Made by a program: the position numbers and the translations under genes
Part shown: piece after piece, positions 1-64,000 of the stretch
Layout: each line of letters opens with the position of its first letter
Numbering within the stretch: position 1 is the stretch's first letter
Notes under the pieces: generated by a model
What the model was told of the DNA's origin: nothing
Seen by the model: only the letters and a program-made list of their open reading frames with translations
The model's database searches: none
Source of the DNA: a virus
Direction: 5' to 3' (one strand)
DNA: 64,000 nucleotides
IMG/VR virus record: IMGVR_UViG_3300006037_000008
Location: 1-64,000 of that record

Positions 1-50
1 AACTTTCATTAACTGGTATTAACTAGATTTCCCTGACTCTATAGAAATCA

Positions 51-365
51 ATGACTTACGAATTACCTGCACTTTTGGGGTTGGGTGGAGGTGTCCTCAG
101 TTTTGAGGAGACCACAAAGGCTCGAATTGATCAAATTTTAGCTCCTGAAATTCAGGAGCTAAAATTCAATCAGCTGAGTTTTCGGCCGATTGAATTTCAC
201 TCACCCCAAAACTGGGGTGAGTGAATTTTAACCACTAGCGGTGGTGCAGCTAGAAGGAAGTCACTACAAAACTTTCGTAGTTCAAAATTAGATGATTCAA
301 TTCTGAGTCATGAGGAATATCAACAACTTACAGATGCGTTCAAATTTGAGCGCATCTATTGGTAG
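51..365 (+). pseudogene. Small ORF interrupted by an in-frame TGA (broken gene or readthrough gene)
   Basis: Reading from ATG 51, 57 codons run to TGA at 222-224, and the same frame then stays open for 46 more codons to TAG at 363-365. The downstream half (SGGAARRKSLQNF... to KFERIYW) looks protein-like, is rich in charged residues, and has no start codon or Shine-Dalgarno (SD) of its own. This suggests one protein of about 103 residues interrupted by a nonsense codon, or stop-codon readthrough. The TGA lies inside the 3' arm of a 12-bp hairpin (196-225). Two more near-perfect inverted repeats sit in the reading frame (134-166 and 332-357). No clear SD precedes the ATG. I do not recognise the family. 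Confidence 0.45.
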
Positions 366-391
366 CCAAAACCCCAAAAACCGCTTATAAT
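363..391 (+). promoter_or_regulatory. Promoter upstream of the Rha leader
   Basis: A consensus -10 box TATAAT lies at 386-391, with TAGCCA (363-368) 17 bases upstream as a -35 that matches four of six consensus bases. Transcription would start near 398, giving an RNA that runs through the structured leader into the rha gene at 530. The -35 overlaps the TAG stop of the preceding ORF. Confidence 0.5.
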
Positions 392-408
392 AGCTATATC
401 CACGGTGA

Positions 409-514
409 GTAGTGTCTAAGTGGTTGAGATGGCAAGTAAATTTTTGAAGTTTTAGCTCTGTAATCGGAGGCTGCTTGCGCCTACACTACCCGATTATAGA
501 GCTAAAACTTTTTT
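409..514 (+). promoter_or_regulatory. Structured leader (attenuator candidate) of the first rha gene
   Basis: A 21-bp stem with one G-U pair forms between 447-467 and 490-510 and is followed by six T (509-514), as in an intrinsic terminator. The last seven loop bases (483-489, ACACTAC) are perfectly complementary to 409-415 (GTAGTGT), upstream of the stem, so two crossing helices are possible (order A-B-A'-B'). A 4-bp hairpin (468-471 with 479-482) fills the rest of the loop. An ATG at 429 opens an eight-codon frame (MASKFLKF) whose stop lies inside the 5' arm of the terminator stem. The second rha gene has a leader with the same order of helices. Regulation by attenuation is an inference. 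Confidence 0.5.
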
Positions 515-529
515 ATTGAGTGAAATTTG

Positions 530-1261
530 ATGAAAAATACCCTGCAAGTGACTGAAAACGCTGTAGTTTCTATGACGAGTCTAGAAATCGTTGAATTTAT
601 CAATTCACGCCGTCCAGAGGGTTCGGCTGAGTTGCGTCATGATAACTTTATGGCGAAAGTACCCCAAGTATTGGGTGAAATAGGTGCCCTAAATTTTAAG
701 GGCACCTATTTTGACACTCAAAACAAGGAGAGACCCTGCTACCGATTCCCAAAACGAGAATCCATGTTGATGGCCATGTCTTACGACTACGCCGCCCAAG
801 CTGCAATCTACGACCGCTGGCAAGAGCTAGAAACCCAAGTCCAGCAACTAGAGTCCAAAAAACTCAAACAACTGGAGGATCGCAATTATCTGCTCATTCA
901 CGACTTATCGGACAACATCAGCCACATCGCCAGCAGTATGAACGCGATTAAGGCTGCCGAAAAGGAGGTTAAGCTGATCAAGACACGCATGGCCGATTAT
1001 ATCGACGAGCGCGTGACTGATTTGCGTGAAGTGGCCTATGACTTGCGCGAAGCTGGTGAAATCGGACTTGCTAAGGAGTTAATATCAGTGGTTAGGGCTA
1101 TGCTCAGAGACCTGAAAGGTGTCACGAACCCTAAGAATGAGGCACTTACTGCTTGGTGTTTTGTGTCCGAGTCAGGACTTGACCGCTACGCACGAGAGCG
1201 TGTAGCACTTATGGATCGCTACGCACAATTGGAACAACTGGAACAAGTTGAAAATTCCTAA
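530..1261 (+). CDS. rha: Rha family phage regulatory protein (antirepressor-like)
   Basis: The 243-residue protein has the N-terminal Rha (pRha) pattern: an MTSLEIVEFINSRR segment like the helix that starts Rha domains, then RHDNFMAKV, a hydrophobic GTYFD strand, YRFPKRESMLMAMSYDY and DRWQELE. In the family this domain acts in phage lysis-lysogeny or host-interference control and probably binds DNA. The C-terminal half (roughly residues 100-240) is helical and charged, with a likely coiled coil. ATG 530 is preferred over the TTG at 527; GAG at 518-520 is a weak SD nine bases upstream. A 12-bp inverted repeat (679-690 with 699-710) lies inside the coding sequence. The gene is convergent with the minus-strand microgenes. 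Confidence 0.75.
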   Translation: MKNTLQVTENAVVSMTSLEIVEFINSRRPEGSAELRHDNFMAKVPQVLGEIGALNFKGTYFDTQNKERPCYRFPKRESMLMAMSYDYAAQAAIYDRWQELETQVQQLESKKLKQLEDRNYLLIHDLSDNISHIASSMNAIKAAEKEVKLIKTRMADYIDERVTDLREVAYDLREAGEIGLAKELISVVRAMLRDLKGVTNPKNEALTAWCFVSESGLDRYARERVALMDRYAQLEQLEQVENS

Positions 1262-1311
1262 CCAAAACAGAAATAGCTTTGGTTAAAAATCTCGTAAATC
1301 TCGTAAATCTC

Positions 1312-1343
1312 AAGGAGGGTTTTGAATTTTCAAAACCCTCCTT
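1312..1343. repeat. Perfect 15-bp inverted repeat between convergent genes
   Basis: The arms 1312-1326 and 1329-1343 are exact complements with a 2-base loop, and sit between the end of rha and the end of the 70-residue minus-strand gene. Neither side has a strong T-run, so it may be a weak bidirectional terminator or an RNA-stabilising hairpin. Just upstream, CTCGTAAAT is repeated in tandem (1291-1308). Confidence 0.6.
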
Positions 1344-1359
1344 TCTACATCAGACCCTC

Positions 1360-1572
1360 TTAGACCAGCGAAAACCGACGCGCCCCTGCCGTGGCAGTCG
1401 ATTTGATTCTTTCGGCTGTCTGATGATGGCGCTTGGCCACTGTGAGTGCAGCGAGGATCGCAACGCTTTCGAGACGGTACTGGCGACCCTCTACAACCCA
1501 AACAAGTCGGCCATTCATGGCCTTTTGAGTGGTTTCCACTTGGCTATTGCCAACAACAACGAGATTTTTCAT
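1360..1572 (-). CDS. Small hypothetical protein, 70 residues
   Basis: The protein starts MKNLVVVGNSQVE and has a basic C-terminal half (AKRHHQTAERIK, GARRFSLV). The start at 1572 is supported by AAGGAG nine bases upstream; an in-frame ATG at 1578 is only three bases from the SD. It lies directly downstream of leader element copy 1 (1582-1679). The middle (MNGRLVWVVEGRQYRLES) could be a short beta hairpin. The family is not recognised. The overlapping plus-strand ORF has no SD and is taken as a shadow. Confidence 0.55.
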   Translation of the reverse strand: MKNLVVVGNSQVETTQKAMNGRLVWVVEGRQYRLESVAILAALTVAKRHHQTAERIKSTATAGARRFSLV

Positions 1573-1581
1573 AACCATAAA

Positions 1582-1679
1582 CTCCTTCGGCCTTGATAGG
1601 TGGCCAGCCATAAAGCAATGAATTCAAATCTTGAACCCATTGCTTTATGCAGTCAGTTTTATGGCATGACTAGGCCAAA
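1582..1679 (-). promoter_or_regulatory. Hairpin leader element, copy 1
   Basis: On the minus strand this element begins TTTGGCCTAGTCATGCC, continues with AAACTGAC, then a 12-bp stem (1609-1620 with 1638-1649) capped by a further 5-bp stem, then GGCTGGCCACCTATCAAGG CCGA and the SD. The flanks are almost identical to copy 2 (2150-2245), while stem sequence and length differ. The 5' TTTGGCC can pair with the GGCCGAA next to the SD, so the whole element can fold as a closed junction that could mask translation initiation. That function is an inference. Confidence 0.65.
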
Positions 1680-1692
1680 TTTGGGTACTACT

Positions 1693-1833
1693 TCACTTCC
1701 GCCCACGTCGCCGTGAGCAGATAGCTATCTTTTTGGGTTGGATTTTGCGGGGTGCAGGGTGGTAGACACTGGTTATATTGTCAGCTAGGCCAGCACGCCG
1801 GAAGAACCAACTTGGAAACATACTGGTGTCCAT
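1693..1833 (-). CDS. Small basic protein, 46 residues
   Basis: This ORF is too short for ordinary gene callers. ATG 1833 overlaps the TAA stop of the upstream 102-residue gene in a TAATG arrangement, which suggests translational coupling. The product begins MDTSMFPSWFFRRAG and ends ICSRRRGRK, so it is strongly basic. It ends 14 bases before leader element copy 1. No family is recognised. The overlap and the compact spacing are the main support. Confidence 0.45.
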   Translation of the reverse strand: MDTSMFPSWFFRRAGLADNITSVYHPAPRKIQPKKIAICSRRRGRK

Positions 1834-2141
1834 TAGGCTTCAACCACGTGCCACTTGTCGTGGCTGGTCTTCACCCAATGGATCTCTTGATCGGGGCAGT
1901 AATCGAACCCACGAATCACTTCAACCACGTCAGCCCCCAAGGGGAGGCTGCACAGAATCTCAAATACCTCACCGAACCCAACATACTTTGCCCCAACATA
2001 GGCCGCGAGGTCACGGCGAATATTGAGTTCTGCGAAGTTTTTGGCAGGTGGGATTGACAGATAATGTGAGGCTGTGCCATTGAAGGTGAACTCTGCGAAA
2101 GACGCAAGTGTTTCTGTGCTGGTGTAACGAGTGGTAGTCAT
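1833..2141 (-). CDS. Hypothetical protein, 102 residues
   Basis: The protein begins MTTTRYTSTETLASFAEF and contains IRRDLAAYVGAKYVGFGEV and VIRGFDYCPDQEIHWV. It looks like a small mixed alpha/beta soluble protein. GAGGAG lies nine bases before ATG 2141, directly after leader element copy 2, and its stop overlaps the start of the 46-residue gene. It belongs to the minus-strand microgene series between 1.36 and 4.25 kb. I do not recognise the family. Confidence 0.65.
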   Translation of the reverse strand: MTTTRYTSTETLASFAEFTFNGTASHYLSIPPAKNFAELNIRRDLAAYVGAKYVGFGEVFEILCSLPLGADVVEVIRGFDYCPDQEIHWVKTSHDKWHVVEA

Positions 2142-2149
2142 GGGTAAAA

Positions 2150-2245
2150 CTCCTCGGCCTTGATAGGTGGCCAGCCGTAAAGGTTTGAAAATTATCTAAT
2201 TTTCAAACCTTTACGGAGTCAGTTTATAGGCATGACTAGGCCAAA
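2150..2245 (-). promoter_or_regulatory. Hairpin leader element, copy 2
   Basis: The flanking sequences match copy 1 almost base for base (TTTGGCCTAGTCATGCC at the 5' end on the minus strand, CTGGCCACCTATCAAGGCC at the 3' end). The central stem is different: 20 perfect base pairs (2175-2194 with 2197-2216) around two loop bases. The element fills the space between the stop of the 71-residue membrane gene and the SD of the 102-residue gene. Conserved flanks around a changing stem suggest that the fold, not the stem sequence, is under selection. Confidence 0.65.
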
Positions 2246-2249
2246 CTCA

Positions 2250-2465
2250 TTATCGGCGGTAATATCCAAGCACGTTGGCAATGCACAGCATCGCCATGTA
2301 AGAGAACACATGGGGCATTTGCGCTCTCGCGCCCCAGTAAGAGACCAGTTCAAACTGATCCACGTTGGCGAGAATTGCCAGAATGACCGCAAACACGGCC
2401 AGAATGAAGCAAAAAACACGGCGGGTGTCCAAAATGGCGACGTTGCGCCAGAAGGTAGTTTGCAT
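2250..2465 (-). CDS. Small membrane protein, 71 residues
   Basis: Two hydrophobic stretches are visible: about residues 14-33 (VFCFILAVFAVILAILANV) and 50-67 (SYMAMLCIANVLGYY). A short N-terminal segment, MQTTFWRNVAILDTRR, carries positive charge before the first helix. GGAG lies eight bases before ATG 2465. The gene follows an 18-bp hairpin (2486-2523) on the minus strand. A two-helix inner-membrane protein is the simplest reading. Possible roles such as superinfection exclusion or lysis control cannot be told from sequence alone. Confidence 0.65.
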   Translation of the reverse strand: MQTTFWRNVAILDTRRVFCFILAVFAVILAILANVDQFELVSYWGARAQMPHVFSYMAMLCIANVLGYYRR

Positions 2466-2485
2466 GGGGGTATCTCCAGACGTGA

Positions 2486-2523
2486 TTAAACACAAGCAAA
2501 CGGATTCCGTTCGCTTGTGTTTA
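2486..2523 (-). repeat. 18-bp hairpin just upstream of the 71-residue membrane gene
   Basis: Arms 2486-2503 and 2506-2523 pair with a single mismatch around two bases. The hairpin ends about 20 bases before ATG 2465, next to the SD. It is another case of the long-hairpin-then-SD arrangement seen at 1582-1679, 2150-2245 and 2970-3013. Confidence 0.6.
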
Positions 2524-2693
2524 AAAACGGCTTTTTCCTACAGAATTTTGAATTTTAAAAAAAGTCCCCAAATTATAAAAATTTGCAAATATCCAGTTTG
2601 GCTTTTGTTGAAAAAGCTTTCTCTCAAAAAAGCCCTTTTAATGTGCATATATCATGTGCATTATAAACACACGACGCACGCCTAAAGCACGCG

Positions 2694-2747
2694 CCCACAC
2701 ACACGCACGCACACACGCACGCACACACGCACACACGCACGCCCACG
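2694..2747. repeat. Alternating purine-pyrimidine (CA/CG) tract
   Basis: The tract is almost entirely alternating CA and CG dinucleotides (ACGC and ACAC units) for about 50 bases. Such sequences favour Z-DNA under negative supercoiling and are prone to slippage. It lies in the roughly 330-base gene-free stretch 2466-2794, which otherwise holds the 2486-2523 hairpin, an AT-rich segment and a repeated ATGTGCAT (about 2640-2663). No gene is supported there. Confidence 0.6.
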
Positions 2748-2794
2748 CAGGGGCGCGTAAATAACACACCCACTTGGGGTGTGTCAAGGGTTTT

Positions 2795-2953
2795 TCAGAC
2801 TCGGTAGCAGAAGTTGGCTTGGTAGCCATCTTCTAGGGGGTATACTCGGTATACCTGCTGGTCTATCTGGATCAAACAGTAACCGTCAGAATGACGCGGC
2901 CATTCGATGCGTTGAGTCGTGCTTGGTAGTTGCATTACAATGGTTGGTTGCAT
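2795..2953 (-). CDS. Small hypothetical protein, 52 residues
   Basis: The product reads MQPTIVMQLPSTTQRIEWPR, then a segment with SDGYCLIQIDQQVYRVYPLE and the end GYQANFCYRV. It looks like a small beta-rich domain in which two short strands (YCLIQID, QVYRVYP) could form a hairpin. GGAG lies ten bases before ATG 2953, and a short hairpin (CACACCCC/GGGTGTG) follows the stop at about 2764-2784. The start sits directly after two overlapping alternative hairpins (2970-3013). The family is unknown. Confidence 0.6.
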   Translation of the reverse strand: MQPTIVMQLPSTTQRIEWPRHSDGYCLIQIDQQVYRVYPLEDGYQANFCYRV

Positions 2954-2969
2954 AGTTTGGGACTCCAAA

Positions 2970-3013
2970 GGGTAGCCAATTGCTACCCTATACCGCTTGG
3001 TCGGTATAGGGTA
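2970..3013 (-). promoter_or_regulatory. Two mutually exclusive hairpins before the 52-residue gene
   Basis: Stem 1 pairs 2984-2995 with 3002-3013 (12 perfect pairs). Stem 2 pairs 2970-2976 with 2982-2988 (7 perfect pairs). They share bases 2984-2988, so only one can form fully. The SD of the 52-residue gene lies immediately next to stem 2. This geometry is typical of an on/off switch that exposes or hides an SD, but no ligand or partner can be named. Confidence 0.45.
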
Positions 3014-3021
3014 AAAATCGG

Positions 3022-3050
3022 ATCAAGGCAGGCATGATGCCTGCCTTGAT
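3022..3050 (-). terminator. Terminator after the 187-residue gene
   Basis: Two 14-base arms (3022-3035 and 3037-3050) form a perfect GC-rich stem around one central base. On the minus strand a T-run (CCGATTTTT) follows. It lies directly after the stop of the 187-residue gene at 3058. Confidence 0.7.
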
Positions 3051-3057
3051 TTTTGGA

Positions 3058-3621
3058 TTAGGCGGCCTGTTCGGCTTGTGTGGCTTGCATCGCCACAAGC
3101 TCAGCCGCTATAGTGGCTCGCTGTTCAGCGCTCATACTTTTTAGCATGGCCAAAACTTGTACCACTTGGTCGACTGGCTGTTCAAGCTGTTCAGGCTGTT
3201 CAGGCTGTTCAGGCTGTTCAGGCACGTCATACTTGGACGGCACTGGCAAGTCTAATTCAGGTTCTGGATTTTCCAACTTGTGTTTGATTGCCTGCATCGT
3301 TGTGGTTGCCGCAAACAATTGAATTCTGTTCAATTGTTTGAATAGCTTGACCTGATTTTCTGTTAATTTTGAACCTTTTTGGTTCAGGTTAAACAAGGTA
3401 CAAAAGTCGGCATACGAATCTGATTTTGCCGCTTTTTCAATATTGGCAACATTAGAGAAGGTGGCTTGCCATTCGAATTCATTTGCCCACAACGGCAATT
3501 TTTTGTTACCCTGCAAAGATTTTGCAACCTGTAACATTTTTACCGCATTTTTGCCGGTCACTACCATCTGGGATAGTGTTTTTACCGCTTGATCGGCTTG
3601 TTTGCGTGATAGTGTGGTCAT
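3058..3621 (-). CDS. Hypothetical protein with PEQ repeats, 187 residues
   Basis: The protein starts MTTLSRKQADQAVKTLSQMV and has a helical N-terminal two thirds (about 1-115). A Pro-Glu-Gln repeat linker follows at about residues 133-147 (PEQ repeated four to five times, coded by a near-perfect 9-base repeat), then a helical, alanine-rich C-terminus. AAGGAG lies seven bases upstream of ATG 3621. It is the only product of a leader that begins at the promoter near 3972-4000, about 340 bases upstream. A 12-bp inverted repeat (3312-3323 with 3329-3340) lies inside the gene. The function is not recognised. Confidence 0.7.
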   Translation of the reverse strand: MTTLSRKQADQAVKTLSQMVVTGKNAVKMLQVAKSLQGNKKLPLWANEFEWQATFSNVANIEKAAKSDSYADFCTLFNLNQKGSKLTENQVKLFKQLNRIQLFAATTTMQAIKHKLENPEPELDLPVPSKYDVPEQPEQPEQPEQLEQPVDQVVQVLAMLKSMSAEQRATIAAELVAMQATQAEQAA

Positions 3622-3971
3622 GGTGACTACTCCTTAAAACATTGGATGGATTATGGTTTGATCAGTGAGGGGACTTGAGCACGTGGTATCACACATAATG
3701 ATCATCATGTGTGCCTTGTTTTGTTCCTAACAGACCACTTAAAAGTGTCCTAAAGTCAAGCATAAATACACTATGCCCACAGCTTAGGTTATTAACGTGT
3801 GATATTCTTACTTTTCACAGTGCAAAATTTGCCCGTGTCCAGTATTTTTAGAATACCGATACCATTACCACGCTCAAGCCTAGAATCGCTTGAGAATATG
3901 CCTAAAAATAGTGCATATGATTGTTGAGCGTGCTAGGCATTATTTCGTCAATAATGCACCCAACGTGGCGA
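3622..3971 (-). other. Long untranslated leader of the 187-residue gene
   Basis: This stretch of about 350 bases holds no supported gene on either strand. It would be transcribed from the promoter at 3972-4000. It contains a near-palindrome around 3690-3712 (CACAT/ATGTG arms) and a 7-bp hairpin (CTCAAGC/GCTTGAG, about 3873-3894). The longest minus-strand reading frame starting with ATG is 12 codons. Confidence 0.5.
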
Positions 3972-4000
3972 ACAATACAAGGTATTTTCTACCTTGTCAA
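3972..4000 (-). promoter_or_regulatory. Minus-strand promoter with an operator-like palindrome in its spacer
   Basis: On the minus strand TTGACA (plus positions 3995-4000) is a perfect -35, followed by a 17-base spacer and TATTGT (3972-3977) as -10. The spacer is filled by an inverted repeat, CAAGGTA and TACCTTG around five bases (3978-3984 with 3990-3996). A dimeric repressor bound there would block the promoter. An A-rich segment (GTATAAAAAAAG) just upstream resembles an UP element and recurs at the promoter near 4344-4371. Confidence 0.6.
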
Positions 4001-4040
4001 CACTTTTTTTATACAAGATAAGAAAAGTGTTATCATTCGC

Positions 4041-4096
4041 TATACCTAAGCAATCAAGACTTGATTGCTTAGGTATAGCAGACTTTTTAGTCTGCT
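4041..4096 (-). terminator. Tandem hairpins after the 55-residue membrane gene
   Basis: Two hairpins adjoin. The first to be transcribed has 7-bp arms at 4077-4083 and 4090-4096 and overlaps the stop codon of the 55-residue gene. The second has 18-bp perfect arms (4041-4058 with 4060-4077) around one base. Together they probably end or stabilise the minus-strand transcript before the next promoter at 3972-4000. Confidence 0.5.
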
Positions 4097-4254
4097 ACAA
4101 AAAACAGCTCATGGTAAATCATAACAGGAGCCGACAAACAAGTGACCAACAATGCAAGCGCACCAAAATAGCCAAAATGCAACGCGCTATCTAACATACC
4201 AAAAAACGCTAACAAACACACAATGAACGATAGAATCAAAACCAATGTTTTCAT
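4087..4254 (-). CDS. Small membrane protein, 55 residues
   Basis: The product begins MKTLVLILSFIVCLLAFFGM and continues with GYFGALALLVTCLSAPVMI and a short tail, HELFFVAD. It has two hydrophobic segments (about 3-20 and 29-47), so it is a small inner-membrane protein. The first segment could be read as a signal peptide but lacks a clear cleavage site. A weak SD (AGGG) lies about nine bases before ATG 4254. A promoter lies 90 bases upstream (4344-4371) and hairpins follow the stop. The segment GCCTAGTCAT, also found in the duplicated leader elements, occurs in its leader near 4284-4294. Confidence 0.55.
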   Translation of the reverse strand: MKTLVLILSFIVCLLAFFGMLDSALHFGYFGALALLVTCLSAPVMIYHELFFVAD

Positions 4255-4343
4255 AACTTTACCCTATAGATGCCTTTTGCCAGAATGACTAGGCTTCTTT
4301 ATGACTTGGTAGCATTTTCCGCTTTTTCCTTGTCATGGCAGCC

Positions 4344-4371
4344 ATTCTACAGGATTTATCATGCTTGTCTA
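4344..4371 (-). promoter_or_regulatory. Minus-strand promoter for the 55-residue membrane gene
   Basis: TAGACA (plus 4366-4371) and TAGAAT (4344-4349) are separated by 16 bases, and each matches five of six consensus bases. The upstream GTATAAAAAAAAGG is nearly the same as that above the promoter at 3972-4000, suggesting a duplicated promoter unit with an UP element. Confidence 0.5.
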
Positions 4372-4573
4372 CCTTTTTTTTATACTTTCTACAAAATAAG
4401 TGATCTTTCTTTTATTGTTATCTTTATGTAGCCAACTATTGACAAGGGTAGGCACGTTTATATAGGATAACGCGCACGCACACCCACATAACACCCCCGC
4501 CCGATTTATAAAATTTTAGATTCTTACTCAAATACGTCTCATTCTCATTTACCCCCCCCCACTCCCATGCCCT

Positions 4574-4623
4574 CAGCACCCCTGCTCGCGATGCTACAAT
4601 GCAGCACCCCTGCTCGCGATGCT
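4574..4623. repeat. Direct repeat of 22 bases, two copies
   Basis: The unit CAGCACCCCTGCTCGCGATG plus CT occurs at 4574-4595 and 4602-4623, 28 bases apart. It adjoins the 39-base tandem array. No SD-supported gene is evident in 4255-4855. That stretch also holds a C-run near 4553-4560 and a T-rich segment near 4370-4430. Confidence 0.7.
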
Positions 4624-4634
4624 GCGCGACGCGC

Positions 4635-4787
4635 ACAGGACCATTGGTTTTGATAAAAAAATGTCTGGCACATACAGGACCATTGGTTTTGATAAAAAAA
4701 TGTCTGGCACATACAGGACCATTGGTCTCACGTACCTCTTGATAAGAATGTCTGGTGTATGCAGGACCATTGGTCTTAATAAAGGAC
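4635..4787. repeat. Tandem array with a 39-base unit next to the primase-helicase gene
   Basis: Two identical 39-base units (4635-4673 and 4674-4712) are followed by a diverged 48-base unit (4713-4760) and a partial fourth copy (from 4761). Each starts with CAGGACCATTGGT. The unit lengths are multiples of three, so long frames stay open on both strands, but none has a convincing SD and I treat the array as non-coding. Its place just past the terminator of a replication gene makes it a candidate origin with iterons; this is an inference. Confidence 0.65.
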
Positions 4788-4815
4788 CTAACCCAAACCC
4801 AAAACCAAACCCAAT

Positions 4816-4836
4816 AAAAAGGGAGCCTAAGCTCCC
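4816..4836 (-). terminator. Terminator after the primase-helicase gene
   Basis: A GGGAGC/GCTCCC stem with a four-base loop is followed on the minus strand by TTTTTATT, 20 bases after the stop of the primase-helicase gene. Confidence 0.75.
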
Positions 4837-4855
4837 CCCCTCTCTTCCCAACCAC

Positions 4856-7327
4856 CTACTCAAGTATCTTGATGCCCGAATAATAAGTCCGAACATCCGA
4901 CCCCTTATGAAGGGGTTTAATCCCAAACTCAGACATAACCTCTTCAAGCATACCTCTAAACGAGGACATATCATGCTGGTTCCGACCACCCACCGCAGCC
5001 GTAAAGAAAGCCTTAAATTGGTACCAAAGTGCCTCTTCCGAGATCTCATGAGCTGGATCAAACTGCAAATACGGATCCTTTTCTAGGAAGTAAAGCACGG
5101 GATTGGTCGTGTGGGTTAAGCGGTTTACCAACGCCTTATGAGAACTAGGCAATGTATAATCCGCATTATCACACACAAGTGTGGGCAATGCCTTGAGCGC
5201 CCAGGCGAAGACACCCTCACGCTCTTCACGCAGGATATGATCGGCCAGATTAACATCCACCCGTTCATCCGCAATCACCTGCCCAAACTTGAACATGAGC
5301 CAACGACGTGTAAAACCTTGTGAGGAGTCATCAGTACGCGGCAGGTGGTTGGAGGCAGCCCAGTGAGCGCAAACTGGGGTCATGTTAAATGCCTCTTTGT
5401 ACAAGCGTCTGACCATCACCGAGGACCCATCAATCAGACCCTTGAACAAATCTCCCCGAATCCTTTGCTTCTCCGACAACTCTCCCACCACATTGATCAG
5501 TTTGTTATCCAGACTCACCAACATATTCCCATCTTGCAACTGGCTAAAAGAGACTGAAGCTCGAGCCTCAAGTGGAAACAGACCGCCAATAATCTTCAGA
5601 AGTACAGATTTGCCTGTCTTGGCCTTGCCAATCAGCAGAAAAGCCCTTTGAAATCTGGGTGCATAACCCAGCAGTGTTGCACAAAGCGCCTGCTGAAGCG
5701 CAATCAGTTTCTCAGAGTAATCAGGGTCATTGCCCCAGCAATCTTCCAAGAATCTGAGGAAGAGGGGACACTGCGCACCCTCGGCATAACGATAAGGTAG
5801 GACGTAGGTGGCACCAAATTCAGGATCATGATCAACCAGCGTACCATCTCCCAAGACTGCACCGTTGGCCACGTTGATGCAGGGGCGAAAATCTGTACGA
5901 ATCCGTCCATTGGCCAAAATCAACATCTCACGCCAAACACCCGTCGAATCTGAGTTACGTTTCATCACTGGACATTCGATATATCGGTTTGAGACAAACT
6001 CCATCATCTGAGGCTGATCAACCACTTCCCAATGACTCCCTCTCCATTGGTGCAAGATGCCATCCTGACTTCTCAAATCGCCAAATCTCTTCTGGTAACT
6101 CAATACTGCTCGCGCAACCTGAGTATGTGAATTCAGTTCTAGGATTGAGCCTGACTCGGCAATCTCGACGTTAATGGCCATCGCTCTAAATCGGTTCAGT
6201 TCTTTTTTCAGATCCTTCACACCCAGATTAAGATGCTTGGTTCTACGCAGAATAGTCTCAAGCAAAACCTTTTCTTTCAATGGATCAATGGTGCGAACTG
6301 TCGCCAACTCTTGCAACACCAGTCTCACTGTATCAACCGTAACCTCTCCCCCTTGGTTATCAAGATCTCCAAAGGCTTGTCTTCCCATCTCCTCATAGGT
6401 CTTTTCAGTTTCTACATCAAACATTCCATAAGCTTTAATTTCCTTCTCAGTCAGGTCCTTATCCCAACCAATTGGCAACTTGCATGAGCGAGCCACTAAG
6501 TCTTGCTTGATAAAATTGATTAGATTACTGACATGTTTGTGGAGGTCCATCGGGTCACCCTCCACCTGCTGGGTGAAGCTTGATTCAAGAACCTGCAAGG
6601 TTTCGATTGCTCTCTTGAGCGTAAGGAAACCTCTCACCACATCAATAGCCAATGCACCTGCCCGTGAGGTCATGGCGTTGTCCCGTCCGCCTGCAGGGAC
6701 AAACTCAGTTAATCCACCATATCTTTCTTTGCTCTGCAATTCATAGTTTAGGCTAGTCAAGATTGCCCGAACCATCTCTTCAAAGTTATCCGGTACAGGC
6801 AGAAAGCTTGGTGATTTCATTGCCTGCAACAGATCACAATTGGCCGTATAAATAATTGGTCCACCTGTCTCAGGGTTCGAGTCTGGATGGACTGAGGGTG
6901 GAAGCACCACCTGAAGTTTGTTGTTCAGGAACTCAACCAGAGTCTTGCCATTCTTGTCCTTCAATCGAAAGGCTTTCTTGATATTCGGATTGAACTTATA
7001 GGCCAAGACCATCCCCTTCTTACCTTTCCTATGCCACAAGGAAACGGGTAATAAGTCGATCAATCGCTGAACCATGAATTCGTCTTCAATATCAATGTCC
7101 AACACCGATACGCCTGACTTCGGGCCGAGAACTAATCCGATGTTATGATTGTCTGGCAACTCTAACCAGTTTTGCTTCAAAGCGTCAGTCAATTCATGCT
7201 CAGCCCAATCTGACCAACCATCAGGCACAGGAATCTTCGACTTCACGCGAAGGGGAATAACTGGAATGTTCTTTTTCAGATAGGCAGGCGCGGTGATTGC
7301 GTAGATACCTAGGTTGGGTCTATTCAT
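4856..7327 (-). CDS. Primase-helicase (PrimPol plus SF3/D5-like helicase)
   Basis: The 823-residue protein has an N-terminal primase-polymerase region with VLDIDIED near residue 77, the metal-binding acidic motif of PrimPol domains. The C-terminal half is a phage/plasmid D5-type SF3 helicase: Walker A GKAKTGKS near residue 566, then an acidic helicase segment INVVGELSE, and an arginine-rich HLPRTDDSSQGFTRRW segment. Proteins of this build prime and unwind DNA at a replication origin. The gene overlaps its upstream partner (7324-7830) by ATGA, so the two are co-translated. A terminator and the tandem-repeat array follow it. The reading is firm for the helicase and good for the primase. Confidence 0.85.
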   Translation of the reverse strand: MNRPNLGIYAITAPAYLKKNIPVIPLRVKSKIPVPDGWSDWAEHELTDALKQNWLELPDNHNIGLVLGPKSGVSVLDIDIEDEFMVQRLIDLLPVSLWHRKGKKGMVLAYKFNPNIKKAFRLKDKNGKTLVEFLNNKLQVVLPPSVHPDSNPETGGPIIYTANCDLLQAMKSPSFLPVPDNFEEMVRAILTSLNYELQSKERYGGLTEFVPAGGRDNAMTSRAGALAIDVVRGFLTLKRAIETLQVLESSFTQQVEGDPMDLHKHVSNLINFIKQDLVARSCKLPIGWDKDLTEKEIKAYGMFDVETEKTYEEMGRQAFGDLDNQGGEVTVDTVRLVLQELATVRTIDPLKEKVLLETILRRTKHLNLGVKDLKKELNRFRAMAINVEIAESGSILELNSHTQVARAVLSYQKRFGDLRSQDGILHQWRGSHWEVVDQPQMMEFVSNRYIECPVMKRNSDSTGVWREMLILANGRIRTDFRPCINVANGAVLGDGTLVDHDPEFGATYVLPYRYAEGAQCPLFLRFLEDCWGNDPDYSEKLIALQQALCATLLGYAPRFQRAFLLIGKAKTGKSVLLKIIGGLFPLEARASVSFSQLQDGNMLVSLDNKLINVVGELSEKQRIRGDLFKGLIDGSSVMVRRLYKEAFNMTPVCAHWAASNHLPRTDDSSQGFTRRWLMFKFGQVIADERVDVNLADHILREEREGVFAWALKALPTLVCDNADYTLPSSHKALVNRLTHTTNPVLYFLEKDPYLQFDPAHEISEEALWYQFKAFFTAAVGGRNQHDMSSFRGMLEEVMSEFGIKPLHKGSDVRTYYSGIKILE

Positions 7328-7830
7328 TTGCTCTTACTTCCTAAATCTTCCAAACGCTTGATGAAATCCTTGGCGACTTCACTGGATTCTGAATGATGCT
7401 CGATAAACTCTTTGAGCAGTGCTTCAAGGCTAAACACTCTATCTATGTTAGCCAACCGTTCAGAAATCTCCACTCTCTTTTGTAACAATTCGAACAAGAA
7501 CTTACTCGCACTCACCTTAGAGGCTTCGCTAGAACTCTGATTGGAGATTACGCTGCGAATATCTGAGATGGCATTGTCAATCTGCCACATCAGCATATCC
7601 TCCGGGCGATCCCCTGTGGCCGTCAGCTTGACGTTATTAATGGCTCTATCCTTGGTCTCAGAGTTCAACTCTCGCAGACTACGAACTGCCTTGACTATGC
7701 CATCTTGCAAAAGGGGTGTGTATGGACAATTGGCTGCCGAGACATAAAGCGGGTCTTTAAGTGCCTCACCAATAATTTCCACTGAAGTTTCAAAGTCTTC
7801 CAAAATGATGCGGGGGTAACGGCTTCTCAT
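7324..7830 (-). CDS. Hypothetical protein co-translated with the primase-helicase; small terminase candidate
   Basis: The protein of 168 residues is mostly helical and charged, with LMWQIDNAISDIRSVISN, ASKFLFELLQKRVEISERL and SLEALLKEFIEHH segments. It starts at ATG 7830 and its stop overlaps the primase-helicase start. It is divergent from the large terminase. No small terminase is otherwise visible, and an all-helical protein of this size beside terL fits that role. Its coupling to a replication gene fits a helicase loader or origin factor just as well. I cannot choose between these from sequence. Confidence 0.6.
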   Translation of the reverse strand: MRSRYPRIILEDFETSVEIIGEALKDPLYVSAANCPYTPLLQDGIVKAVRSLRELNSETKDRAINNVKLTATGDRPEDMLMWQIDNAISDIRSVISNQSSSEASKVSASKFLFELLQKRVEISERLANIDRVFSLEALLKEFIEHHSESSEVAKDFIKRLEDLGSKSK

Positions 7831-7900
7831 GAGCTTATCTCTTGGATGGGTGTCGAGTATCTTAGCTTATTTATGGGGGTTTCTCTGGCTTTCTGTTGTT

Positions 7901-7926
7901 CAGTTTCGGTAAACTGACTCGATAAT
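7901..7926 (+). promoter_or_regulatory. Possible promoter-operator in the divergent terminase gap
   Basis: An inverted repeat CAGTTT/AAACTG (7901-7916) is followed five bases later by GATAAT (7921-7926), a passable -10. No good -35 is seen at the usual distance. It lies between the minus-strand replication pair and terL and could drive the late genes. Confidence 0.3.
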
Positions 7927-7965
7927 ATCTTGCAGGCTTCTTGCAATCTCTTTTGGAAGTTTTTT

Positions 7966-10167
7966 ATGAATATTCTCGACGATTTTTCCACCCGGATTTC
8001 TCAGTATCTTCAGGAGAAGGCCGATCCAAAACCCTACACTGATTGGCTGCAGGAAAACACAAAACTGGCTGGTCTGCCCTTCTCAGTCTCTAAGTATCCG
8101 TTTCAGCGGCAAATCTTGAACGATATGCACACCAATCTGTGTTGTGTAAAACCTTCCCAAGTTGGTTTGGCCCTCGCCTTAGACACCCCCATCCTAACTG
8201 GTCACGGTTGGACTACAATGGGCAACTTGAAGGTAGGTCATTTTATACACGAAGGTTCAGGTTCGGGCGAACTGACCGAGGTCACTTACCTATCACCCAT
8301 CTACACAGACCACGAGTGCTTCTCACTGGAGTTCCACGATGGCACTAAGATTGTCGCAGATGCTGGGCATCGCTGGCCAGTGAGTGTAAACGGAAGCAGG
8401 GTAGAGATCAGAACCACCATTGACCTCTACCAAGAGAAGTATCTGTTTGGTTCAAAGATGACTGTAAAGGGGGGTTTGAGTGGTCAGCTATCTTTCACTT
8501 TGACAGGCATTTTTAAGGTTCCTGCTGTCCCTGTCCGTTGCTTGACAGTTGCGCATCCAAGCCATCTTTTCTTGTGCGGGGCCAGCTTAATCGCCACTCA
8601 CAACACTGAAGTGCAGGTGCGTAAGGCATTGGCCATTGCTGCACGCAACCCGCATCGGACAGTCATGTTTACGCTGCCCACCGAGGACATGCGCAAACGT
8701 CTGTATCAAACACGGGTCGAGAACCTAATCAAGAACACCCCACTGTTCAATCCTGTGGGAGGTAAACCTTCACGCTCTATCGAGATCAGTCAGATACTAG
8801 ATAGCTACGTCCTAATGGTACCTGTGACCGAGGCGGCAGCAACCAGTCAGCCTGCCGATGTCGTATTTAATGACGAAGTTGATCTCTCAAACCAATCACT
8901 CTTGGCGCTGTTTAACTCTCGGATGCAGGGTTCCAACTGGCGCATGTCGCAACGCTTTAGTACTCCAACCTACGAGGGCTTTGGCATCTCCGAAGACTTT
9001 GCGCTGTCAGATCAACACCACTATATGTACAAGTGCCACAAGTGCGGACATCACCAGATTCCTGAGTTTAACCGCAAGTTCGTCACTGTACCCAAGCTGC
9101 CAGAGGAATTGAGCGCAGACTATTCTCTGTTCGAGACTGATTGGATCGACAAGTATGGGTTGCAGATGGACGAGACTTTTCTGCACTGCGAGATCTGTAG
9201 AACACCCATGAATCTCAAGAACCATAATGGACGGGAGTGGGTGGCCAAGCATCCTAACCGAACGCATCACCGAGGCTATCGGGTCTCACCCTTTTCAGTC
9301 AGCACACTCCCACCCAGCTATATCTTCAACCAGCTGTTCACCTATCGACGCAATGACAACCTAAAGGGCTGGTACAACACTGTGCTTGGCCTCCCCTACG
9401 AGGGTGGGGATGAGCGATTATCACGCAGGGACATTTTGGCATGTTTTAGCGAAATGATTCACCCAATCGAGCGCGATGACAATTACCATTACTTCCTCGG
9501 GGCTGACATGGGCAACCTGTGTCACATCACGGTGGCTCGAAGCAAAGACGGGGCAGCCTTAGAAGTAGTCTTGATGGAGGTGGTCAGCTCGAACGGCTAC
9601 GCGGATCGGTTGATGGCTCTCAAGGAACGCTATCAGATTGATCTGGGTTTCTCTGACCGATTCCCTCTCACAGAGACGGTCAACCGAGTGCGTGAGTTGT
9701 CTGAGAATACTTTCATCCCCCTGCAGTATCAACACAGTAAAGGGGCTGAGAAGTTTCGCTATCATGATGATGAGCTGGGTAACCTGTCACATGCCTCAGC
9801 CCAGAGAACTTGGCACCTCGATCAGGTGGTGACTAAGGTGAGAAACCAGAAGGTGAGCTTTGCTGGTTATGGTGGTCAGAAGGAACTAATCATCGAGCAT
9901 TTACGTGATATGGTTCGTGAAGCCAAGGACGAAGAGGTGCCAGTATGGAAGAAATTGAATGGTAAGGATCACTATTTTCACAGTCTAGGTTACTGCAATC
10001 AGGCGATGATGCAATTCTTCGATGGAAAAAATTCAAGCACTAACAGTAACACTACGTTATACTTCGGTGGAATTGATGTAAAATTTCCTGCCTCTAATGT
10101 AACGGGGTTATTTGGAAGCATGGGCAACTCAACACGAGGCAGTGGCAATGGCGGGAATCTCTTCTAA
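7966..10167 (+). CDS. terL: Terminase large subunit (GpA family) interrupted by a mini-intein
   Basis: The 733-residue precursor cuts and packages phage DNA. ATG 7966 has GGAAG seven bases upstream. Residues 1-68 and 214-733 are terminase; 69-213 are an intein. Joined, the host protein reads KPSQVGL-TEVQVRK, the phosphate-binding loop of GpA-type ATPases. Walker B-like VVFNDEVD lies near residue 300. Two Cys-x2-Cys pairs (CHKCG near 357, CEIC near 408) form the zinc-binding region typical of GpA terminases. The nuclease domain starts at GADMGNLCH near 513. Mature terminase would be 588 residues, normal for the family. The gene begins the plus-strand late block and overlaps the portal gene. 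Confidence 0.9.
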   Translation: MNILDDFSTRISQYLQEKADPKPYTDWLQENTKLAGLPFSVSKYPFQRQILNDMHTNLCCVKPSQVGLALALDTPILTGHGWTTMGNLKVGHFIHEGSGSGELTEVTYLSPIYTDHECFSLEFHDGTKIVADAGHRWPVSVNGSRVEIRTTIDLYQEKYLFGSKMTVKGGLSGQLSFTLTGIFKVPAVPVRCLTVAHPSHLFLCGASLIATHNTEVQVRKALAIAARNPHRTVMFTLPTEDMRKRLYQTRVENLIKNTPLFNPVGGKPSRSIEISQILDSYVLMVPVTEAAATSQPADVVFNDEVDLSNQSLLALFNSRMQGSNWRMSQRFSTPTYEGFGISEDFALSDQHHYMYKCHKCGHHQIPEFNRKFVTVPKLPEELSADYSLFETDWIDKYGLQMDETFLHCEICRTPMNLKNHNGREWVAKHPNRTHHRGYRVSPFSVSTLPPSYIFNQLFTYRRNDNLKGWYNTVLGLPYEGGDERLSRRDILACFSEMIHPIERDDNYHYFLGADMGNLCHITVARSKDGAALEVVLMEVVSSNGYADRLMALKERYQIDLGFSDRFPLTETVNRVRELSENTFIPLQYQHSKGAEKFRYHDDELGNLSHASAQRTWHLDQVVTKVRNQKVSFAGYGGQKELIIEHLRDMVREAKDEEVPVWKKLNGKDHYFHSLGYCNQAMMQFFDGKNSSTNSNTTLYFGGIDVKFPASNVTGLFGSMGNSTRGSGNGGNLF
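8170..8604 (+). other. Class 3 mini-intein, 145 residues, inside terL
   Basis: The element starts ALALDTPILTGHGWTTMG, which is intein block A with Ala in place of the usual Cys1. Block B is GTKIVADAGHRWPV with His at position 10 and Trp at position 12. Block F is PVRCLTVAHPSHLFL with Cys at position 4. Block G is ATHN followed by Thr+1. Trp B12, Cys F4 and Thr G5 are the signature of class 3 inteins, in which Cys F4 replaces residue 1 as first nucleophile. There is no homing endonuclease domain, since only about 50 residues separate blocks B and F. Insertion is at the ATPase P-loop, a typical intein site. Splicing activity is inferred. Confidence 0.88.
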
Positions 10168-11623
10168 CATCTTTGCAAAAATGGGCGAAGTGCTTTTACC
10201 CAAGGCCCTCCAAGTGGGGGGTAAAGGGCAGAGTCCTGCTTTCGATGCCTCACGGGGCTCCGACCCAGTGCCACGCCCCATCACCAACAGTCACCAGCGT
10301 GACTTGTTGGCCGAAAGGTCTGGGACAGATGATGATCTGATTCAGACGCTTATGCGCTATGACTCGGACGTGGCTGCAGCAACTCACGCCTATCTGACCG
10401 TGGCCAATACAGAGATGCGGCATCTCTGCTACGATGAGCTGGGGCAAGTTGATCCAGTGGCGCAGCAAACCATCAGTCAGTTCCTCACATCCCTTGGCAC
10501 CACTATGGATTACAGCCAAGGATTTACAATGAACCGTAGTCTTCGGGCACGCAATGAGAAGATGCGCTACATGCTTCTGAAGCGGGGTTCGGTGGCTGGT
10601 GAATTATTGTATGACCGCAAGCTGGGGACTATTACAGATTTCCTACTACTAGATACAGGCAGTCTTGACTGGAGCCAGAAGGTTAATGGGAAACTAAAGC
10701 CAGCACAACGGGTTGGGCAGGGCGATCCTATTCCTCTGGACTTCGCCACTGTCTATTACTCCTCGTTTCGACAAGACCCGAGCGATCCCTACAGCAAGAG
10801 CTTCTTCATCTCAGTAATCAACACCATCTATGCACGCACGCAGATCATCAACGATCTGTATCGCATCATGAACATCAATGGTTTCCCTCGCATCAAAATA
10901 GAATTGCTGGAAGAGACCATCCGTAAGCATGTGCCTCAGTCAATCAAGAATAACCCTACCAAAGTGTCTGAGTTCATCAACTCGATTATTAGCGAGACGC
11001 AGGCCAGCTTCCAGAACATTCGCCCAGATCAACCACTGGTGCACACCGACTCTTCGGTGATCACGGTGATGAATGAGCGCAGCTCTGCAATGTCTTTGGA
11101 CATCAGCCCAATCATCAAAGTGCTGGATGCGCAGAACCAATCATCCCTGAAGACAATGGCCACTATTATTGGTCGGGGTGAGTCTGGGGTGAACACAGCT
11201 TCCGTCGAAGCACGGATCTTTGCGTTGTCGGCGGCCGAACTAAACGACCCAGTGGCGGAATTGTGGGAACAGGCCCTCACCTTCGTGCTGCGATTGTCTG
11301 GTTCGCGCTCCCGAGTTGCAGTTCATTTTGCTGAGCCTGAGTTGCGGGCTGAGAGCGAACTAGAGCCAGCTCGCACCCAGAAGCAGGCTCGCCTGCACAA
11401 AGATTTATCGCTCGGTCTCATTACCGACGAAGAATACCATTTGCAAATGTACAACCGTCTACCCCCCCAAACTGCTCCCACCTTGTCGGGTACAAACTTT
11501 CTGGGTGGAGATGTTGCACAAACTGCAGAAGTTACAAAAGGGCCTGCTGACCAGCCTAATTCGGTTCAGCGTCAAACCACCACTAAGGCTGACAAGTCTG
11601 CTGCCAGCAACGCCAACAAATAG
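10148..11623 (+). CDS. Portal protein
   Basis: The 491-residue protein follows terL and overlaps it by 20 bases. ATG 10148 is chosen because GAGG lies nine bases upstream; the upstream in-frame ATG at 10112 has its SD too close. The sequence has a portal-like order: helical N-terminus, a core with LLLDTGSLDWSQK, a long helical segment around residues 240-330, SVEARIFALSAAEL, and a C-terminal HKDLSLGLITDEEYH motif common in portal proteins. The portal forms the dodecameric channel at one capsid vertex and docks the terminase. Gene order (terminase, portal, protease-scaffold, capsid) supports the call. Confidence 0.85.
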   Translation: MAGISSNIFAKMGEVLLPKALQVGGKGQSPAFDASRGSDPVPRPITNSHQRDLLAERSGTDDDLIQTLMRYDSDVAAATHAYLTVANTEMRHLCYDELGQVDPVAQQTISQFLTSLGTTMDYSQGFTMNRSLRARNEKMRYMLLKRGSVAGELLYDRKLGTITDFLLLDTGSLDWSQKVNGKLKPAQRVGQGDPIPLDFATVYYSSFRQDPSDPYSKSFFISVINTIYARTQIINDLYRIMNINGFPRIKIELLEETIRKHVPQSIKNNPTKVSEFINSIISETQASFQNIRPDQPLVHTDSSVITVMNERSSAMSLDISPIIKVLDAQNQSSLKTMATIIGRGESGVNTASVEARIFALSAAELNDPVAELWEQALTFVLRLSGSRSRVAVHFAEPELRAESELEPARTQKQARLHKDLSLGLITDEEYHLQMYNRLPPQTAPTLSGTNFLGGDVAQTAEVTKGPADQPNSVQRQTTTKADKSAASNANK

Positions 11624-11632
11624 GAGTAGGCC

Positions 11633-12754
11633 ATGTTTCGTTTACCTTTGACTGCCAGTTTGAAGGCTCTATTACAGAACCGAATGGGTAAAGACCAAGA
11701 GGATAAGATTAGTCTCTATGAGGTGCTGGTCAACAGCACCAAGCCAATCCCGCGCACCTACGGAATGTATCAGGGTGCGCAGATGAAGCTGAGTTATCTG
11801 CAAGAGATGTCCGCAATCTCCAAGGTGCGTCGTATCCCTATCATCCAGAATCACAACCAGTATTCTATGTTACCTGACGGTGTGGTGTTGGCTGCCGAAA
11901 CTGTGCTTCTGGAGGACGGCCAAAACTATGGTCTGCACGCCATTGTCGCAATTCCCAAGAACGAGGATGCCGAGAGTTTAGACAATCGGCTTTCACTTGG
12001 CATTGTAAATCAGGTTTCTTCAGGTAGTAAGCCAAGTGATCTCTATTGCTCTGAGTGTAATTTCCACTACACCAAAGATGAAGATTCGGTCTCATATCTA
12101 AATCTGCGTGAACACGAAGCGATGCCGATGTGTCCAAATGACCACAAGGTGGGTGTCAATGGTGTGCACCTAAAGCTGGATGGTTTAGCCTATTGGGACG
12201 AGATAAGCCTAGTAGTTCAAGGAGCAGTTACCGATGCACGGGTGCTGAGTGAAAATGAATGGGTTTTAAATCGAAAATTTGAGTTGCAACAGTTGGCAGC
12301 AAGTGCCAATACTGATAAACTCCGTCTAGTTACATATGAAGAACAGAAAGATGGCAGATTTGCTGTTGACCCTGTTCCAAATTTAGAACCCAAGGGGGAA
12401 GAAATGAGCGGTATCACTCTCGCAACTGCAGACTACGAGCAGTTGGTCTTATCCAAGGTCAAGGCTGCCGAGGTCGATGGCCTAAAGCTGCAGCTTCAAA
12501 CTGCCGCGACTGCTCTTGCAACTGCTCAGACTGAAAAGGATGCCGCCATTGCAAGCAAAACAGAACTTGAAAACGCAAAACTAGCTGCCGAGTCTCAAGT
12601 TGAGGGTTTAAACTCTCAAGTGATCGCTCTGACTGCTCAAGTTGCTGCGTTGAAAGCTCCAGAAGGCGGTGCTGGTACAGACCCAACAACCCAAGAGGCT
12701 CCTGCCGCAGAATTCTCTGCTGCTGATGCTGCCATGTTTAAAGTCAAACGGTAA
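11633..12754 (+). CDS. Capsid maturation protease-scaffold fusion (putative)
   Basis: The protein of 373 residues lies between portal and capsid genes, where a prohead protease and scaffold are expected. The N-terminal 230 residues are compact and include a Cys-x2-Cys (LYCSECNFHY) and a CPNDH motif that could hold zinc. The C-terminal 115 residues are a long Ala/Glu/Gln-rich coiled coil (about residues 280-345), as in scaffold domains. No serine-protease triad can be assigned by eye, so the protease label rests on position and the fusion layout. A strong internal SD suggests a separate scaffold product (12404-12754). The SD AGGAG lies before ATG 11633. Confidence 0.55.
   Translation: MFRLPLTASLKALLQNRMGKDQEDKISLYEVLVNSTKPIPRTYGMYQGAQMKLSYLQEMSAISKVRRIPIIQNHNQYSMLPDGVVLAAETVLLEDGQNYGLHAIVAIPKNEDAESLDNRLSLGIVNQVSSGSKPSDLYCSECNFHYTKDEDSVSYLNLREHEAMPMCPNDHKVGVNGVHLKLDGLAYWDEISLVVQGAVTDARVLSENEWVLNRKFELQQLAASANTDKLRLVTYEEQKDGRFAVDPVPNLEPKGEEMSGITLATADYEQLVLSKVKAAEVDGLKLQLQTAATALATAQTEKDAAIASKTELENAKLAAESQVEGLNSQVIALTAQVAALKAPEGGAGTDPTTQEAPAAEFSAADAAMFKVKR
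12404..12754 (+). CDS. Nested in-frame scaffold protein (candidate)
   Basis: An in-frame ATG at 12404 is preceded by AAGGGGGAAGAA, a strong purine-rich SD inside the larger gene. Translation from it gives a 116-residue protein starting MSGITLATADYEQLVLSKVK and consisting almost entirely of the coiled-coil region. This is the arrangement of lambda C and Nu3, where the scaffold is made from an internal start in the protease gene. The SD is seen directly; use of the start is inferred. Confidence 0.5.
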   Translation: MSGITLATADYEQLVLSKVKAAEVDGLKLQLQTAATALATAQTEKDAAIASKTELENAKLAAESQVEGLNSQVIALTAQVAALKAPEGGAGTDPTTQEAPAAEFSAADAAMFKVKR

Positions 12755-12766
12755 GGAGCCTCTATC

Positions 12767-13189
12767 ATGGCGATGACTAGCAACGTAACACTCCGTGGTA
12801 CCTCACTACATGAAGGTCGTTTTACCTTCAATCTGGTACACACTTTGGCCGCAGGTGTAAGCACTGACACTCTGATGGGTTTGGCAGTATCAATCGACAC
12901 CACTGCGAACAACGCTGTTCATTTGGCGGGTAATGGTGAAGAACTGATCGGCGCGATTGTGATTGCCGAGCAAGATATGCAAGGCAACTTGGTCTGCACC
13001 GTGGATACCCTCGGGGGTATCGAGATGCAAGTTTTGGCTGCTGACCCAGCAACACGCGGCACAACTCCAGTTGGCGCGGGTGCAGGTAAGATTAAAGCAG
13101 GCGCAAGCTTGACCGACAAACGTGTTTGGATTTGTTCAAACGCAGGGCTGACCTCGGCTGCCCGTACTGCCACCGTCATGTTCCTGTAA
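12767..13189 (+). CDS. Head decoration protein (putative)
   Basis: The 140-residue protein is rich in Thr, Ala, Gly and Val, with short strands and no charged helices, and lies directly before the major capsid gene. It starts MAMTSNVTLRGTSLHEGRF; AAGGAG precedes ATG 12767. Segments such as LAGNGEELIGAIVIAEQDMQ and ACSNAGLTSAART-like ends match the look of DUF2190-type or lambda D-like capsid decoration proteins, which cement the expanded shell. The label rests on position, size and composition. Confidence 0.65.
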   Translation: MAMTSNVTLRGTSLHEGRFTFNLVHTLAAGVSTDTLMGLAVSIDTTANNAVHLAGNGEELIGAIVIAEQDMQGNLVCTVDTLGGIEMQVLAADPATRGTTPVGAGAGKIKAGASLTDKRVWICSNAGLTSAARTATVMFL

Positions 13190-13199
13190 GGAGAGAACA

Positions 13200-14408
13200 A
13201 TGAAACCACAAGATTTGAAACTGGGCTTTTTCAAAGCAGGTCAGAAATTCTCCCCCGAGATGGTTCTGGCCAAGTTGCAAGCTGAGACCCCAGAAGAGCA
13301 ATTTGCCAACGCCTCAATGCTGCTGCGTGATGCTGCAGAATCAGGCTTGAGCTTGGGCGCTCTGCTGGATCGTCATGTAGACTCTACCCATAAAGACCTG
13401 GGTGGTAAGTTTAACGGTCTGCAGCTGAGCGGTCTTGAGTCGGTATTTGCCTTGAACGGCACCCCGCTGACCAAGAACACCGAAGAAGCCTCGGCACGCC
13501 TAGCTGCCACTGGCGACATGTTCACCACTGGTGGTATGAAGGTACTGTTACCGCTTCTAATCGACAACCTAACCCGCGAAGTTCAGAACGAACCTCTGCT
13601 GGAGCGTGTTGAAGATCTGGTTGCTAACACTCGTCAGACTGCGGGCAACGAAATGATCACCGAAATCATCCTTGATAAGGATACTGAGGACTCATACAGC
13701 TCGTTCCGCATCAGCGAAGGTGGCAAAATCCCAGTTCGTAAATTGAAGGCCACCAACCAAGGTGTGAAGTTCTTCAAGATCGGTTCTGGTATTGAGATGA
13801 CTTATGAGGTTGCTCGCCGTGTCGGTCCGCAAGCGATGATTCTGATGGCCAACCGTCAGTCTTTTGAGCGCACTCAGACCGAAGCACGTTTGGCCGTGAA
13901 AACCTTGATTGAAGGTGATGGCGTTCACCCAGCAGCACCAGTCATTACTCTACAGAGCCTTGACACCTTGGCAACTGGCAAGCTTCGTAACCGTGCTGAA
14001 GGCTTCCTGAAGTGGTTGATGGCCGCTGCCAAAGCAGGTCGTCCAATCGACACGCTGGTAGTAAGCCACAGCACTTGGTTTGAACTGACTGCTCTGTTCC
14101 CAATCCAAAACACTGCTAACGTTCCTAGCGTTGGTTTGGGTGTTGGTAACACCTTCGGCGCAAACTTCAGCGTAGCAAACGGTATGCGTATGGGTTTCAC
14201 CATCGTGCTTTCAAGCGAGATGGAAGAGAACCGCATCCTTGGCTATCGCAAGCCTGAAACACTTGAGCGTCTGATCGAAACCGGTTCACAGATTAGCGAA
14301 TCTGAAACCGCAATTCGCAACCAGAGTGTGCTTGTGACTAACACCGTGAACAGTGGCTTTGCTATGCACTATCACCAGTCGCGTGAAGTGTTGTCTTGGG
14401 TGAACTAA
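13200..14408 (+). CDS. Major capsid protein
   Basis: The 402-residue protein lies in the capsid slot, between the decoration gene and the connectors, and ends with a strong terminator at 14429-14451. The first 100 residues are helical (NASMLLRDAAESGLSLGALL) and could be a delta domain. The rest fits an HK97-type fold: an extended loop region with SFRISEGGKIPVRKL, a spine helix (AMILMANRQSFERTQTEARL) and a late strand (GFTIVLSSEMEENRILGY). GGAGAG precedes ATG 13200. Codon use is regular and biased to common codons, as expected for a highly expressed gene. Confidence 0.85.
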   Translation: MKPQDLKLGFFKAGQKFSPEMVLAKLQAETPEEQFANASMLLRDAAESGLSLGALLDRHVDSTHKDLGGKFNGLQLSGLESVFALNGTPLTKNTEEASARLAATGDMFTTGGMKVLLPLLIDNLTREVQNEPLLERVEDLVANTRQTAGNEMITEIILDKDTEDSYSSFRISEGGKIPVRKLKATNQGVKFFKIGSGIEMTYEVARRVGPQAMILMANRQSFERTQTEARLAVKTLIEGDGVHPAAPVITLQSLDTLATGKLRNRAEGFLKWLMAAAKAGRPIDTLVVSHSTWFELTALFPIQNTANVPSVGLGVGNTFGANFSVANGMRMGFTIVLSSEMEENRILGYRKPETLERLIETGSQISESETAIRNQSVLVTNTVNSGFAMHYHQSREVLSWVN

Positions 14409-14428
14409 GCATAACCCTGTGATACAAT

Positions 14429-14451
14429 AAGGGCAGATTAAATCTGCCCTT
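14429..14451 (+). terminator. Terminator after the major capsid gene
   Basis: An 11-bp stem (AAGGGCAGATT with AATCTGCCCTT) around one base is followed by TATTTATT. It would limit transcription beyond the abundantly expressed capsid gene. Confidence 0.75.
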
Positions 14452-14467
14452 ATTTATTGGAGCCACT

Positions 14468-14803
14468 ATGAAAAAGCTGTACTCTGCCCTCGATGGTTTC
14501 ATGGGACATATTGCTGGTCAAAGTGTGACCGGAGGTATCTCCTACGTTTTGGCTGAAGCCGGAGACCCTGAAGTTCGACTATATACCAACACCAAACGTA
14601 TTCAGTCTTTGGACTTTGAGTTCCCTGACTCAGCAACCAACCGTCGCTACCGTGAAATTTTTAATGATTGCCAAAATGCAAAGCAGGCCGCTGAGATTTA
14701 TTTGGCTGAATTGGGTTTGAGTGCGGAGCTTGAAATTAAGCCTGAGGTTAAGCCTAAGGGTAAGCCTGAGGTTAAACGTATGACTGTTAAAAAAGAGGAC
14801 TAA
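14468..14803 (+). CDS. Hypothetical virion protein, 111 residues
   Basis: The protein starts MKKLYSALDGFMGHIAGQ, with GGAG eight bases upstream. A compact N-terminal 85 residues is followed by a basic Lys-Pro-Glu-Val repeat tail (KPEVKPKGKPEVKRMTVKKE). It lies between capsid and connector genes and is probably a minor head component or assembly factor. No family is recognised. Confidence 0.6.
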   Translation: MKKLYSALDGFMGHIAGQSVTGGISYVLAEAGDPEVRLYTNTKRIQSLDFEFPDSATNRRYREIFNDCQNAKQAAEIYLAELGLSAELEIKPEVKPKGKPEVKRMTVKKED

Positions 14804-14806
14804 TAA

Positions 14807-15526
14807 ATGACTCAGGTGGATTATTTACAAGCTGGTCTCACTAACACTTTTGATTTCGATTGTGTGGTAGGAACTGAGTATGCTATTCCATCTGAGGATT
14901 TTCAAGTCCTTGTCTCAGTAGATGGGGTGGTGACGGTTGGAAGCATTCTAGCCACTCAAGCCACTTCATTCTCCTATGGGCTACCTGTTGTCTCAGTTAA
15001 TCGTGGCGAAGTATCTAACCTAAGTATCTTGGTTAAGGCCAAGACCAGTGTGGGTTCTTTTATTCTGCGCCGTAACTTTAAAGTTATTGAGGCAATGGAT
15101 ATTCCAACTGATACCTTTCAAGTCAAGCGCAAGCTGGGTCTGACAGACAACGACCTGACAGATGCTGAGATTCCTTTAGAGGCGTGCTACTTGCAAACCT
15201 ATAAAGCGTTGAGTGCCACTTTCCACGTTGCCCGACTAACTGACCCACTAAAGACGGACACTTACGGTCGCTTCCTAAGTTTATTTTGTGCACTGCGTGT
15301 GTTACCTGCACTATACCTACGACTGGCCAAGAAAGACAAGACCGAGAATGCTGAGTTTCAAAGACTAGCAGATGCAAAACATCTGGAGGACTTGAGAGAC
15401 CTGCTTATTGAGGAGCTGAATGACGTGATTGATGAATTGGGTGTTGATCTGGTGGGTGTTGAGACTCTGTTGCCAACCATCTTGGCCTTCGTCACGATCA
15501 CTCCTGATCGTATTACTGGGGTCTAA
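14807..15526 (+). CDS. Head-tail connector protein (putative)
   Basis: The 239-residue protein has a beta-rich N-terminal half (about 1-95: FDFDCVVGTEYAIPSEDF, VTVGSILATQATSF) and a helical C-terminal half (about 105-225: VKRKLGLTDNDLTDAEIPLE, ADAKHLEDLRDLLIEELND). A helical segment of this kind is usual in adaptors that bind the portal ring (HK97 gp6 type). It starts four bases after the preceding gene. Position between capsid and tail-completion genes supports the call; the beta domain is unusual. Confidence 0.5.
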   Translation: MTQVDYLQAGLTNTFDFDCVVGTEYAIPSEDFQVLVSVDGVVTVGSILATQATSFSYGLPVVSVNRGEVSNLSILVKAKTSVGSFILRRNFKVIEAMDIPTDTFQVKRKLGLTDNDLTDAEIPLEACYLQTYKALSATFHVARLTDPLKTDTYGRFLSLFCALRVLPALYLRLAKKDKTENAEFQRLADAKHLEDLRDLLIEELNDVIDELGVDLVGVETLLPTILAFVTITPDRITGV

Positions 15527-15527
15527 G

Positions 15528-16070
15528 ATGGATACTCGGCAGATACCTCGGCACTTTCAGACCTTCCGATTGGCAGACAGTCCAAATATGCAGATCAAGG
15601 GCTTCTTCCATGAGCCTCCTGTGACTGCTTCCATGAGTGTAAATCCACCACGTCTGCTTCAAGTAAGTGAGCGGGTGCTGCCTGAGACAGTGCTTGGTAA
15701 GATGTTGATCAGTGCCACTCGGGTACCAAGCCGTCATTTAGTTAGCGAGTTTATGATGGCTCAGGACAGTTACATCTTCAAGACCTATGAGGCTACCCAG
15801 TTTCTGACGATGTACCGAGAAAGTATTGTAAATCACCCAGTTACTAAGATGCCGATCAAAGACCCAAACCCATTGGTTCAAGAGCGGTGGTTTAATGTGG
15901 GGTTGGTTAATATCGGACCCTCAGGTAGCTCAGGAAACCCAGTAAGTGAGTACCAGATTCGCTCGCACGAAGAGTTGAAGGAAAGGGATTTGATTGGTCC
16001 CTTTATTGTGAAGCAGGTGGTGATTGAGAACGGTCTCTATCTGGCGAGGGCAGAACATCATGGCTCGTAG
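15528..16070 (+). CDS. Head closure (neck) protein (putative)
   Basis: ATG 15528 follows the stop of the preceding gene by one base, giving 180 residues starting MDTRQIPRHFQTFRLADSP. Segments such as VNHPVTKMPIKDPNPLVQER and VSEYQIRSHEELKERDLIGP suggest a beta-rich protein. In phages with this order the second gene after the adaptor is the head-closure stopper. The assignment is by position only. Confidence 0.45.
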   Translation: MDTRQIPRHFQTFRLADSPNMQIKGFFHEPPVTASMSVNPPRLLQVSERVLPETVLGKMLISATRVPSRHLVSEFMMAQDSYIFKTYEATQFLTMYRESIVNHPVTKMPIKDPNPLVQERWFNVGLVNIGPSGSSGNPVSEYQIRSHEELKERDLIGPFIVKQVVIENGLYLARAEHHGS

Positions 16071-16773
16071 AGTTGCCTATGACGGCGAAAAGTTTGCTGC
16101 TTCTATTCAGGCGCGAGCGAACTTTCAGACAGATGTTCAGATAGAAAAGCTTGCCAGACTGGTCAACAGCACTCTGGCTCAGTTTGTGAATGGTCGGATT
16201 GATCAGATGTTCGTGGAAGGTATTGGTAAGCGTGGTTTAACAAAACAGACAGCTATGGCTCCCCCCGAACTAATGCGTAATACCACCACCACTTGGGGTT
16301 CCCTAACGCCCAGCACGGTTAGAAAAAAGAAGGCCAGACGTAGTACAACCCCTGACACAATCTATCGGGATACTGGCGACTTCGAGAAGCAACTTAGTAA
16401 GTTGCCCTCCGGCAAATCAATATCTCAAGTATTTGGTGGTTACTCAAACAAGTCAGCCCGAGTAGTGACCGGTCAGCCAGCCAATCTGACACCCAATAGA
16501 GCTGGAGGCAAGGCACCAAGGATTACTAAGACTCTGACCTTCTCAGTATTCCACGCCCTAAAGTCTCGGGCAGTCCCTGAGACCATCATGGATCTGTTGT
16601 ACGATCAAGATGCTAATGATGTGCCGATGAGTGTAAAGCTGGGTTATTACGCTCCGAAGAATAAGACGATCAGGCACCGCAGATCCTTGCTAGTACCTTA
16701 TGCGGATTATTTTGTCAGGGTTCAGCTGCCGATGAAAGTCAAAGACTGGGTTAGAAAACAAGCGAGGAATTGA
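16060..16773 (+). CDS. Neck or tail-completion protein (HK97 gp10-like, putative)
   Basis: The 237-residue basic protein starts MARRVAYDGEKFAASIQ at ATG 16060, with GAGG eight bases upstream, and overlaps the preceding gene by 11 bases. A helical N-terminus (LARLVNSTLAQFVNGRIDQM) and KKARRSTTPDTIYRDTGDF with LRVQLPMK-like C-terminal strands match the gp10-like tail-completion proteins, which often contain a Ser/Thr-x-x-Leu-Arg-Asp-type segment. Position before the tail terminator supports this. Confidence 0.5.
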   Translation: MARRVAYDGEKFAASIQARANFQTDVQIEKLARLVNSTLAQFVNGRIDQMFVEGIGKRGLTKQTAMAPPELMRNTTTTWGSLTPSTVRKKKARRSTTPDTIYRDTGDFEKQLSKLPSGKSISQVFGGYSNKSARVVTGQPANLTPNRAGGKAPRITKTLTFSVFHALKSRAVPETIMDLLYDQDANDVPMSVKLGYYAPKNKTIRHRRSLLVPYADYFVRVQLPMKVKDWVRKQARN

Positions 16774-16774
16774 T

Positions 16775-17251
16775 ATGAGCAACATCCGTTACGCTGATGT
16801 TTACACCTCGCTGTTGCGTTATATTAGCGAGACAGCCGAAGCACTAACTATAGCTCACGGGGTGCAGATCACACCCTACAACTTCGACACTGTTGGTGAT
16901 ACCTCTCGACTACCAGAAGGGAACCTATTTGGTATCAGCGACTGGAGTCTGGAAAATATCGACAGTGTTTATGGCATGGAGATCCCGCTGTTCATCGGTT
17001 TTGCTGTGCTCTCAGATATGAATCTTGACCTGTTAGAAAATAAGCTGCTCAACGATTTGGTCAGCCACATTGCCAAGGCTTATTCAGAATCGACCATCTC
17101 AATCTACAAGGCCAACCAGTTGACTGAAGAGATTCTGGGAGTCATGACGTTTGGCAAAACCTTCAAAGTGATGCCCGCTAGACATGACTCGGCTCGCACC
17201 TTCAAAATGGTGCAGGCGACTTTACTCTGCCCCAAGAATATAGGATACTAG
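16775..17251 (+). CDS. Tail terminator protein (putative)
   Basis: The 158-residue protein (MSNIRYADVYTSLLRYISE) starts two bases after the previous stop and lies directly before the tail tube gene. That is the place of lambda U or Z-like proteins that cap the tail tube. It has an alpha/beta pattern with PLFIGFAVLSDMNLDLLENK in the middle. Assignment is by order and size. Confidence 0.5.
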   Translation: MSNIRYADVYTSLLRYISETAEALTIAHGVQITPYNFDTVGDTSRLPEGNLFGISDWSLENIDSVYGMEIPLFIGFAVLSDMNLDLLENKLLNDLVSHIAKAYSESTISIYKANQLTEEILGVMTFGKTFKVMPARHDSARTFKMVQATLLCPKNIGY

Positions 17252-17308
17252 GTTGTATTTTCGTGGCTAATTGGTTACTATTCCACTAACCAAACGAGGG
17301 AATCCATC

Positions 17309-18118
17309 ATGGCACACCAACCACAGGCTTCGGCACAAACCGATGCTTTTATCCTGAATGAAGCAACCTTGATGATTGGGCCACTGGGTTCTGTCAAAGA
17401 CTTGACCGAAGAAGAACACAGCATTGGTCTTTTCAAGAGTCTGCAAATCAAAAACGAGCGTACTTTTACTGAGTTGATGCAGGGTGTACGTCAAGACGTA
17501 GTTGCCTCTGTGCTGACTTCAGACAACTGGACGTTTAGCGGTGAGGGTTGTGAATTCTCCCCCCGCCAATTGGCTTACTATTTGGGTCAAGATGGTTTCG
17601 ACTTCAGCACTGACAAGGTAGCGACCAGCACGCTGACGAGTCCTGCTGCTGCCGCGGCCAGCACTGTTACTGTGGCCTCGGCCACGAATTTGGCTGTTGG
17701 TGACTACATCACCATCTCCCAGACAGGTGACAACAATGGTCTGGTCTTCCAGATCGAAAGTATCTCCGGCATGGTCCTAACTCTGGATCGTCCGACTGTG
17801 ACTTCTTTCGTTTCGGGTGCGACAGTTTATAAGCTGAATGCGCTACGCTCGAATACTAACAGCTGTACTGGTGCGAACTACTTCTCTGCTAAGATTGTTT
17901 CGCAGAATGTTGGCTGCGATCCGATCATCATTTGGTTGCCGAAGATCCAGATCACCAGCGGCTTGACCCTGAACTTCGGTGCTGACAACTTCATGACAAG
18001 CCCGATGGAGTTCAAAACACTGGCTTCGGTTCGTGGTGATGCTTCGTATGAGGACTATGCCGACAACGGCTTCAGCGAATTCATTCACTTCTCGCGTGCG
18101 TTTGCTCCGGCTCCTTAA
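17309..18118 (+). CDS. Major tail tube protein
   Basis: The 269-residue protein starts MAHQPQASAQTDAFILNEAT. It has the tube-protein pattern of an N-terminal strand pair (ATLMIGPLGSVKDLTEEEHS, FKSLQIKNERTFTEL), then DNWTFSGEGCEFSPRQLAYYL, and a C-terminal SPMEFKTLASVRG strand. A Thr/Ala/Val-rich insert at about 105-180 (AAAAASTVTVASATNLAVGD) is probably an extra domain on the tail surface. A terminator follows at 18133-18160. Position just before the G/GT chaperones makes the call firm. Confidence 0.8.
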   Translation: MAHQPQASAQTDAFILNEATLMIGPLGSVKDLTEEEHSIGLFKSLQIKNERTFTELMQGVRQDVVASVLTSDNWTFSGEGCEFSPRQLAYYLGQDGFDFSTDKVATSTLTSPAAAAASTVTVASATNLAVGDYITISQTGDNNGLVFQIESISGMVLTLDRPTVTSFVSGATVYKLNALRSNTNSCTGANYFSAKIVSQNVGCDPIIIWLPKIQITSGLTLNFGADNFMTSPMEFKTLASVRGDASYEDYADNGFSEFIHFSRAFAPAP

Positions 18119-18132
18119 TCGGTGCTAGAATG

Positions 18133-18160
18133 AAAACCCCAGTAGGGGTTTTCATTTTTT
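18133..18160 (+). terminator. Terminator after the tail tube gene
   Basis: AAAACCCC and GGGGTTTT form an eight-bp stem around AGTA, followed shortly by TTTTTT. It separates the abundant tube protein from the chaperone and tape measure genes. Confidence 0.8.
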
Positions 18161-18169
18161 GAGGTGTTT

Positions 18170-18577
18170 ATGTCAGCAAATATAAAAGTAAAACCGAAGG
18201 TTTCTGCCCGTAAGAAGTTTCTTGTGGGTGGAGTTGAGAAAGAACTATTCATGTCCTTCTCTATTCACCAAAGGATCATCACAATCTGTGGTGGTTTAGA
18301 TGAAGTGATCACCTCTTTCTCTAACCCAGTAACTCAGATGGAGCTATTGGTACTCACAGTGATGGGTCGCGATTGTCCTATCTACACCGAGACCGGAGAG
18401 CTATATGCTTTGTTGGATGATTTAGAGCTGGGGGCTGACGAGGCCACTTTAATTCTTGATTGGATTCAGGACTTCATTGTGGATTTTACGTTTGCTCAGA
18501 TGCAGAGTCTGGGCGAGAAATACCAAAAAGCGGCGGAGCAGTTGCAGCAAGTCCAGAAAGGATCAACATCTACTTAG
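18170..18577 (+). CDS. Tail assembly chaperone (lambda G-like)
   Basis: The 135-residue protein lies between tail tube and tape measure, the fixed place of tail chaperones. ATG 18170 is preferred over GTG 18164; GAGG is just upstream. It is acidic and helical toward the end (LDDLELGADEATLILDWIQD, AQMQSLGEKYQKAAEQLQQ). A second frame (-1) opens across its 3' end and encodes a T-like domain, as in lambda G/GT. Confidence 0.7.
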   Translation: MSANIKVKPKVSARKKFLVGGVEKELFMSFSIHQRIITICGGLDEVITSFSNPVTQMELLVLTVMGRDCPIYTETGELYALLDDLELGADEATLILDWIQDFIVDFTFAQMQSLGEKYQKAAEQLQQVQKGSTST

Positions 18578-18885
18578 ATTGGTTTAATGGTCTAAGTCTT
18601 GAAGAAGCTCTCTGTCTGGCCCTAGATAAGTTTCCATCTGAGGTTGAGGATTTGCTTTGGGAGAAAAGCTATAAGGATATTACGGTAAAGTTGAAACTTT
18701 ACCTAAGCCACACCCAAATAAATTATTGCCAAGATCACCAAGTCTTGGCCATGATAATTGGGGCGATATTCGGCTCTTCTTCTGAAAAAGATACACAAAA
18801 AACTAACAAAATTGACTATACTAACCCTGTGATAAGCACTCCAGAACAGCTAAACGCTTTTCTGGGAAATCGGGGCAAAAGATAG
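18526..18885 (+). CDS. Frameshifted chaperone extension (lambda T-like part of GT)
   Basis: The -1 frame relative to the chaperone gene is open from before 18526 to the stop at 18885, and its conserved-looking part (INIYLDWFNGLSLEEALCLA) starts as the upstream frame ends. There is no ATG and no SD, so a ribosomal -1 shift is the expected way in. The best slippery stretch is C-CAA-AAA-G at 18523-18530. The product would be the chaperone fused to about 119 residues that recruit the tape measure protein. The shift site is inferred, and CAA is not an ideal P-site codon. Confidence 0.55.
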   Translation, partial: KSGGAVAASPERINIYLDWFNGLSLEEALCLALDKFPSEVEDLLWEKSYKDITVKLKLYLSHTQINYCQDHQVLAMIIGAIFGSSSEKDTQKTNKIDYTNPVISTPEQLNAFLGNRGKR

Positions 18886-18896
18886 GTGTAGTCAAT

Positions 18897-21800
18897 ATGT
18901 CAACTCAAAAAGCTGGGCCAGGGGAAACTATTGATGTCTCCATCACTACCCAAGGCTCAGAGACAGCTGTAAATGCCCTCAACAGCGCCCTAAAAAAGAT
19001 GGGGGATTTGTTGGCCAACGTCAATTCGATGTTGAATGCCAACGATGCTAACCTTATTCGGACGGTAGGGACTGCCGGTAAGCTGGCAGCCACTATCGAC
19101 GCTCAAGTGCGGATAGCATCTACAATCCTAAAGGCTCAAGCAAATAACACAGCTGGGTTAGAACCAAACACACTGGCAAACGCTGGAATGGCACAGGTCG
19201 GTGTGGGTGTTGATAACCATAAAGCTAAACAAGTTAAGGCGGCAGCAAACTCAGCCAGCGACCGCGCGTTGGTTGAATTTAGAGATCAAATTGTGGAGGG
19301 AAAAGCTACAAGTCTTCTTCGTGCAAAACAGATGATCTCTGAGGGTACTATCACCTCCTCCCAAGCTAAGATTGCTGCCCAATCGGTTTTAGAACTTGGA
19401 CAACGTACAGGAAATCTAAAAACGGCGGAAAGAGCCTCAATTTATATTCGAGCAATCGAAAAGTTAGATATGCAGATTGCGGACGAGAAAAAGAAAGCCT
19501 TAAAGTTACAGCAGGAGAATAATAGGAAAAGTGCCAAAGCTGAAAGAGACGCTGAAGCCTTAAAGACTCCTCAAGGTCAATATATATTTATGCAGCAAAA
19601 GGCAGATGCCGCATTCTTAAACTCCCCAAACGGTGCTGGATATGCAAGTGCTGCTGCCAGAGCGCAAACAACCTCAAGAGCAGCTACAGGGTTTAAGCAG
19701 TTACAAATCGAGGAGTTTGCACGTCAGAATGCAGGACAACTAACGGGTCCTAATCGTCGTCGCTACTTTGATGGCAGTGTGGACTTTACCCAGCAAGCGG
19801 ATGGAAGAGCCAAGGTTCAAGGGTTACTAGACAATGCCCAATTACATCAGGCTTACCTCAGAAGCATGCCAGTTACGGGTCAAAGCTTTGCTCAAAGTCA
19901 AGCTCTAACCCAAGACAAGAATAAGCTTAATGTTGAAATCAAGGCTTTGAGAGAAGCCTTAAACGGTTTGACAAAAGCTCAACTAGCCAGAACTCCTACA
20001 GCCCAAAGCCTACAACGGTTGGCTAAGCAAGAACAGGCTCAAGGAAAGCTGGATGGTATAGATTTAACTGCAGCCCGAAACCTAGCTAAGGTAGATTTAA
20101 ATGCTTTGCCTGTTTCCGACTTGAAAAGAAAACAGTCTGAGATCTCAGCTGAAATCAGAAAAACTGATGCCGCGATGTCTCACGCTAAAACCGCCCAAAA
20201 TAAAACAGCTAGACAGGAAGCGCAAGATCTAAATAAGCTTTTGCAGGCTCAACTCACACTGGTTGAAAAGTTAAGAGAGGCAGATAAAACCGCCAAGGTT
20301 CAATCTACAGCCAAATATCAATTTACACAGATGGCTGAGAAAGCGGGTTTAAACCAACTAGGTGACCCTAACAGCGTGCTGTCTTTCGAGGCTGCAGCTC
20401 GGGCTTCTGTTGCTTCCAAATTACGTCAAGGACAATTAAGACAAAAAGCGGAACAAGATCTTGCAGCTTTGTCTGGCCAAGGAGGTTTAACAGGGCCACG
20501 AGTTGGTACGATGTATATAGATTCTTCACTAGATAACTCTAAAGTTTCTGCTGCAGTACTTAGCGATAAGCTGGAGTATTTGAAACGGCATCAAGCAAGC
20601 CTAGAGTTAGCTCGCCAAAACCCTGCTGCCGCTAACACAGATATAGCAGGCATCAACGCAGCAACCGCAGCTCTTAAAGCTCAAGCAGAGGAGCTAAAAA
20701 AATTATTAACTGCGAGGAAGGCCTTAGATACCCAGAACAATTTAAGCACAAAGGGTTTTAAGCAAGAAAGAGCTGCAAAGGTCTTAGCAGGCTTTGATCT
20801 GACCGATGCGAAGACAATAGCAAATAAGAGCATAGCGGGTTTAACAGGGGATAAAGCCGTAGAGAGAACCCTTGAGTTGACAAGAGCACTCGCTGACGCT
20901 CGCAAAGCTTATAACCTAGCGGTAAATGCAGGGGATAAAGCCGCTCAAGACTCAGCTAAAAAACTAGAACTAGCTCTGCGTACTCAACAGATCAACCTAA
21001 ATGCTGCAACAGGAGACACCAGAAAACAAGCAAAAGCTAAAGCTGACGAGGAGGCTAAATTCAATCGTTTAAACGCACAAACATTTAGAACAACTGATTT
21101 GAGTGCTCAGATTTCAGGAGCCAAAACACTCCTAGAACTGGATAAACTCAAGCGAGTGGAGCTGGATAAACAGTTAAAAGCTGCAAAAGCTTTGCAAGAA
21201 CTGGCGATTAAGCGCGGAGATGCAGGGGCTGAGCAGAAAGCAAACAAACTGATTGAACAGTATTCTGCCGAAGCAGCAGCCATAAGGGCTAAAGAAAACC
21301 AGATCAAAAATGAAGGCAAGGCTGGCCAAAATCTGGCTGCTAAAATGAGTCCTGAAGGTCAGGGAGCGGCCTTTCTAAATCGCATGACCTTAATGAAAGA
21401 CTATATGATGATGGGCGGAATCATGGGGTCTATCAGTGGAGCTTATAGTTTTGTCAAAGATTTTGAGTCCTCCCTGAAGCAAACACAAGCAATTGCGCAG
21501 GGTACAAACCAGCAGATGCAATCCTTGAAGACCTCTATTATTGATGTCTCAGATGCTTCTCGCTTCAGTGCTATCGAATTAACCGAGGTCACAACCAGTT
21601 TAGCCCAAGCGGGTTTTTCGATGTCTGAGATTGAAAGATCTTTGAGATCTGTAGCCACCTTGGCAACAGCAACTGGTTCAGGCTTAAAAGACTCTGTAGA
21701 TATTGTGACCTCTGTCATGGGGGCTTTCAAAATGTCTGCCTCAACCATGCCTGATGTCGTAAACCAAATTACACAAGCAATGAACATGTCCAAGTTGGAT

Positions 21801-24800
21801 GTACCTAAGTTCATGCTTGCTACTCAATACGCAGGTAACGCTGCATCTGATTTAGGTGTTACTTTTAAAGAGATGTTGTCCGCCACTGCTGCGGTATCTA
21901 ACACAGGTATTCGATCAGGTTCCACAATGGGTACAGGTATGCGGCAGTTGATGGCTGATCTTGCAACCCCCACTGATAAAATGAAAAAGAAGATGCAGGA
22001 TCTGGGTTTGACTTTTGCTGATTTGGATGTCAGAACCAATGGTCTTACAGGGGTTATGAAGAACCTAAAAGCGGCTGGCTTCAGCACAGCCGATGCTTTT
22101 GGGAGTTTTGAGCTTCGAGCAGCCGCTTACTATGTAGCCCTAGGAAATAATCTAGATAGCTACGATGAAATGTACGCCAACATGGACAATGGTACTGCGG
22201 CTATGGACGCGCAGGAAATCCAAATGGATTCTTTGGCAGCTCAATCTGATCGAATGACCAACCAGTTTAGAGTTCTGGCTGATGTTGTGGGTAAAGATTT
22301 ATCCCAAACTCTTAAAAGTGTCTTTGGGACCGTTGCAGATTTCACTGCTCTATTAAGTAAAGGGGCTGCGGGAGGGGTGATTTCTTGGGCACTAAACATA
22401 GGTGTTATGACCGTCGCTCTTGGGGTTTTCCTCTTAGCCTGCAGAAATGTTATCACTGTTTTAAGAGGTGTCATGGGTGTTCTGGCAGCCATGAGGGCTT
22501 CCTTAGTAGCAACTGCGGCAACTGCCACTCTTACAGGGAAGGTAATGAGCCTCAGTTTAGGTTGGGTTTTTGCTATCTCAGCGGGGATTGCGATAGCAAT
22601 CACAGCCTATCAAAAGTTTGGAGACTCCTCTAGAGCTGCTGCCGAAGCTGCTGAAGAGTTTAAGACCAAGGTGGCTAGTGCGAAAGAGAGAATAGAGGCT
22701 TATGGGTCTTCGATTGAAGAGATCCAGCAAAAACTAAAATCCTTATCTGCTCGCAGTGTTAGTCTTGCTAAGGATCAGGAGGGTTTGGCTGTTGAGTTTG
22801 ATGAGGTTAGAAAGAAAGCTTTAGAGTTAGGTATCGACTTAAAAGACCGACTAATGGTTACAGTTAAAGACCTAACGGATACTTGGGAACAGTTGCGTCT
22901 GGAACTTAGCAAGCAGATCGTAATTGATATGGTTGTCAAGAATCAGGCTCAGGAAGGCCAATGGTTAAATGAAAGACAGACATACGCTTCTGATAAGAAT
23001 CAGAGACGTATACAGGGTGTTAATCTCATCAGAAGTTCAAATATTCTAGGTGCGCTTGCAGGGGCTGGAGACTCAAAAGGACTAGGTACAGCTTTTGAAA
23101 GGGCTACAGGGGCTAAAAATATAGAGGTAAATCTCCAAAGAATTATCACCTTGATGAGTTCTAAAGGTAAAAGTTCAGCTGAGGACTATAAAGCGGTCAA
23201 GCCTGAGGTTGATCGTATTTATGCAGGTTTGAATGCGACCGTTTTAACAGAGTTAAAAAAATTAGAGCGGTTACAGAACGATCCTAAAGTAACCCCTGAG
23301 CAGGCTAAAATTTACGCTGCTCAGGGAGAAATCTTTAGCCGTTCCTTTTTCACCCATGAAGATAGTCTTGAAAAGGTTTATGCTGACTTTGTTGCGATAA
23401 CTAACCAAGTTATTGGGGGTAAGTTAAGTCAAAATGCTCAGGCTAGGGCTGAGATGAATGCCCGAACTAATACTGAGAGAGTCCCGGGTTATGATGCTAA
23501 ACTAGCAGAGGGGATAGCCAACTTTACCAGCGGGACGAAAACCAGTGAATACTCCACAGTCTTATTAAGAAACAACATCTCAAGACAAGCGATTGAACAC
23601 ATTGCAGCAGGCCGACTCCTGACCCACTCTGCAAAGATAGCAGAAGACGCTTTAAAAGCTGCTGTAGGTCTCACTGATGCTCAAAAAGCTGAAGCTGAGG
23701 CAGACATTGCTGATAAACGAAGACGGGCTTCTGAGGAAGAGGGTAAAGCTGCAGACTTAATGCCTGCGATGATGGAACAAGCCTTGGTGGAAAAGGTTAC
23801 TAAGCTTCTTGAACTCAACGTGCAACTGGCTATGGACCGCCAGTTACTAGAGAGAGCAATTGCCCGACAAAAAGCTGCAGAGCAAAAAGAAGACTATCCC
23901 GAAGCCCTAAGATTGCAAGGTACGGTTGAAAGGATTCAACTAAGGGCAGCTGCGAAAACCAGCGAAATAAAAGGGCTTGAAGCTTCTCAACAGTCTTCAG
24001 GAGACCCCAGCTTTGGTCTACGAAATGAACAAGCTAGAATCTTTAAAATCGAATCTGAGATAGAGCAGGAGCGGATTAAAGAGGCAAGCCTCTTAAAGAT
24101 TGCCGAGCTTGAGAAGAGACTACTGGAATCTACCCAGAAACTTAAACAGAAAGCATTTGAGCTAGATATTAAACGCCTTAATGCTGAGACTGAGGAGTTT
24201 AAAGCGCAGCAAACTGCTCGGGATAAGAGCTTTAAGCTTAGTCAGGATTATTATGAATCCGAAGCAAATAGACCGTTGGCGATCTTGCAGGCTAGAAAAG
24301 AGCAGATGGCTCTGCCTTCTAACGAGCGACAATTCACCAGTTTTGAGAAAGAGGATTTAGATAGACAGATCGCTGCCGAGCAGGAGAGTCTTTATCGTAA
24401 TCAAGCAGTAACCAGTCTTGTTAGAGAGGCAGACAACTTAGCCTTAGAGCTTGAGCTGCAGGGAGCTAGATACGAAGAGCTGGCTGCAGATATTGAAACC
24501 CTACAGAAACGGATTGTATCTGAAGCCTCTCAATTCTCTGCCGCCGATTTGGAGAGCAACAAATTAGCTCTTAAAGCTCAGGAGACTTCTTTAGAGGAGG
24601 TTTACACACAGATCAATACCTTGCAAGGCAGACAAGAAGAGATCAAAGGCAGACTGTCAATCTTGGGAGAGGCTGCACCTAAAGCTACACCTTTTGCCAA
24701 CCAACTAGGTGCAAAATACCAGAAGGCTTGGGCAGATAAGAACACTCCTGAAGCTTTGTTTAATGATTTGTCTGTAGGCATCGACAGTATCTCCAGCGGC

Positions 24801-25508
24801 ATCAACGGTATGGTTGATAACTTAGTTGATGCTACTGGCAGTGTAGAGGATTTCTTCAGAGGTTTCTTAGGCCGCACCAAAGAAGGCAAAGAGGCTTGGC
24901 GCGAATTTGGGATGAGTATTCTGAAAACTATGATGAAAATCGTGACAGACAGAATCACAGCCCAGTTTATGAGTATCTTGTTCGGAACCGCCGAGAATCC
25001 TACAAAGTTAGCTACAGCTGGCGGTGGTGCTATAGATTTTCTGCTTGGTATGGGTAAGACTGCAGCTATGAGCACCCTTGGGCCAAGTGCTGCTGTGGGT
25101 TCAGGTATGAATTTCAACATGGCCTCCCCCTCAGCACCAATCCCGATGATGGGGGCTTTCGCCGAGGGCGGTAAGATTACTGGCGGGTTACCAAACCGAG
25201 ACAGCGTGCCAATCATGGCAATGGCTGGTGAGTATATATTACCGAAGCACACCTCGAGCTATCTAGGCGAAGGCTTTCTCGAAGGTTTGCGCAGCAAGCC
25301 AGAGGCTACTATGCGGAGCTTCTCTGGTGCCTCAGCCGCTCTAGGTAAGGGTAAGTCTGTAAACCAAAGCACCAATGTTTATGTGGTCTCCCCTGATAAA
25401 GTTCCAGCAGGGATGAGTAGAGATGATGTTATCGTCACCATCGCTGACGACATCAACCGAAATGGTCCAATTAAGCAATTGATCAAGCAGGTGAATCATC
25501 GTGGTTAA
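18897..25508 (+). CDS. Tape measure protein
   Basis: The 2203-residue protein sets tail length. Residues 1-820 are mostly helical, with a diverged internal duplication (units near 229-475 and 476-720, each with an LTGP...Y(F/I)D(G/S)S motif and a DLT-A segment). Residues about 830-1140 match the TP901-type tape measure core (KDFESSLKQTQAIAQGT, LTEVTTSLAQAGFSMSEIE, KLDVPKFMLATQYAGNAASD). Hydrophobic segments lie near 1160-1235. Long coiled coils follow to about 1920, then a Gly-rich end with FAEGGKITGGLPNRDSVP. At roughly 0.15 nm per residue a tail near 330 nm is expected, longer than most siphoviruses. The preceding gap is 11 bases after the T frame. Confidence 0.92.
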   Translation: MSTQKAGPGETIDVSITTQGSETAVNALNSALKKMGDLLANVNSMLNANDANLIRTVGTAGKLAATIDAQVRIASTILKAQANNTAGLEPNTLANAGMAQVGVGVDNHKAKQVKAAANSASDRALVEFRDQIVEGKATSLLRAKQMISEGTITSSQAKIAAQSVLELGQRTGNLKTAERASIYIRAIEKLDMQIADEKKKALKLQQENNRKSAKAERDAEALKTPQGQYIFMQQKADAAFLNSPNGAGYASAAARAQTTSRAATGFKQLQIEEFARQNAGQLTGPNRRRYFDGSVDFTQQADGRAKVQGLLDNAQLHQAYLRSMPVTGQSFAQSQALTQDKNKLNVEIKALREALNGLTKAQLARTPTAQSLQRLAKQEQAQGKLDGIDLTAARNLAKVDLNALPVSDLKRKQSEISAEIRKTDAAMSHAKTAQNKTARQEAQDLNKLLQAQLTLVEKLREADKTAKVQSTAKYQFTQMAEKAGLNQLGDPNSVLSFEAAARASVASKLRQGQLRQKAEQDLAALSGQGGLTGPRVGTMYIDSSLDNSKVSAAVLSDKLEYLKRHQASLELARQNPAAANTDIAGINAATAALKAQAEELKKLLTARKALDTQNNLSTKGFKQERAAKVLAGFDLTDAKTIANKSIAGLTGDKAVERTLELTRALADARKAYNLAVNAGDKAAQDSAKKLELALRTQQINLNAATGDTRKQAKAKADEEAKFNRLNAQTFRTTDLSAQISGAKTLLELDKLKRVELDKQLKAAKALQELAIKRGDAGAEQKANKLIEQYSAEAAAIRAKENQIKNEGKAGQNLAAKMSPEGQGAAFLNRMTLMKDYMMMGGIMGSISGAYSFVKDFESSLKQTQAIAQGTNQQMQSLKTSIIDVSDASRFSAIELTEVTTSLAQAGFSMSEIERSLRSVATLATATGSGLKDSVDIVTSVMGAFKMSASTMPDVVNQITQAMNMSKLDVPKFMLATQYAGNAASDLGVTFKEMLSATAAVSNTGIRSGSTMGTGMRQLMADLATPTDKMKKKMQDLGLTFADLDVRTNGLTGVMKNLKAAGFSTADAFGSFELRAAAYYVALGNNLDSYDEMYANMDNGTAAMDAQEIQMDSLAAQSDRMTNQFRVLADVVGKDLSQTLKSVFGTVADFTALLSKGAAGGVISWALNIGVMTVALGVFLLACRNVITVLRGVMGVLAAMRASLVATAATATLTGKVMSLSLGWVFAISAGIAIAITAYQKFGDSSRAAAEAAEEFKTKVASAKERIEAYGSSIEEIQQKLKSLSARSVSLAKDQEGLAVEFDEVRKKALELGIDLKDRLMVTVKDLTDTWEQLRLELSKQIVIDMVVKNQAQEGQWLNERQTYASDKNQRRIQGVNLIRSSNILGALAGAGDSKGLGTAFERATGAKNIEVNLQRIITLMSSKGKSSAEDYKAVKPEVDRIYAGLNATVLTELKKLERLQNDPKVTPEQAKIYAAQGEIFSRSFFTHEDSLEKVYADFVAITNQVIGGKLSQNAQARAEMNARTNTERVPGYDAKLAEGIANFTSGTKTSEYSTVLLRNNISRQAIEHIAAGRLLTHSAKIAEDALKAAVGLTDAQKAEAEADIADKRRRASEEEGKAADLMPAMMEQALVEKVTKLLELNVQLAMDRQLLERAIARQKAAEQKEDYPEALRLQGTVERIQLRAAAKTSEIKGLEASQQSSGDPSFGLRNEQARIFKIESEIEQERIKEASLLKIAELEKRLLESTQKLKQKAFELDIKRLNAETEEFKAQQTARDKSFKLSQDYYESEANRPLAILQARKEQMALPSNERQFTSFEKEDLDRQIAAEQESLYRNQAVTSLVREADNLALELELQGARYEELAADIETLQKRIVSEASQFSAADLESNKLALKAQETSLEEVYTQINTLQGRQEEIKGRLSILGEAAPKATPFANQLGAKYQKAWADKNTPEALFNDLSVGIDSISSGINGMVDNLVDATGSVEDFFRGFLGRTKEGKEAWREFGMSILKTMMKIVTDRITAQFMSILFGTAENPTKLATAGGGAIDFLLGMGKTAAMSTLGPSAAVGSGMNFNMASPSAPIPMMGAFAEGGKITGGLPNRDSVPIMAMAGEYILPKHTSSYLGEGFLEGLRSKPEATMRSFSGASAALGKGKSVNQSTNVYVVSPDKVPAGMSRDDVIVTIADDINRNGPIKQLIKQVNHRG

Positions 25509-26394
25509 TTTCCCCCCGCTCGGAACCTACCGCCAAAGACTACTTGGGAGAACCGATCTTGATCGGTTCGACTGGTGCGCTCACAACTACTCAACTCAGT
25601 ATGTGGAGCTTTACACTAGGATCTCAAACAACACGTCACAAGGGGTGGTGAGCAGAACTGAACATCAACCCACCCGACTGTTTACGCTGGCATTTGAAAC
25701 CCTGATTAACTCTGAGACTTTAAACAGGAGTCTAACTTCAGGTTTAAATTTTAAGACTTTAGAGGAGTTTTATTATAAACATGGGATGCACTCTCAGTTT
25801 ATTTACTGCCACCCTGTTTATGGTGAGGTGGTTGTTAGATTTAATAAGCCACTAGCAACACCTAAATCTAGGGGATCAGGGAAAGGCTCAGTAGAGCCTT
25901 TTACTTTAGAGTTCATTGAGGTTTTGTCCTCCCCCCACGTCCTTCACCCATTGGAGAAAACCTTAAACTTCGGAGGGGGTTTCCCTTTTGTAGGTTACAA
26001 CGTTGAAGTTACAAACCCCGAGGACGCAAACGTGGTCGCATTAGGGGGGAGTCACCAAATGGTTTTTAGAGACCGACAAAAAATAATTAGGAAGTTCAGG
26101 CTTAATTTTTCAGTCCTACAGTACCATATAACCCGAAACGGTCTCTCCTTCTACAAGGGAGCTTCCTATAACTGTCTGCTATTAGAAGCCTTCTACCTGA
26201 GATACCGATTAGATATTCCCTTTCTACTTGATTACGCAGGGGAAAAAATACCAGTGGTTTTTTCTGAGCCATTAAAAATCCCTCAACCCACAGGTAACAC
26301 TGGATGTATCCTAGGGCTTGAGTTAGAATTAGTTGAGAACCCTTATGGCCTACCCTTAACGGTTTTCCTTGAGCCTGAGAGGGTCTACTATTGA
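25501..26394 (+). CDS. Distal or minor tail protein with two repeated domains (lambda M-like)
   Basis: The 297-residue protein starts at GTG 25501 and overlaps the tape measure gene by eight bases. The two halves resemble each other: LFTLAFETLINSE, LEEFYYKHGMH, GEVVVRFNKPLATP, PFTLEFIEV in the first; KFRLNFSVLQYH, LEAFYLRYRLD, GEKIPVVFSEPLKIP, ILGLELELVE in the second. Each half is about the size of lambda gpM, which follows the tape measure in lambda. A tandem duplication giving a pseudo-symmetric tail-end ring protein is likely. The end of the gene is partly repeated in the next intergenic stretch. Confidence 0.6.
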   Translation: MVNFPPLGTYRQRLLGRTDLDRFDWCAHNYSTQYVELYTRISNNTSQGVVSRTEHQPTRLFTLAFETLINSETLNRSLTSGLNFKTLEEFYYKHGMHSQFIYCHPVYGEVVVRFNKPLATPKSRGSGKGSVEPFTLEFIEVLSSPHVLHPLEKTLNFGGGFPFVGYNVEVTNPEDANVVALGGSHQMVFRDRQKIIRKFRLNFSVLQYHITRNGLSFYKGASYNCLLLEAFYLRYRLDIPFLLDYAGEKIPVVFSEPLKIPQPTGNTGCILGLELELVENPYGLPLTVFLEPERVYY

Positions 26395-26447
26395 TGTAGG
26401 TTATTTTGTGTCGTACCCTTATGATCTACCTTTAACAGGTTTCCTTG
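26395..26447 (+). repeat. Partial duplication of the preceding gene end
   Basis: The stretch CCTTATGATCTACCTTTAAC (26419-26438) and its flank repeats, with several changes, the last part of the preceding gene (CCTTATGGCCTACCCTTAAC at 26341-26360). Read from GTG 26410 it gives a 15-residue peptide with YPYDLPLTGFL, echoing NPYGLPLTVFL. Its stop overlaps the start of the next gene, so it may couple translation or be a relic of a duplication. Confidence 0.5.
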
Positions 26448-26921
26448 ATGAGTGATGCTCAGATACTACAAGCCATTGATTTGAAGCAAGACGAGTTCTT
26501 GCTTCTTTTTACCGTGGTAACACCCTCTGGATTTATTGCTAGATTCTGCTCTAAGTATTCAGTCACGTTTATGAGTGTTGAGTACGAGTTTCTACCCAAT
26601 AAAATCTCAGGCATCCATGATTCGGCAACTGAGGAGTTAAGCCGCCCTAGTTGGGAGATTCAAAACCCTCATGGGATGTTTAATAAGATAGCAATTAGTG
26701 GCGAGCTTGAAGGGGCGATTGTAGACTTAATTCGAGTAAGGGAATCTGACCTCGCTAGTGGAGGTTATGTTGAGACTCGATTAGATAAATGGAGAATCTA
26801 TCGGATTGTCTCGGTGAACACGATGTTGCAGTTAGAGCTTCGGAAAATTTCAGACTTCCCCAAGGGTAAATTCCCAGTCCGTGGTTACTACCCACCAGAT
26901 TTTAGATCGGTGACTTTTTAG
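26448..26921 (+). CDS. Minor tail protein (lambda L-like)
   Basis: The 157-residue protein (MSDAQILQAIDLKQDEFLLL) ends with KGKFPVRGYYPPDFRSVTF, which matches the C-terminal pattern of lambda gpL-type tail-tip proteins (a YYPPDF-like motif). GELEGAIVDLIRVRESDLAS and KWRIYRIVSVNTMLQLEL fit the core of that family. gpL helps connect the distal tail to the tip protein J. ATG 26448 is preferred over TTG 26445. Gene order M-L-K-I-J supports the assignment. Confidence 0.75.
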   Translation: MSDAQILQAIDLKQDEFLLLFTVVTPSGFIARFCSKYSVTFMSVEYEFLPNKISGIHDSATEELSRPSWEIQNPHGMFNKIAISGELEGAIVDLIRVRESDLASGGYVETRLDKWRIYRIVSVNTMLQLELRKISDFPKGKFPVRGYYPPDFRSVTF

Positions 26922-26929
26922 GAGTTATT

Positions 26930-27394
26930 ATGGATTATCACCTATATTCTGGGCTTTTGAACAAAGTTTATGTTGCAGGATTTCAAGATTGCTACACCGT
27001 AGTTCGAGACTTCTACGCTCAGAACTACGAGATTACCTTGGCTAACTACGCAAGACCAGATAACTTTCAGAACGAAGATTTCAACATCATCGGTCGTTTA
27101 AAGAATAACCCTGATTTCCTTAGCAGACCCTCCAACCGTAATCTGTTGGTGGCAGGGGATGTTCTAATCTTTAGAGTAGCCGCAAACGTAGAGAATCACT
27201 TTGGCGTTTATGTAGGTAATGGCCTGTTCATTCACCACCTAGTCAACACCCGATCCAAAGAGGACAGTCTGGATGCTAAATGGATGCGGCGGGTTACCTC
27301 TGTTTTAAGACACAAAGAAGCGCCTGAGAAGACCCAGAGTGAAGATCTGTTTAATCTGATCGCTCCAATGTTTAGAAACCGGAGTAGTCTATGA
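26930..27394 (+). CDS. Tail-tip NlpC/P60 peptidase (C-terminal half of lambda K)
   Basis: The 154-residue protein contains the NlpC/P60 layout: catalytic Cys in GFQDCYTVVRDFYAQ (near residue 21), catalytic His in VENHFGVYVGNGLFIHHL (near 95), and the K-specific end KWMRRVTSVLRHKE. Such enzymes cut murein peptides during DNA injection or tail assembly. In lambda this domain is fused behind a JAMM domain in one protein, K. Here it is a separate gene and comes first. It overlaps the JAMM gene by four bases. Confidence 0.82.
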   Translation: MDYHLYSGLLNKVYVAGFQDCYTVVRDFYAQNYEITLANYARPDNFQNEDFNIIGRLKNNPDFLSRPSNRNLLVAGDVLIFRVAANVENHFGVYVGNGLFIHHLVNTRSKEDSLDAKWMRRVTSVLRHKEAPEKTQSEDLFNLIAPMFRNRSSL

Positions 27395-27714
27395 ACCAGC
27401 TATGGTCTCCTCTCTTAGAACGTTGTGGTTTTATTCTAAAAGACGGCACAATCATTGAAGTGGAAAATAAACACCCAACACCCTCTATCTCTTTCTCCAT
27501 CGAGACAGAATCTTTTGAGACTTATGCAGACCAGATAGCTATAGTATGGCATACCCACCCCACAGGCTTTGTGAATCTATCAGTGGCCGATTATCACGCC
27601 TTCTTACTAAAGCCTGAGTATCTCCACATGATTATTGGGAAGACCCAACGTGCTATTTTTCAAGTTGAGGATGGGGTTGTTCTGATTCGGGAGTTTTATA
27701 ATGGTGACGCTTAA
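27391..27714 (+). CDS. Tail-tip JAMM (Mov34/MPN) peptidase (N-terminal half of lambda K)
   Basis: The 107-residue protein has the metal-binding JAMM motif HTHPTGFVNLSVADYHAF (His-x-His, then Ser-x-x-Asp, near residues 53-70), with an upstream Glu (GTIIEVENKHP) as the likely catalytic acid. This is the N-terminal domain of lambda-type K proteins. The gene overlaps the NlpC/P60 gene by ATGA and overlaps the I-like gene at its end. Two separate genes in the order NlpC then JAMM reverse the order of the usual fusion. Confidence 0.82.
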   Translation: MNQLWSPLLERCGFILKDGTIIEVENKHPTPSISFSIETESFETYADQIAIVWHTHPTGFVNLSVADYHAFLLKPEYLHMIIGKTQRAIFQVEDGVVLIREFYNGDA

Positions 27715-28432
27715 TTTCACAGGGTCTTTGCTGAACTACTTTGCTCCGAAGCTTGTGGTGGATACCAGCACGGTTTTAGAAGCCTTAGAGCTGGTAATGA
27801 AGCAACACCCAATGGTTGGTAAAATGGCTAAGATCCCTATAACGCCTCGGGGGTATCCAAGTGTCGAGTCCCTAATGATCCCTCTGCACACATCGGTGGA
27901 GGTCTTTATAGATCCTGCAGACGTACCAGAGGGTTATGTGGGAGCAGGAGGTGGTGGGAGTAAGAAGGGTGCTTTGATTGCGTTAGCGATTGGGATAGCC
28001 CTCGTAGTCATCGCTGGCCCAGCTGGACTCTTATCCTCTATGCCCAAGACCGCGATGTTTGTATTAAGTATGGGTCTTAACCTTGCAATCGGGGGGCTGA
28101 TGCAGCTTCTGGCTCCCACTCCTGACGAGCCTGAGAAAGAGCGCAAGAGCAGGTACTTCTCGGGGGATAAGATGACCGTCGATTTAGGCACACCTATCCA
28201 GATGGTGTTTGGAACTCATCGAGTTTACAGTCATCTGCTAAGCTTCGACATTCAAGCTCGTAATTACAGTGGTTTGGACGACCCAAACACCTCCCCATAT
28301 TTTAACCAGAAGTCTGACGATTTGCTGCCGGGGGTTAATATCAACCGTTTTTATGGGGTGGTGAAAGCAGGGCCAAGGGTTCGGGTTGCTCAGGCAAACA
28401 ACATGGTAAATAGAACAGGAGTAGAATTATGA
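27701..28432 (+). CDS. Tail assembly protein (lambda I-like)
   Basis: The 243-residue protein has a ubiquitin-like N-terminal part (LNFTGSLLNYFAPKLVVD... to VEVFID), a Gly-rich linker, and a hydrophobic segment near 85-140 (GALIALAIGIALVVIAGPAG, MFVLSMGLNLAIGGLMQLL). These are the marks of lambda I-type proteins. Unlike lambda I it carries an extra C-terminal part with VDLGTPIQMVFGTHRV, as in proteins that resemble the start of J. SD GGGAG precedes ATG 27701; it overlaps the next gene by four bases. Confidence 0.75.
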   Translation: MVTLNFTGSLLNYFAPKLVVDTSTVLEALELVMKQHPMVGKMAKIPITPRGYPSVESLMIPLHTSVEVFIDPADVPEGYVGAGGGGSKKGALIALAIGIALVVIAGPAGLLSSMPKTAMFVLSMGLNLAIGGLMQLLAPTPDEPEKERKSRYFSGDKMTVDLGTPIQMVFGTHRVYSHLLSFDIQARNYSGLDDPNTSPYFNQKSDDLLPGVNINRFYGVVKAGPRVRVAQANNMVNRTGVEL

Positions 28433-31400
28433 GTGGCGGTCCGAAGAAACCCAACACACAAAAAGACAATCTATTCTCTCAAGATATTGTGGAGTTAGCA
28501 CTCTCCTTTGGTGAGGGTGTGATTTGGGGTTTAGAGAATGGTCTGGAGGGTTTCTATGTGGGGGAAGAAGCTGCCCTTGATATGTCAACAGGGACACCCT
28601 TCTACCCGTTTCCAGACTTCTCATTAAGTATGCGCCAAGGTTATGTAGACGATCTGCCAGTAGAATATATTCTGGGCGGCGAGGCTAATACGATAACAGG
28701 GAGTGCTGGGGCAGTCTTAACCGAAAACATTGCTAGAAGCTTTGAAACATCCCCAGCTCTGAGAGGGAAGATTCGAGCCATAGATATTCGCTTTGCAGTT
28801 CAAAGTTTATACTCGGGGGATGCTGAGGGTAATACCTCTCAGCGCTCATGCGTATTTAAGATAGAGTATAGAAGAAAACTTAGTGATCCAGAATTCAAAC
28901 CCTTGATCAGCAAGTCGCTAAATGACCTGCTACTGTCCACTAAAAGAGTGGACTTCTTAAAGATGGTGGCCCTTGGTGGGGGGGTTTCGTCAATGGAGTT
29001 TGATATTTGGTCTGCCGCGCAGCTCGATCAGTTTGAGTATGATTTTTGGGATGAGCAGATATACATGCAAACAGGGGAGAGGGGTTTATACGACGGCAGC
29101 TCCATGCTACGCATCTACCCTGAACTTCTGGGTGGGGGTTATGTAGGTAAAACCCCGCTTCAAGTAGCCAATATGTTTACCAACGCTGTGGGAGTCTCCA
29201 GTCAATCTATATCAGATGCAGCAGAGGCTGCCAACTACCTGTTAATCCCCAGCCAATACCACACCATCTATGGTAAGACCACGAGTGGTTATATCTCTGA
29301 ATTAAGGGTCCCCTTGGACTTATTGCCTGAGGATACTGAAGATGATTGGGTGATTCGGATCACTCGGCTGACAAAAACCATTGGAAGCGAGGATGCTTAT
29401 AATGCTGCGAATATCAGCTTAGAGAGCATCGCGACTATTGCCGAAGAGAAAGTTAGCTACCCAAGAATTTGTGTTGCCCACATTTTAGCCCAGCATACTG
29501 ACCGCTTTAGTCAAATCCCTGACTTCTCCTGTGACCTTATGGGTTTATTGTGTGACATCCCAATCAACTATAATGGTTTTGAGGGTACTTACTCCGGTGA
29601 TTGGTTAGGCGGCTATAAGAAAGCATGGACTGATAACCCAGTTTGGATTTTGCGCGAGCTGATTATGAATCCTGATTGGGGTGATCGCAGTCGTGAGCCG
29701 AGTATTCAAATCAGTGACTCTAGCTTTTATGAAGCGGCTCAGTATTGTGATGTCCGAGTACCTAAGCTTGGTTCACTTGATATGATCAGAAGACATACAT
29801 TAAACATGGTTGTTCAGGAATACCGAACCTCTGACGACTTGAAGAAGTTTATCGCTGGATCTTTCCGTTCTATTCTAAATGAGGTGAATGGAAAGTATTA
29901 TCTGAATACAGATAAGCAAAGACCCTTGAGTTTCTTTGTTTGTCCTGAGATGGTCAGCTCAGAACTATTCACTTACAGTGCCACCGACCTTGCATCACGC
30001 TTTAACTTTATGCGGGTGAGCTTCCAAAGTAAGGAGAATAAATATCAGGAGGATAATCGAGTTATCACTAACCAAGAACAGATTGATAAGTACGGCGTAA
30101 TCAGTAATGATTTTCAGGCTGTGGGGGTTACTAATCTTGATGAGGCTCTGCGGCAGGGAGTCTTTAATATGCTGACCAATTTGAAAGAAACCCTAATGGT
30201 CAACTTCAAGATACCAAGATTGGGGATGTTCGTTGGCCAGTATGATAATTTTCTGATTGCGGACAGAACTTGTGGCTGGGGTGACTCTGGCCGCATATTC
30301 GAGCAGAAGGGCAACCTGTTGAAGGTGTTGACCCCCATTGGTGTAGGTATGGGTGCCTGTCGATTAACTTATCACACGCTTGATGGGTTAAGGGAGATCA
30401 ACTGCTATCAGTTAGACCCTTATACCTTTGAGATAGACCCTCTGGAAGAGCTAGTCTTGCTGGAACGAGACACCCCCTTTATCTTATCTTCCGAGGAATT
30501 TGGAGCGCCTAAAGCCTTTCGACTAATGAGTGTAAAAGATGAAGGGCAAGGGGACGGTTTGATTTACACCGTGGAAGCCTCTGAAGTTTACGCTGAGAAG
30601 TACGCCCTGACTGATGCCCTAAACCAAGAGAGTTTAGGTCTGCAGTTTGCCGCTGATCGTCTGATCTACACTGCAAGGCCGAGACCCCCAAAGCCTATTG
30701 CTGTTTTCGTAACTCAGCTGGACTTTCTATCTGTGGGTTCCAGCACAATCATGTATGAGATCACCATTACAATGGCTGAAATCCTAACGGGCTATAGCTA
30801 TCAAGTGGTTTGGTACCACTCAGACTATTCAAGTGATTCGGAGAAGAGGACAGTAATCTTGGACAGTCCCCAGGGGATTCTACCTGCTGCGGGAGTCTTA
30901 ACTGAGAAGACCAAGCTTAACTTTGAGGTGACTCTGATTGATTCGTTCGGGAATGCAGGAGAAACCTTCTACTGGCTAAATCAAGCCATTGGGTTTAAGT
31001 CTGGGTATGAGCGATTAAGACTGATCAAAATAACCACGGACTTGTATACAGACACTATAAGTGTACGCTCCGAGGGAATCTCTGGCCTATTAGCTTACTC
31101 GAATGCTTCTTTTAAAGTTAGTCGCCCATTAGGGGTGGACGTATTAAAGGTGCCGATGATCCTTAGCGAATTTAACGTTTCGGATACCGATAATGTCGCC
31201 TCGTTCGAGTATACCGGCTTAGGAATCTACTCAGGCTTTGTGGAGTACCTAGATCAACCCTCTTTGGAAAACCCTGTATGGAACTTCTCAAAACCCTTAG
31301 TGTGGTTTGAACGCCTAGAACCTCTAGTGTTCACCTCGGTTACACGTTTAGACCCAGACACTTGTCGAGTGGTGTGGAATACCATACCAGTAATTGACAC

Positions 31401-31665
31401 TAACTTATTTCAATCAGTCTCTGTAGGAGTTATCGACGTTACTAACCCGCTTAGTCCTTCTGCACCCGTCTATGTGGGCCCTCTTGATAGCTTTGATTTT
31501 GATTCGGCTGACATCCCCTTAACTGGGCCTGCGTTTGCTACCGGAACTGATTTCGCCTTCATCTTTAACTTCACCTATAAGCCTATAGCACTTGCTGGAC
31601 CTCCACTTGGTAGCTCCTTTGACCGAACATTTATTAGTAACCTCAGTCCCACCTTTACCCTCTAA
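28429..31665 (+). CDS. Tail tip / host-specificity protein (lambda J-like)
   Basis: The 1078-residue protein is the last of the tail-tip series. It starts MSGGPKKPNTQKDNLFSQ, and EGVIWGLENGLEGFYVGEEA and the AILAQHTDRFSQIPDFSCDL to WGDRSREPSIQISD region match the conserved core of J proteins. The C-terminal 400 residues are beta-rich, like fibronectin-type modules, and probably carry the receptor-binding end. J forms the central tip, contacts the host receptor, and encloses the end of the tape measure. A strong bidirectional terminator follows at 31669-31693. Confidence 0.82.
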   Translation: MSGGPKKPNTQKDNLFSQDIVELALSFGEGVIWGLENGLEGFYVGEEAALDMSTGTPFYPFPDFSLSMRQGYVDDLPVEYILGGEANTITGSAGAVLTENIARSFETSPALRGKIRAIDIRFAVQSLYSGDAEGNTSQRSCVFKIEYRRKLSDPEFKPLISKSLNDLLLSTKRVDFLKMVALGGGVSSMEFDIWSAAQLDQFEYDFWDEQIYMQTGERGLYDGSSMLRIYPELLGGGYVGKTPLQVANMFTNAVGVSSQSISDAAEAANYLLIPSQYHTIYGKTTSGYISELRVPLDLLPEDTEDDWVIRITRLTKTIGSEDAYNAANISLESIATIAEEKVSYPRICVAHILAQHTDRFSQIPDFSCDLMGLLCDIPINYNGFEGTYSGDWLGGYKKAWTDNPVWILRELIMNPDWGDRSREPSIQISDSSFYEAAQYCDVRVPKLGSLDMIRRHTLNMVVQEYRTSDDLKKFIAGSFRSILNEVNGKYYLNTDKQRPLSFFVCPEMVSSELFTYSATDLASRFNFMRVSFQSKENKYQEDNRVITNQEQIDKYGVISNDFQAVGVTNLDEALRQGVFNMLTNLKETLMVNFKIPRLGMFVGQYDNFLIADRTCGWGDSGRIFEQKGNLLKVLTPIGVGMGACRLTYHTLDGLREINCYQLDPYTFEIDPLEELVLLERDTPFILSSEEFGAPKAFRLMSVKDEGQGDGLIYTVEASEVYAEKYALTDALNQESLGLQFAADRLIYTARPRPPKPIAVFVTQLDFLSVGSSTIMYEITITMAEILTGYSYQVVWYHSDYSSDSEKRTVILDSPQGILPAAGVLTEKTKLNFEVTLIDSFGNAGETFYWLNQAIGFKSGYERLRLIKITTDLYTDTISVRSEGISGLLAYSNASFKVSRPLGVDVLKVPMILSEFNVSDTDNVASFEYTGLGIYSGFVEYLDQPSLENPVWNFSKPLVWFERLEPLVFTSVTRLDPDTCRVVWNTIPVIDTNLFQSVSVGVIDVTNPLSPSAPVYVGPLDSFDFDSADIPLTGPAFATGTDFAFIFNFTYKPIALAGPPLGSSFDRTFISNLSPTFTL

Positions 31666-31668
31666 CAA

Positions 31669-31693
31669 CAAAAAGCCCCTTACGGGGCTTTTT
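31669..31693. terminator. Bidirectional terminator between J-like gene and nrdB
   Basis: AAAAAGCCCC and GGGGCTTTTT pair around three bases, giving T-runs on both strands. It serves both the plus-strand tail block and the minus-strand nrdAB pair. Confidence 0.9.
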
Positions 31694-31695
31694 GA

Positions 31696-32715
31696 TTACT
31701 CAACCATTGTAATCCCAAGAGCTGGATCAGCATCAAACCACCAATCTTGCCCGGGGTAAACCCAATCCCCCTCAAGCATTCCAGCCGCGTAACCTGTAGC
31801 CCGATTCTCAAAGAAGTTGGTCAGCTCGTTGTTAGAGAAAATCCAGTCCATCCATTCCAGTGGGTTATCTTCGACCCCATAAATAGGTTCAAGACCCAAC
31901 TGAACAGCACGGAAGTCTGCCAAATACTGAATGAACTTGAAGACTTGCTTCATCTTGAGATCTGGCAGTTTGCCAACACTGAATGCCTCTTTTAAGAACT
32001 CCTTCTCCATCTCAACCACGTCCTTGATCATCCGCACCAAGCTGGGTTTAAAATCAGGATCAGCTAGAATCTCTGGGTTCTCTTCCAGCTCTGTATTGAA
32101 GGTCTTTAGATTCATCTCGACGTGCAGATTTTCATCTCGGGCAGACCAAGTAACGATCTGGCCGAGGTTTTTCATCTTGCCGAAACGCTGAGCATTCATC
32201 AGGATCACGAACAGACCATACAAGCTCAAGCCTTCGCCCAGCACACCATTGCGAGCCAAGAAGAAAGCGCGACTCTTCGGCGAATCATCCATCTCATAAC
32301 TGGTGAAGAACTCATGCTTGGCGGCAATTGATTCGATCTCAAGGAACCGCTTGTACTCGCTCTCAGGCAGCCCCAACTGATCAGGAATGAGAGAATAGGC
32401 ATCGACGTGCAAACCTTCGATACGAGCGATTAGGCCATAAGCCATACGCATCTCAGGGGCTTTGTACCAGCGTAGTATCTGGTCATAATAGCCAGAGGCT
32501 ACGTTAATATCTTGCTGGGTGAACCAATTTAGGATGTGGGTATACACCTCCTTGGTTCCTTGGTCGATTTTATTGTCCCAATCGTTTAGGTCTTCGGCAA
32601 TCGGGGTCTCTTCCACAGTCCAGTGCATGCTCTCCTGAGCTTTGTAGAACTGATAAGCCCAAGGGTACTGGAAGGGTTTGAAGTAGGGACGTGTATCTGT
32701 CAATTGATAGCTCAT
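31696..32715 (-). CDS. nrdB: Ribonucleotide reductase class I, small (beta) subunit
   Basis: The 339-residue protein generates the tyrosyl radical for dNTP synthesis. The metal ligands are visible: Glu in MHWTVEE, Glu and His in ARIEGLHVDAY (Glu-x-x-His with the radical Tyr four residues after His), Glu in GVLGEGLSL, and Glu/His in WSARDENLHVE. The length fits class Ia beta subunits. It lies three bases after the alpha-subunit gene, so the two form an operon. The C-terminus, which docks on the alpha subunit, is acidic and hydrophobic (ALGITMVE). Confidence 0.93.
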   Translation of the reverse strand: MSYQLTDTRPYFKPFQYPWAYQFYKAQESMHWTVEETPIAEDLNDWDNKIDQGTKEVYTHILNWFTQQDINVASGYYDQILRWYKAPEMRMAYGLIARIEGLHVDAYSLIPDQLGLPESEYKRFLEIESIAAKHEFFTSYEMDDSPKSRAFFLARNGVLGEGLSLYGLFVILMNAQRFGKMKNLGQIVTWSARDENLHVEMNLKTFNTELEENPEILADPDFKPSLVRMIKDVVEMEKEFLKEAFSVGKLPDLKMKQVFKFIQYLADFRAVQLGLEPIYGVEDNPLEWMDWIFSNNELTNFFENRATGYAAGMLEGDWVYPGQDWWFDADPALGITMVE

Positions 32716-32718
32716 GGC

Positions 32719-34638
32719 TTAACCCTCACATGCGACACAGGCGGAATAATCTACAGAGACTGAAACCTTCTCTACTTTATCAGTGGCGGTAGTCATACCG
32801 CTGCGCAAAGCTTTTGACTTCAGATAGTAGCGAGTCTTCAGACCACGCTTCCACATCAGCAAATGAGTGTAGTTGATGTACTCTTTGCTGGCATCAGGCA
32901 TGAAGAAGACATTCAGTGATTGAGCTTGGCAAACGTAGGGCTGGGCTGCAGCTGCCAACTCAACCACCCAACGCTGGTCAATTTCAAAGGCCGTTTTACA
33001 TAGCCGTTTGATGTGGTCAGATAGGAAATCAAGATGCTGCACTGAACCATCATTCTCTAAGATCGACTTCCAGACCTTCTTCTTGTTCTTGCCCAGCTTA
33101 ATCAGCTCATTCTCTAGGAACTCATCCTTCACCAAGAAAGAGCCTGATAAGGTTTTGTGGGTATAGCAGTTCTGGTAAGTCTTCTCTCGGCTCGCTGATA
33201 CGTTGTTGCAGATGATCGCGTTGGTGGCAGTTGGAGCAATTGCAATCACATGGCTATTGCGTCGGCCAGTGCCTTTCATATCTGGTGCTTCACCTCTTTC
33301 CAGACCAAGGTCAAGACTGGCCTGCACTGCCTGATAATGAACATGCTTGCTTACCTTATCGGTCGCAATCATCGCTTCGCGTGAATCGTAGTAGATACCC
33401 TCGTTTTTGAAATAGGTATCCCAACCCATCTGGCCCAAGCCGAGTGCGCGTTCTTGGGTTGCTGAATAAACTGCCTTACGCATTGGGTGCAGGTACTTGT
33501 GTAGAATATCATCAATCACAGACTCATCGGCACGACCCCCAACGATTTCGCGCAGACGCTCTTTACCAATCTGTGTGTCGGCATTGGCTGTGCCATTTTC
33601 GATAAAATATTGAATTACATTGTCTAGGAAACGAATCATATCGTTTACGAAAGTAGGATGATCCTTCCACTCATTGTACTTGGCCATGTTGAGTGAAGAT
33701 AGGCAACAAACTGCAGTGCGATCCTTGTTGGTTGGGAGCGTAACTTCAACACAAAGGTTAGAACCATTAACCTTCAAGCCTAAGTCTTTCTGGGATTGTG
33801 GCAGCATTCGATTGCTGGCATCAACCCAATGAATCATTGGTTCACCTCCTTTGGTAGCCGCCGTATCTAAGCACATTTCCCAGAGCTTACGCGCCTTGAC
33901 TGTCTTAACCACTTTGCCAGTGTGTGGTGAAACTAGACCCCAATCTGCATTCTCAATCACCCGCTTCATAAAATCATCGGGGATATTCACACCATTGTGG
34001 ATATTGCGCGAGCGACGATTATTATCACCTGTTGGGTTTCGGATCTGGATGAACTCTTCAATCTCAGGGTGTGAAATGTCCATGTTGCACATGTCAGCAC
34101 CACGGCGATTGCTCCCCTGATTGGTGGCCAATACGAGTCGATCACTCACCCCCACAAAGGGAATTGCCCCTCCAGTCTTCTGTCCCGTGCTAGTTGGACA
34201 ATTTAGTTCACGCAATTGGCTCCAGTGAGTGCCACGTCCACCCCCATTACTGTTGAGGAAGATACCTTCAACATAGCTCTGCGCAATATCCCAACGTGAA
34301 TCCCCAACGGTGCTTAGGAAGCAAGAGATTGGAAGTGGGCCGAGTACGTTTTTGAAACAGTCAGCTTTGAAATTCTGTGCGAACACCTTTTCAAATTTTA
34401 CACGCTCAGGGGCGTTGCTCAGAACGGGGGTGGCTGGCCCAGCCCACTGTTGGGCGAAGTATTGGTACATTCGTTCAGCCATTGCCTGATCATCTGAGTA
34501 GGCAGTGGCACATCGCCAATAAAGTTCTTGTGGGCTGTGCTCATGCGCCAAATAATAACGATCTTCCAGTGTTTTTAAGCTGAAAAGTTTTAGCTCGATA
34601 CTGATCTTACTCAGTTCGAGTGGGAACGCGATACTCAT
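32719..34638 (-). CDS. nrdA: Ribonucleotide reductase class I, large (alpha) subunit
   Basis: The 639-residue enzyme reduces ribonucleotides. Active-site cysteines are present: SCFLSTVG (first redox Cys), NLCVEVTLP (radical Cys between Asn and Glu), AVCCLSSLN (second redox Cys), and the C-terminal shuttle pair CVACEG. It lacks an N-terminal ATP cone, so it may escape dATP shut-off. ATG 34638 is chosen because AGGA is eight bases upstream; an ATG nine bases earlier has its SD too close. It leads the nrdAB pair and is divergent from the lysis genes. Confidence 0.93.
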   Translation of the reverse strand: MSIAFPLELSKISIELKLFSLKTLEDRYYLAHEHSPQELYWRCATAYSDDQAMAERMYQYFAQQWAGPATPVLSNAPERVKFEKVFAQNFKADCFKNVLGPLPISCFLSTVGDSRWDIAQSYVEGIFLNSNGGGRGTHWSQLRELNCPTSTGQKTGGAIPFVGVSDRLVLATNQGSNRRGADMCNMDISHPEIEEFIQIRNPTGDNNRRSRNIHNGVNIPDDFMKRVIENADWGLVSPHTGKVVKTVKARKLWEMCLDTAATKGGEPMIHWVDASNRMLPQSQKDLGLKVNGSNLCVEVTLPTNKDRTAVCCLSSLNMAKYNEWKDHPTFVNDMIRFLDNVIQYFIENGTANADTQIGKERLREIVGGRADESVIDDILHKYLHPMRKAVYSATQERALGLGQMGWDTYFKNEGIYYDSREAMIATDKVSKHVHYQAVQASLDLGLERGEAPDMKGTGRRNSHVIAIAPTATNAIICNNVSASREKTYQNCYTHKTLSGSFLVKDEFLENELIKLGKNKKKVWKSILENDGSVQHLDFLSDHIKRLCKTAFEIDQRWVVELAAAAQPYVCQAQSLNVFFMPDASKEYINYTHLLMWKRGLKTRYYLKSKALRSGMTTATDKVEKVSVSVDYSACVACEG

Positions 34639-34706
34639 GGGAATCATCCTGTTTCTGGAACTGAAACTTTAAACCCATTGGTCACGTCTAACAAGGGGAT
34701 ATACGT

Positions 34707-34712
34707 TATAAT
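34707..34712 (+). promoter_or_regulatory. -10 box ahead of the lysis cassette
   Basis: A perfect TATAAT lies 33 bases before the holin-like start, in the gap between divergent nrdA and lysis genes. No good -35 is found at 16-18 bases, so the promoter may need an activator or a phage factor. Confidence 0.35.
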
Positions 34713-34744
34713 TCTTTAACCACTGTATGAAAAGAGTATGTAAC

Positions 34745-35125
34745 ATGCCTCGTTTTATCTTCTTGCTGGTAAAACTGTTAGTGATTATATCGCTGCCAGT
34801 CTATGCGGCAACACTGGCTGAGACAGCCAAGGATAGTAACTTTGAGCTGACCATATTTGGCTGTACCCTCGCTTGGCTTTTAGGCTCCCTTGCTGGAGCA
34901 CTATACCCGATGCCTGAAGACAGCCGCATCACCTCCCCTTGGCTCAAGTTGACCTTATCTACACTGGCTGGTTTGGTCGCGCTGGTTTATACTTTACAAG
35001 ATGGTGGGGGTCTGAAAAGTATCAGCATCATCTGGATAGGCTTGGTTTCCTTGATTGCACCGTCGACGGTCGAGAATGCCAAAAGCCTAATTGTTTCATT
35101 CCTGACCAAGCGTTTTGGGGGTTGA
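34745..35125 (+). CDS. Holin-like membrane protein
   Basis: The 126-residue protein (ATG 34745; an in-frame ATG lies at 34727) has several hydrophobic segments: PRFIFLLVKLLVIISLPVYA, LTIFGCTLAWLLGSLAGALY, LKLTLSTLAGLVALVYTL and IIWIGLVSLIAPSTVEN. It ends with a basic tail (FLTKRFGG). Size and layout fit a three- or four-helix phage holin, which opens the inner membrane at the time of lysis. It opens a plus-strand cassette that includes a lysis enzyme candidate. Confidence 0.65.
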   Translation: MPRFIFLLVKLLVIISLPVYAATLAETAKDSNFELTIFGCTLAWLLGSLAGALYPMPEDSRITSPWLKLTLSTLAGLVALVYTLQDGGGLKSISIIWIGLVSLIAPSTVENAKSLIVSFLTKRFGG

Positions 35126-35126
35126 T

Positions 35127-35411
35127 GTGTTTGATTTGATCGGTCTTGAGTCTTGTGTAGTCTGGGGCATTTTCGCGGTTCTGCTTGTGCTCTCAGTATT
35201 CCTTCCCGACCGATACTTGCCAACATCGAGTCGGGCCACTTATTCCCAAATTGTTATGCTGGTTTTGGCCTGTCTTATAGGCATGAAAGGCCAATCGCAA
35301 ATGGCTATTCTTATCTGTTCTGTAGTGTTAATATATGGTTTATGTAAACGATACGGTACTTGGCAATGTCAGACTCAGCAAGAAAAATCCAAGAGCACCT
35401 TATCCGATTAG
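35127..35411 (+). CDS. Second small membrane protein of the lysis cassette
   Basis: The 94-residue protein starts at GTG 35127, with GGGGG six bases upstream and one base after the holin stop. Two or three hydrophobic segments (VVWGIFAVLLVLSVFLP, IVMLVLACLIGMKG, MAILICSVVLIYGLCKRY) precede a hydrophilic end. It overlaps the next gene by 46 bases. It could be a second holin, an antiholin or an inner-membrane spanin part; no lipobox is seen. Confidence 0.6.
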   Translation: MFDLIGLESCVVWGIFAVLLVLSVFLPDRYLPTSSRATYSQIVMLVLACLIGMKGQSQMAILICSVVLIYGLCKRYGTWQCQTQQEKSKSTLSD

Positions 35412-35920
35412 GCTACCTTAAAGGCGAGCCTGATGGAGATATTGGGCCGCTTACCTTGTCTGCATTCGAGAAGCTACTCACCCAACTACCCAAATCGGCC
35501 ACCAAACGCCAAATCAAAATGGTTCGATTCAAACAAACCAGTAGCTCAACCACCTCAAAAGTTACCATTGAGGATTCCAACTTTCAAGGATTTATCCTAG
35601 AACCTGCTGGCCCCAGCACTGCCACTCCAAACTTAGATCGTCGCATCCCAACTGGCACTTATAAGCTTTCAGCTTACAGCAGTGCCAAGTATCGCAACGT
35701 CTACCTGTTGAGCAATAAAGACGTTAGTGCCTCTCGCCTCATCTTGATCCACAGTGGCAACTCACCAAAAGACACTCTTGGCTGCTTAATGACTGGTTTA
35801 GCTCACGCCCAAGATTGGGTGTCAAACAGCGTGTTGGCTCTTAACCAGTTGCGGGAAATCATTAAAGACGGCGGTGGCCCTGACAACTTTGAGCTAGTAA
35901 TCACCGAGGACTTCAAATGA
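35366..35920 (+). CDS. DUF5675-type lysis protein with a peptidoglycan-binding domain
   Basis: The 184-residue protein starts with a peptidoglycan-binding repeat (ARKIQEHLIRLGYLKGEPDG DIGPLT, about residues 5-40). It continues with a DUF5675 domain: RIPTGTYKLSAYSS, then ILIHSGNSPKDTLGCLMTG, with His and Cys as likely active-site residues. DUF5675 proteins often stand in for endolysins in phage lysis cassettes; the chemistry is not known to me. It follows the membrane genes, which supports a lysis role. Confidence 0.72.
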   Translation: MSDSARKIQEHLIRLGYLKGEPDGDIGPLTLSAFEKLLTQLPKSATKRQIKMVRFKQTSSSTTSKVTIEDSNFQGFILEPAGPSTATPNLDRRIPTGTYKLSAYSSAKYRNVYLLSNKDVSASRLILIHSGNSPKDTLGCLMTGLAHAQDWVSNSVLALNQLREIIKDGGGPDNFELVITEDFK

Positions 35921-36282
35921 GCTGTTTAACACAAGCCAAGGTCTTCCAAGTAAGGGTTGGTGAGAAGGTTAGCTATTTGGCCAGAATCCGAGACTATGAT
36001 CTGTCTGAGCCGAATGCGGTACTTCGTGGAAGTATTGTCGATGCTGAAGGCACACTCGTTGGCCCAGTAATTATTGAGCTGCTTGATCAAGAGTTGAATC
36101 GCGGCTGTTTTATGATGGGCTTTGATGCAAGAACTTGGCAAAGAAGCCAAGTTGGTTTGACTTACAAGTTTGATGTGGTGCTTGAGATCAATAACCTAAC
36201 TCAACCCGACACGGTTTACCCAACACCCCTTATGTATTTAGAAGTGCTGGAATCTCCAACACTATCTTTGCCAGTTGTTTGA
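35917..36282 (+). CDS. Hypothetical beta-rich protein before the tail spike, 121 residues
   Basis: The protein (MSCLTQAKVFQVRVGEKVSY) overlaps the lysis gene by ATGA and lies 10 bases before the tail spike. It looks like a small beta sandwich (VLRGSIVDAEGTLVGPVIIE, YKFDVVLEINN), as in accessory proteins that precede tail spikes or resemble BppU N-terminal domains. A role in attaching or folding the spike is plausible but not shown. Confidence 0.6.
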   Translation: MSCLTQAKVFQVRVGEKVSYLARIRDYDLSEPNAVLRGSIVDAEGTLVGPVIIELLDQELNRGCFMMGFDARTWQRSQVGLTYKFDVVLEINNLTQPDTVYPTPLMYLEVLESPTLSLPVV

Positions 36283-36292
36283 GGACTTTTAC

Positions 36293-39200
36293 ATGCCGAC
36301 TATGGATTTAGACACTAAGCAGATTGCTGTTGTTAAGGAACAGGTTACTGATGCGGGGGCTGAAGCCTTCCGACTGATTGAAGCCATCTTGAACGGCTCA
36401 AGTAAAGGCTTCTTAACCTACGCCGCTTTAGTCGCTGCTGTTGCGGAAGTAGATGTCGAAGATCAACCAGTTATTAAAGCAAACACATTCCACCGCGTTA
36501 CTAACGACCCAGACCCTGCGAATAACTGGCTGTGGCAGTGGGACGGCACAACCCTTACCAAGTCTGACCGCGATGATTTAGCACAAGCAAAAGCTTATGC
36601 TGACGCAAACCGATTGTTTAAGCCGTTTGTTTTGGCCGCTGCTGCTGATTTTAATACGCTGACTGCTGAGGGTCGCACGGTTGTGCCGACCAATGTGATT
36701 GCTGCTGCGTGTACCAATCGACCAAGCGGCGATGCAGGTGTTTTGGACGTTGCACTGATCGGCTCAGGTGCTTTCCAAACGTATCGCGTCTTTGAGTTTG
36801 ACCTTGCTTATGAGCGGCAACGGCTCAGCAATGCGACTTGGACGGCTTGGACGCAGCTGGCATCAAAAGACATGGTCGACACATCGGCGGCTAATACGCT
36901 GCAATCTGCACAAGATTATGCGGACGCAGAAAAAGCAACCCTAGTGTCGGTTGAAAAACCTAAGCAAACTGGCAGGGCAAACGGCTGGCCTGATGCGTTT
37001 TTTCGCAGGCTTACGCTGACAAGTCAAAACTTCCTAGGACGCAAGCGTTGGTGGGCGAATGGCGTGACTGGAACAGCAGGATTTAACGGCTGGTCGCTCG
37101 TCACCAATTCTGTATTTAAGGGCAAGGCATTACGTCGGGCGGATGGATACAACGGCACGTCGTACAGCGGGCCGACAATCCATTTTGATGAGATCAATGT
37201 TGCGGCGGGCGACTATGTGACCGCCTACGTCTTGATCGTTGGCAATGGTAATACAGCATACGCAACGTGGCGCTTTACTAACGAGTCCGAAACTATTATT
37301 GGCTCAGTCGGGCTGATGGTTAACGCAGCGGGAACAAATCCAATCACCCCAAGCTCGACACCACAGTTTTTGCGCGTCACAGCACAAGTGCCAGCCGGCG
37401 CGACTCGGTTGAGCGTGTCGCCATATAACATCAGCGGCTCAGTTGGTTTTGATGTGATCGCTGTGTGGTGTGGTAAGGGTGGCGTGAGCGACGTGCCCAG
37501 CTGGCCAACGCTCGAAGACTCATATGCGATTTTGCGAGAAGCCGAACTCGTAAATGCGCCGACAGTGAATTCGGCGGGTCAGCTGCGTGGAGCTTATATA
37601 CCTCACATACAGTATCAGTCACCGCTCGGCGATAGCGAGATGATTGGCGACGGTAACTATGCAGGACTTGCAAAGACGGGCGGGTTTTACGAGCTGATCA
37701 CCGAGAAAACATTATTAAATGCAGTGACTGGCCGCATCTGGGCCTCCAATGGTTCGACGGCTGTAGAGTGGCGGGTGTGGGTGCGCGATACCGCGTCCGG
37801 ATTTAACATGGAAACAACCACGGCGACACTGTCCGGCAGTGTTGCGGCAGGCTCTTTCCCAACGACGAACGTCGAATTCACACTGCAAATGCCGACGATC
37901 TTGAGCATCGATGCTGGGAAATATCTATTCGTCATGTTTAAGCCAGCCGACGATAGCGCGATCAATTTTCGCAGTTGGACTTATAACGCAGGCGTCACAC
38001 CAGCACGGCACGGATTCCCATTCACCGTCGCGGCTGGTGGCTGGAACAACACCATCGCTATCGGCAATCCATCGACGTCTTATGGCCAAGCCGCGTGCCG
38101 ATTCTTGCTTGAGTCCGAAGATATTCGCGCGGTCAAAAAAGCAAGCGGCATCACATACGACCCCGCTGCATCAGGTCTAGCAGCTCAAACCGTACAGGCT
38201 GCTATCGATGCCCTTGCCGCATCAGTCACAACCCCGCCCACTATATTGGCAGTGCCAATGATTTACGGCGTGATTGGTCGCGAAGCGAATGTGTATCTAG
38301 ACAACCTAATCGCTGCTGATGTGTGTGATTACAACACTGATGTGGTGGCCACAGTTGGAACACAACAGGCTGAACGCTGGACAGTGACGCCTACAGCGAC
38401 TGTCACAGGCGGCACGCTGGGCATTAACTTACATGACAAAAAAACGGCTGCTATTGCAGCGTCTCGCACCCTTGGTTTGAAAGTTGTGGCGGCATCCGCA
38501 GGGTCAGGCATGACCAAAAAAATCATTGTGATTGGTGACAGCCTTGTGTCTGCTGGTTTGATTACACAGACATTACTGGATATTGTCAGCGGCGGTGATG
38601 CGATGGCAGTTACGCTGCTTGGCACACAAGGCACAGCACCGAACTTGCATGAAGGGCGCGGCGGTTGGGCGGTGCCGAATTACACAACAGCGGGATCAAC
38701 GTACTACAGCTTCACGGTTGCAGGCGTAGTGACACCACCAAACATCAATGCAACTCAGTACACAAACAATGGCAGCACATACCGTGTGCAGGCTGTCAAT
38801 TTGTCGGGTGGCGCAGGCACGATCATTTGCAGCGTTGTATCTGGTGGTGCACCAGCGTCAAGCGGCGTGCTGACTAAATCAAATGCGATTGCCGGTGATG
38901 CGACGATTGCATTTAGTGCTTCATCCCCTGTGGCAGGCAACCCATTTTGGTTTAGTGGTGCGGTCAATTTTGCACAGTATCTATCAACAAACAGCATTGC
39001 AGCACCAGACTGGGTTTTTATTCAGCTTGGAGTTAATGACATGTTTGGCCAAGTCAGTGACAGCGCAGCATCAACAACGGCTGACACTCGCTTCACCAGC
39101 CTTGACGCGCTAATCAGCAGCATCAAATCGGCTGATGCAAACATCAAAATCGGCATGATGATCCCACCACCGCCAGCGGCCAGCCAAGACGCGTTCGGGG

Positions 39201-39490
39201 CTAACTACGCATCAACAGAGACACGTTGGCGGCATAAGCGCAACATGTACATCTGGGCGCGTCAAATGCTGTTGAAGTACACAGGCCAAGAAGCCAGTCG
39301 CATCTATATCGTACCAACAGGCCTATCGGTTGATACCGTCAATAACTACCCGAAAGCCGCTGCATCGCCAGTTAATAGCCGCAATAGCACAGTGACTATC
39401 TCACGCCAGTCAAATGGTGTGCATCCTGACATATCCGGCTATCGGCAGATCGGTGACGCGCTGTTTGCGTTTATTAAATGCACTGCGTGA
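36293..39490 (+). CDS. Tail spike or fibre with C-terminal SGNH/GDSL esterase
   Basis: The 1065-residue protein starts MPTMDLDTKQIAVVKEQVTD, with GAGG eight bases upstream. The N-terminal 250 residues are likely the virion anchor. A beta-rich middle follows (about 250-640), including a carbohydrate-binding-like region. The C-terminal third is an SGNH hydrolase: block I IVIGDSLVSAG near 746, block III QLGVNDMFG near 912, and VHPDISGYRQI near 1043 with catalytic Asp and His. Such domains remove acyl groups from capsule or lipopolysaccharide during host binding. Base composition is more GC-rich and repetitive than in the tail genes upstream, suggesting exchange. Confidence 0.85.
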   Translation: MPTMDLDTKQIAVVKEQVTDAGAEAFRLIEAILNGSSKGFLTYAALVAAVAEVDVEDQPVIKANTFHRVTNDPDPANNWLWQWDGTTLTKSDRDDLAQAKAYADANRLFKPFVLAAAADFNTLTAEGRTVVPTNVIAAACTNRPSGDAGVLDVALIGSGAFQTYRVFEFDLAYERQRLSNATWTAWTQLASKDMVDTSAANTLQSAQDYADAEKATLVSVEKPKQTGRANGWPDAFFRRLTLTSQNFLGRKRWWANGVTGTAGFNGWSLVTNSVFKGKALRRADGYNGTSYSGPTIHFDEINVAAGDYVTAYVLIVGNGNTAYATWRFTNESETIIGSVGLMVNAAGTNPITPSSTPQFLRVTAQVPAGATRLSVSPYNISGSVGFDVIAVWCGKGGVSDVPSWPTLEDSYAILREAELVNAPTVNSAGQLRGAYIPHIQYQSPLGDSEMIGDGNYAGLAKTGGFYELITEKTLLNAVTGRIWASNGSTAVEWRVWVRDTASGFNMETTTATLSGSVAAGSFPTTNVEFTLQMPTILSIDAGKYLFVMFKPADDSAINFRSWTYNAGVTPARHGFPFTVAAGGWNNTIAIGNPSTSYGQAACRFLLESEDIRAVKKASGITYDPAASGLAAQTVQAAIDALAASVTTPPTILAVPMIYGVIGREANVYLDNLIAADVCDYNTDVVATVGTQQAERWTVTPTATVTGGTLGINLHDKKTAAIAASRTLGLKVVAASAGSGMTKKIIVIGDSLVSAGLITQTLLDIVSGGDAMAVTLLGTQGTAPNLHEGRGGWAVPNYTTAGSTYYSFTVAGVVTPPNINATQYTNNGSTYRVQAVNLSGGAGTIICSVVSGGAPASSGVLTKSNAIAGDATIAFSASSPVAGNPFWFSGAVNFAQYLSTNSIAAPDWVFIQLGVNDMFGQVSDSAASTTADTRFTSLDALISSIKSADANIKIGMMIPPPPAASQDAFGANYASTETRWRHKRNMYIWARQMLLKYTGQEASRIYIVPTGLSVDTVNNYPKAAASPVNSRNSTVTISRQSNGVHPDISGYRQIGDALFAFIKCTA

Positions 39491-39540
39491 TGTTTTTTGT
39501 ATTATCAAAGCAACCAGCGCATAAATAGCGCAAACCAGTA

Positions 39541-39560
39541 GCCGCCTACGGGCGGTTTTT
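39541..39560 (+). terminator. Terminator after the tail spike
   Basis: CCGCC and GGCGG pair around a short loop and are followed by TTTTT, 50 bases after the spike stop. Confidence 0.75.
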
Positions 39561-39578
39561 GTACGTCTTGGGGTTTTT

Positions 39579-39677
39579 ATGAGATTAGCGGTTTTTTGGG
39601 CACTGGCGTGGCGACTGGTAGTGTTTTTGAGCGTGCCGGTTTTGACGTTGCGGCGGTCATTAACTAATGAGTCCTAG
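39579..39677 (+). CDS. Micro membrane protein, 32 residues (candidate)
   Basis: ATG 39579 is preceded by GGGG five bases upstream, just after the spike terminator. The product MRLAVFWALAWRLVVFLSVP continues with VLTLRRSLTNES, a single hydrophobic helix with a basic end. No other gene fits in 39491-39810. The SD and codon pattern give modest support. Confidence 0.4.
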   Translation: MRLAVFWALAWRLVVFLSVPVLTLRRSLTNES

Positions 39678-39766
39678 TCTGTGCCTCATGCTAAGCAGCT
39701 GCACAGCGCACACTGTCAGTATGCCCATAGATATAAATGTGGTGGTGAAAGTCTGCCTTGAATGCT

Positions 39767-39793
39767 AAAAAGCCCGCGTAAGCGGGCTTTTTG
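39767..39793. terminator. Bidirectional terminator between spike region and replication block
   Basis: AAAAAGCCCGC and GCGGGCTTTTT pair around four bases, with T-runs on both strands. It separates convergent transcription units. Confidence 0.9.
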
Positions 39794-39810
39794 TTTAATC
39801 ATCCCATCCT

Positions 39811-40137
39811 TCACTCATGTCGTTCATGTTTTACCTCCCCCTTCTTCAGATCCTCAACCACCAGTGTTGCGTAGCCTGCAATGTCATGCCAGCTGTCGAT
39901 ATAGCTAGGGTCACCACAGGAGATCCGGGCCAATTTGCTACAGATCATCTGGAGTGCCTCCTGCTGGACATCATCAAACTCAGAACCCGCACAGTTTAAG
40001 ATTGCCTGCAGGTGCTGGGAAACCCCAGCCACCCTATCGAAGCCTCCATAGCGTGAGCCACGTTCGCTCAGAGTGTCTTGGATTGATCGAGCTTTAAACT
40101 CAGCCACGATCTCAGCCAGAGTGTTTACTTTTTCCAT
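39811..40137 (-). CDS. DUF6378-like protein
   Basis: The 108-residue protein has RGSRYGGFDRVAGVSQHLQ, ALQMICSKLARISCGDPSYI and DSWHDIAGYATLVVEDL, a pattern found in small phage proteins labelled DUF6378, which look like MazG-type all-alpha folds. It overlaps the thyX-like gene by 13 bases and ends the minus-strand replication block. A role in nucleotide turnover is possible from the fold and the neighbours. Confidence 0.6.
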   Translation of the reverse strand: MEKVNTLAEIVAEFKARSIQDTLSERGSRYGGFDRVAGVSQHLQAILNCAGSEFDDVQQEALQMICSKLARISCGDPSYIDSWHDIAGYATLVVEDLKKGEVKHERHE

Positions 40138-41012
40138 GTCGCTTTCTCCACAGTCTTACGGAATTGATGGAAACCTGTCAGGTTGCCAGATTTTTCATTG
40201 CGATCCATCAACGGATAGCACTGGTGTTCTGTTGGGCTGGCGTGGATTGGGTGAGATCCTACCAACTTATCGAAGGTTGCCAGCTCCTTCTCATGGTTCG
40301 GCACTAAACCTTCCTGAGTCAAATAGCTGGTGCGAGCGCAACGAGCCGAGTCCAACTTGGCTAGATACTCTGGCTGCCCCTGATACTTGCGACGCTCCTG
40401 ATCGGTAATATAGGCATAATGCCAATTGGAAGCGTCCAGAGGATCGCTGTTGCTAACGATACGCGGTGCTTTGTCTTGGGCGGCACACTTCATCTTTAAG
40501 GACAGAGAAATGATCTCTGGCTGTGCTGCTTCATCAATCCGAAGCTCATAGAAGTTATCCCACTCGGTGGAGGTGATGACGGCAGTCACGTACAGATAGG
40601 GTTCGACAGGTCGATTCGCCCATTGCTTGTGTAAGCCAGCCTTAGTCAGACCTTTGGTGGTCATACTGGCAGTCTTCATGCCAAACCACCACCACAATTC
40701 ACAGCGTAGGGTTGCCCAGAGACCCAATTCTTCCGTAGAAGCCATGCCTGCCTTGTTGCTACCCCAGAAGAGAGGTTTGAAATACTTGTTCTTCAGATTG
40801 GCCAGCATTTTAAGTACCGGGATTGCCCGGCTGCTTGCAACGTTGCGTGAAAATTTTCGATGCGTATTTACTTCAGGTAAAATGATGCGAGGCATCCGCA
40901 CAAAGTGAGTTGAGACTTCTGCTCCTGTCTCTTTGCAGACACTACGCGAGAGACAAGTTACTTCGATACCATCATGTTCCAGATGCTTCTTTACATACTC
41001 AACAACATTCAT
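40125..41012 (-). CDS. thyX: Flavin-dependent thymidylate synthase (ThyX-like)
   Basis: The 295-residue protein carries the ThyX signature in the form ILPEVNTHRKFSRNVASSR (residues near 47-65), matching His-Arg-x-x-Ser-x-Asn-x-x-Ser-x-Arg. The C-terminal LDSARCARTSYL also fits family members. ThyX methylates dUMP with FAD and folate. The first position of the RHR motif is Thr here, as in some phage forms, so activity is likely but not certain. Its start overlaps the stop of the MazG-like gene, and nrdAB elsewhere in the genome makes a consistent dNTP supply set. Confidence 0.78.
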   Translation of the reverse strand: MNVVEYVKKHLEHDGIEVTCLSRSVCKETGAEVSTHFVRMPRIILPEVNTHRKFSRNVASSRAIPVLKMLANLKNKYFKPLFWGSNKAGMASTEELGLWATLRCELWWWFGMKTASMTTKGLTKAGLHKQWANRPVEPYLYVTAVITSTEWDNFYELRIDEAAQPEIISLSLKMKCAAQDKAPRIVSNSDPLDASNWHYAYITDQERRKYQGQPEYLAKLDSARCARTSYLTQEGLVPNHEKELATFDKLVGSHPIHASPTEHQCYPLMDRNEKSGNLTGFHQFRKTVEKATWKK

Positions 41013-41653
41013 CAGTATTTCTTCCCGTGTTCGCCCTTACGATTTTCGATCTTATGATCGGCCCGCTGCTTGTTATAAGCAACCTTGGCATCCAGAATCT
41101 CAAGCAGATTATTCTTAACCCCCAAACCCATACACTGTGGCATGCCGAGTAGATGGCAGATTGTCAGGGCAAGGTTCAGGTGAAACTCTGTCTCTTTGCC
41201 CTTACGATGCGCTTCCATACAGCGACTGATACTAGAATGGATGATGCAGTAGAGTTCATAAGGCAGGGTATTTTTAGCTTTGAGATTATAATCCTCTAGG
41301 CCCCCAAGCTGGTACTGGGTGTTGGTATCAAAGTCGAAATCCCCCTCCTCGGTGTCAAAGTACCAGTTTAACTTTTCAAGAACCTGCTCCGAGATTTTGA
41401 GACCCCCCACCAGATCGAATAGACGAATCAGCGCGTCTGCCACTTCCACGGCCCAGCACTCATACTGCGGCAGATGGTCGTCGGCCAAACCCGACATCAG
41501 CCCATCATAAGCTTCTGACACCTCGCTATGAACCAGACAGAGTAGCTCACCCACATTACGTTGCTTTGGTAGGCCAGTCTCTAGGTCAAGCCACCAATTG
41601 GCGTGGGCAGCATGGACAGAATCAATGCGAGCTTTAATTTGGGACAGTTTCAT
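41012..41653 (-). CDS. MazG-like nucleotide pyrophosphohydrolase
   Basis: The 213-residue protein shows the MazG pattern: Glu-x-x-x-Glu in CLVHSEVSEAYDGL (near residue 43) and Glu-x-x-Asp in AVEVADALIRLFDL (near 72). MazG-type enzymes hydrolyse NTPs or dNTPs to monophosphates and in phages may reset host alarmone or nucleotide levels. A second helical half (about 120-200) could be a repeat of the fold. It overlaps its neighbours by one to four bases, in an operon with thyX. Confidence 0.72.
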   Translation of the reverse strand: MKLSQIKARIDSVHAAHANWWLDLETGLPKQRNVGELLCLVHSEVSEAYDGLMSGLADDHLPQYECWAVEVADALIRLFDLVGGLKISEQVLEKLNWYFDTEEGDFDFDTNTQYQLGGLEDYNLKAKNTLPYELYCIIHSSISRCMEAHRKGKETEFHLNLALTICHLLGMPQCMGLGVKNNLLEILDAKVAYNKQRADHKIENRKGEHGKKY

Positions 41654-41910
41654 AGTTTCTCTTCCTCTAAAGGTTGGCTTGGCAGGATAGCCAACAAGTA
41701 CATCTCTTGCACCAATAATGCTTCGGTTTGACAGTTCAGCAGGACATGTAAAGCATCCTCCAAGTTGAAGACTACTGTGCAGCCTTCAGGCAGATCACTG
41801 TCAGAATGGGTTGCGATGATCTTACCTGATACAGTCACGCTCTCGCCCTTCGTGGCGTGTGACTGAGGGTCTTCGATTACAGCAACATAGCCGTACAGGG
41901 GGATAATCAT
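41650..41910 (-). CDS. Small GroES-like fold protein (putative)
   Basis: The 86-residue protein starts MIIPLYGYVAVIEDPQSH at ATG 41910, with GAGG upstream. The order IIPLYGYVAVIED, VTVSGKIIATHSDSDLPEGC TVVF and EMYLLAIL resembles the strand order of GroES/Cpn10, with a short mobile-loop-like segment (SHATKGESVT). Some phages carry such cochaperonins to fold capsid proteins. The likeness is by eye only. It lies between SbcC-like and MazG-like genes. Confidence 0.45.
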   Translation of the reverse strand: MIIPLYGYVAVIEDPQSHATKGESVTVSGKIIATHSDSDLPEGCTVVFNLEDALHVLLNCQTEALLVQEMYLLAILPSQPLEEEKL

Positions 41911-41920
41911 AATAATTTCC

Positions 41921-43702
41921 TCAAAGTTGAATGACGTGATCAACGTCATCTAGGGTTTTGTGACTGATGATGATCAACTGTTTAACAGTCTTTTTCAACA
42001 TCAATCGGAGTGCCTGAAGGGTTAAGCTGCTACGATTTTCGGTCATAGAAGCATCAACTTCATCAGCAATGAACACAGGGAAAACCCCTGTAGTCAGAAT
42101 CTGTGCAAGGCTTAATCTTAACGCAAGGTGGGCTATAGATTTACCTGAACCTGACAGAGCGTCAACAGAAGTGCCACCTACCAGTATATCCATTTCATCT
42201 GTCAGCTCCAGCTCTGTGTGAGTTCCATCAGACATCAGGCTTAGCAAAGAGCTGGCCACCTGATTTACATTAGGCAGCAGTTCAGATTTAATCTTGGCCA
42301 TCAGTTCAGTCAACACTAAAACCTCCAGCTTTAGTTCCTCGGCCTCAGTCTCTAACTCCCGGTGGCGTGCCGTCCATCCTTCTAAGGAACTCTGAGACTT
42401 CTCGAAGGCCACCCACTGGTGCTTCAGATCAATCTGGTGCTGGTACTGACTGGTCAAACTATTTTGCTCAGCCATCAATTTAGCAATAGTCTCCTCAGTC
42501 TCCTTCGAGTCGTAATTCAATTCAGCCAATTCTGTAGCCAGCCTTTCCCTCGCTTCCACCGATTGAGCGTGGGCGCTATGGGAAGCGATGGCCTCAACCT
42601 GCTCCCCAATCTGTTCCGAAGTGAATGGTTTCCCACAGTTTTTTATCAATTCTGATAGAGCCTCCCGATTTTTCACCAGTTCCAAATAGCTCTGGTTCTG
42701 CTGCTTCCATTGTTGGATTGAGAGGCTGGGTTGCGCAACAACTGCATCACCCAGTTGGCTCTTCAACTCCTTCAGCTTAACACCTCCCAGCGCAGTGAAG
42801 TGGCCACACGATTCGCAGCTGTGGCCACCCATCGCTTCCAGCTCTCTCTTCTGCTTCTGCATGGTGTAGTCGTGCCAGTCCTGCTCAAGCTGCCCCAGAG
42901 TGATTGTAGGTGGTTGGGCGTGGGGGTTCTTGATCTGGGCGGCCAGCCTACTTACATTGGCTCGGTGGTATTCAGCCTCTCTCGGATCGAAGTCAAAGGG
43001 CAGAGGTTTGGCTGCAATGATTCGACAATTGGCCAATTTCTGCGACAACCGTAAGTATTGATCTCGGTTACCTTGCAGCTCAATCAGCGCCCGATTACGT
43101 CCCTGCATCACTGAGCTGTAACTCTCGATCAACTGCTGATCGACCGACTTATCAGGCTCGAAAACCTTGGCGGGTCTCACGCTCTCTAAGCTGCGTAGGC
43201 TGCCAGAGAGGGTAGTAAGCTGAGCTTTATGCTGCTTGATCACCGTCTCAATGCCACTCAAGCCAACCACATTGTCGATGATCCTGCGGCGGTCTGCGGG
43301 TGTTAGACTAGACATCCGAGTAACATCAAACTGCTTACACAGGTTGGCCACATTAAAGACCTGCTGGTTAAAACCGAACAGTCGGTTGATAGTCTCGGTG
43401 ACTGGTTTGTTGCCTGACGCGATGATAGAACCATTGGTTTGAAGTTCGGCAAGGCTCAGCGTCCGATACAGAGTGTATTCCTGCCCAGCCACCTGAAAAT
43501 AAAGTGAAACTGAGGTGGCTTTGCTATAGGTGTTGGCAGGCAGACGTAAGGCACTGCTACCAAATAGGGCAAAGCCAATTGCCTCTATCAGTAGTGATTT
43601 ACCCGCCTCATTTTCACCGCAGATGTGATTCACACCCTCAGTAAATTCAACATGAACCTCTTTGTGTTTAACAAAGTGCTTGAGGTAGAGACTGTTAATC
43701 AT
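41921..43702 (-). CDS. SbcC/Rad50-like recombination ATPase (T4 gp46-like)
   Basis: The 593-residue protein has Walker A GENEAGKSLLIEAIGF near residue 31, a coiled coil with the zinc-hook SCESCGHF near 295, the ABC signature LSGSGKSIAHLALRLSL near 505, Walker B VFIADEVDAS near 545, and the H-loop IISHKTL near 582. With its Mre11-like partner it processes DNA ends for recombination-dependent replication. ATG 43702 with GAGG upstream is the start, overlapping the partner gene by eight bases. It is shorter than cellular SbcC, as usual in phages. Confidence 0.9.
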   Translation of the reverse strand: MINSLYLKHFVKHKEVHVEFTEGVNHICGENEAGKSLLIEAIGFALFGSSALRLPANTYSKATSVSLYFQVAGQEYTLYRTLSLAELQTNGSIIASGNKPVTETINRLFGFNQQVFNVANLCKQFDVTRMSSLTPADRRRIIDNVVGLSGIETVIKQHKAQLTTLSGSLRSLESVRPAKVFEPDKSVDQQLIESYSSVMQGRNRALIELQGNRDQYLRLSQKLANCRIIAAKPLPFDFDPREAEYHRANVSRLAAQIKNPHAQPPTITLGQLEQDWHDYTMQKQKRELEAMGGHSCESCGHFTALGGVKLKELKSQLGDAVVAQPSLSIQQWKQQNQSYLELVKNREALSELIKNCGKPFTSEQIGEQVEAIASHSAHAQSVEARERLATELAELNYDSKETEETIAKLMAEQNSLTSQYQHQIDLKHQWVAFEKSQSSLEGWTARHRELETEAEELKLEVLVLTELMAKIKSELLPNVNQVASSLLSLMSDGTHTELELTDEMDILVGGTSVDALSGSGKSIAHLALRLSLAQILTTGVFPVFIADEVDASMTENRSSLTLQALRLMLKKTVKQLIIISHKTLDDVDHVIQL

Positions 43703-44633
43703 TGTTTGCTTCCTCAATCATATCTTGCAAGGCCACGATTCGATGTTCAGGCAGGCCACGCGCCAACCCAATCTCACGCAAAAGAGAATTGGTAGAATAA
43801 TTGGCCACCTCAAGCACCAAATCTTGTGCCTCAATTGTCTGTGGTTTCTTCAGTTGCAGCGCCAGACATTTGAAGTCCTCTAGGCCAGACAGGTCTTCAC
43901 CCAACACCCGAACAAAATGTTCCGAGTATTTTTCTGGGTCTTCCAGTAACTGCTGCTTGGTCAGGGTGATAAACAGTTGCTGCTCAGGATCTTCGGCGTG
44001 CGTGTAGGGTAGCAGGGAGCCTGTGCCAATGTATTCCAGAGATCCGTACCAACCTTGGTACGGTTTGTGCTCATGGCCATTGATCACCCGCTTCACCCCC
44101 CGTGCTTCCAATTCGGTGAAGGGGATTACATTCTGACTGCCCGAACCATAATCTAGTCGGTCAAGATGGGTCACAATCACCTCTGGCCGCAGCCCCTCCA
44201 GTTGCTCCAGCAGCGTTTTCTTAAAGCTCCAGCCACACAGCGCAAGCTTACCATCGTAGAACAACATCGGCTCTTCACGCACGCAGCGGGAGGCAATAGG
44301 GGTGTGTTGCAGAAGGTCAAACGAAGACTTGTCCAGATCGCTCTTGGACTCATCGTGATTACCACGCAAGACCCAAGTGTTGGGAGAATCCAACAGCTCA
44401 ATCATCTGCATGATGACCCACTCTGGGACATGCGGTTTGTCAAACAAGTCACCCACCACACAGCGGTATTTGGCTGGAACCTGCATCAACTCCTTGAATT
44501 TTTCAAACTGCTTGATGGCCAGAGCCTTCTGGGTTTGAGGTGATACCTGAGAAAACTGACGACCCATATGAGGGTCGCCGATAAACTGCCAGTCATCACC
44601 GAATAGCTTAATCTTCGGGTTGCGCTCGAACAT
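43695..44633 (-). CDS. SbcD/Mre11-like nuclease (T4 gp47-like)
   Basis: The 312-residue metallophosphoesterase has all core motifs: FIGDPHMG (near 17), VVGDLFD (near 60), LRGNHDES (near 94), VTHLDRL (near 157) and INGHEHKPY (near 181). It forms a nuclease complex with the downstream SbcC-like ATPase. It overlaps the upstream exonuclease gene by 26 bases, so the three are translated together. Confidence 0.9.
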   Translation of the reverse strand: MFERNPKIKLFGDDWQFIGDPHMGRQFSQVSPQTQKALAIKQFEKFKELMQVPAKYRCVVGDLFDKPHVPEWVIMQMIELLDSPNTWVLRGNHDESKSDLDKSSFDLLQHTPIASRCVREEPMLFYDGKLALCGWSFKKTLLEQLEGLRPEVIVTHLDRLDYGSGSQNVIPFTELEARGVKRVINGHEHKPYQGWYGSLEYIGTGSLLPYTHAEDPEQQLFITLTKQQLLEDPEKYSEHFVRVLGEDLSGLEDFKCLALQLKKPQTIEAQDLVLEVANYSTNSLLREIGLARGLPEHRIVALQDMIEEANND

Positions 44634-45189
44634 AATTTTGCACCGTGAATAACCAGTCTAATTGCCATTGGCAGTCTGCCAATGAACTGTGAGCGTCGGT
44701 ACGTTCAGGCTTTAACTTTTCGTAAAGGTCACGATCAAAGTTTAAAAGTCCAGCACAGTAGCTCCACATATCTAGCGTAATATAGTACGGAAAGGGACAA
44801 TAAACCCCGACATCTTTGTACAGACCTTGTAAGAACATAAAATCGAAATGCAGAGGTTTAGACCAGAATACTGCCTTACCAAAAGGATCGCGGTGTTTTA
44901 GGACGTAATCGTTCAGTTCCTGCAAAGCTTTTAGATTATCGAATGCTGGGTCCAGAAAGTTCTTGAAGACTGACTGCTTAATCTCTTTTGGTTGCCCTGA
45001 CCACCAACCGATTGTTTGAGGGTCTGCCACCCTATTAGCTTGGTTGCGACCCATGTTTACGGTTAAGCCTACATCTCTCTCCTGAGTGATCGGGTCAAAG
45101 GCAACGATTGAAATTTCTACCACATGATTAAGGTCTGGTCGAGTTCCTGTAGTCTCAAGATCGACCATGAAAGAGTTTAAGCAGCGCAT
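44608..45189 (-). CDS. DEDD-type 3'-5' exonuclease
   Basis: The 193-residue protein has Exo I VDLETTGTRP (near residue 9), Exo II-like FWSKPLHFDFMFLQ (near 108), and Exo III DAHSSLADCQWQL (near 166; His then Asp). It resembles exonuclease VIII/ExoX-type enzymes in phages. It would trim DNA or RNA in the recombination and replication block. It overlaps both neighbours (26 and 35 bases). Confidence 0.82.
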   Translation of the reverse strand: MRCLNSFMVDLETTGTRPDLNHVVEISIVAFDPITQERDVGLTVNMGRNQANRVADPQTIGWWSGQPKEIKQSVFKNFLDPAFDNLKALQELNDYVLKHRDPFGKAVFWSKPLHFDFMFLQGLYKDVGVYCPFPYYITLDMWSYCAGLLNFDRDLYEKLKPERTDAHSSLADCQWQLDWLFTVQNYVRAQPED

Positions 45190-45619
45190 CGGCGGTTCCT
45201 AAAGAAAAAGAGTAAGGTTTCAATTCTGCTTCAGACAGGGACTTTTTACCCTTGTCTTTAGCTTCGAGTAATACTGAAGAGTCTACCATAAATATCTGGT
45301 TGCTTTGAATGTGCTGGAAGATAATTACATAGGGACTGCGATTCCTTTTAGCTTTCAACATCCCATTCCACTGACCTTTTCTAATCCGACTGAAACCTAA
45401 AGTAGGCTTGGTGGTTGCATTGGTCTCTTTACACTCAACATATATTGTTAATTGGTGAAGGACAACCAAGAAGTCGCAAGGGCGAACTTCCTCATATTCT
45501 CCCGTGTCGCTTTTATCTCTGAGTCGAATAATGTCCGCACCATAAGCTGAGCCATGTTTGGTGAAATAGAGCATCGAATCCTTCTCTGTTTTCTTCCCTG
45601 TACAACGAATAGCAGCCAT
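45155..45619 (-). CDS. RecU-like Holliday junction resolvase (PD-(D/E)xK nuclease)
   Basis: The 154-residue protein has the nuclease core CDFLVVLHQLTIYVECKET (Asp, then Glu-x-Lys, near residues 48-66). SAYGADIIRLRDK precedes it, and RKGQWNGMLKAKRNRSPYVI follows, a typical RecU-like helix and strand. Such enzymes resolve branched DNA before packaging. It starts just downstream of a terminator (45637-45662) and is followed by the 3'-5' exonuclease gene. Confidence 0.72.
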   Translation of the reverse strand: MAAIRCTGKKTEKDSMLYFTKHGSAYGADIIRLRDKSDTGEYEEVRPCDFLVVLHQLTIYVECKETNATTKPTLGFSRIRKGQWNGMLKAKRNRSPYVIIFQHIQSNQIFMVDSSVLLEAKDKGKKSLSEAELKPYSFSLGTADALLKLFHGRS

Positions 45620-45636
45620 AAAAACTCCAGATAAAA

Positions 45637-45662
45637 ATAAACCCGCACTTGGCGGGTTTATT
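45637..45662 (-). terminator. Terminator between the winged-helix gene and the resolvase gene
   Basis: AATAAACCCGC and GCGGGTTTATT pair around a short loop with T-rich ends on both sides. Confidence 0.75.
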
Positions 45663-45678
45663 CTAGCACGGCAGAGGT

Positions 45679-46020
45679 TTATGCTGCTTCGACTTCTTGC
45701 TGAACAACTGGCCGACCAAGAATATAGGTACTCTTGGTACCAGCCACCTTGGTGACTTTGCCTTGTTCAACCAGCGAGCGTAAAGCAGTGGCTGCACTGG
45801 TACGCTTGATAGTTAAACCCAGAACTGCATGTGCCAGAATGATTGCCTCATCAATGGTAAATTGTGGCGGTACTGCTGGACCCGCTTCTTCAAACGCCTC
45901 AGTCAGCATACCAAACAGTTGACCTGCAATCGTGGTGTCTGGACGCTCTGAACTCAGATTGAGTTTCACTTCGTCAGGCAAAGTGGAGGTGTCGATGTCA
46001 AGATGGTCAAGAATGCTCAT
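45679..46020 (-). CDS. Winged-helix protein, 113 residues
   Basis: The C-terminal part (about 48-100) reads PPQFTIDEAIILAHAVLGLT, then TSAATALRSLVEQGKVTKV and GTKSTYILGRP. This is a winged-helix pattern with the recognition helix ATALRSLVEQG and a small wing. The N-terminus is acidic and flexible. A role as a middle-gene regulator or DNA-bound accessory factor is plausible. It lies between polymerase-linked genes and a terminator. Confidence 0.6.
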   Translation of the reverse strand: MSILDHLDIDTSTLPDEVKLNLSSERPDTTIAGQLFGMLTEAFEEAGPAVPPQFTIDEAIILAHAVLGLTIKRTSAATALRSLVEQGKVTKVAGTKSTYILGRPVVQQEVEAA

Positions 46021-46095
46021 GGTATTTCCTCAGTAAACAGGTGATGGAACTTTAATGGAGGGGGCATACTAGCCTAAGTTACTAGGTTCTGCAAG

Positions 46096-46308
46096 CTAAA
46101 ACAGACCCCTAGCCTTCTGTCGAATCAGCTTCTCATGGTCTTCGGCGCACTCCTTGCAACAATAGAGAGCACCTTTCGCTGCCTCCTCACCACACCAATG
46201 ACAGTAACCAGTTGTGTTGCGGCTAGGCACGCCCAAAATCTTGCTCAAAGATTCTTGCAAAGCAATATCCAGCGCTTGCTGGTCAATTTCTTCATCACGT
46301 TCCGACAT
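46096..46308 (-). CDS. Small zinc-ribbon protein, 70 residues
   Basis: ATG 46308 has AAGG upstream. The protein has a helical acidic start (MSERDEEIDQQALDIALQES) and four cysteines in YCHWCGEEAAKGALYCCKEC AED, which likely bind zinc. It has the look of DksA/TraR-type or DUF2116-type small zinc proteins, but the spacing is shorter than in DksA. It may modulate RNA polymerase or another enzyme; this is not certain. Confidence 0.6.
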   Translation of the reverse strand: MSERDEEIDQQALDIALQESLSKILGVPSRNTTGYCHWCGEEAAKGALYCCKECAEDHEKLIRQKARGLF

Positions 46309-46445
46309 ATAAAACCTTTCAGATTCAACCCAAAAAAGAACCATTGCGATATTCTGCAATGGCTTAGGAAAAGTATCCAGACCGAGAGTTTACACGCAAA
46401 GAACCCACACTTGCAAGCAGGGGTGCGGGTCATATTCCGAGTATT

Positions 46446-48992
46446 CTACCCTCGGCTACTCAGGTAGTCAATGATCAACTGGCGTTCCTCCTGAGTAGCT
46501 GCCTTGCCCTTGCGAGACTTATCCAAGAACGGTAATTCAGGCATCTCCATCAACTCAATCTGGCCAAACTTCGCCTTAACCGGATGGTAAGGTTGGAAGG
46601 TGTAGCCAATGGCGATTGAAGAATCCAGTTTTAGATTGTTGACCACCCCGCGACCATCAATCATCTCCTCATAGAGCAAGTCCATCACGGCCAGACAATC
46701 TCGCTTATGCACGGAGAATAAAACTTCATCGTGGATCAAACATAGAAAACGAGCCTCATAGTTGGTCTTGCTCAGTCTATTCACCATAGAGATGATCGCA
46801 CGCTTAGCCAGTGTTGCACACGAGCCTTGAATCATGGCATTCACCCCCTGATTACCTGCCCTTTGCTGGATCTTGCGGATGGCCAAGCGTCCGTAGTTAG
46901 TCGCTGCATCTGAACCGAGAGAATCAAAAATGTCTCGCATCATATCAGCCCAGCGGTCTGTGGCTTCAATCCGAACCCGCCGATGACGATCCGGTAATTC
47001 AACGTAGCCTTGCTGTGCCAGTGTTTGAATTGTGCCTACCCGCCACTGCTCACCAACATAGAAGCGCGAGATGTAGCCATCCACCGCCCTCTTGGTACGC
47101 TCCATATCCCAGCCCATGTTCTTGGCTGTTGTGCCGAGCCAGCCAGAATACCAGTAACCGAAGTTTGAACCCTTGCCCACATTCTTGCGCAGCTCCTTGG
47201 CATCGGGGTGCTTATGAAATTCCTCCAGATACATATCCATACAACCTGCTGCAGCTGCGCTGTGCAAATCTTCATGTGGCAATTGCCCATAGGCTTTGGC
47301 GAACTCCGGATCACCCGAAAACTCACCAATCAATACGAGTTCTACAGCCGACCAGTCTAGGCTCAGGAGTAGGTGGTCAGGATTGTCGGCCTGATAGTAA
47401 CTGCGAACATAGGCGGTTTCACTATACTTCGCCACCTGCTGAGGTGAGGGATTTTGCCCTGCAGTTCTTCGTGTGGCCAGAAGTGAAGTCAAGACAGGAT
47501 ACATTCGGACTGTCTCAGGATCGGACAGGAGGATGTAGGGTGTGACGTAGAGCTTCATGGCCTGTTCGATGACTCCCAATCGCTTGTAGAGTGCCAAGAT
47601 TGGATGGTCTCCCATCTCGTCCCGTGCTTCCGCATCCGATTGAACCTTACCCCGCTCAACCTTGATGGGCAGACCAAACACAACATGCAACACATAACGC
47701 ATGGCCATGTAATGGTTGAGGGAGAGTTGAGCTGGAGTTTTTGATCCACTCCCCTTCTCATCTTCCCACCAGGCGTTGCCAGTGGCACAACGTACTTGGG
47801 TACATAGTTCCAGCTCAGATACGTTGTCAGGCTGTGCCAACCAATTGGTGAGTAGCTGATGATATTTGGAATGTGCAGCCAGCTTGTACCAAGAATCATA
47901 CCTAGCCAGCTGGGTGTTGAACGGGGGCAGTTCAGAGACGGCAGGTCTGAGCAGCTCCTTAAACTTCACCAGAAGCTCAGCCACCTCGGTGCGATTGATG
48001 CCTCGGCGTTCATAGATCGCGGGTAAATTTACACTCATTCCCTCCTGCCACAGCTTCCCGAAAATGTGACACATCGGGTTTTCCTGCTCCAAATAAGTCT
48101 GGATGACAGGTCGATTACGGCCAGCCACCCAGTTAATTGTCTGCATAAACAACTGATAGCACCAGTAAGCATCCTCGCAACCGTAAGATAGGACTTCCTG
48201 CCCCGTCAGGGCTGCCATGTGTGGTTTGTTCCCCAACGTCTTATCGAAATCATCCATCTGGTGATTGAACCAAGATTTGATGGCCTTCTTCAGACCATAG
48301 CCATAGCTGATCGACTTGATGATCCCGTTGTAAGACCATGCTGAGTCTGAGGTCTTGCCAATAAACTTGTTGAGGACTGTATACTGCTTGGGTGTGAGAT
48401 CGCTTGCATTCACCGCCTCGTGAAAATACTGGTTGATCTCAGGCATTAAGGTTCGCAGACCTTGATAGAGGGCAGGTCTCAACTTCTCAATAGGGAACTC
48501 ATCAGGCCCATAAGCACTAACTAACAACTGCATGGAACACAGGTAGTTTGTGATGTCGTAGTTGAGCGTGGCCAGATGTGCAGCGATCTCATAGGCTGCA
48601 TTGTGAATAATCAGCTTCTGCTTGTTCTGCTTGGTTAGTTCCAGTAGTTCAATCAAAAGACTATGGTCTAATCGGTTCTCTACATCAGCATGAAAGAAGT
48701 TGAGATAGTAAACTCGATAAGGATCTACCCTGCCGAAGTAGAAGGATGCACCTGTGATTACGCTTCGGCGATGATCAAAGATCAGCTTCTTGCCTTTCTT
48801 GAAACCTTCCGAATCTATATTCATCAGCTTGACAAGACCCGCGTGCGGTTCCTGATAACTCTCGATGTCAAAACCAATATAGCCTTGTGCGTCTTTGCAG
48901 CAGCCGATCAGATGATCACGATATTGATCAATGTTTGTTAAATCAACCAGTATTTTTTGTACTTGGTCGATGGGTGGGGAGGCTATAAACAT
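46446..48992 (-). CDS. DNA polymerase, family A, with 3'-5' exonuclease
   Basis: The 848-residue replicative enzyme has Exo I YIGFDIESYQ near residue 38, motif A LLSLDWSAVELVLIGEFSGD near 543, motif B RKNVGKGSNFGYWYSGW near 604, and motif C LCLIHDEVLFSV near 750. It belongs to phage T7-type or SPO1-type Pol I enzymes. It is preceded by a terminator and the FEN-type exonuclease gene. A phage-coded polymerase, primase-helicase and nucleases mean replication is largely self-supplied. Confidence 0.93.
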   Translation of the reverse strand: MFIASPPIDQVQKILVDLTNIDQYRDHLIGCCKDAQGYIGFDIESYQEPHAGLVKLMNIDSEGFKKGKKLIFDHRRSVITGASFYFGRVDPYRVYYLNFFHADVENRLDHSLLIELLELTKQNKQKLIIHNAAYEIAAHLATLNYDITNYLCSMQLLVSAYGPDEFPIEKLRPALYQGLRTLMPEINQYFHEAVNASDLTPKQYTVLNKFIGKTSDSAWSYNGIIKSISYGYGLKKAIKSWFNHQMDDFDKTLGNKPHMAALTGQEVLSYGCEDAYWCYQLFMQTINWVAGRNRPVIQTYLEQENPMCHIFGKLWQEGMSVNLPAIYERRGINRTEVAELLVKFKELLRPAVSELPPFNTQLARYDSWYKLAAHSKYHQLLTNWLAQPDNVSELELCTQVRCATGNAWWEDEKGSGSKTPAQLSLNHYMAMRYVLHVVFGLPIKVERGKVQSDAEARDEMGDHPILALYKRLGVIEQAMKLYVTPYILLSDPETVRMYPVLTSLLATRRTAGQNPSPQQVAKYSETAYVRSYYQADNPDHLLLSLDWSAVELVLIGEFSGDPEFAKAYGQLPHEDLHSAAAAGCMDMYLEEFHKHPDAKELRKNVGKGSNFGYWYSGWLGTTAKNMGWDMERTKRAVDGYISRFYVGEQWRVGTIQTLAQQGYVELPDRHRRVRIEATDRWADMMRDIFDSLGSDAATNYGRLAIRKIQQRAGNQGVNAMIQGSCATLAKRAIISMVNRLSKTNYEARFLCLIHDEVLFSVHKRDCLAVMDLLYEEMIDGRGVVNNLKLDSSIAIGYTFQPYHPVKAKFGQIELMEMPELPFLDKSRKGKAATQEERQLIIDYLSSRG

Positions 48993-49008
48993 TTCTCGCT
49001 CCTAAAGC

Positions 49009-49029
49009 AAAGACCCCGTAAGGGGTCTT
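49009..49029 (-). terminator. Terminator upstream of the polymerase gene
   Basis: AAGACCCC and GGGGTCTT pair around GTAA-like loop bases. It follows the stop of the 115-residue gene on the minus strand and probably reduces readthrough into the polymerase gene. Confidence 0.7.
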
Positions 49030-49045
49030 CTATATTTCGGCCTAA

Positions 49046-49393
49046 CTAGGTACTAAGCTTGGCCAGTTTATGGAACAACTCAAACATCTCTGCCTGATCC
49101 GCCCCTTTAGTTTCTGTATATGGGTGAAGGGTCACCCCACCAATGGTCCAGTATTTACCAAACGTGCTGTAACGAGCACGCGGATATTTCTTGGCCACTC
49201 GTTTGCGGTTAATCAGAAGGGCTAGGTCTTGCAGAACCTTTTGACCATCCTGATTGAAGGCGTAGAGAATCTTCACACCCCCATCAATCAAGACCGACAT
49301 AGCCTCTGAGTTCTCTACGGTGGCTTGTGGTTCTTCAACAGGCTCGATGATCTTGGTGATCTCAGGAGTGTTAGACTTTAGATCCGCTGACAT
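49046..49393 (-). CDS. Hypothetical protein, 115 residues
   Basis: ATG 49393 is chosen because GAGAG lies upstream; it overlaps the exonuclease gene by 23 bases. The acidic N-terminus (EITKIIEPVEEPQATVE) is followed by a compact part with VKILYAFNQDGQKVLQDLAL and ARYSTFGKYWTIGGVTLHPY. The family is unknown. Its place between FEN-type exonuclease and polymerase suggests a replication accessory factor. Confidence 0.6.
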   Translation of the reverse strand: MSADLKSNTPEITKIIEPVEEPQATVENSEAMSVLIDGGVKILYAFNQDGQKVLQDLALLINRKRVAKKYPRARYSTFGKYWTIGGVTLHPYTETKGADQAEMFELFHKLAKLST

Positions 49394-50108
49394 AGTATCT
49401 CTCAATCAATTTGGGAAGTGTCTCATCATACCGAAAATCCACCAGTTTGTATGCGGTCTTTACGTTCTCCCACTCAGACTGCAACAAACGAGAATACTTG
49501 CAATCTGTCAGCTCGGGATAGTCAAAACCTTTCTGCAGGGCTTCAGACAGCAAATGCTTGTGGTCCTCTGTTAAGGCGTTCCAACTGGTCTTACCGAACC
49601 CTTTGCACCCCTTGATATTATCCGAGGTATCACCCACCAAACTTTTGTATAGGTGAATATCAGTGGCCGAGACTTCAGACAAACTTTTTATCCAAGGGGT
49701 TCTGACACGGGCGCTCAAATTTAGAGTCTTCAAATCTGCGTCGGTCGTGTAGAGGATAATATCTCGGGTGGGGTTTGCCAGTCTTAATTTCTTGGCCAGA
49801 TATGCGATCACGTCATCTGCCTCCCACTGAGGGATTTCAATACGCGGCAAAGTCTGGTTGGCCTTGTAGTCGTTCATCAAGTCAAACACTGCAGAATCGA
49901 AGGGCTTTCTTGATCTGTTAGCCTTGTATTCTGGGTAGATGTCGCGTCGATAGCTGCGTGAATCAAAACCATCCCAGAACCAAAGGGTGCTGCCTTCGCT
50001 CTCCAAATCCTGCAAAGATTGCATGAAGGACTCGTAGCTGGGGTTGAGACTGTAGAGACGCATGAACACGTTATTGCCATCCATTAGGATGATTGGATTG
50101 CTACTCAT
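49371..50108 (-). CDS. 5'-3' exonuclease (FEN/T5 D15 type)
   Basis: The 245-residue protein has the flap-nuclease motifs ILMDGNNVFMRLYS (near 7), YPEYKANRSRKP (near 57), EADDVIAYLAKKL (near 96), YTTDADLKTL (near 117) and the H3TH segment LVGDTSDNIKGCKGFGKTSW (near 155). It removes RNA primers or flaps. It starts after a terminator hairpin (50124-50149) and overlaps the next gene. Confidence 0.88.
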   Translation of the reverse strand: MSSNPIILMDGNNVFMRLYSLNPSYESFMQSLQDLESEGSTLWFWDGFDSRSYRRDIYPEYKANRSRKPFDSAVFDLMNDYKANQTLPRIEIPQWEADDVIAYLAKKLRLANPTRDIILYTTDADLKTLNLSARVRTPWIKSLSEVSATDIHLYKSLVGDTSDNIKGCKGFGKTSWNALTEDHKHLLSEALQKGFDYPELTDCKYSRLLQSEWENVKTAYKLVDFRYDETLPKLIERYYVSGSKV

Positions 50109-50123
50109 AAAAAATCTCCATAG

Positions 50124-50149
50124 AAAAAACGACCCTTTCGGGTCGTTTT
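50124..50149 (-). terminator. Terminator after the 237-residue gene
   Basis: AAACGACCC and GGGTCGTTT pair around three to four bases and are followed by A/T-rich ends. It probably sets the ratio of the abundant 237-residue protein to the exonuclease. Confidence 0.75.
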
Positions 50150-50159
50150 AAATTTTAGC

Positions 50160-50873
50160 TTAAACCTCTAAGCTGCCGTCATCCAATCCAATCAAGCGTA
50201 GAGTGGGCATGGCATACTTGACGTTGTTGTTGCCGGTGGCCTCACGACCACTCAACTCAACGAGTACGTCTTCGCCTGCCCAACCTTTTGCGTTGATCTC
50301 ACGCATCACTGTGTTGATTGGCTTGCTGGTCATCAGTGTACCTGAATAGCCAACAATAGTACCTTCTTCAAGTTTAGCACCTTTGATGCCATTGGCCTTG
50401 ACCACCTCACCACGAATGCTCACACCAGCAAAAGGTCGGTTTTTCGGAAACTGTGCGGCACGCATCTGCACATAATCGAACCAAGGACGGCCGTTGTAGG
50501 CAGGATCGCTGCACTCGCCAACAGTTGTGCCACGGTCGAATGATTTTGCGTAGATTTGTTGGCTGCCGCCGTCCGAATTGTTCAGACCGTGGAAAGGTCG
50601 GAAACTACCACCCTGCGCTAAATCGGCCAGTTTAACTCGCAGAATTACATCAGTGAAGTTGTCTTCTTTGATAGCCACACCCATTTTTGTGATTTTCAGG
50701 AAGGAGCTAACTTCGCCTGCTGTCTCATTGAGATAGTCATCAATCGAGTATTGCTGCGCTGGGCTTGCCACGGAGAGGGCAGTTTGCGCTGGGGTTGACA
50801 CAACCGATTGTGGAACTGGTTGTGCTGCAGCTGCTTGGCTGATGATGTCGTCTAAGTTCATGTCGTTGCTCAT
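50160..50873 (-). CDS. Replication-block protein, single-strand-binding candidate
   Basis: The 237-residue protein starts at ATG 50873 with GAGAG upstream. A Ser/Ala/Gln/Pro-rich N-terminus (to about residue 45) is followed by a beta-rich core (FLKITKMGVAIKEDNFTDVI LRVK; AGVSIRGEVVKANGI; EEGTIVGYSG) and an acidic tip (GLDDGSLEV). No single-strand-binding protein is otherwise visible in this replication block, and an OB-like core with acidic end would fit. The family is not recognised, so this is a hypothesis. Upstream, AAGGAG precedes a four-codon frame (MIWP, near 50968-50982). Confidence 0.55.
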   Translation of the reverse strand: MSNDMNLDDIISQAAAAQPVPQSVVSTPAQTALSVASPAQQYSIDDYLNETAGEVSSFLKITKMGVAIKEDNFTDVILRVKLADLAQGGSFRPFHGLNNSDGGSQQIYAKSFDRGTTVGECSDPAYNGRPWFDYVQMRAAQFPKNRPFAGVSIRGEVVKANGIKGAKLEEGTIVGYSGTLMTSKPINTVMREINAKGWAGEDVLVELSGREATGNNNVKYAMPTLRLIGLDDGSLEV

Positions 50874-51133
50874 GGTATTACTCTCGCTATTGCTATTACA
50901 GAAAAGAAAGTTCAGGGAAAGTCCCGTGTTGCCCAGATCGTCTGGGTGAAGCAATTATGGCTAAGGCCAAATCATTGTGCAATCTCCTTTTGTATTCCGT
51001 TTGTAAATTGGCTATACTTAGTTCATACCCTAATAGCGGCCTAGTTCAGCTTCCCACTCTCAGCTAGTAACGAAGGTCCGAACGAAAGCTGCTTTTAGGG
51101 AGCCTCACATAAAAACACTGTGCTTAGTTACCA
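50874..51133 (-). other. Leader region of the replication block
   Basis: This gap of 260 bases holds no gene longer than a few codons. On the minus strand it carries a strong SD (AAGGAG) before the tiny frame MIWP-stop. A TATACT (51012-51017, plus strand) with a weak TTGTAT 17 bases upstream could be a plus-strand promoter, but nothing lies downstream on that strand. No clear minus-strand promoter is seen. Confidence 0.35.
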
Positions 51134-51199
51134 TCAGTCTATCTCATCATCCGCGTTACAGTCGTCTTGGTCGAGATTGAATTCAAGATAGGCGTTCAT
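51134..51199 (-). CDS. Acidic micropeptide, 21 residues (candidate)
   Basis: The product MNAYLEFNLDQDDCNADDEI plus D has eight Asp/Glu residues. ATG 51199 overlaps the stop of the 87-residue gene (ATGA), with GGGGTGA about six bases upstream. Overlap and SD support translation; the function is unknown. Its highly acidic character is that of small phage inhibitors that mimic DNA, but 21 residues is very short. Confidence 0.4.
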   Translation of the reverse strand: MNAYLEFNLDQDDCNADDEID

Positions 51200-51459
51200 A
51201 GATCACCCCGCGCCTTTGCGATTGCCTCCCGAACCGCTTTACCTGCATACCCAAGCAAGTGTGGCTCTGCGCTTTCCAAAGCTACCAACAACTCCGCGTT
51301 CTTTTGCTTGAGCGCGTCGATTTCTGCCTGTGCTTCGACCAGTTCACCACGCATATCAACAATCTCTTGATATGTGCTATCAAGTAATTCCTGCGCATCC
51401 TGAATGTCTTGGTCGGTCAAATGATCTTCGAGCTTTTGGCTCAGTTCGTTTAAGTTCAT
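51196..51459 (-). CDS. Small coiled-coil protein, 87 residues
   Basis: ATG 51459 has GAGG eight bases upstream. Residues 1-60 are a continuous amphipathic helix (MNLNELSQKLEDHLTDQDIQ, ELVEAQAEIDALKQKNAELL), and the end reads VREAIAKARGDL. It resembles small phage proteins of the early region that are rich in Glu and Lys. It overlaps the micropeptide gene by ATGA. Confidence 0.65.
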   Translation of the reverse strand: MNLNELSQKLEDHLTDQDIQDAQELLDSTYQEIVDMRGELVEAQAEIDALKQKNAELLVALESAEPHLLGYAGKAVREAIAKARGDL

Positions 51460-51494
51460 CTCAAAATCCTCGCCCCAACGATGGGGCTGTGTGG

Positions 51495-51557
51495 TTATGC
51501 AAAAAGGAACGCACATGCGATCGCAAAGCCCGCCGCCACAAAAAACAAATCATTCAT
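51495..51557 (-). CDS. Single-helix membrane micropeptide, 20 residues (candidate)
   Basis: The product MNDLFFVAAGFAIACAFLFA is a single hydrophobic helix. GAGG lies ten bases before ATG 51557. It is the first gene after the rha terminator at 51670-51695, 35 bases before the coiled-coil gene. Confidence 0.4.
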   Translation of the reverse strand: MNDLFFVAAGFAIACAFLFA

Positions 51558-51669
51558 CGCACACTATCCTCTAAGCGACACTTGCGTATCGTGCCATTCT
51601 TGGCGCTGCGGGGGATTGAATCGAGTATATCAAACACGGTGCGCGGTAGTTATTGGTTTTGTTGATATG

Positions 51670-51695
51670 AAAAAGCCCGCTTATTTGGCGGGCTT
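51670..51695 (-). terminator. Terminator after the second rha gene
   Basis: AAGCCCGC and GCGGGCTT pair around six to seven bases, followed on the minus strand by TTTTC. Confidence 0.8.
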
Positions 51696-51703
51696 GTGTT
51701 TGG

Positions 51704-52390
51704 CTAGAATTCAGATCCAATATCAATACAGTACACGTCGAGCCATGCCTGCGCAGGCCATGACTTCACAATACCCCAACGCGGGTCTACAACTTCAATC
51801 GGCTTTAACCCGCGTTCCTTGCACCACTTTTTCAGCGGTTGCCATTTATAGGCGTTGCCAGTCAGGTTTTGCACAGCAATGATAGTTGCATGACTCTTGC
51901 ACCGGCCAATCTCAGCTTGCAACGCGCTAACCTTGCGAGACGCGGCGGACGCTGTAGCCATGGCAGTGGCTTCACGCTTGCTCCCAATTTGTGCTTTGGT
52001 GGCAATGGCATGATCCCGTTCGGCGATAGCTTGCAAGCGGCCTTGTTCGGCCTGCATTGCTATTTGCAGTATTTCAAGGGTGGTCAATTCAGCAGGTGTT
52101 TTGGTCTGTGCCGCTTCGAGTTCTTGCCAGCGGTCAACCACAGCAGCAGTGAATTCTGGCGACAGACGGGCAACAATCACTAGACTGTCGCGCTTGTCTG
52201 ACAAATACTCAGTGTAGTTTTGTCGGTTTTGAGGATGGATGTATTCATGGGGTGTCGTATTTTTTACGATACCCGCTTCGATCAGCGAGCGGACAAGCTT
52301 CAGTACGTTGTCGTGCTGCTTGCCTGTAAGCTGCGCAATTTCGCGGCTAGTCATCACCTGAGCAGACGCTGCTTTGATTAAATCACTCAT
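51704..52390 (-). CDS. rha: Rha family regulatory protein, second copy
   Basis: The 228-residue protein has the Rha domain in a clearer form: AQVMTSREIAQLTGKQHDNV LKLV (near 13-36), TTPHEYIHPQNRQNYTEYLS, and LVIVARLSPEFTAAVVDRWQELEAA. The C-terminal half has the KilA-C/antirepressor look (EATAMATASAASRKVSALQA, then WCKERGLKPIEVVDPRWGIV). The protein likely binds DNA and controls host or prophage genes. It is only distantly like the Rha protein at 530-1261, although both have similar leaders. A terminator follows. Confidence 0.8.
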   Translation of the reverse strand: MSDLIKAASAQVMTSREIAQLTGKQHDNVLKLVRSLIEAGIVKNTTPHEYIHPQNRQNYTEYLSDKRDSLVIVARLSPEFTAAVVDRWQELEAAQTKTPAELTTLEILQIAMQAEQGRLQAIAERDHAIATKAQIGSKREATAMATASAASRKVSALQAEIGRCKSHATIIAVQNLTGNAYKWQPLKKWCKERGLKPIEVVDPRWGIVKSWPAQAWLDVYCIDIGSEF

Positions 52391-52407
52391 AATTTTCACT
52401 CATAAAA

Positions 52408-52520
52408 AAGCCGTGCATTCGTTACTGTGGTGGAAGATGGGTCGAGTAGCCCAAACACAGCAAAAAACACACGGCGTTTTTCAACTCGAATTCTACTTCA
52501 TTGCACGGCTTCCACACCAC
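52408..52520 (-). promoter_or_regulatory. Structured leader (attenuator candidate) of the second rha gene
   Basis: On the minus strand GTGGTGTGGAAG (52520-52509) can pair with CTTCCACCAC (52436-52427) with a two-base bulge, and AAGCCGTGCA (52511-52502) can pair perfectly with TGCACGGCTT (52417-52408), which is followed by a T-run like a terminator. The helices cross (A-B-A'-B'), and A and B share three bases, so they compete. A nested hairpin (CTGTG/CACAG and TGGG/CCCA) lies between. A 32-codon frame from GTG 52520 to TAA 52422 covers the switch and could be a leader peptide. TATATT (near 52532-52537) with ATGTCA 16 bases upstream is a likely promoter. Confidence 0.5.
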
Positions 52521-52720
52521 GCAACAAGTAAAATATAGCACGATTCTGATGGGTGACATATGAATAAAAGTTATCGGTTAATTTTGATCTATAAATATTA
52601 TTGATTAATAGTTTTTTGCGCAGCAGGGTGTGATGGTCGAGCCGCCACACTCACCGCTAGACAAAGACCGGCCAGTCTTGTGAGTGCAGCTTCTCTCCGT
52701 TGGGGCGTGGCGGCAAACCG

Positions 52721-52951
52721 TCAAACACGGCTTGGGTGAGCTTTTTGAGTTTGGGTGTGGGGCAGTCTGATCACATGACCCCCGACATCCAAATCGAGCG
52801 CAGTCGCTTCGCACGGCCACCACGACTCGTCATCAAAATAATACGCAAGCCCATCTTTAGCCTTGTAAAAAGCCCCTGTTTTTAGGTTTTGATGCGTCGC
52901 ACCCTCAGGCGCGTTTTTCCAGTCTGTTTGTACTTCGGTCATCTCACTCAT
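52721..52951 (-). CDS. Hypothetical protein, 76 residues
   Basis: The protein starts MSEMTEVQTDWKNAPEGATH and contains FYKAKDGLAYYFDDESWWPCEAT, a pattern common in small phage proteins that carry a WKNAPEGATH-like start and Trp-rich middle. It is acidic. The start overlaps the stop of the upstream gene (ATGA). The 200 bases downstream to the rha leader hold no supported gene. Confidence 0.6.
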   Translation of the reverse strand: MSEMTEVQTDWKNAPEGATHQNLKTGAFYKAKDGLAYYFDDESWWPCEATALDLDVGGHVIRLPHTQTQKAHPSRV

Positions 52952-53118
52952 CCTTTACAAAAAATGATAGGGAAGAAGCCAGCCTGAGCCAGCTCCTGTT
53001 CGCGGATTTTCATTGCCTCGTAGCAGGTTGCAATGCTTTGATAAACTCTTGGTTTCTCACAACTTTGATAAGTGCCAGCCTTGGTGGTGATGCAAGCGAT
53101 AAGGATTAGAGTGTTCAT
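52948..53118 (-). CDS. Small protein with signal-like N-terminus, 56 residues
   Basis: ATG 53118 has GGAG upstream and overlaps the preceding stop (ATGA). The N-terminus MNTLILIACITTKAGTYQSC could be a signal or short membrane anchor. The rest has three more Cys and ends AGFFPIIFCKG. It may be a small periplasmic or membrane-bound protein with disulfides. The family is unknown. Confidence 0.6.
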   Translation of the reverse strand: MNTLILIACITTKAGTYQSCEKPRVYQSIATCYEAMKIREQELAQAGFFPIIFCKG

Positions 53119-53762
53119 GAAACTCTCCACGACATTAGAGCTTGAAAAACTTCAGGCTTTAACTCCGCTTGGTAATGCAAAGCAGCAAGCTTGACTTGAG
53201 CTTCCTTTGCAATAACATAGGCTTGATACGCTTTTTCTGGGCAATCAAATGAGCCTAGCTGAACCGCCTCCCCAAAAGAGTTCACTCTGGCTCTAAACTT
53301 TCCTTGCTTTTTAACAAAAGTCACACCTCTAGGCCACTGCCCTCTACGCTTGGCGTAGTCATTCAAAAGTTTATTGATTTGCTGAGGAACAAACCTACAA
53401 AAGTCTGGACTATAAAGTTTATTACCTTTTGCCAGAATATCTTTATCTAGGTGTTTGCCTTCTGGCTTACCTTGGTAGGCTACTTGAGCATTGACCCATT
53501 CAAGGAAACAAGCAAAAGAAAGCCACTCTTGGCAGCAGTCCACCTGCTTATAGGTTGGTTGCTTATTCTTCGTGACCACAGAGTAGCTTCTTTTTAGCAT
53601 GTCAGACCAGATCTCGTACTGCCAAAGAAGTTTGCCCTTTATTCTGATCTGAAAGGGAACGTCAACTCTCCCTACCCCCTGATTGGTTGGAGGGACTGAA
53701 ATCCTCTCTACTGTCTTTAAGGCATCTACCTCATTTTGCGTAAGTTTTAACTTCAAGATCAC
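53115..53762 (-). CDS. AP2-domain HNH-like (homing endonuclease-like) protein
   Basis: The 215-residue protein has EIWSDMLKRSYSVVTKNKQP TYKQ (near 50), CCQEWLSFACFLEWVNAQ, LDKDILAKGNKLYSPDFCRFVP (near 105) and an AP2-like end GVTFVKKQGKFRARVNSFGE. These features are typical of phage AP2/HNH homing-like endonucleases that insert among other genes. The His-Asn-His residues are only partly visible, so activity is uncertain. The start overlaps the helicase gene by 32 bases; AAGGAG favours TTG 53756 over GTG 53762. Confidence 0.65.
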   Translation of the reverse strand: MILKLKLTQNEVDALKTVERISVPPTNQGVGRVDVPFQIRIKGKLLWQYEIWSDMLKRSYSVVTKNKQPTYKQVDCCQEWLSFACFLEWVNAQVAYQGKPEGKHLDKDILAKGNKLYSPDFCRFVPQQINKLLNDYAKRRGQWPRGVTFVKKQGKFRARVNSFGEAVQLGSFDCPEKAYQAYVIAKEAQVKLAALHYQAELKPEVFQALMSWRVS

Positions 53763-55185
53763 TCTCCTTCATTCTCGGAAATGTCAGTACAGGACATTCT
53801 GCACTGACCTTGTTACTGTTAATAGAGTTTGCACGAACTTTAACCAGCATCAGTTGTTCAATTGTATCTCTATACTCAAGTATAACAATGCGAAGCGGGT
53901 TAGGTCTAACTCCCCGCTTCGCTCTAGCCACTGCTTGAGTAAAATCATCATCCCCGTAGTCCATAGAGTGGAAGATGATTATATCCAGGTGAGCCCAGTT
54001 AAATCCCGTGCCTGCCGTCTTCGGGGAAGCAACTACAAAATCTAAGTTACCCGCCCTGAACTCCGTATCAACTTGATTACGCTCAACAGAACTGACAGAA
54101 CCGTTGATAAGACCCCCTCGGAAACCTAGCTTCTCCAAGTGGATTTTGATCCGTTCCTGCTCGAAGGTGAAGGGTGCAAAGATCGCCACAGGGTTACCCT
54201 CAGCCATATAGCTGGCCAAGCGTTCTTCCTTGGCAGTTGCCTTCTGACCAATCAGGTCCAGATGTTGAAAATCCACCGCCTGACCTGAGGCATCCCAACC
54301 CACCGGAATCCGGATCTTGTGTGGGTGGTTCAAGATTTGACGGCAACGAAGCGTGGCTTGGGCAGGTGCGCTCCCCATATCAATTGACTCCTGCAACTCA
54401 AGCACGCCCTCTTGCTCGAATTGTCGGTAAACCTTCTCATGCTCCCCGCTCAGGTCTACAGTGTCTCGCACAATATATTCCTCAACCTCACCATAGACTT
54501 GGCGGGAGGTGTGGCAGATTGAATTGCGGTACAGCAGAGCGTTCAGAATTTCGTGGTTTTGCCAGTTGATTACACTGCCAAACGTATCAGTCACTTCATG
54601 AGTCCCTTGGAAGAACCGATAGGTTTTATAGAACATCGGTTCAATGACCCGACAATAAATGTAGGCGGATGTGAGCTTGCCGTAGGGTGTTGGGGTGGCA
54701 GTGAGAAATTTGACTTCGATGTCCGCTCTTCTTTGGCAAAGGGTGTCGAATTTCTGAGTGCGCTTTGAGTTGTACCCTCGGTAATACATGTGAGGTTCAT
54801 CGCAAATGATCGCAAATACATTCGAGCCTTTGAGATCAGGCCAGTAGTTGAGGATGTAATCTGCAAAACCTTCGGCAGTGCATAGAAAAACCTTGGCTTT
54901 TGTGTCGGCCAATACTTCCAGTTTCTTGGCCTTGGTGCCGACCAGTTTTACTATCTCAGACTCGTGTAGACCCGTCCAAGCGAGTAGCTCGGACTGATTC
55001 TTGTTGATCAGGCTGGTAGGTTGAATCCAAATTACGCGCTTGTTCAAATGCTTCACCACATAGCGGGTGTAGACGCAAGCTGGGGCGGTTTTACCCGTCC
55101 CAGCCTGACTACGATCCAACATGCGTGGGGTGTGCATCAAGCGAGCAAGTGTTTGCTTCTGAGCATCCCGCAGCGTTAATGTCAT
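53731..55185 (-). CDS. SNF2/DEAD-type helicase
   Basis: The 484-residue protein has motif I RSQAGTGKTAPA (near 27), motif Ia VIWIQPTSLINK, motif II ICDEPHMYYRG (near 128), motif III FLTATPTPYGK (near 158) and motif VI QAVARAKRGVRPNPLRIVIL (near 430). Such SF2 translocases in phages act in replication start, recombination or chromatin clearing. It overlaps the upstream gene by ATGA. The DEPH motif (rather than DEAH) is a family variant. Confidence 0.88.
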   Translation of the reverse strand: MTLTLRDAQKQTLARLMHTPRMLDRSQAGTGKTAPACVYTRYVVKHLNKRVIWIQPTSLINKNQSELLAWTGLHESEIVKLVGTKAKKLEVLADTKAKVFLCTAEGFADYILNYWPDLKGSNVFAIICDEPHMYYRGYNSKRTQKFDTLCQRRADIEVKFLTATPTPYGKLTSAYIYCRVIEPMFYKTYRFFQGTHEVTDTFGSVINWQNHEILNALLYRNSICHTSRQVYGEVEEYIVRDTVDLSGEHEKVYRQFEQEGVLELQESIDMGSAPAQATLRCRQILNHPHKIRIPVGWDASGQAVDFQHLDLIGQKATAKEERLASYMAEGNPVAIFAPFTFEQERIKIHLEKLGFRGGLINGSVSSVERNQVDTEFRAGNLDFVVASPKTAGTGFNWAHLDIIIFHSMDYGDDDFTQAVARAKRGVRPNPLRIVILEYRDTIEQLMLVKVRANSINSNKVSAECPVLTFPRMKESDLEVKTYAK

Positions 55186-55559
55186 TTGAAGGTAACCCTT
55201 ACACTTGGTTTGGTGGAGATTAGGTTGGCGGGTAGAAACTTGGCAGTCTTCTCTGCCGAAATAGTCACATACTCGCTTGGATTGATCTGTTGCTCAGCCA
55301 TCCAGCTTAGGGCGGCGGAGTTGTCATTGACGACCCTTGTGTTGACCAGTGTGATCTTCATGCTGTTGCCAAAGCCTAGGGATTGGCTGCCGTCGCTCGC
55401 CACCCCTTTTGCATATTCCTTGAGCGCCTGCTCAAGTTTTTCAATCTGGCGAATAGCTGCCGAATGTTCATCCAGCAGTGTTTGACGTAGGTCTAGCGCC
55501 TCCTGCAATGCAGCATGGTCGAAGCAGTCGAGACGAGCGATTAGTTCGGAGTAGTTCAT
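55182..55559 (-). CDS. Hypothetical protein, 125 residues
   Basis: The N-terminal half is a coiled coil (ALDLRQTLLDEHSAAIRQIE KLEQALKEYA, about 20-50). The C-terminal half is mixed (MKITLVNTRVVNDNSAALSW MAEQ). It overlaps both neighbours by ATGA, so it is translated with the helicase and may be its partner. No family is recognised. Confidence 0.65.
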   Translation of the reverse strand: MNYSELIARLDCFDHAALQEALDLRQTLLDEHSAAIRQIEKLEQALKEYAKGVASDGSQSLGFGNSMKITLVNTRVVNDNSAALSWMAEQQINPSEYVTISAEKTAKFLPANLISTKPSVRVTFK

Positions 55560-55933
55560 GGGTAATCATCATCCATTGGGTCGAGGTCATAGAACTTGGG
55601 TTTAGATGTTTCGGTGAAATCTTTAGGTTGGGTTTTTCGGGTTGGTTTGACAGAACCTACCAAAGGAGCTTCAGTAGGTTTGGTGAGTTTTAGAAAATCT
55701 GCGTTGAACCCAGCATTGTTGATCAGTGCCAAGATTTCAAACAGTTCACCTAAAGTTACTCGGGCATGTTCATGGACTTCAAGTTTGGGACTAAACCCAT
55801 TCTTGGTGAGAGCTTTGAGAATGCTGTTCTCCAGCTTCTCATTGCTAGAAACCTCCAGATACCGCAGAAGCAGTACCTGAAAGTCTTGCTGTGCCTTTTG
55901 CTCAGCCTTGCTGAGGGCAGGTAGGATCCTCAT
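55556..55933 (-). CDS. Hypothetical protein, 125 residues
   Basis: The protein is helical in residues 1-80 (LSKAEQKAQQDFQVLLLRYL, VTLGELFEILALINNAGF) with a basic Pro/Thr/Lys-rich linker and an acidic end (FYDLDPMDDDYP). ATGA overlaps link it to both neighbours in the early operon. The function is unknown. Confidence 0.65.
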   Translation of the reverse strand: MRILPALSKAEQKAQQDFQVLLLRYLEVSSNEKLENSILKALTKNGFSPKLEVHEHARVTLGELFEILALINNAGFNADFLKLTKPTEAPLVGSVKPTRKTQPKDFTETSKPKFYDLDPMDDDYP

Positions 55934-56160
55934 TTTGAGGGGATCAGTCGATCAACCGCATTGGCCAGCCTTACCAGAATTAGGCTTGCATAGTTGATCA
56001 CAGCTGCCAGAATTAGTAGCAAAGCGAAGGTGAAAATCCAAGGAAAATAGAGTAGCCAAAGCATGGATTTTCGCTTCGTTTGCACCTGAAAAACGATCAA
56101 GGTAGACCACAAGCTAAAGACTACCAGTGTAGTCAGATAAGGGTCATAGATCATGGGCAT
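55930..56160 (-). CDS. Small membrane protein, 76 residues
   Basis: Two hydrophobic segments, LTTLVVFSLWSTLIVFQV and MLWLLYFPWIFTFALLLILAAVI, are joined by a basic loop (QTKRKS). ATG 56160 follows GGTGA; ATG 56154 is also possible. It overlaps the upstream gene by 17 bases. An inner-membrane early protein is likely, for example in superinfection exclusion, but this is not shown. Confidence 0.6.
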   Translation of the reverse strand: MPMIYDPYLTTLVVFSLWSTLIVFQVQTKRKSMLWLLYFPWIFTFALLLILAAVINYASLILVRLANAVDRLIPSK

Positions 56161-56533
56161 CAATTTCACCGTTGAGAACCTGTTGGATTGAAAAATTCAA
56201 GATTGCCTCGGCAGTCTTGGCTGGGTTATGTTTTGGCAAATTGGGCATACTTCGATACAAAACCTTGTTGAACTCAGCAACCACCGAGACAATAGAAAAG
56301 GCAGGCCAAGCGGGTTTGGGTAGAACCCGAATATCCAGTTCGAGGGTTACTGGGTCGTAGTATTGAATACTCTGATCACCAATGCACACCTGACAAGCCT
56401 TTCCAGAATTGTAGTAGACCAAAACATTCGTGCCAATTTTATAGCGATTGCGTCTAGCCTTGCTCACCATGTCGTGTGTATCTTGTATCAGTTGGTGAAT
56501 CAACTTGTGATAGGGGCTAACGAATTTGGCCAA
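56144..56533 (-). CDS. Hypothetical protein, 129 residues
   Basis: The protein starts MAKFVSPYHKLIHQLIQDTH with a basic helical N-terminus (VSKARRNRYKIGTNVLVYY), then CQVCIGDQSIQYYDPVTLEL, and a helical end. It overlaps its neighbours by 17 bases each. It belongs to the block of early small genes; no family is recognised. Confidence 0.6.
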   Translation of the reverse strand: MAKFVSPYHKLIHQLIQDTHDMVSKARRNRYKIGTNVLVYYNSGKACQVCIGDQSIQYYDPVTLELDIRVLPKPAWPAFSIVSVVAEFNKVLYRSMPNLPKHNPAKTAEAILNFSIQQVLNGEIDAHDL

Positions 56534-56975
56534 GGTTGACCTCCGGATTTACGATTGCGTAGGTAGGAGTGTTGTGGACTAATCGGGCAAGCAGCAGATC
56601 GCCGACCTTACAGCCCAGCTGCTCAGCCTCACGATTGATTAAGAGAGGGCTGGTCAAGCCCTCATAACCTAATGCCTCGGACTGGCACTTGAGCAAAACT
56701 TCATCCGGAGCTTCCAAGATTTCCAGTCTTAGCCCATCTCGTGCCGAGTAAACTACGCCCAGCAGGAAGTCTGGTTTTTGGGTGCTGTAGAGTAGAATGT
56801 CTGCCCCGCTGTAGTAGGGATGCAGCGTTTTATACTGCTCCATCAAACCCATCATGCCTCTGGCTCGCCACTGGGCTGTGTCCACCTTTGTCTTGGGTTG
56901 TAGGGGTAGATTCATTGGCCACGCGAGGCGGCCGGTGGTGTCGATGGATTGCAGGACATCAGTTGCTTTGATCAT
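56517..56975 (-). CDS. Hypothetical protein, 152 residues
   Basis: ATG 56975 (MIKATDVLQSIDTTGRLAWP) is chosen because it overlaps the upstream gene end by 17 bases with GAGA upstream; a longer frame lacks an SD. It is a mixed alpha/beta protein with ILLYSTQKPDFLLGVVYSAR and GCKVGDLLLARLVHNTP. The family is unknown. Confidence 0.6.
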   Translation of the reverse strand: MIKATDVLQSIDTTGRLAWPMNLPLQPKTKVDTAQWRARGMMGLMEQYKTLHPYYSGADILLYSTQKPDFLLGVVYSARDGLRLEILEAPDEVLLKCQSEALGYEGLTSPLLINREAEQLGCKVGDLLLARLVHNTPTYAIVNPEVNLGQIR

Positions 56976-57324
56976 ACATTTCTCGCAAGGCTTCTTGGGT
57001 GATTTCAAAAACTTGTAAAACTCTAAACTCTGCATTTACATAGTCAGGGTCATCGCTGCTCGCTAGATCGGAAAATAGAACATCTAGCGGTGTGATGTCC
57101 AGAATGTCGAGGGGCATCTTGAGGCCAAGTGAATTAAACTTGACTAGAATCTGCTGGTCGGTCAGGTAGGTGAGACTCTCGTAGCCTGACAGGTTCTGGT
57201 AAGTGTTAAGCCAATCTGTGATGATGTGATTGACAGTCTCACCCTTGATCTTGAGATTGCGGGTCTTGTCTTTGAGAGTGTAGAGTCGGGAACGTGGATT
57301 GTAGCTGACTTTGAATAGTGGCAC
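56959..57324 (-). CDS. Hypothetical protein, 121 residues
   Basis: The protein starts MPLFKVSYNPRSRLYTLKDK and shows a basic N-terminus, LTYLTDQQILVKFNSLGLKM in the middle and an acidic helical end (FEITQEALREMYDQSN). It overlaps the downstream gene by 17 bases. The family is not recognised. Confidence 0.6.
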   Translation of the reverse strand: MPLFKVSYNPRSRLYTLKDKTRNLKIKGETVNHIITDWLNTYQNLSGYESLTYLTDQQILVKFNSLGLKMPLDILDITPLDVLFSDLASSDDPDYVNAEFRVLQVFEITQEALREMYDQSN

Positions 57325-57334
57325 GATATAGCTC

Positions 57335-57592
57335 CTAGGCTAGAAAGAAACGTCTTGGGTTCTTGGGTGAATTGATAAACATGGGTTGAGATCCCTCCTG
57401 ATTGACATAGACTTGGACTGGCCGATCAAGACCGCTGGGTACGGTCCAAACACCTAAAAACTTGAAATCCTTGTCCAGCTCGATTACAACAGGCTCAGAG
57501 TTGAGACGATGAAACAGGTCTTCGTGATCAAGTTCTTCGGCCATTTCTTCGGTTAGGCCAAGATTGCTCAGCCAGATTTGATAGTCAGTCAT
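57335..57592 (-). CDS. Small hypothetical protein, 85 residues
   Basis: The protein starts MTDYQIWLSNLGLTEEMAEE and has a helical acidic half, then strands VVIELDKDFKFLGVWTVPS and VQVYVNQEG. Its start overlaps the stop of the upstream gene (ATGA). No family is recognised. Confidence 0.6.
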   Translation of the reverse strand: MTDYQIWLSNLGLTEEMAEELDHEDLFHRLNSEPVVIELDKDFKFLGVWTVPSGLDRPVQVYVNQEGSQPMFINSPKNPRRFFLA

Positions 57593-57912
57593 TGCGGTAA
57601 CTCCACTAGGTTGAAAATAATTTGGTCTTGCTGTGCGTTAAGCATGGTCAGCAAGTCTTGCAGCAGGTAATCACCCAACTGAGCGAGGGTCAATCGGCAG
57701 AATTGATCATGCGAAAAGATTGATCTCGAGGTGACTCCGTAGAGTGTGAGACGGAAATCATAGTCCATCTCATCCTTGAGGACGTTCATCTCGATCTGAT
57801 TCGATTGCATCAGCAGATTCAAACTTTCCAGAACCAGACTTAGATTCTTGGCCGCTAACTCCGTATGAGTTTGAAAACTTTGGATTTGGTTCATCATGTT
57901 CATCATGTTCAT
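57589..57912 (-). CDS. Hypothetical protein, 107 residues
   Basis: Several ATG codons are in frame because of a short ATGAAC repeat at the start (MNMMNMMNQIQ). GGGAGG just upstream favours 57912 or 57906 over the more distant 57972. The rest is helical (ELAAKNLSLVLESLNLLMQS; LAQLGDYLLQDLLTMLNAQQ). It overlaps the next gene by ATGA. The function is unknown. Confidence 0.55.
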   Translation of the reverse strand: MNMMNMMNQIQSFQTHTELAAKNLSLVLESLNLLMQSNQIEMNVLKDEMDYDFRLTLYGVTSRSIFSHDQFCRLTLAQLGDYLLQDLLTMLNAQQDQIIFNLVELPQ

Positions 57913-57952
57913 CAGTCCTCCCAGACCAAATAGACCCAACAGATTAAGCTCA

Positions 57953-58306
57953 TCACATATTCTCCATGCCATGAGCCATATGGTTTGGGACTTCGTGGTG
58001 TTCACCCGCACTATTGACCATGCTGGTCTGCACCATCATTTGGGTTGAGGGAAAAATCCCGACCAATAGTTCAGCCAGCTTTGTTCTAATAGCCCCCTCC
58101 ATCTCACCAGAGTACAGGTGAGTCTCAGGGGCGATGGCCACGGTGATCCATCGAGAGCTGAGCCATGCTGAGATGATTGCGCTGCTGGTTGTGCTGTAGC
58201 CGTTGTGTTGGTGAATGGAGCAGTGCAGGCCGATTGAAGGAGCGAACAGATGATCGTTCAGCAGCTTGAGGTGGGGTTTGAAAACGGAAAAGGTTTCGAG
58301 TTTCAT
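57953..58306 (-). CDS. Hypothetical protein, 117 residues
   Basis: The protein starts MKLETFSVFKPHLKLLNDHL and contains many His (IHQHNGYSTTSS, EHHEVPNHMAHG). The SSAIISAWLSSRWITVAIAP segment suggests a beta core. ATGA overlap with the upstream gene. No family is recognised. Confidence 0.6.
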   Translation of the reverse strand: MKLETFSVFKPHLKLLNDHLFAPSIGLHCSIHQHNGYSTTSSAIISAWLSSRWITVAIAPETHLYSGEMEGAIRTKLAELLVGIFPSTQMMVQTSMVNSAGEHHEVPNHMAHGMENM

Positions 58307-58629
58307 AGCGCAATATCCTTCATGTCAGAGCTAGGTTCAAAGTGATTGCTGAAAAAGACGCTGGTGGGTGGTGAGAAGATAAACAACTGACGCGGGTCAA
58401 TCTTTTCACCCAGACCTTTCTTAATCACCTCAATCAATTCTACTGCCTTAATCTCATGGGGTGGGATGCAGACCATTACTTGCCAGCTATCGCCATCCCA
58501 GACCTGAATCTCGGCACTGGCGTGGCCTGAGGTCTCATGGATCGAGAGGTTTAGTGGAGCTACTTGGCCGAAGCGTTTAAAGGCATCTAGTACAATCGGT
58601 TGTACAAAAACTTGCTTGAGTTCACACAT
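58303..58629 (-). CDS. Hypothetical protein, 108 residues
   Basis: ATG 58629 (MCELKQVFVQPIVLDAFKRF) overlaps the end of the 40-residue gene and has a weak upstream GGA. The protein is alpha/beta, with SAEIQVWDGDSWQVMVCIPP and LIEVIKKGLGEKIDPRQLF. Its stop overlaps the next gene (ATGA). The family is unknown. Confidence 0.6.
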   Translation of the reverse strand: MCELKQVFVQPIVLDAFKRFGQVAPLNLSIHETSGHASAEIQVWDGDSWQVMVCIPPHEIKAVELIEVIKKGLGEKIDPRQLFIFSPPTSVFFSNHFEPSSDMKDIAL

Positions 58630-58744
58630 GATAGGAATCCAGAATTTCGCAGAGTTGATTGAAGAGATCCATTTGGGTTGAATCAGCATGGCGGAGATTG
58701 TCAGTCTCCGCCATCAGTTGAGCGAGTTGCTCAAGTGCTACCAC
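58622..58744 (-). CDS. Small helical protein, 40 residues, bridging two genes
   Basis: GTG 58744 overlaps the TAG stop of the upstream gene, and TGA 58622 overlaps the start region of the downstream gene. The product starts MVALEQLAQLMAETDNLRHA and ends LFNQLCEILDSYHV, a leucine-rich amphipathic helix pair. The fit into both overlaps argues that it is real. An internal hairpin (GGCGGAGA/TCTCCGCC, 58690-58712) lies inside. No family is recognised. Confidence 0.55.
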   Translation of the reverse strand: MVALEQLAQLMAETDNLRHADSTQMDLFNQLCEILDSYHV

Positions 58745-59208
58745 TCGCCTTTCTCCTGAACTATATAACCAGAGATCCAGTTAGCTCGTGGGCTATAATC
58801 AAAGGTGGCTTGCAAATGAACACCGATCTGTTCAAGCAATCGCGCCACTTTTTCGAAGTCGTCGTTGTCAACTACAACCCGAACTGGCTCAGTGTCGGCA
58901 GTTGCTAGGTTGGCAACCAGATTGCGGATCCCATCGGCTAAATCGCCAGTTATGCAGCTGTGATAAGTTTTGGTATCGAGGTGATATTCTGTGCGGAATA
59001 AATCATCACGCTGCAACCATTCTTCTTGATAGCAATCCGTTGCCCACTCAGCCAGTACGATTGGGTTGAGGTGTAAACCTTGACCCATGGTCTTATACTT
59101 GCGGCCTGAGCGATGATCTGTGAGAGTGAGGGTTGGAGTTCCCTCGAAACCTTTACGGCGCGAGGTTCCGTGTTTGAAGCTGATAGCGAAAATCGGTTGT
59201 TGTTTCAT
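58738..59208 (-). CDS. Hypothetical protein, 156 residues
   Basis: ATG 59208 (MKQQPIFAISFKHGTSRRKG) overlaps the upstream stop and has GGTGA before it. The protein contains TLTLTDHRSGRKYKTMGQGL, ADCYQEEW-like helical parts and VRVVVDNDDFEKVARLLEQI. It is a mixed alpha/beta protein. The family is unknown. Confidence 0.6.
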   Translation of the reverse strand: MKQQPIFAISFKHGTSRRKGFEGTPTLTLTDHRSGRKYKTMGQGLHLNPIVLAEWATDCYQEEWLQRDDLFRTEYHLDTKTYHSCITGDLADGIRNLVANLATADTEPVRVVVDNDDFEKVARLLEQIGVHLQATFDYSPRANWISGYIVQEKGEW

Positions 59209-59858
59209 AATGTCACCGTTGGAATAGATTGAAGGGTTTTTTGGTATTGCCGACCGTGGCCAATATAGGCAATGACTGGTGCATTTTTGCTCCAGCAAGC
59301 TCGGCAATTCTGACACATGCCCTGCTGCTCCGGAGCAGGGCAAACGAATACGCCGTTTCGGGCATACTCTTTATGGGGGATGATGGTGGATGTGGTTGGC
59401 CAATCGAGTTGCACCAACTCTCCGGTAAGACTATCAGAGGAGAGTCGAATTACCACGTTGGGCAACTGTTGCATTTTGGTAAGGATGGGTAAAAACGTAA
59501 CATCCTTGTGCATCCGGGTGGGCATCCAGTGGCGGGTGTGGGGTGTTGCCTGCATGATCTGGTAAATTTTCTCAGCCAGATCAATATGGTACAGGTCTCC
59601 GCTGTCGAACCAGCGAAGTTGCGGTAGATCGTAGATTAGGCGGGTCATCTTACCGACCCAGTTAGCTTCCTGCCACTCAATCGCATTTTTCGCCCTCACC
59701 GCCTTTACGTTCTTGAACCGATAATTACCATCGGTTGCGTAGCAAGTGCGGCAAGCATCCACAAGCTGTCCCATACGGTCGAAGGCTTGTGGGCAGTGTT
59801 CGATGGCCTGTAGAGACCAACTGTGGCAGGACATTTTGGATGTTTTTGAAATGGGCAT
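59205..59858 (-). CDS. Cysteine-rich Gp88-like phage protein
   Basis: The 217-residue protein has MSCHSWSLQAIEHCPQAFDR, CRTCYATDGNYRFKNVKAVR and, near the end, CPAPEQQGMCQNCRACWSKN. WFDSGDLYHIDL and HWMPTRMHKDV lie between. This pattern resembles the phage Gp88/DUF7227 family, which may bind a metal cluster. Its function is not known to me. Start at MPISKTSKM (59858) is tentative. It overlaps the downstream gene by ATGA. Confidence 0.6.
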   Translation of the reverse strand: MPISKTSKMSCHSWSLQAIEHCPQAFDRMGQLVDACRTCYATDGNYRFKNVKAVRAKNAIEWQEANWVGKMTRLIYDLPQLRWFDSGDLYHIDLAEKIYQIMQATPHTRHWMPTRMHKDVTFLPILTKMQQLPNVVIRLSSDSLTGELVQLDWPTTSTIIPHKEYARNGVFVCPAPEQQGMCQNCRACWSKNAPVIAYIGHGRQYQKTLQSIPTVTL

Positions 59859-59872
59859 AATTTGCACCTACT

Positions 59873-60079
59873 CTACGGTTGCGGTTGGGTGAATTTCTCG
59901 AAATAGCCAGATTCGACCATTTCTAGCAAGCTACCGATGGTCATATTTGAGACCAGACTGGACTGGCGTGGGAAGGCGACGGCATACAAGCTGCTGCCCT
60001 GGCATCGAACGACCAGACCATGCTGACGTAGAATGGTTCGGCAATAGCTGAGGGTTTCGCGGTTGGTCATACCTATCAT
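59873..60079 (-). CDS. Small hypothetical protein, 68 residues
   Basis: ATG 60079 has GGAG eight bases upstream. The protein (MIGMTNRETLSYCRTILRQH) has a helix followed by GLVVRCQGSSLYAVAFPRQ and a second helix. The pattern could be a small helix-strand-strand-helix domain. No family is recognised. Confidence 0.6.
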   Translation of the reverse strand: MIGMTNRETLSYCRTILRQHGLVVRCQGSSLYAVAFPRQSSLVSNMTIGSLLEMVESGYFEKFTQPQP

Positions 60080-60116
60080 GAGAGTTGCTCCGTAAAAATT
60101 GCATGAGGGAATGGTA

Positions 60117-60144
60117 GGGGGGAGTTATGAACCCCCCTTTTTTT
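60117..60144 (+). terminator. Terminator-like hairpin facing the plus strand
   Basis: GGGGGG and CCCCCC pair around nine bases and are followed by seven T on the plus strand. All genes here run on the minus strand, so it faces the wrong way for them. It overlaps the end of the minus-strand gene at 60143. Confidence 0.5.
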
Positions 60145-60442
60145 ACGCTTCAGAACCTAGTGGATGGTTTTTGATCAGCTCAGTTAGCGTCCCCATGTAC
60201 TTCTGTTCAGCCACAGAGATCACAGCCAAATCCTTCCAATAACTGTTGCGGGTTTTCTGGTGTGGCTCCAAAGAGTCTAGCAATTCTGGACGGTTATCAC
60301 AGATCCAGTGGGTGAAGATTGCCTGAACATTTTCGGGGGTTTGCCAAGCTGGGTGCTCATGGAGAACAGTTTGGCCATCAATAATCAAGACACCACTTGC
60401 GTAGACCTCTTTGTGGCGAATGTACATTTCGATACGTTTCAT
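60143..60442 (-). CDS. Hypothetical protein, 99 residues
   Basis: The protein starts MKRIEMYIRHKEVYASGVLI and contains AWQTPENVQAIFTHWICDNR and YWKDLAVISVAEQKYMGTL. It starts four bases inside the upstream gene end (ATGA). Alpha/beta protein of unknown family. Confidence 0.6.
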   Translation of the reverse strand: MKRIEMYIRHKEVYASGVLIIDGQTVLHEHPAWQTPENVQAIFTHWICDNRPELLDSLEPHQKTRNSYWKDLAVISVAEQKYMGTLTELIKNHPLGSEA

Positions 60443-60684
60443 GGTGTTACCTCACTTACTTGGATGATGTCGCAAGGAGTGCTGCCTTGCTCTCGGTGGT
60501 ATAAGCCGTCAGAGTCATATAGTCGGCATCTTTTGAGAAGACGATGGGGGTTGATCCGACCTTTCCAGTTGGGATCCAGCTGATCTTCTACTTCTCCCCC
60601 TGAGCGGAAGTAGAAAATATAGGTTTGACCCGTCTTGAGTTCGGCCAGATTGATATTGGGGGCTTTCTGAATCGTTCGGCTCAT
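60439..60684 (-). CDS. Small hypothetical protein, 81 residues
   Basis: The protein starts MSRTIQKAPNINLAELKTGQ and has YIFYFRSGGEVEDQLDPNWKG and CRLYDSDGLYHREQGSTPCD, which suggest a small beta barrel such as an SH3-like fold. It overlaps its neighbours by one and four bases. The family is unknown. Confidence 0.6.
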   Translation of the reverse strand: MSRTIQKAPNINLAELKTGQTYIFYFRSGGEVEDQLDPNWKGRINPHRLLKRCRLYDSDGLYHREQGSTPCDIIQVSEVTP

Positions 60685-61109
60685 CAGCCTTCTCCTATTG
60701 AAACTTCGTGATAATAAACTTTGCCCTTGCCCTTGCCCTTCGGTTTAGGCTCAACCTCACCCACATCCTTGTAAACACGGATAGATTTCACAGCTCCTGC
60801 TTTGTTGGCCAGTTCGGTTTCAAGCTTGCGAATTTCGGCCAGACCCAAAGGCTCAGTGCCAAACATCCAACGGTTACCCACGTCAACCTGAACCCCGTAA
60901 TAGCCGTTGTTCTCGTGGCCAGCCCAGTAGAGAACCTCCCGCTGGGCAGGGGGATAGCGATCAGTCACGACCGAACCGTCCTCGAAAATGATTTCCGAAA
61001 TCAGGTCAGGCTTGGATTGAGCTAATGCCCAATCCTTCATGTCGTGATGAAGGCCGTCGATAGGGTGTCCACGGTAGTTTGAATAGCATGGTTTCTTTAG
61101 GATACTCAT
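60684..61109 (-). CDS. Hypothetical protein, 141 residues
   Basis: The protein starts MSILKKPCYSNYRGHPIDGL and contains SEIIFEDGSVVTDRYPPAQRE and VQVDVGNRWMFGTEPLGLAE. A basic KPKGKGKGK linker lies near residue 125. ATGA overlap with the 51-residue gene. No family is recognised. Confidence 0.6.
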   Translation of the reverse strand: MSILKKPCYSNYRGHPIDGLHHDMKDWALAQSKPDLISEIIFEDGSVVTDRYPPAQREVLYWAGHENNGYYGVQVDVGNRWMFGTEPLGLAEIRKLETELANKAGAVKSIRVYKDVGEVEPKPKGKGKGKVYYHEVSIGEG

Positions 61110-61261
61110 GAAACACTCCAGATTGCGGTTTTGTACAGTCGCCCGTTTTTGAGCAGGTGAGCATAGTCGGCCTTGAATGTCTGAATCGCACCACGTTTGG
61201 AACTGGCCGAGACATCCACATACTGTCCGAAGGCGACGACGAAGCGAAAGGTCTTAGTCAT
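61106..61261 (-). CDS. Small protein, 51 residues
   Basis: ATG 61261 has GGAGGGAGGG upstream. The product MTKTFRFVVAFGQYVDVSAS, then SKRGAIQTFKADYAHLLKNG, looks like a strand-helix-strand micro domain. Its stop overlaps the next start (ATGA), and it overlaps the 28-residue gene by eight bases. Good SD and overlaps make it likely real. Confidence 0.7.
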   Translation of the reverse strand: MTKTFRFVVAFGQYVDVSASSKRGAIQTFKADYAHLLKNGRLYKTAIWSVS

Positions 61262-61340
61262 TGCGCCCTCCCTCCATAACCCGCCAGATTAGGCAGGGGA
61301 TCAGGATGGAGAAGGCAAGTAGCATTAGGACTAGGCTCAT
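61254..61340 (-). CDS. Single-helix membrane micropeptide, 28 residues
   Basis: The product MSLVLMLLAFSILIPCLIWR ends VMEGGRND. ATG 61340 overlaps the stop of the upstream gene (ATGA), and its stop overlaps the next gene by eight bases. A single hydrophobic helix with a short polar tail suggests an inner-membrane micropeptide. The double overlap supports translation. Confidence 0.6.
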   Translation of the reverse strand: MSLVLMLLAFSILIPCLIWRVMEGGRND

Positions 61341-61855
61341 GCAGAGTCCCCTTTGATCAGACCCGCCAAGACTCGTGCCTTGTCGAATCGAAAAGTGCTA
61401 TTTGGCCGTGTGGCATGTTGGGCAAGCACGTTATATTTAGAGCCTTTGATACCTAAATGAGGGTCGAGAACCATATAGGTATCAGCCCCGTCAACAAATA
61501 GGTCACCCTCCTCAATCTTGATGGGGTTGAGTCGAATCTGAACCCAAGCCTGTGAATTTTCGTCAGGGTCGGTAACTGCCTCCAAATAACTCTTGGGGCA
61601 ACCAGTAGCATATGGTCCGGAGGAGATTGACATGTCCTTGTAGCCCCATTTGCCGTCCATCTCTTGTAGTAGGTTGCACCAGATGGTGACGTAGGATTCA
61701 AACAAATCGTGTTCGCGAGGATTGATTTGCACCAACTGCCACAATGTGTTGCCACGCAGTGACTGCTTCAAAACCTTGTGTGGAGCAGAGGCGTAGCTGT
61801 CGCCCAACTCATCTACCAGTGCTTGCTTGTTGCTCCAGCCGAATGTCCAGCCCAT
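61337..61855 (-). CDS. Hypothetical protein, 172 residues
   Basis: ATG 61855 (MGWTFGWSNKQALVDELGDS) has GGAG eight bases upstream. The MGWTFGW start, NTLWQLVQINPREHDLFESY, WGYKDMSISSGPYATGCPKS and KGSKYNVLAQHATRPNSTF match a recurring phage protein of unknown function (DUF6927-like). The protein is alpha/beta and compact. Confidence 0.65.
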   Translation of the reverse strand: MGWTFGWSNKQALVDELGDSYASAPHKVLKQSLRGNTLWQLVQINPREHDLFESYVTIWCNLLQEMDGKWGYKDMSISSGPYATGCPKSYLEAVTDPDENSQAWVQIRLNPIKIEEGDLFVDGADTYMVLDPHLGIKGSKYNVLAQHATRPNSTFRFDKARVLAGLIKGDSA

Positions 61856-61916
61856 GATGTATCTCCAAAAATTTGATTGAGGGACTACCCAAATGGATAG
61901 CCCCGAAAGACCCAGC

Positions 61917-62525
61917 TTACTGTTTACACTCCCAAAGCAGATTACGAGCCGTCTCGGACAGATCTTCGTAAGCATCACGCTCCCAGTACTCGCCCAGCAA
62001 TTCGGACAAGTACAGCCCCATGAGAAGAGCGGTTTGGGAATATTCCCAAGTAAGTACAGGCTCTTGCCACGACTCTACGTCGTAGTAAGGTGTGAAGCCG
62101 CTGTGGGGCGTGAGGTTGTCCTTGAAAACGGCCGCCAATTTGTCCTCGTCGATGTTCTTGTAGATCATCTCGAGTTGGGTTTCGCTGATGTATGCGAAGA
62201 TCCGATCTGACTCGAAATTGTACTCCCGAGGGGAAGTCAATTTCTCGAAGCTCAGCATTAGACCTGATTTATGACGAATCCAGTCCACAATCTGGGCAGC
62301 CAATCGAGTGTAGTAGACAGGCCAGTTCACTGAGTCTGAGTCGAGACGCTCTGCATCTTCCTCAGCACAATCGTTGTCGAACTCAGACTCCCAGACATAA
62401 TCCCAGATCGAATCGTAGAACCCCATGAAGGGGATTTCGATCACTTTCAGTTTGTGGTGGATGCCTTCGTTCATAACACTGTGTGGCAAATTCCAGAGGG
62501 GTTTTGTTTGGATGAGGTTTGACAT
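61917..62525 (-). CDS. Hypothetical protein, 202 residues
   Basis: ATG 62525 (MSNLIQTKPLWNLPHSVMNE) has GGAG seven bases upstream. The protein is acidic and helical, with GFYDSIWDYVWESEFDNDCA EEDAERLD and EKLTSPREYNFESDRIFAYI. Some resemblance to phage anti-restriction proteins is suggested only by acidity and size. The family is not recognised. Confidence 0.6.
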   Translation of the reverse strand: MSNLIQTKPLWNLPHSVMNEGIHHKLKVIEIPFMGFYDSIWDYVWESEFDNDCAEEDAERLDSDSVNWPVYYTRLAAQIVDWIRHKSGLMLSFEKLTSPREYNFESDRIFAYISETQLEMIYKNIDEDKLAAVFKDNLTPHSGFTPYYDVESWQEPVLTWEYSQTALLMGLYLSELLGEYWERDAYEDLSETARNLLWECKQ

Positions 62526-62529
62526 GGTA

Positions 62530-62721
62530 TTACTCCTGTGTGCCGCATTTTGTGATGGATGAGATTTGAAGCTCGTTGTTTGAAGTCCAGCCACTCTTAA
62601 ATAACTCACGAGCTTCGGCCTCAGAATTGGCCTCGATAAAGCTATAGTCTGTACGCCAATCACGCTTAAATTGGCCATAGTTGGCTTCACGCCATTGAAA
62701 ATCAACACGATATTGTTTCAT
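62530..62721 (-). CDS. Small hypothetical protein, 63 residues
   Basis: ATG 62721 has GGAG seven bases upstream. The product (MKQYRVDFQWREANYGQFKR) has EANSEAEARELFKSGWTSNN in the middle, the look of small phage proteins with a strand-strand-helix domain (YTFEVEANSEEEA type). The function is unknown. Confidence 0.65.
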   Translation of the reverse strand: MKQYRVDFQWREANYGQFKRDWRTDYSFIEANSEAEARELFKSGWTSNNELQISSITKCGTQE

Positions 62722-62723
62722 GA

Positions 62724-63320
62724 TTAGACTCCTAGGTTCCAAGTGTGTAGGTGAACCAGAACGTCTTCTCGAAGATCGTCAGTGCGCCAACCCTTTGGAA
62801 ATTCCAGATACTCTAATTCAGCTGAGTATTCCTGCTCATACTCAGTCCCGTTACCCTCCGAGGTATCACGGACGTTCTCGAACAGGGTATCTACCAGACA
62901 GAGGTAGTCAGAAAGACGCATAGGGTCGAAAGCCACATTGCGCGGCAAACTTACCAAGGCGATGTTATTCCGAGGAGTATGAGCCTGAAACTCAATCACC
63001 CCTTCAGCCCAACGGAGGTAGTTGGGGAGACAGAACCACCCCCGACTATCTAGGATGACTTGCTGGGGGTGGTTCTGGATTCGCTCAATCAGAAAATCAA
63101 GCAGTTTGATATGGGGGAAGATGTTTGATTCAGCCCGCTCAGGCCAGCGGTTTGAAATAGAAGCAAGCATTGAGCAGACTCCTTGGATCGGTACAAGACG
63201 GCTGCGGATTGTGTTACAGATGGCAGAATGGCTAGAAGGCGTATTGCCAGCGTCCAGATTGGCACGCAAGTTGATGAGTTCGGCCAGCAATTTTGCGAGC
63301 CCTGTGGTTGGATTGGTCAT
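62724..63320 (-). CDS. Hypothetical protein, 198 residues
   Basis: The protein starts MTNPTTGLAKLLAELINLRA; GGAG is ten bases upstream. It has IFPHIKLLDFLIERIQNHPQ, then GWFCLPNYLRWAEGVIEFQA. The C-terminus is acidic (EYEQEYSAELEYLEFPKGWR TDD). No family is recognised. Confidence 0.6.
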   Translation of the reverse strand: MTNPTTGLAKLLAELINLRANLDAGNTPSSHSAICNTIRSRLVPIQGVCSMLASISNRWPERAESNIFPHIKLLDFLIERIQNHPQQVILDSRGWFCLPNYLRWAEGVIEFQAHTPRNNIALVSLPRNVAFDPMRLSDYLCLVDTLFENVRDTSEGNGTEYEQEYSAELEYLEFPKGWRTDDLREDVLVHLHTWNLGV

Positions 63321-63324
63321 GGTG

Positions 63325-63645
63325 TTACTCCATATCTTCGGATAGTAGGTTGGTGGGTAGTGGGGCGATGAACATCAAATCATCCTCCCACAACTCCATT
63401 AAAACGGAAGCACTCGGGGCATGCACAACTCCCCACATGTCTTGGTGGTACACAATGAAACGCGGAAGATCGAAATGATATTCCCAGCCCAAGAACCGAA
63501 ATGCACCTCGGGTCAACAGATTGTAATAACCCAGCGAGCCGTAGTTGTACTGGTTGATGAACCAGAGTTGGTCGAAACGCTCAACCGGAAGCTTATCCGA
63601 CTCCCGAGCTTGGCCAGTGAAATTGACCACATATTTGTAAGTCAT
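63325..63645 (-). CDS. Hypothetical protein, 106 residues
   Basis: The protein starts MTYKYVVNFTGQARESDKLP and is rich in aromatic residues (FDQLWFINQYNYGSLGYYNL). It ends PLPTNLLSEDME. It follows the partial gene at the window edge by three bases. The family is unknown. Confidence 0.6.
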   Translation of the reverse strand: MTYKYVVNFTGQARESDKLPVERFDQLWFINQYNYGSLGYYNLLTRGAFRFLGWEYHFDLPRFIVYHQDMWGVVHAPSASVLMELWEDDLMFIAPLPTNLLSEDME

Positions 63646-63648
63646 AAG

Positions 63649-64000
63649 TTAGACCCCGTACTTGGCACGATTGATGTATTCGCCAATGAATTCCTCGGCG
63701 TTAGTCCATTGACCATAGAAATAGCCTTCCTTAAAACGCCACCCCATAGATTTCATGATTTCGCAAATTTCCTCGAATTTGAGAAAGCCTAGTCGAGCAG
63801 ACTCGACTGAAATCTTGGCACGGCGATTACCATTCCTATCGTACTTGAGCCGGATGATCTCGGCATCCGCAATCGTTTTGTGACAGGGCAGATTAGAGGT
63901 CCGATGCAGACAGTTTTCCGAACCGTCCCGAGTGATATATGAGAACTCACCCCCAATGTTAATTCCAACGTAGTTGTAGATTCCGCAACAGGTCTGGAAA
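63649..64000 (-). CDS. Hypothetical protein, C-terminal 116 residues (runs off the window)
   Basis: The frame is open from the window edge (63999) to TAA 63649 and continues upstream outside the window. It has NCLHRTSNLPCHKTIADAEI and SARLGFLKFEEICEIMKSMG, ending EYINRAKYGV. Four bases separate its stop from the next gene. It extends the early small-gene cluster beyond the window. Confidence 0.6.
   Translation of the reverse strand, partial: FQTCCGIYNYVGINIGGEFSYITRDGSENCLHRTSNLPCHKTIADAEIIRLKYDRNGNRRAKISVESARLGFLKFEEICEIMKSMGWRFKEGYFYGQWTNAEEFIGEYINRAKYGV

Follow-up and report, generated by a model that had tools for sequence, protein, structure and literature searches.

Antirepressor genes help set the timing of prophage exit from lysogeny, and to our knowledge few RNA controls of such genes are known (c4, sar, and IsrK). 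In the antisense-controlled attenuators of the pT181 repC type, complementary segments follow the order A-B-A'-B', with B-B' forming an intrinsic terminator; A overlaps the terminator arm there, and an antisense RNA drives the switch. The IsrK-orf45-anrP locus of Gifsy-1 comprises a promoter, a short RNA, a Rho-independent terminator, read-through to an antirepressor-like gene, and alternative structures, and the switch demonstrated for it is translational, working via orf45 and the short IsrK in trans (PMC4825925). The c4 RNA of P1 and P7 (RF01695) displays short, phage-variable complementary segments in loops within the leader of an antirepressor gene and acts on the translation of ant (PMC12197685). 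P4 CI, with seqA/seqC, is a phage leader RNA in which internal complementarity controls premature termination; according to the summary in PMC4825925, CI arises by processing of a transcript that is not translated, and it has two pairing targets.

The logic of the leader described here, but not its sequence, resembles that of IsrK-AnrP, P4 CI, and c4. The leader lies in IMG/VR virus record IMGVR_UViG_3300006037_000008, whose positions 1 to 64,000 (64,000 nucleotides) are called the window below, and precedes rha2, the product of which is a presumed lysis/lysogeny regulator. Judged by sequence alone, the IsrK-type layout (promoter, RNA, intrinsic terminator, antirepressor-like gene) appears to be present, and as with c4, the element stands upstream of an antirepressor-like gene in a phage. 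Unlike in IsrK, no conserved leader orf was seen in the present class, and no A-A'/C-C' plan is described for IsrK (PMC4825925); unlike c4, the leader is separated from its gene by a terminator; and while it shares with the pT181 repC type the A-B-A'-B' order and the B-B' terminator, its A' abuts B', and the promoter scan of the rha2 leader showed no antisense promoter. P4 CI is likened to it by description, not by sequence. The parts of the rha2 leader are as follows.

52391-52545 (-): rha2 leader, about 120 nt between the promoter-like site and the ATG at 52390
52554-52559 (-): -35-like hexamer ATGTCA, spacer 16, a consensus match only
52532-52537 (-): -10 hexamer TATATT with an upstream TG; TG-C-TATATT is shared with L003
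52501-52524 (-): 5' hairpin D, TTGCGTGG-TGTGGAAG-CCGTGCAA, with A as its loop; compensating changes in L003
52509-52515 (-): A, GTGGAAG, complementary to 52430-52436; A-A' covariation in 64 relatives
52484-52489 (-): C, TCGAGT, 8 nt 5' of B, complementary to C'; joint test in seven leaders
52456-52475 (-): B, GCCGTGTGTTTTTTGCTGTG, terminator 5' arm; compensating changes in L003
52439-52452 (-): inner hairpin GGG-CTACTCGA-CCC, with C' ACTCGA (52442-52447) within its loop
52430-52436 (-): A', CTTCCAC, directly abutting B'; found by the plan scan
52410-52429 (-): B', CACAGTAACGAATGCACGGC, terminator 3' arm, pairing with B
52404-52409 (-): TTTTTT run, as read in the sequence
52396-52401 (-): SD-like GAGTGA, with the ATG 5 nt downstream; rha1 is similar
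51704-52390 (-): rha2, a 228-aa Rha/antirepressor-like protein (Pfam Phage_pRha, PHROG 4936, PHROG 63)

The order A-B-A'-B'-T-run given in the preliminary description was borne out, at 52404-52515 (-) before rha2 and at 409-514 (+) before a second gene, rha1, as was the rha2 gene span of 51704-52390 with its ATG at 52390. The assignment of B had to be revised: the segment beside A taken for it, GCCGTGCA, fits better as the 3' arm of hairpin D, and a second copy downstream, GCCGTGTGTTTTTTGCTGTG, is the better terminator arm. The latter (52475-52456) pairs with CACAGTAACGAATGCACGGC (52429-52410) over 20 bp, with a single mismatch. The two-helix plan had also overlooked a third pair of complementary segments, C-C'; both A-A' and C-C' cross B-B'. 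Upstream of rha2 stands an HNH endonuclease-like gene with an AP2 domain (53115-53762, minus strand; PHROG 953, E 6e-62), of which L190, one of the phage loci collected for comparison, holds a relative of 27.6% identity.

The rha1 leader has the same order of parts (A, C, B, inner hairpin, A', B', T-run, GAGTGA, ATG) in unrelated letters, as listed below.

363-391 (+): promoter-like TAGCCA-17-TATAAT, preceding the rha1 leader
400-423 (+): hairpin D, CCAC...GTGG, with A GTAGTGT (409-415) in its loop
432-438 (+): C, GCAAGTA, with C' TGCTTGC at 472-478
446-511 (+): terminator, with B at 446-467 (GAAGTTTTAGCTCTGTAATCGG), inner hairpin AGGC-TGCTTGC-GCCT at 468-482, A' ACACTAC at 483-489, and B' at 490-511
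509-514 (+): T-run
530-1261 (+): rha1, a 243-aa Rha-like protein with ATG at 530 (PHROG 63; Pfam Phage_pRha slightly under the cut-off)

Both leaders thus have D with A in its loop, A-A' crossing B-B', A' abutting B', and the T-run, and each has a promoter-like site upstream. The segments from T-run to ATG were similar, as claimed, not only in rha2 (TTTTTTATGAGTGAAAATTATG) and rha1 (TTTTTTATTGAGTGAAATTTGATG) but also in two loci discussed below, L003 (TTTTTTATTGGTGAAAATATG) and L221 (TTTTTTATGGATGCAAAATATG), and the Rha proteins were indeed distant, the two products showing 23% identity over 160 aa. Upstream of rha1, at 124-233 (+), two near-perfect inverted repeats stand in tandem, TTTTAGCTCCTGAAATTCAGGAGCTAAAA and ATTTCACTCACCCCAAAACTGGGGTGAGTGAAT.

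We then determined how far such structures could arise by chance. The terminator score was 17 to 18 for rha2 and 22 for rha1, and none above 14 was obtained in 60 Markov-3 versions of the window; throughout the whole 67,569-base record, these two leaders were the only scan sites with a terminator score of at least 12. Folding of each leader beat 200 of 200 dinucleotide shuffles (z of -3.8 and -4.7). A strict scan for the plan over the 2.7 Mb of loci that had been fetched returned 94 unique sites, and 0 in the reversed sequences, a result that measures specificity and not frequency, since most of those loci had been fetched for carrying the motif; the 94 sites are therefore not a background rate. 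For C-C', a joint test over seven leaders gave a total of 128 versus 89 for mismatched partners, and none of 2,000 derangements or 1,000 shuffles was as good; p for individual leaders was only 0.005 to 0.14, and in L052 the best C by scan was not the one picked by eye.

Homologous Rha genes were found in L003 (56% identity in the best segment) and L221 (53%), and both of their leaders carry the plan with compensating letters: in L003, B is GCCATGCGGCTTTGTGTGTG/CACACACAAGACTGCATGGC and C is TCGAACT/AGTTCGA; in L221, A is GGTGAAAG/CTTTCACC, C is TCACGACA/TGTCGTGA, and B is different. Across the four Rha leaders (rha2, rha1, L003, and L221), compensatory changes occur in the A, B, and C helices alike. 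The 32-codon frame said to span the switch is present in rha2, but it is not supported as a leader peptide, because a 1-nt indel shifts the frame in L003 and no counterpart was seen in L221. A survey upstream of Rha genes, as the preliminary description had proposed, covered 115 distinct Rha-type loci, of which only L003, L221, and L019 (the last a rha1 locus identical to that of the window, on another contig) had a strong plan; the remainder of the set had no strong site, and the element is therefore not a general Rha feature. Among Rha relatives in bacterial genomes the plan was not seen, the genes standing mostly within operons or after simple hairpins. The locus L018 has a simple hairpin only and was not counted as a member. 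Antirepressor-type genes of Xenorhabdus/Photorhabdus (L142, L152, L153, and L177) have a leader of a different type, in which a GC hairpin, preceded by GCAATTATTTTTGCATCGG-like sequence, and an A/T-rich run stand just before the RBS.

The element is widespread in aquatic phages. The pattern GTGTGGAAGCC-N50..80-TCTTCCACC was found in 40 IMG/VR contigs, most of which share the plan by eye, and a second pattern, built from the inner part of those contigs with A left free, gave at least 120 IMG/VR matches. A T-run followed the 3' arm in 91 of the 92 unique instances read, and A matched A' in nearly all of them. A loose pattern, GTGGAAGCC..CTTCCAC, was abandoned for the longer one, as the matches listed for it were mostly unrelated stretches. 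Across 300 genomes from a single bacterial order the pattern had 3 matches, and these carry no signal, because the reversed pattern matched at a similar rate. Against the phages collection, the leader DNA had no match and the aquatic element had one (MW202545).

In an alignment of 64 sequences, 94.6% of the cells in the named structure were paired, with changes on both sides at 15 pairs. Covariation was 0.265 versus 0.122 for shuffled alignments (0 of 500) and 0.034 to 0.100 for slid ones, and a single pair of the A-A' pseudoknot (21/105) was GC in 21 sequences, AU in 20, CG in 13, and UA in 8. RNAalifold, which is blind to the pseudoknot, independently recovered B-B', two inner hairpins, and the closing pairs of D. 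A covariance model built from the aquatic members alone, without the pseudoknot, had the rha2 leader as its top match in 276 kb (21.2 bits, E 0.006); the L003 leader scored 16.9 bits, and L197, L052, and L058 were matched at E values of 1.3e-5 to 6.8e-5. The rha1 and L221 leaders were not matched by this model, and their membership is by plan only. The loci L197, L052, and L058 have a C-C' candidate like that of the Rha leaders, and in L052 and L058 the sequence 3' of the element resembles, by eye, that after the aquatic set; the three thus bridge both subtypes. In the subtype with C, C ends 5 to 10 nt before B (7 of 7 leaders), and in that without it, A ends 7 to 17 nt before B (7 to 12 nt in many aquatic members), while the A-to-B distance in the Rha leaders is 30 to 37 nt.

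At gathering score, Rfam 15 had no family over the element, only the adjacent Betaproteobacteria-1 RNA and tRNAs; at E values up to 10 the matches were chance ones, weak Trp_leader and miRNA matches lying elsewhere or being due to chance. C4 RNA was rejected as the family, its covariance model (RF01695) having no match at an E value of ≤10 in six phage records (this phage and five related ones). No description of the element was found in a search of the openly licensed literature. A CsrA-like GGA loop was discarded, as variants such as GTGGCAAC are without GGA, and so was a T-box-like UGGNA, as A instead pairs with 7 to 9 nt of its own RNA. The proposal of an RNA class that keeps its fold and spacing while its sequence varies is supported by the compensatory changes, the covariation among 64 relatives, and the lack of an Rfam 15 match. 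The proposed linkage to Rha was only partly right, the strong plan being present at 3 of 115 Rha-type loci and most instances preceding noncoding regions or other operons. These data also bear on the idea that each leader is an ordinary terminator of the upstream operon with chance complementarity. Intergenic terminators are common and the genes upstream of rha2 are on the same strand, but the covariation, the scan control, the promoter-like sites between the upstream genes and the leader, and the recurrence of one plan at two rha genes distant in the genome all speak against it, and we regard it as highly improbable.

A noncoding region follows most instances of the class, and a late operon follows others. 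Aquatic members have a largely noncoding stretch of a few hundred bases after the element (86 of these stretches join in one similarity cluster), and varied genes lie beyond. In L184, L187, L195, L204 to L207, L213, L215, L072, and others, a long conserved noncoding region (..CCAGCCGTACTCCGCACGATAGCAAGAGCCTGCATGGGCTGCG..) without an Rfam match lies just 3' of the T-run. Betaproteobacteria-1 RNA (RF02932), an RNA distinct from the element, follows it in L191 (1476-1593), L300 (4110-4227), and L335 (488-604, minus strand), starting no more than about 30 nt past the T-run in the first two and adjoining the element in the third; it is absent from the window. The element may be an unrecognized leader of this RNA. 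In L197 the element is directly followed by a 257-aa gene and then by holin, endolysin-like, and small and large terminase genes; in L190 a noncoding stretch and then head morphogenesis genes follow; and in a Manatee Spring phage the element stands after six tRNA genes. Its positions (at Rha, at the head of the L197 lysis/packaging operon, and at the L190 head operon) suit a role in transcription control. Such a role could be that of HK022 put, with the leader RNA binding polymerase and making it resistant to terminators over long, partly noncoding operons, and the 5'-terminal position and the association with long noncoding regions and late operons would agree with this. Every element, however, ends in its own terminator-like U-run, and put, as far as PMC9378689 describes it and compared by description rather than sequence, acts against pausing and termination by direct contact with polymerase; we hold this reading to be improbable.

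From its sequence, the element looks like an RNA-based on/off switch, and we tentatively regard it, at close to even confidence, as a phage transcription attenuator in which A-A' and C-C' oppose closure of the terminator. The transcript would begin some 7 nt ahead of hairpin D, from the extended -10 promoter. During synthesis of the leader, A (the loop of D) and C would find their partners A' and C', both transcribed ahead of B'. Short linkers join A and C to the terminator at its 5' foot, so that these pairings would sterically hinder closing of the B-B' foot beside the U-run and favor read-through into rha. Where A-A'/C-C' is absent or undone, B-B' and the U-run would stop transcription some 120 nt after its start, before the SD and ATG, and so, by this proposal, no antirepressor-like protein would be made. 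Candidate triggers include a factor acting on RNA polymerase or the RNA, pausing, and another copy of the leader RNA. The sequences show the helices with their compensatory changes, the abutment of A' and B', the T-run ahead of SD and ATG, and the presence of the element in many phages; the promoter, termination itself, the state that allows read-through, and the trigger are inferred.

Folding of successive prefixes was compared with this proposal. Toward the end of synthesis A-A' was the preferred pairing in four leaders: rha2 (0.93 at 12 nt past A'), L221 (1.0), L195 (0.98 at A'), and L308. In rha1 it was roughly balanced, and L003 and L306 showed it weakly or not at all. Once B' was complete the pairing was gone, and the final fold was the terminator. 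The full terminator fold of rha2 has an energy of -43.7 versus -31.3 kcal/mol for the A-A' fold, and because the complete terminator is far more stable, antitermination would require kinetic control or a stabilizing factor.

The competition between helices envisaged in the preliminary description is thus plausible in a modified form: A' and B' abut without overlap, and the competition would be topological, through the short A-to-B and C-to-B linkers. By hand geometry, these linkers are short relative to a stem of about 20 bp, so that A-A'/C-C' and the closed foot would be mutually exclusive and pairing would favor read-through; in the Rha leaders, with A 30 to 37 nt from B, the steric argument is that of C-C' alone. 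The same abutment, exact and with zero overlap, would also suit coaxial stacking of A-A'/C-C' atop a closed B-B', strengthening or protecting the terminator to give a stable terminated RNA, with rha read only when a phage-modified polymerase ignores terminators. The A-to-B linker of the Rha leaders could span the stem; many aquatic linkers (7 to 12 nt), however, look too short for one of 20 bp, and C-to-B is only 5 to 10 nt in the C-bearing subtype, which leaves such bracing unlikely.

The covariation is equally compatible with pairing in trans. As for P4 CI, c4, or IsrK, the functional species could be the terminated leader of about 120 nt itself: its exposed A/C or A'/C' would pair with their counterparts in another leader, nascent or finished, and set termination or translation of rha; the outcome would be a copy- or immunity-like control in which A and C diversify as a specificity code. 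Published antirepressor leaders provide precedents (IsrK-orf45-anrP, PMC4825925; c4-ant, PMC12197685), A is exposed in the loop of D, and the A/A' and C/C' segments of this phage's two Rha leaders are unlike each other and also vary from phage to phage, as orthogonal codes would. Pairing in cis is nevertheless simpler, since A-A' and C-C' all sit inside one transcript, and when complements to the leaders were sought elsewhere in the phage genome, the best were 12 to 14 nt, near chance, with no second copy of the segments standing out. Action in trans seems to us unlikely. A broader view, which we also consider doubtful, takes the element for a modular RNA switch of phages that is so far undescribed. 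A terminator with crossing A-A' and C-C' would serve in aquatic phages as a portable 5' leader, placed before long structured RNAs, late operons, and antirepressors alike, and its freely diversified A/C codes would act in cis and also, as an RNA-based immunity, in trans.

If the attenuator reading is right, this pseudoknotted class, with more than a hundred contigs of aquatic phages, no Rfam entry, and a place before Betaproteobacteria-1 RNA, would offer a testable regulatory role for many unexplained phage noncoding regions. Two further stretches of the window were recorded. A 12- to 14-nt copy of the rha1 terminator arm (GAGCTAAAACTTTT), near chance, lies at 34583-34596, early in a ribonucleotide reductase large-subunit-like gene, and a noncoding stretch of about 60 nt at 2688-2750 (+) carries short CACG/CACACG repeats.
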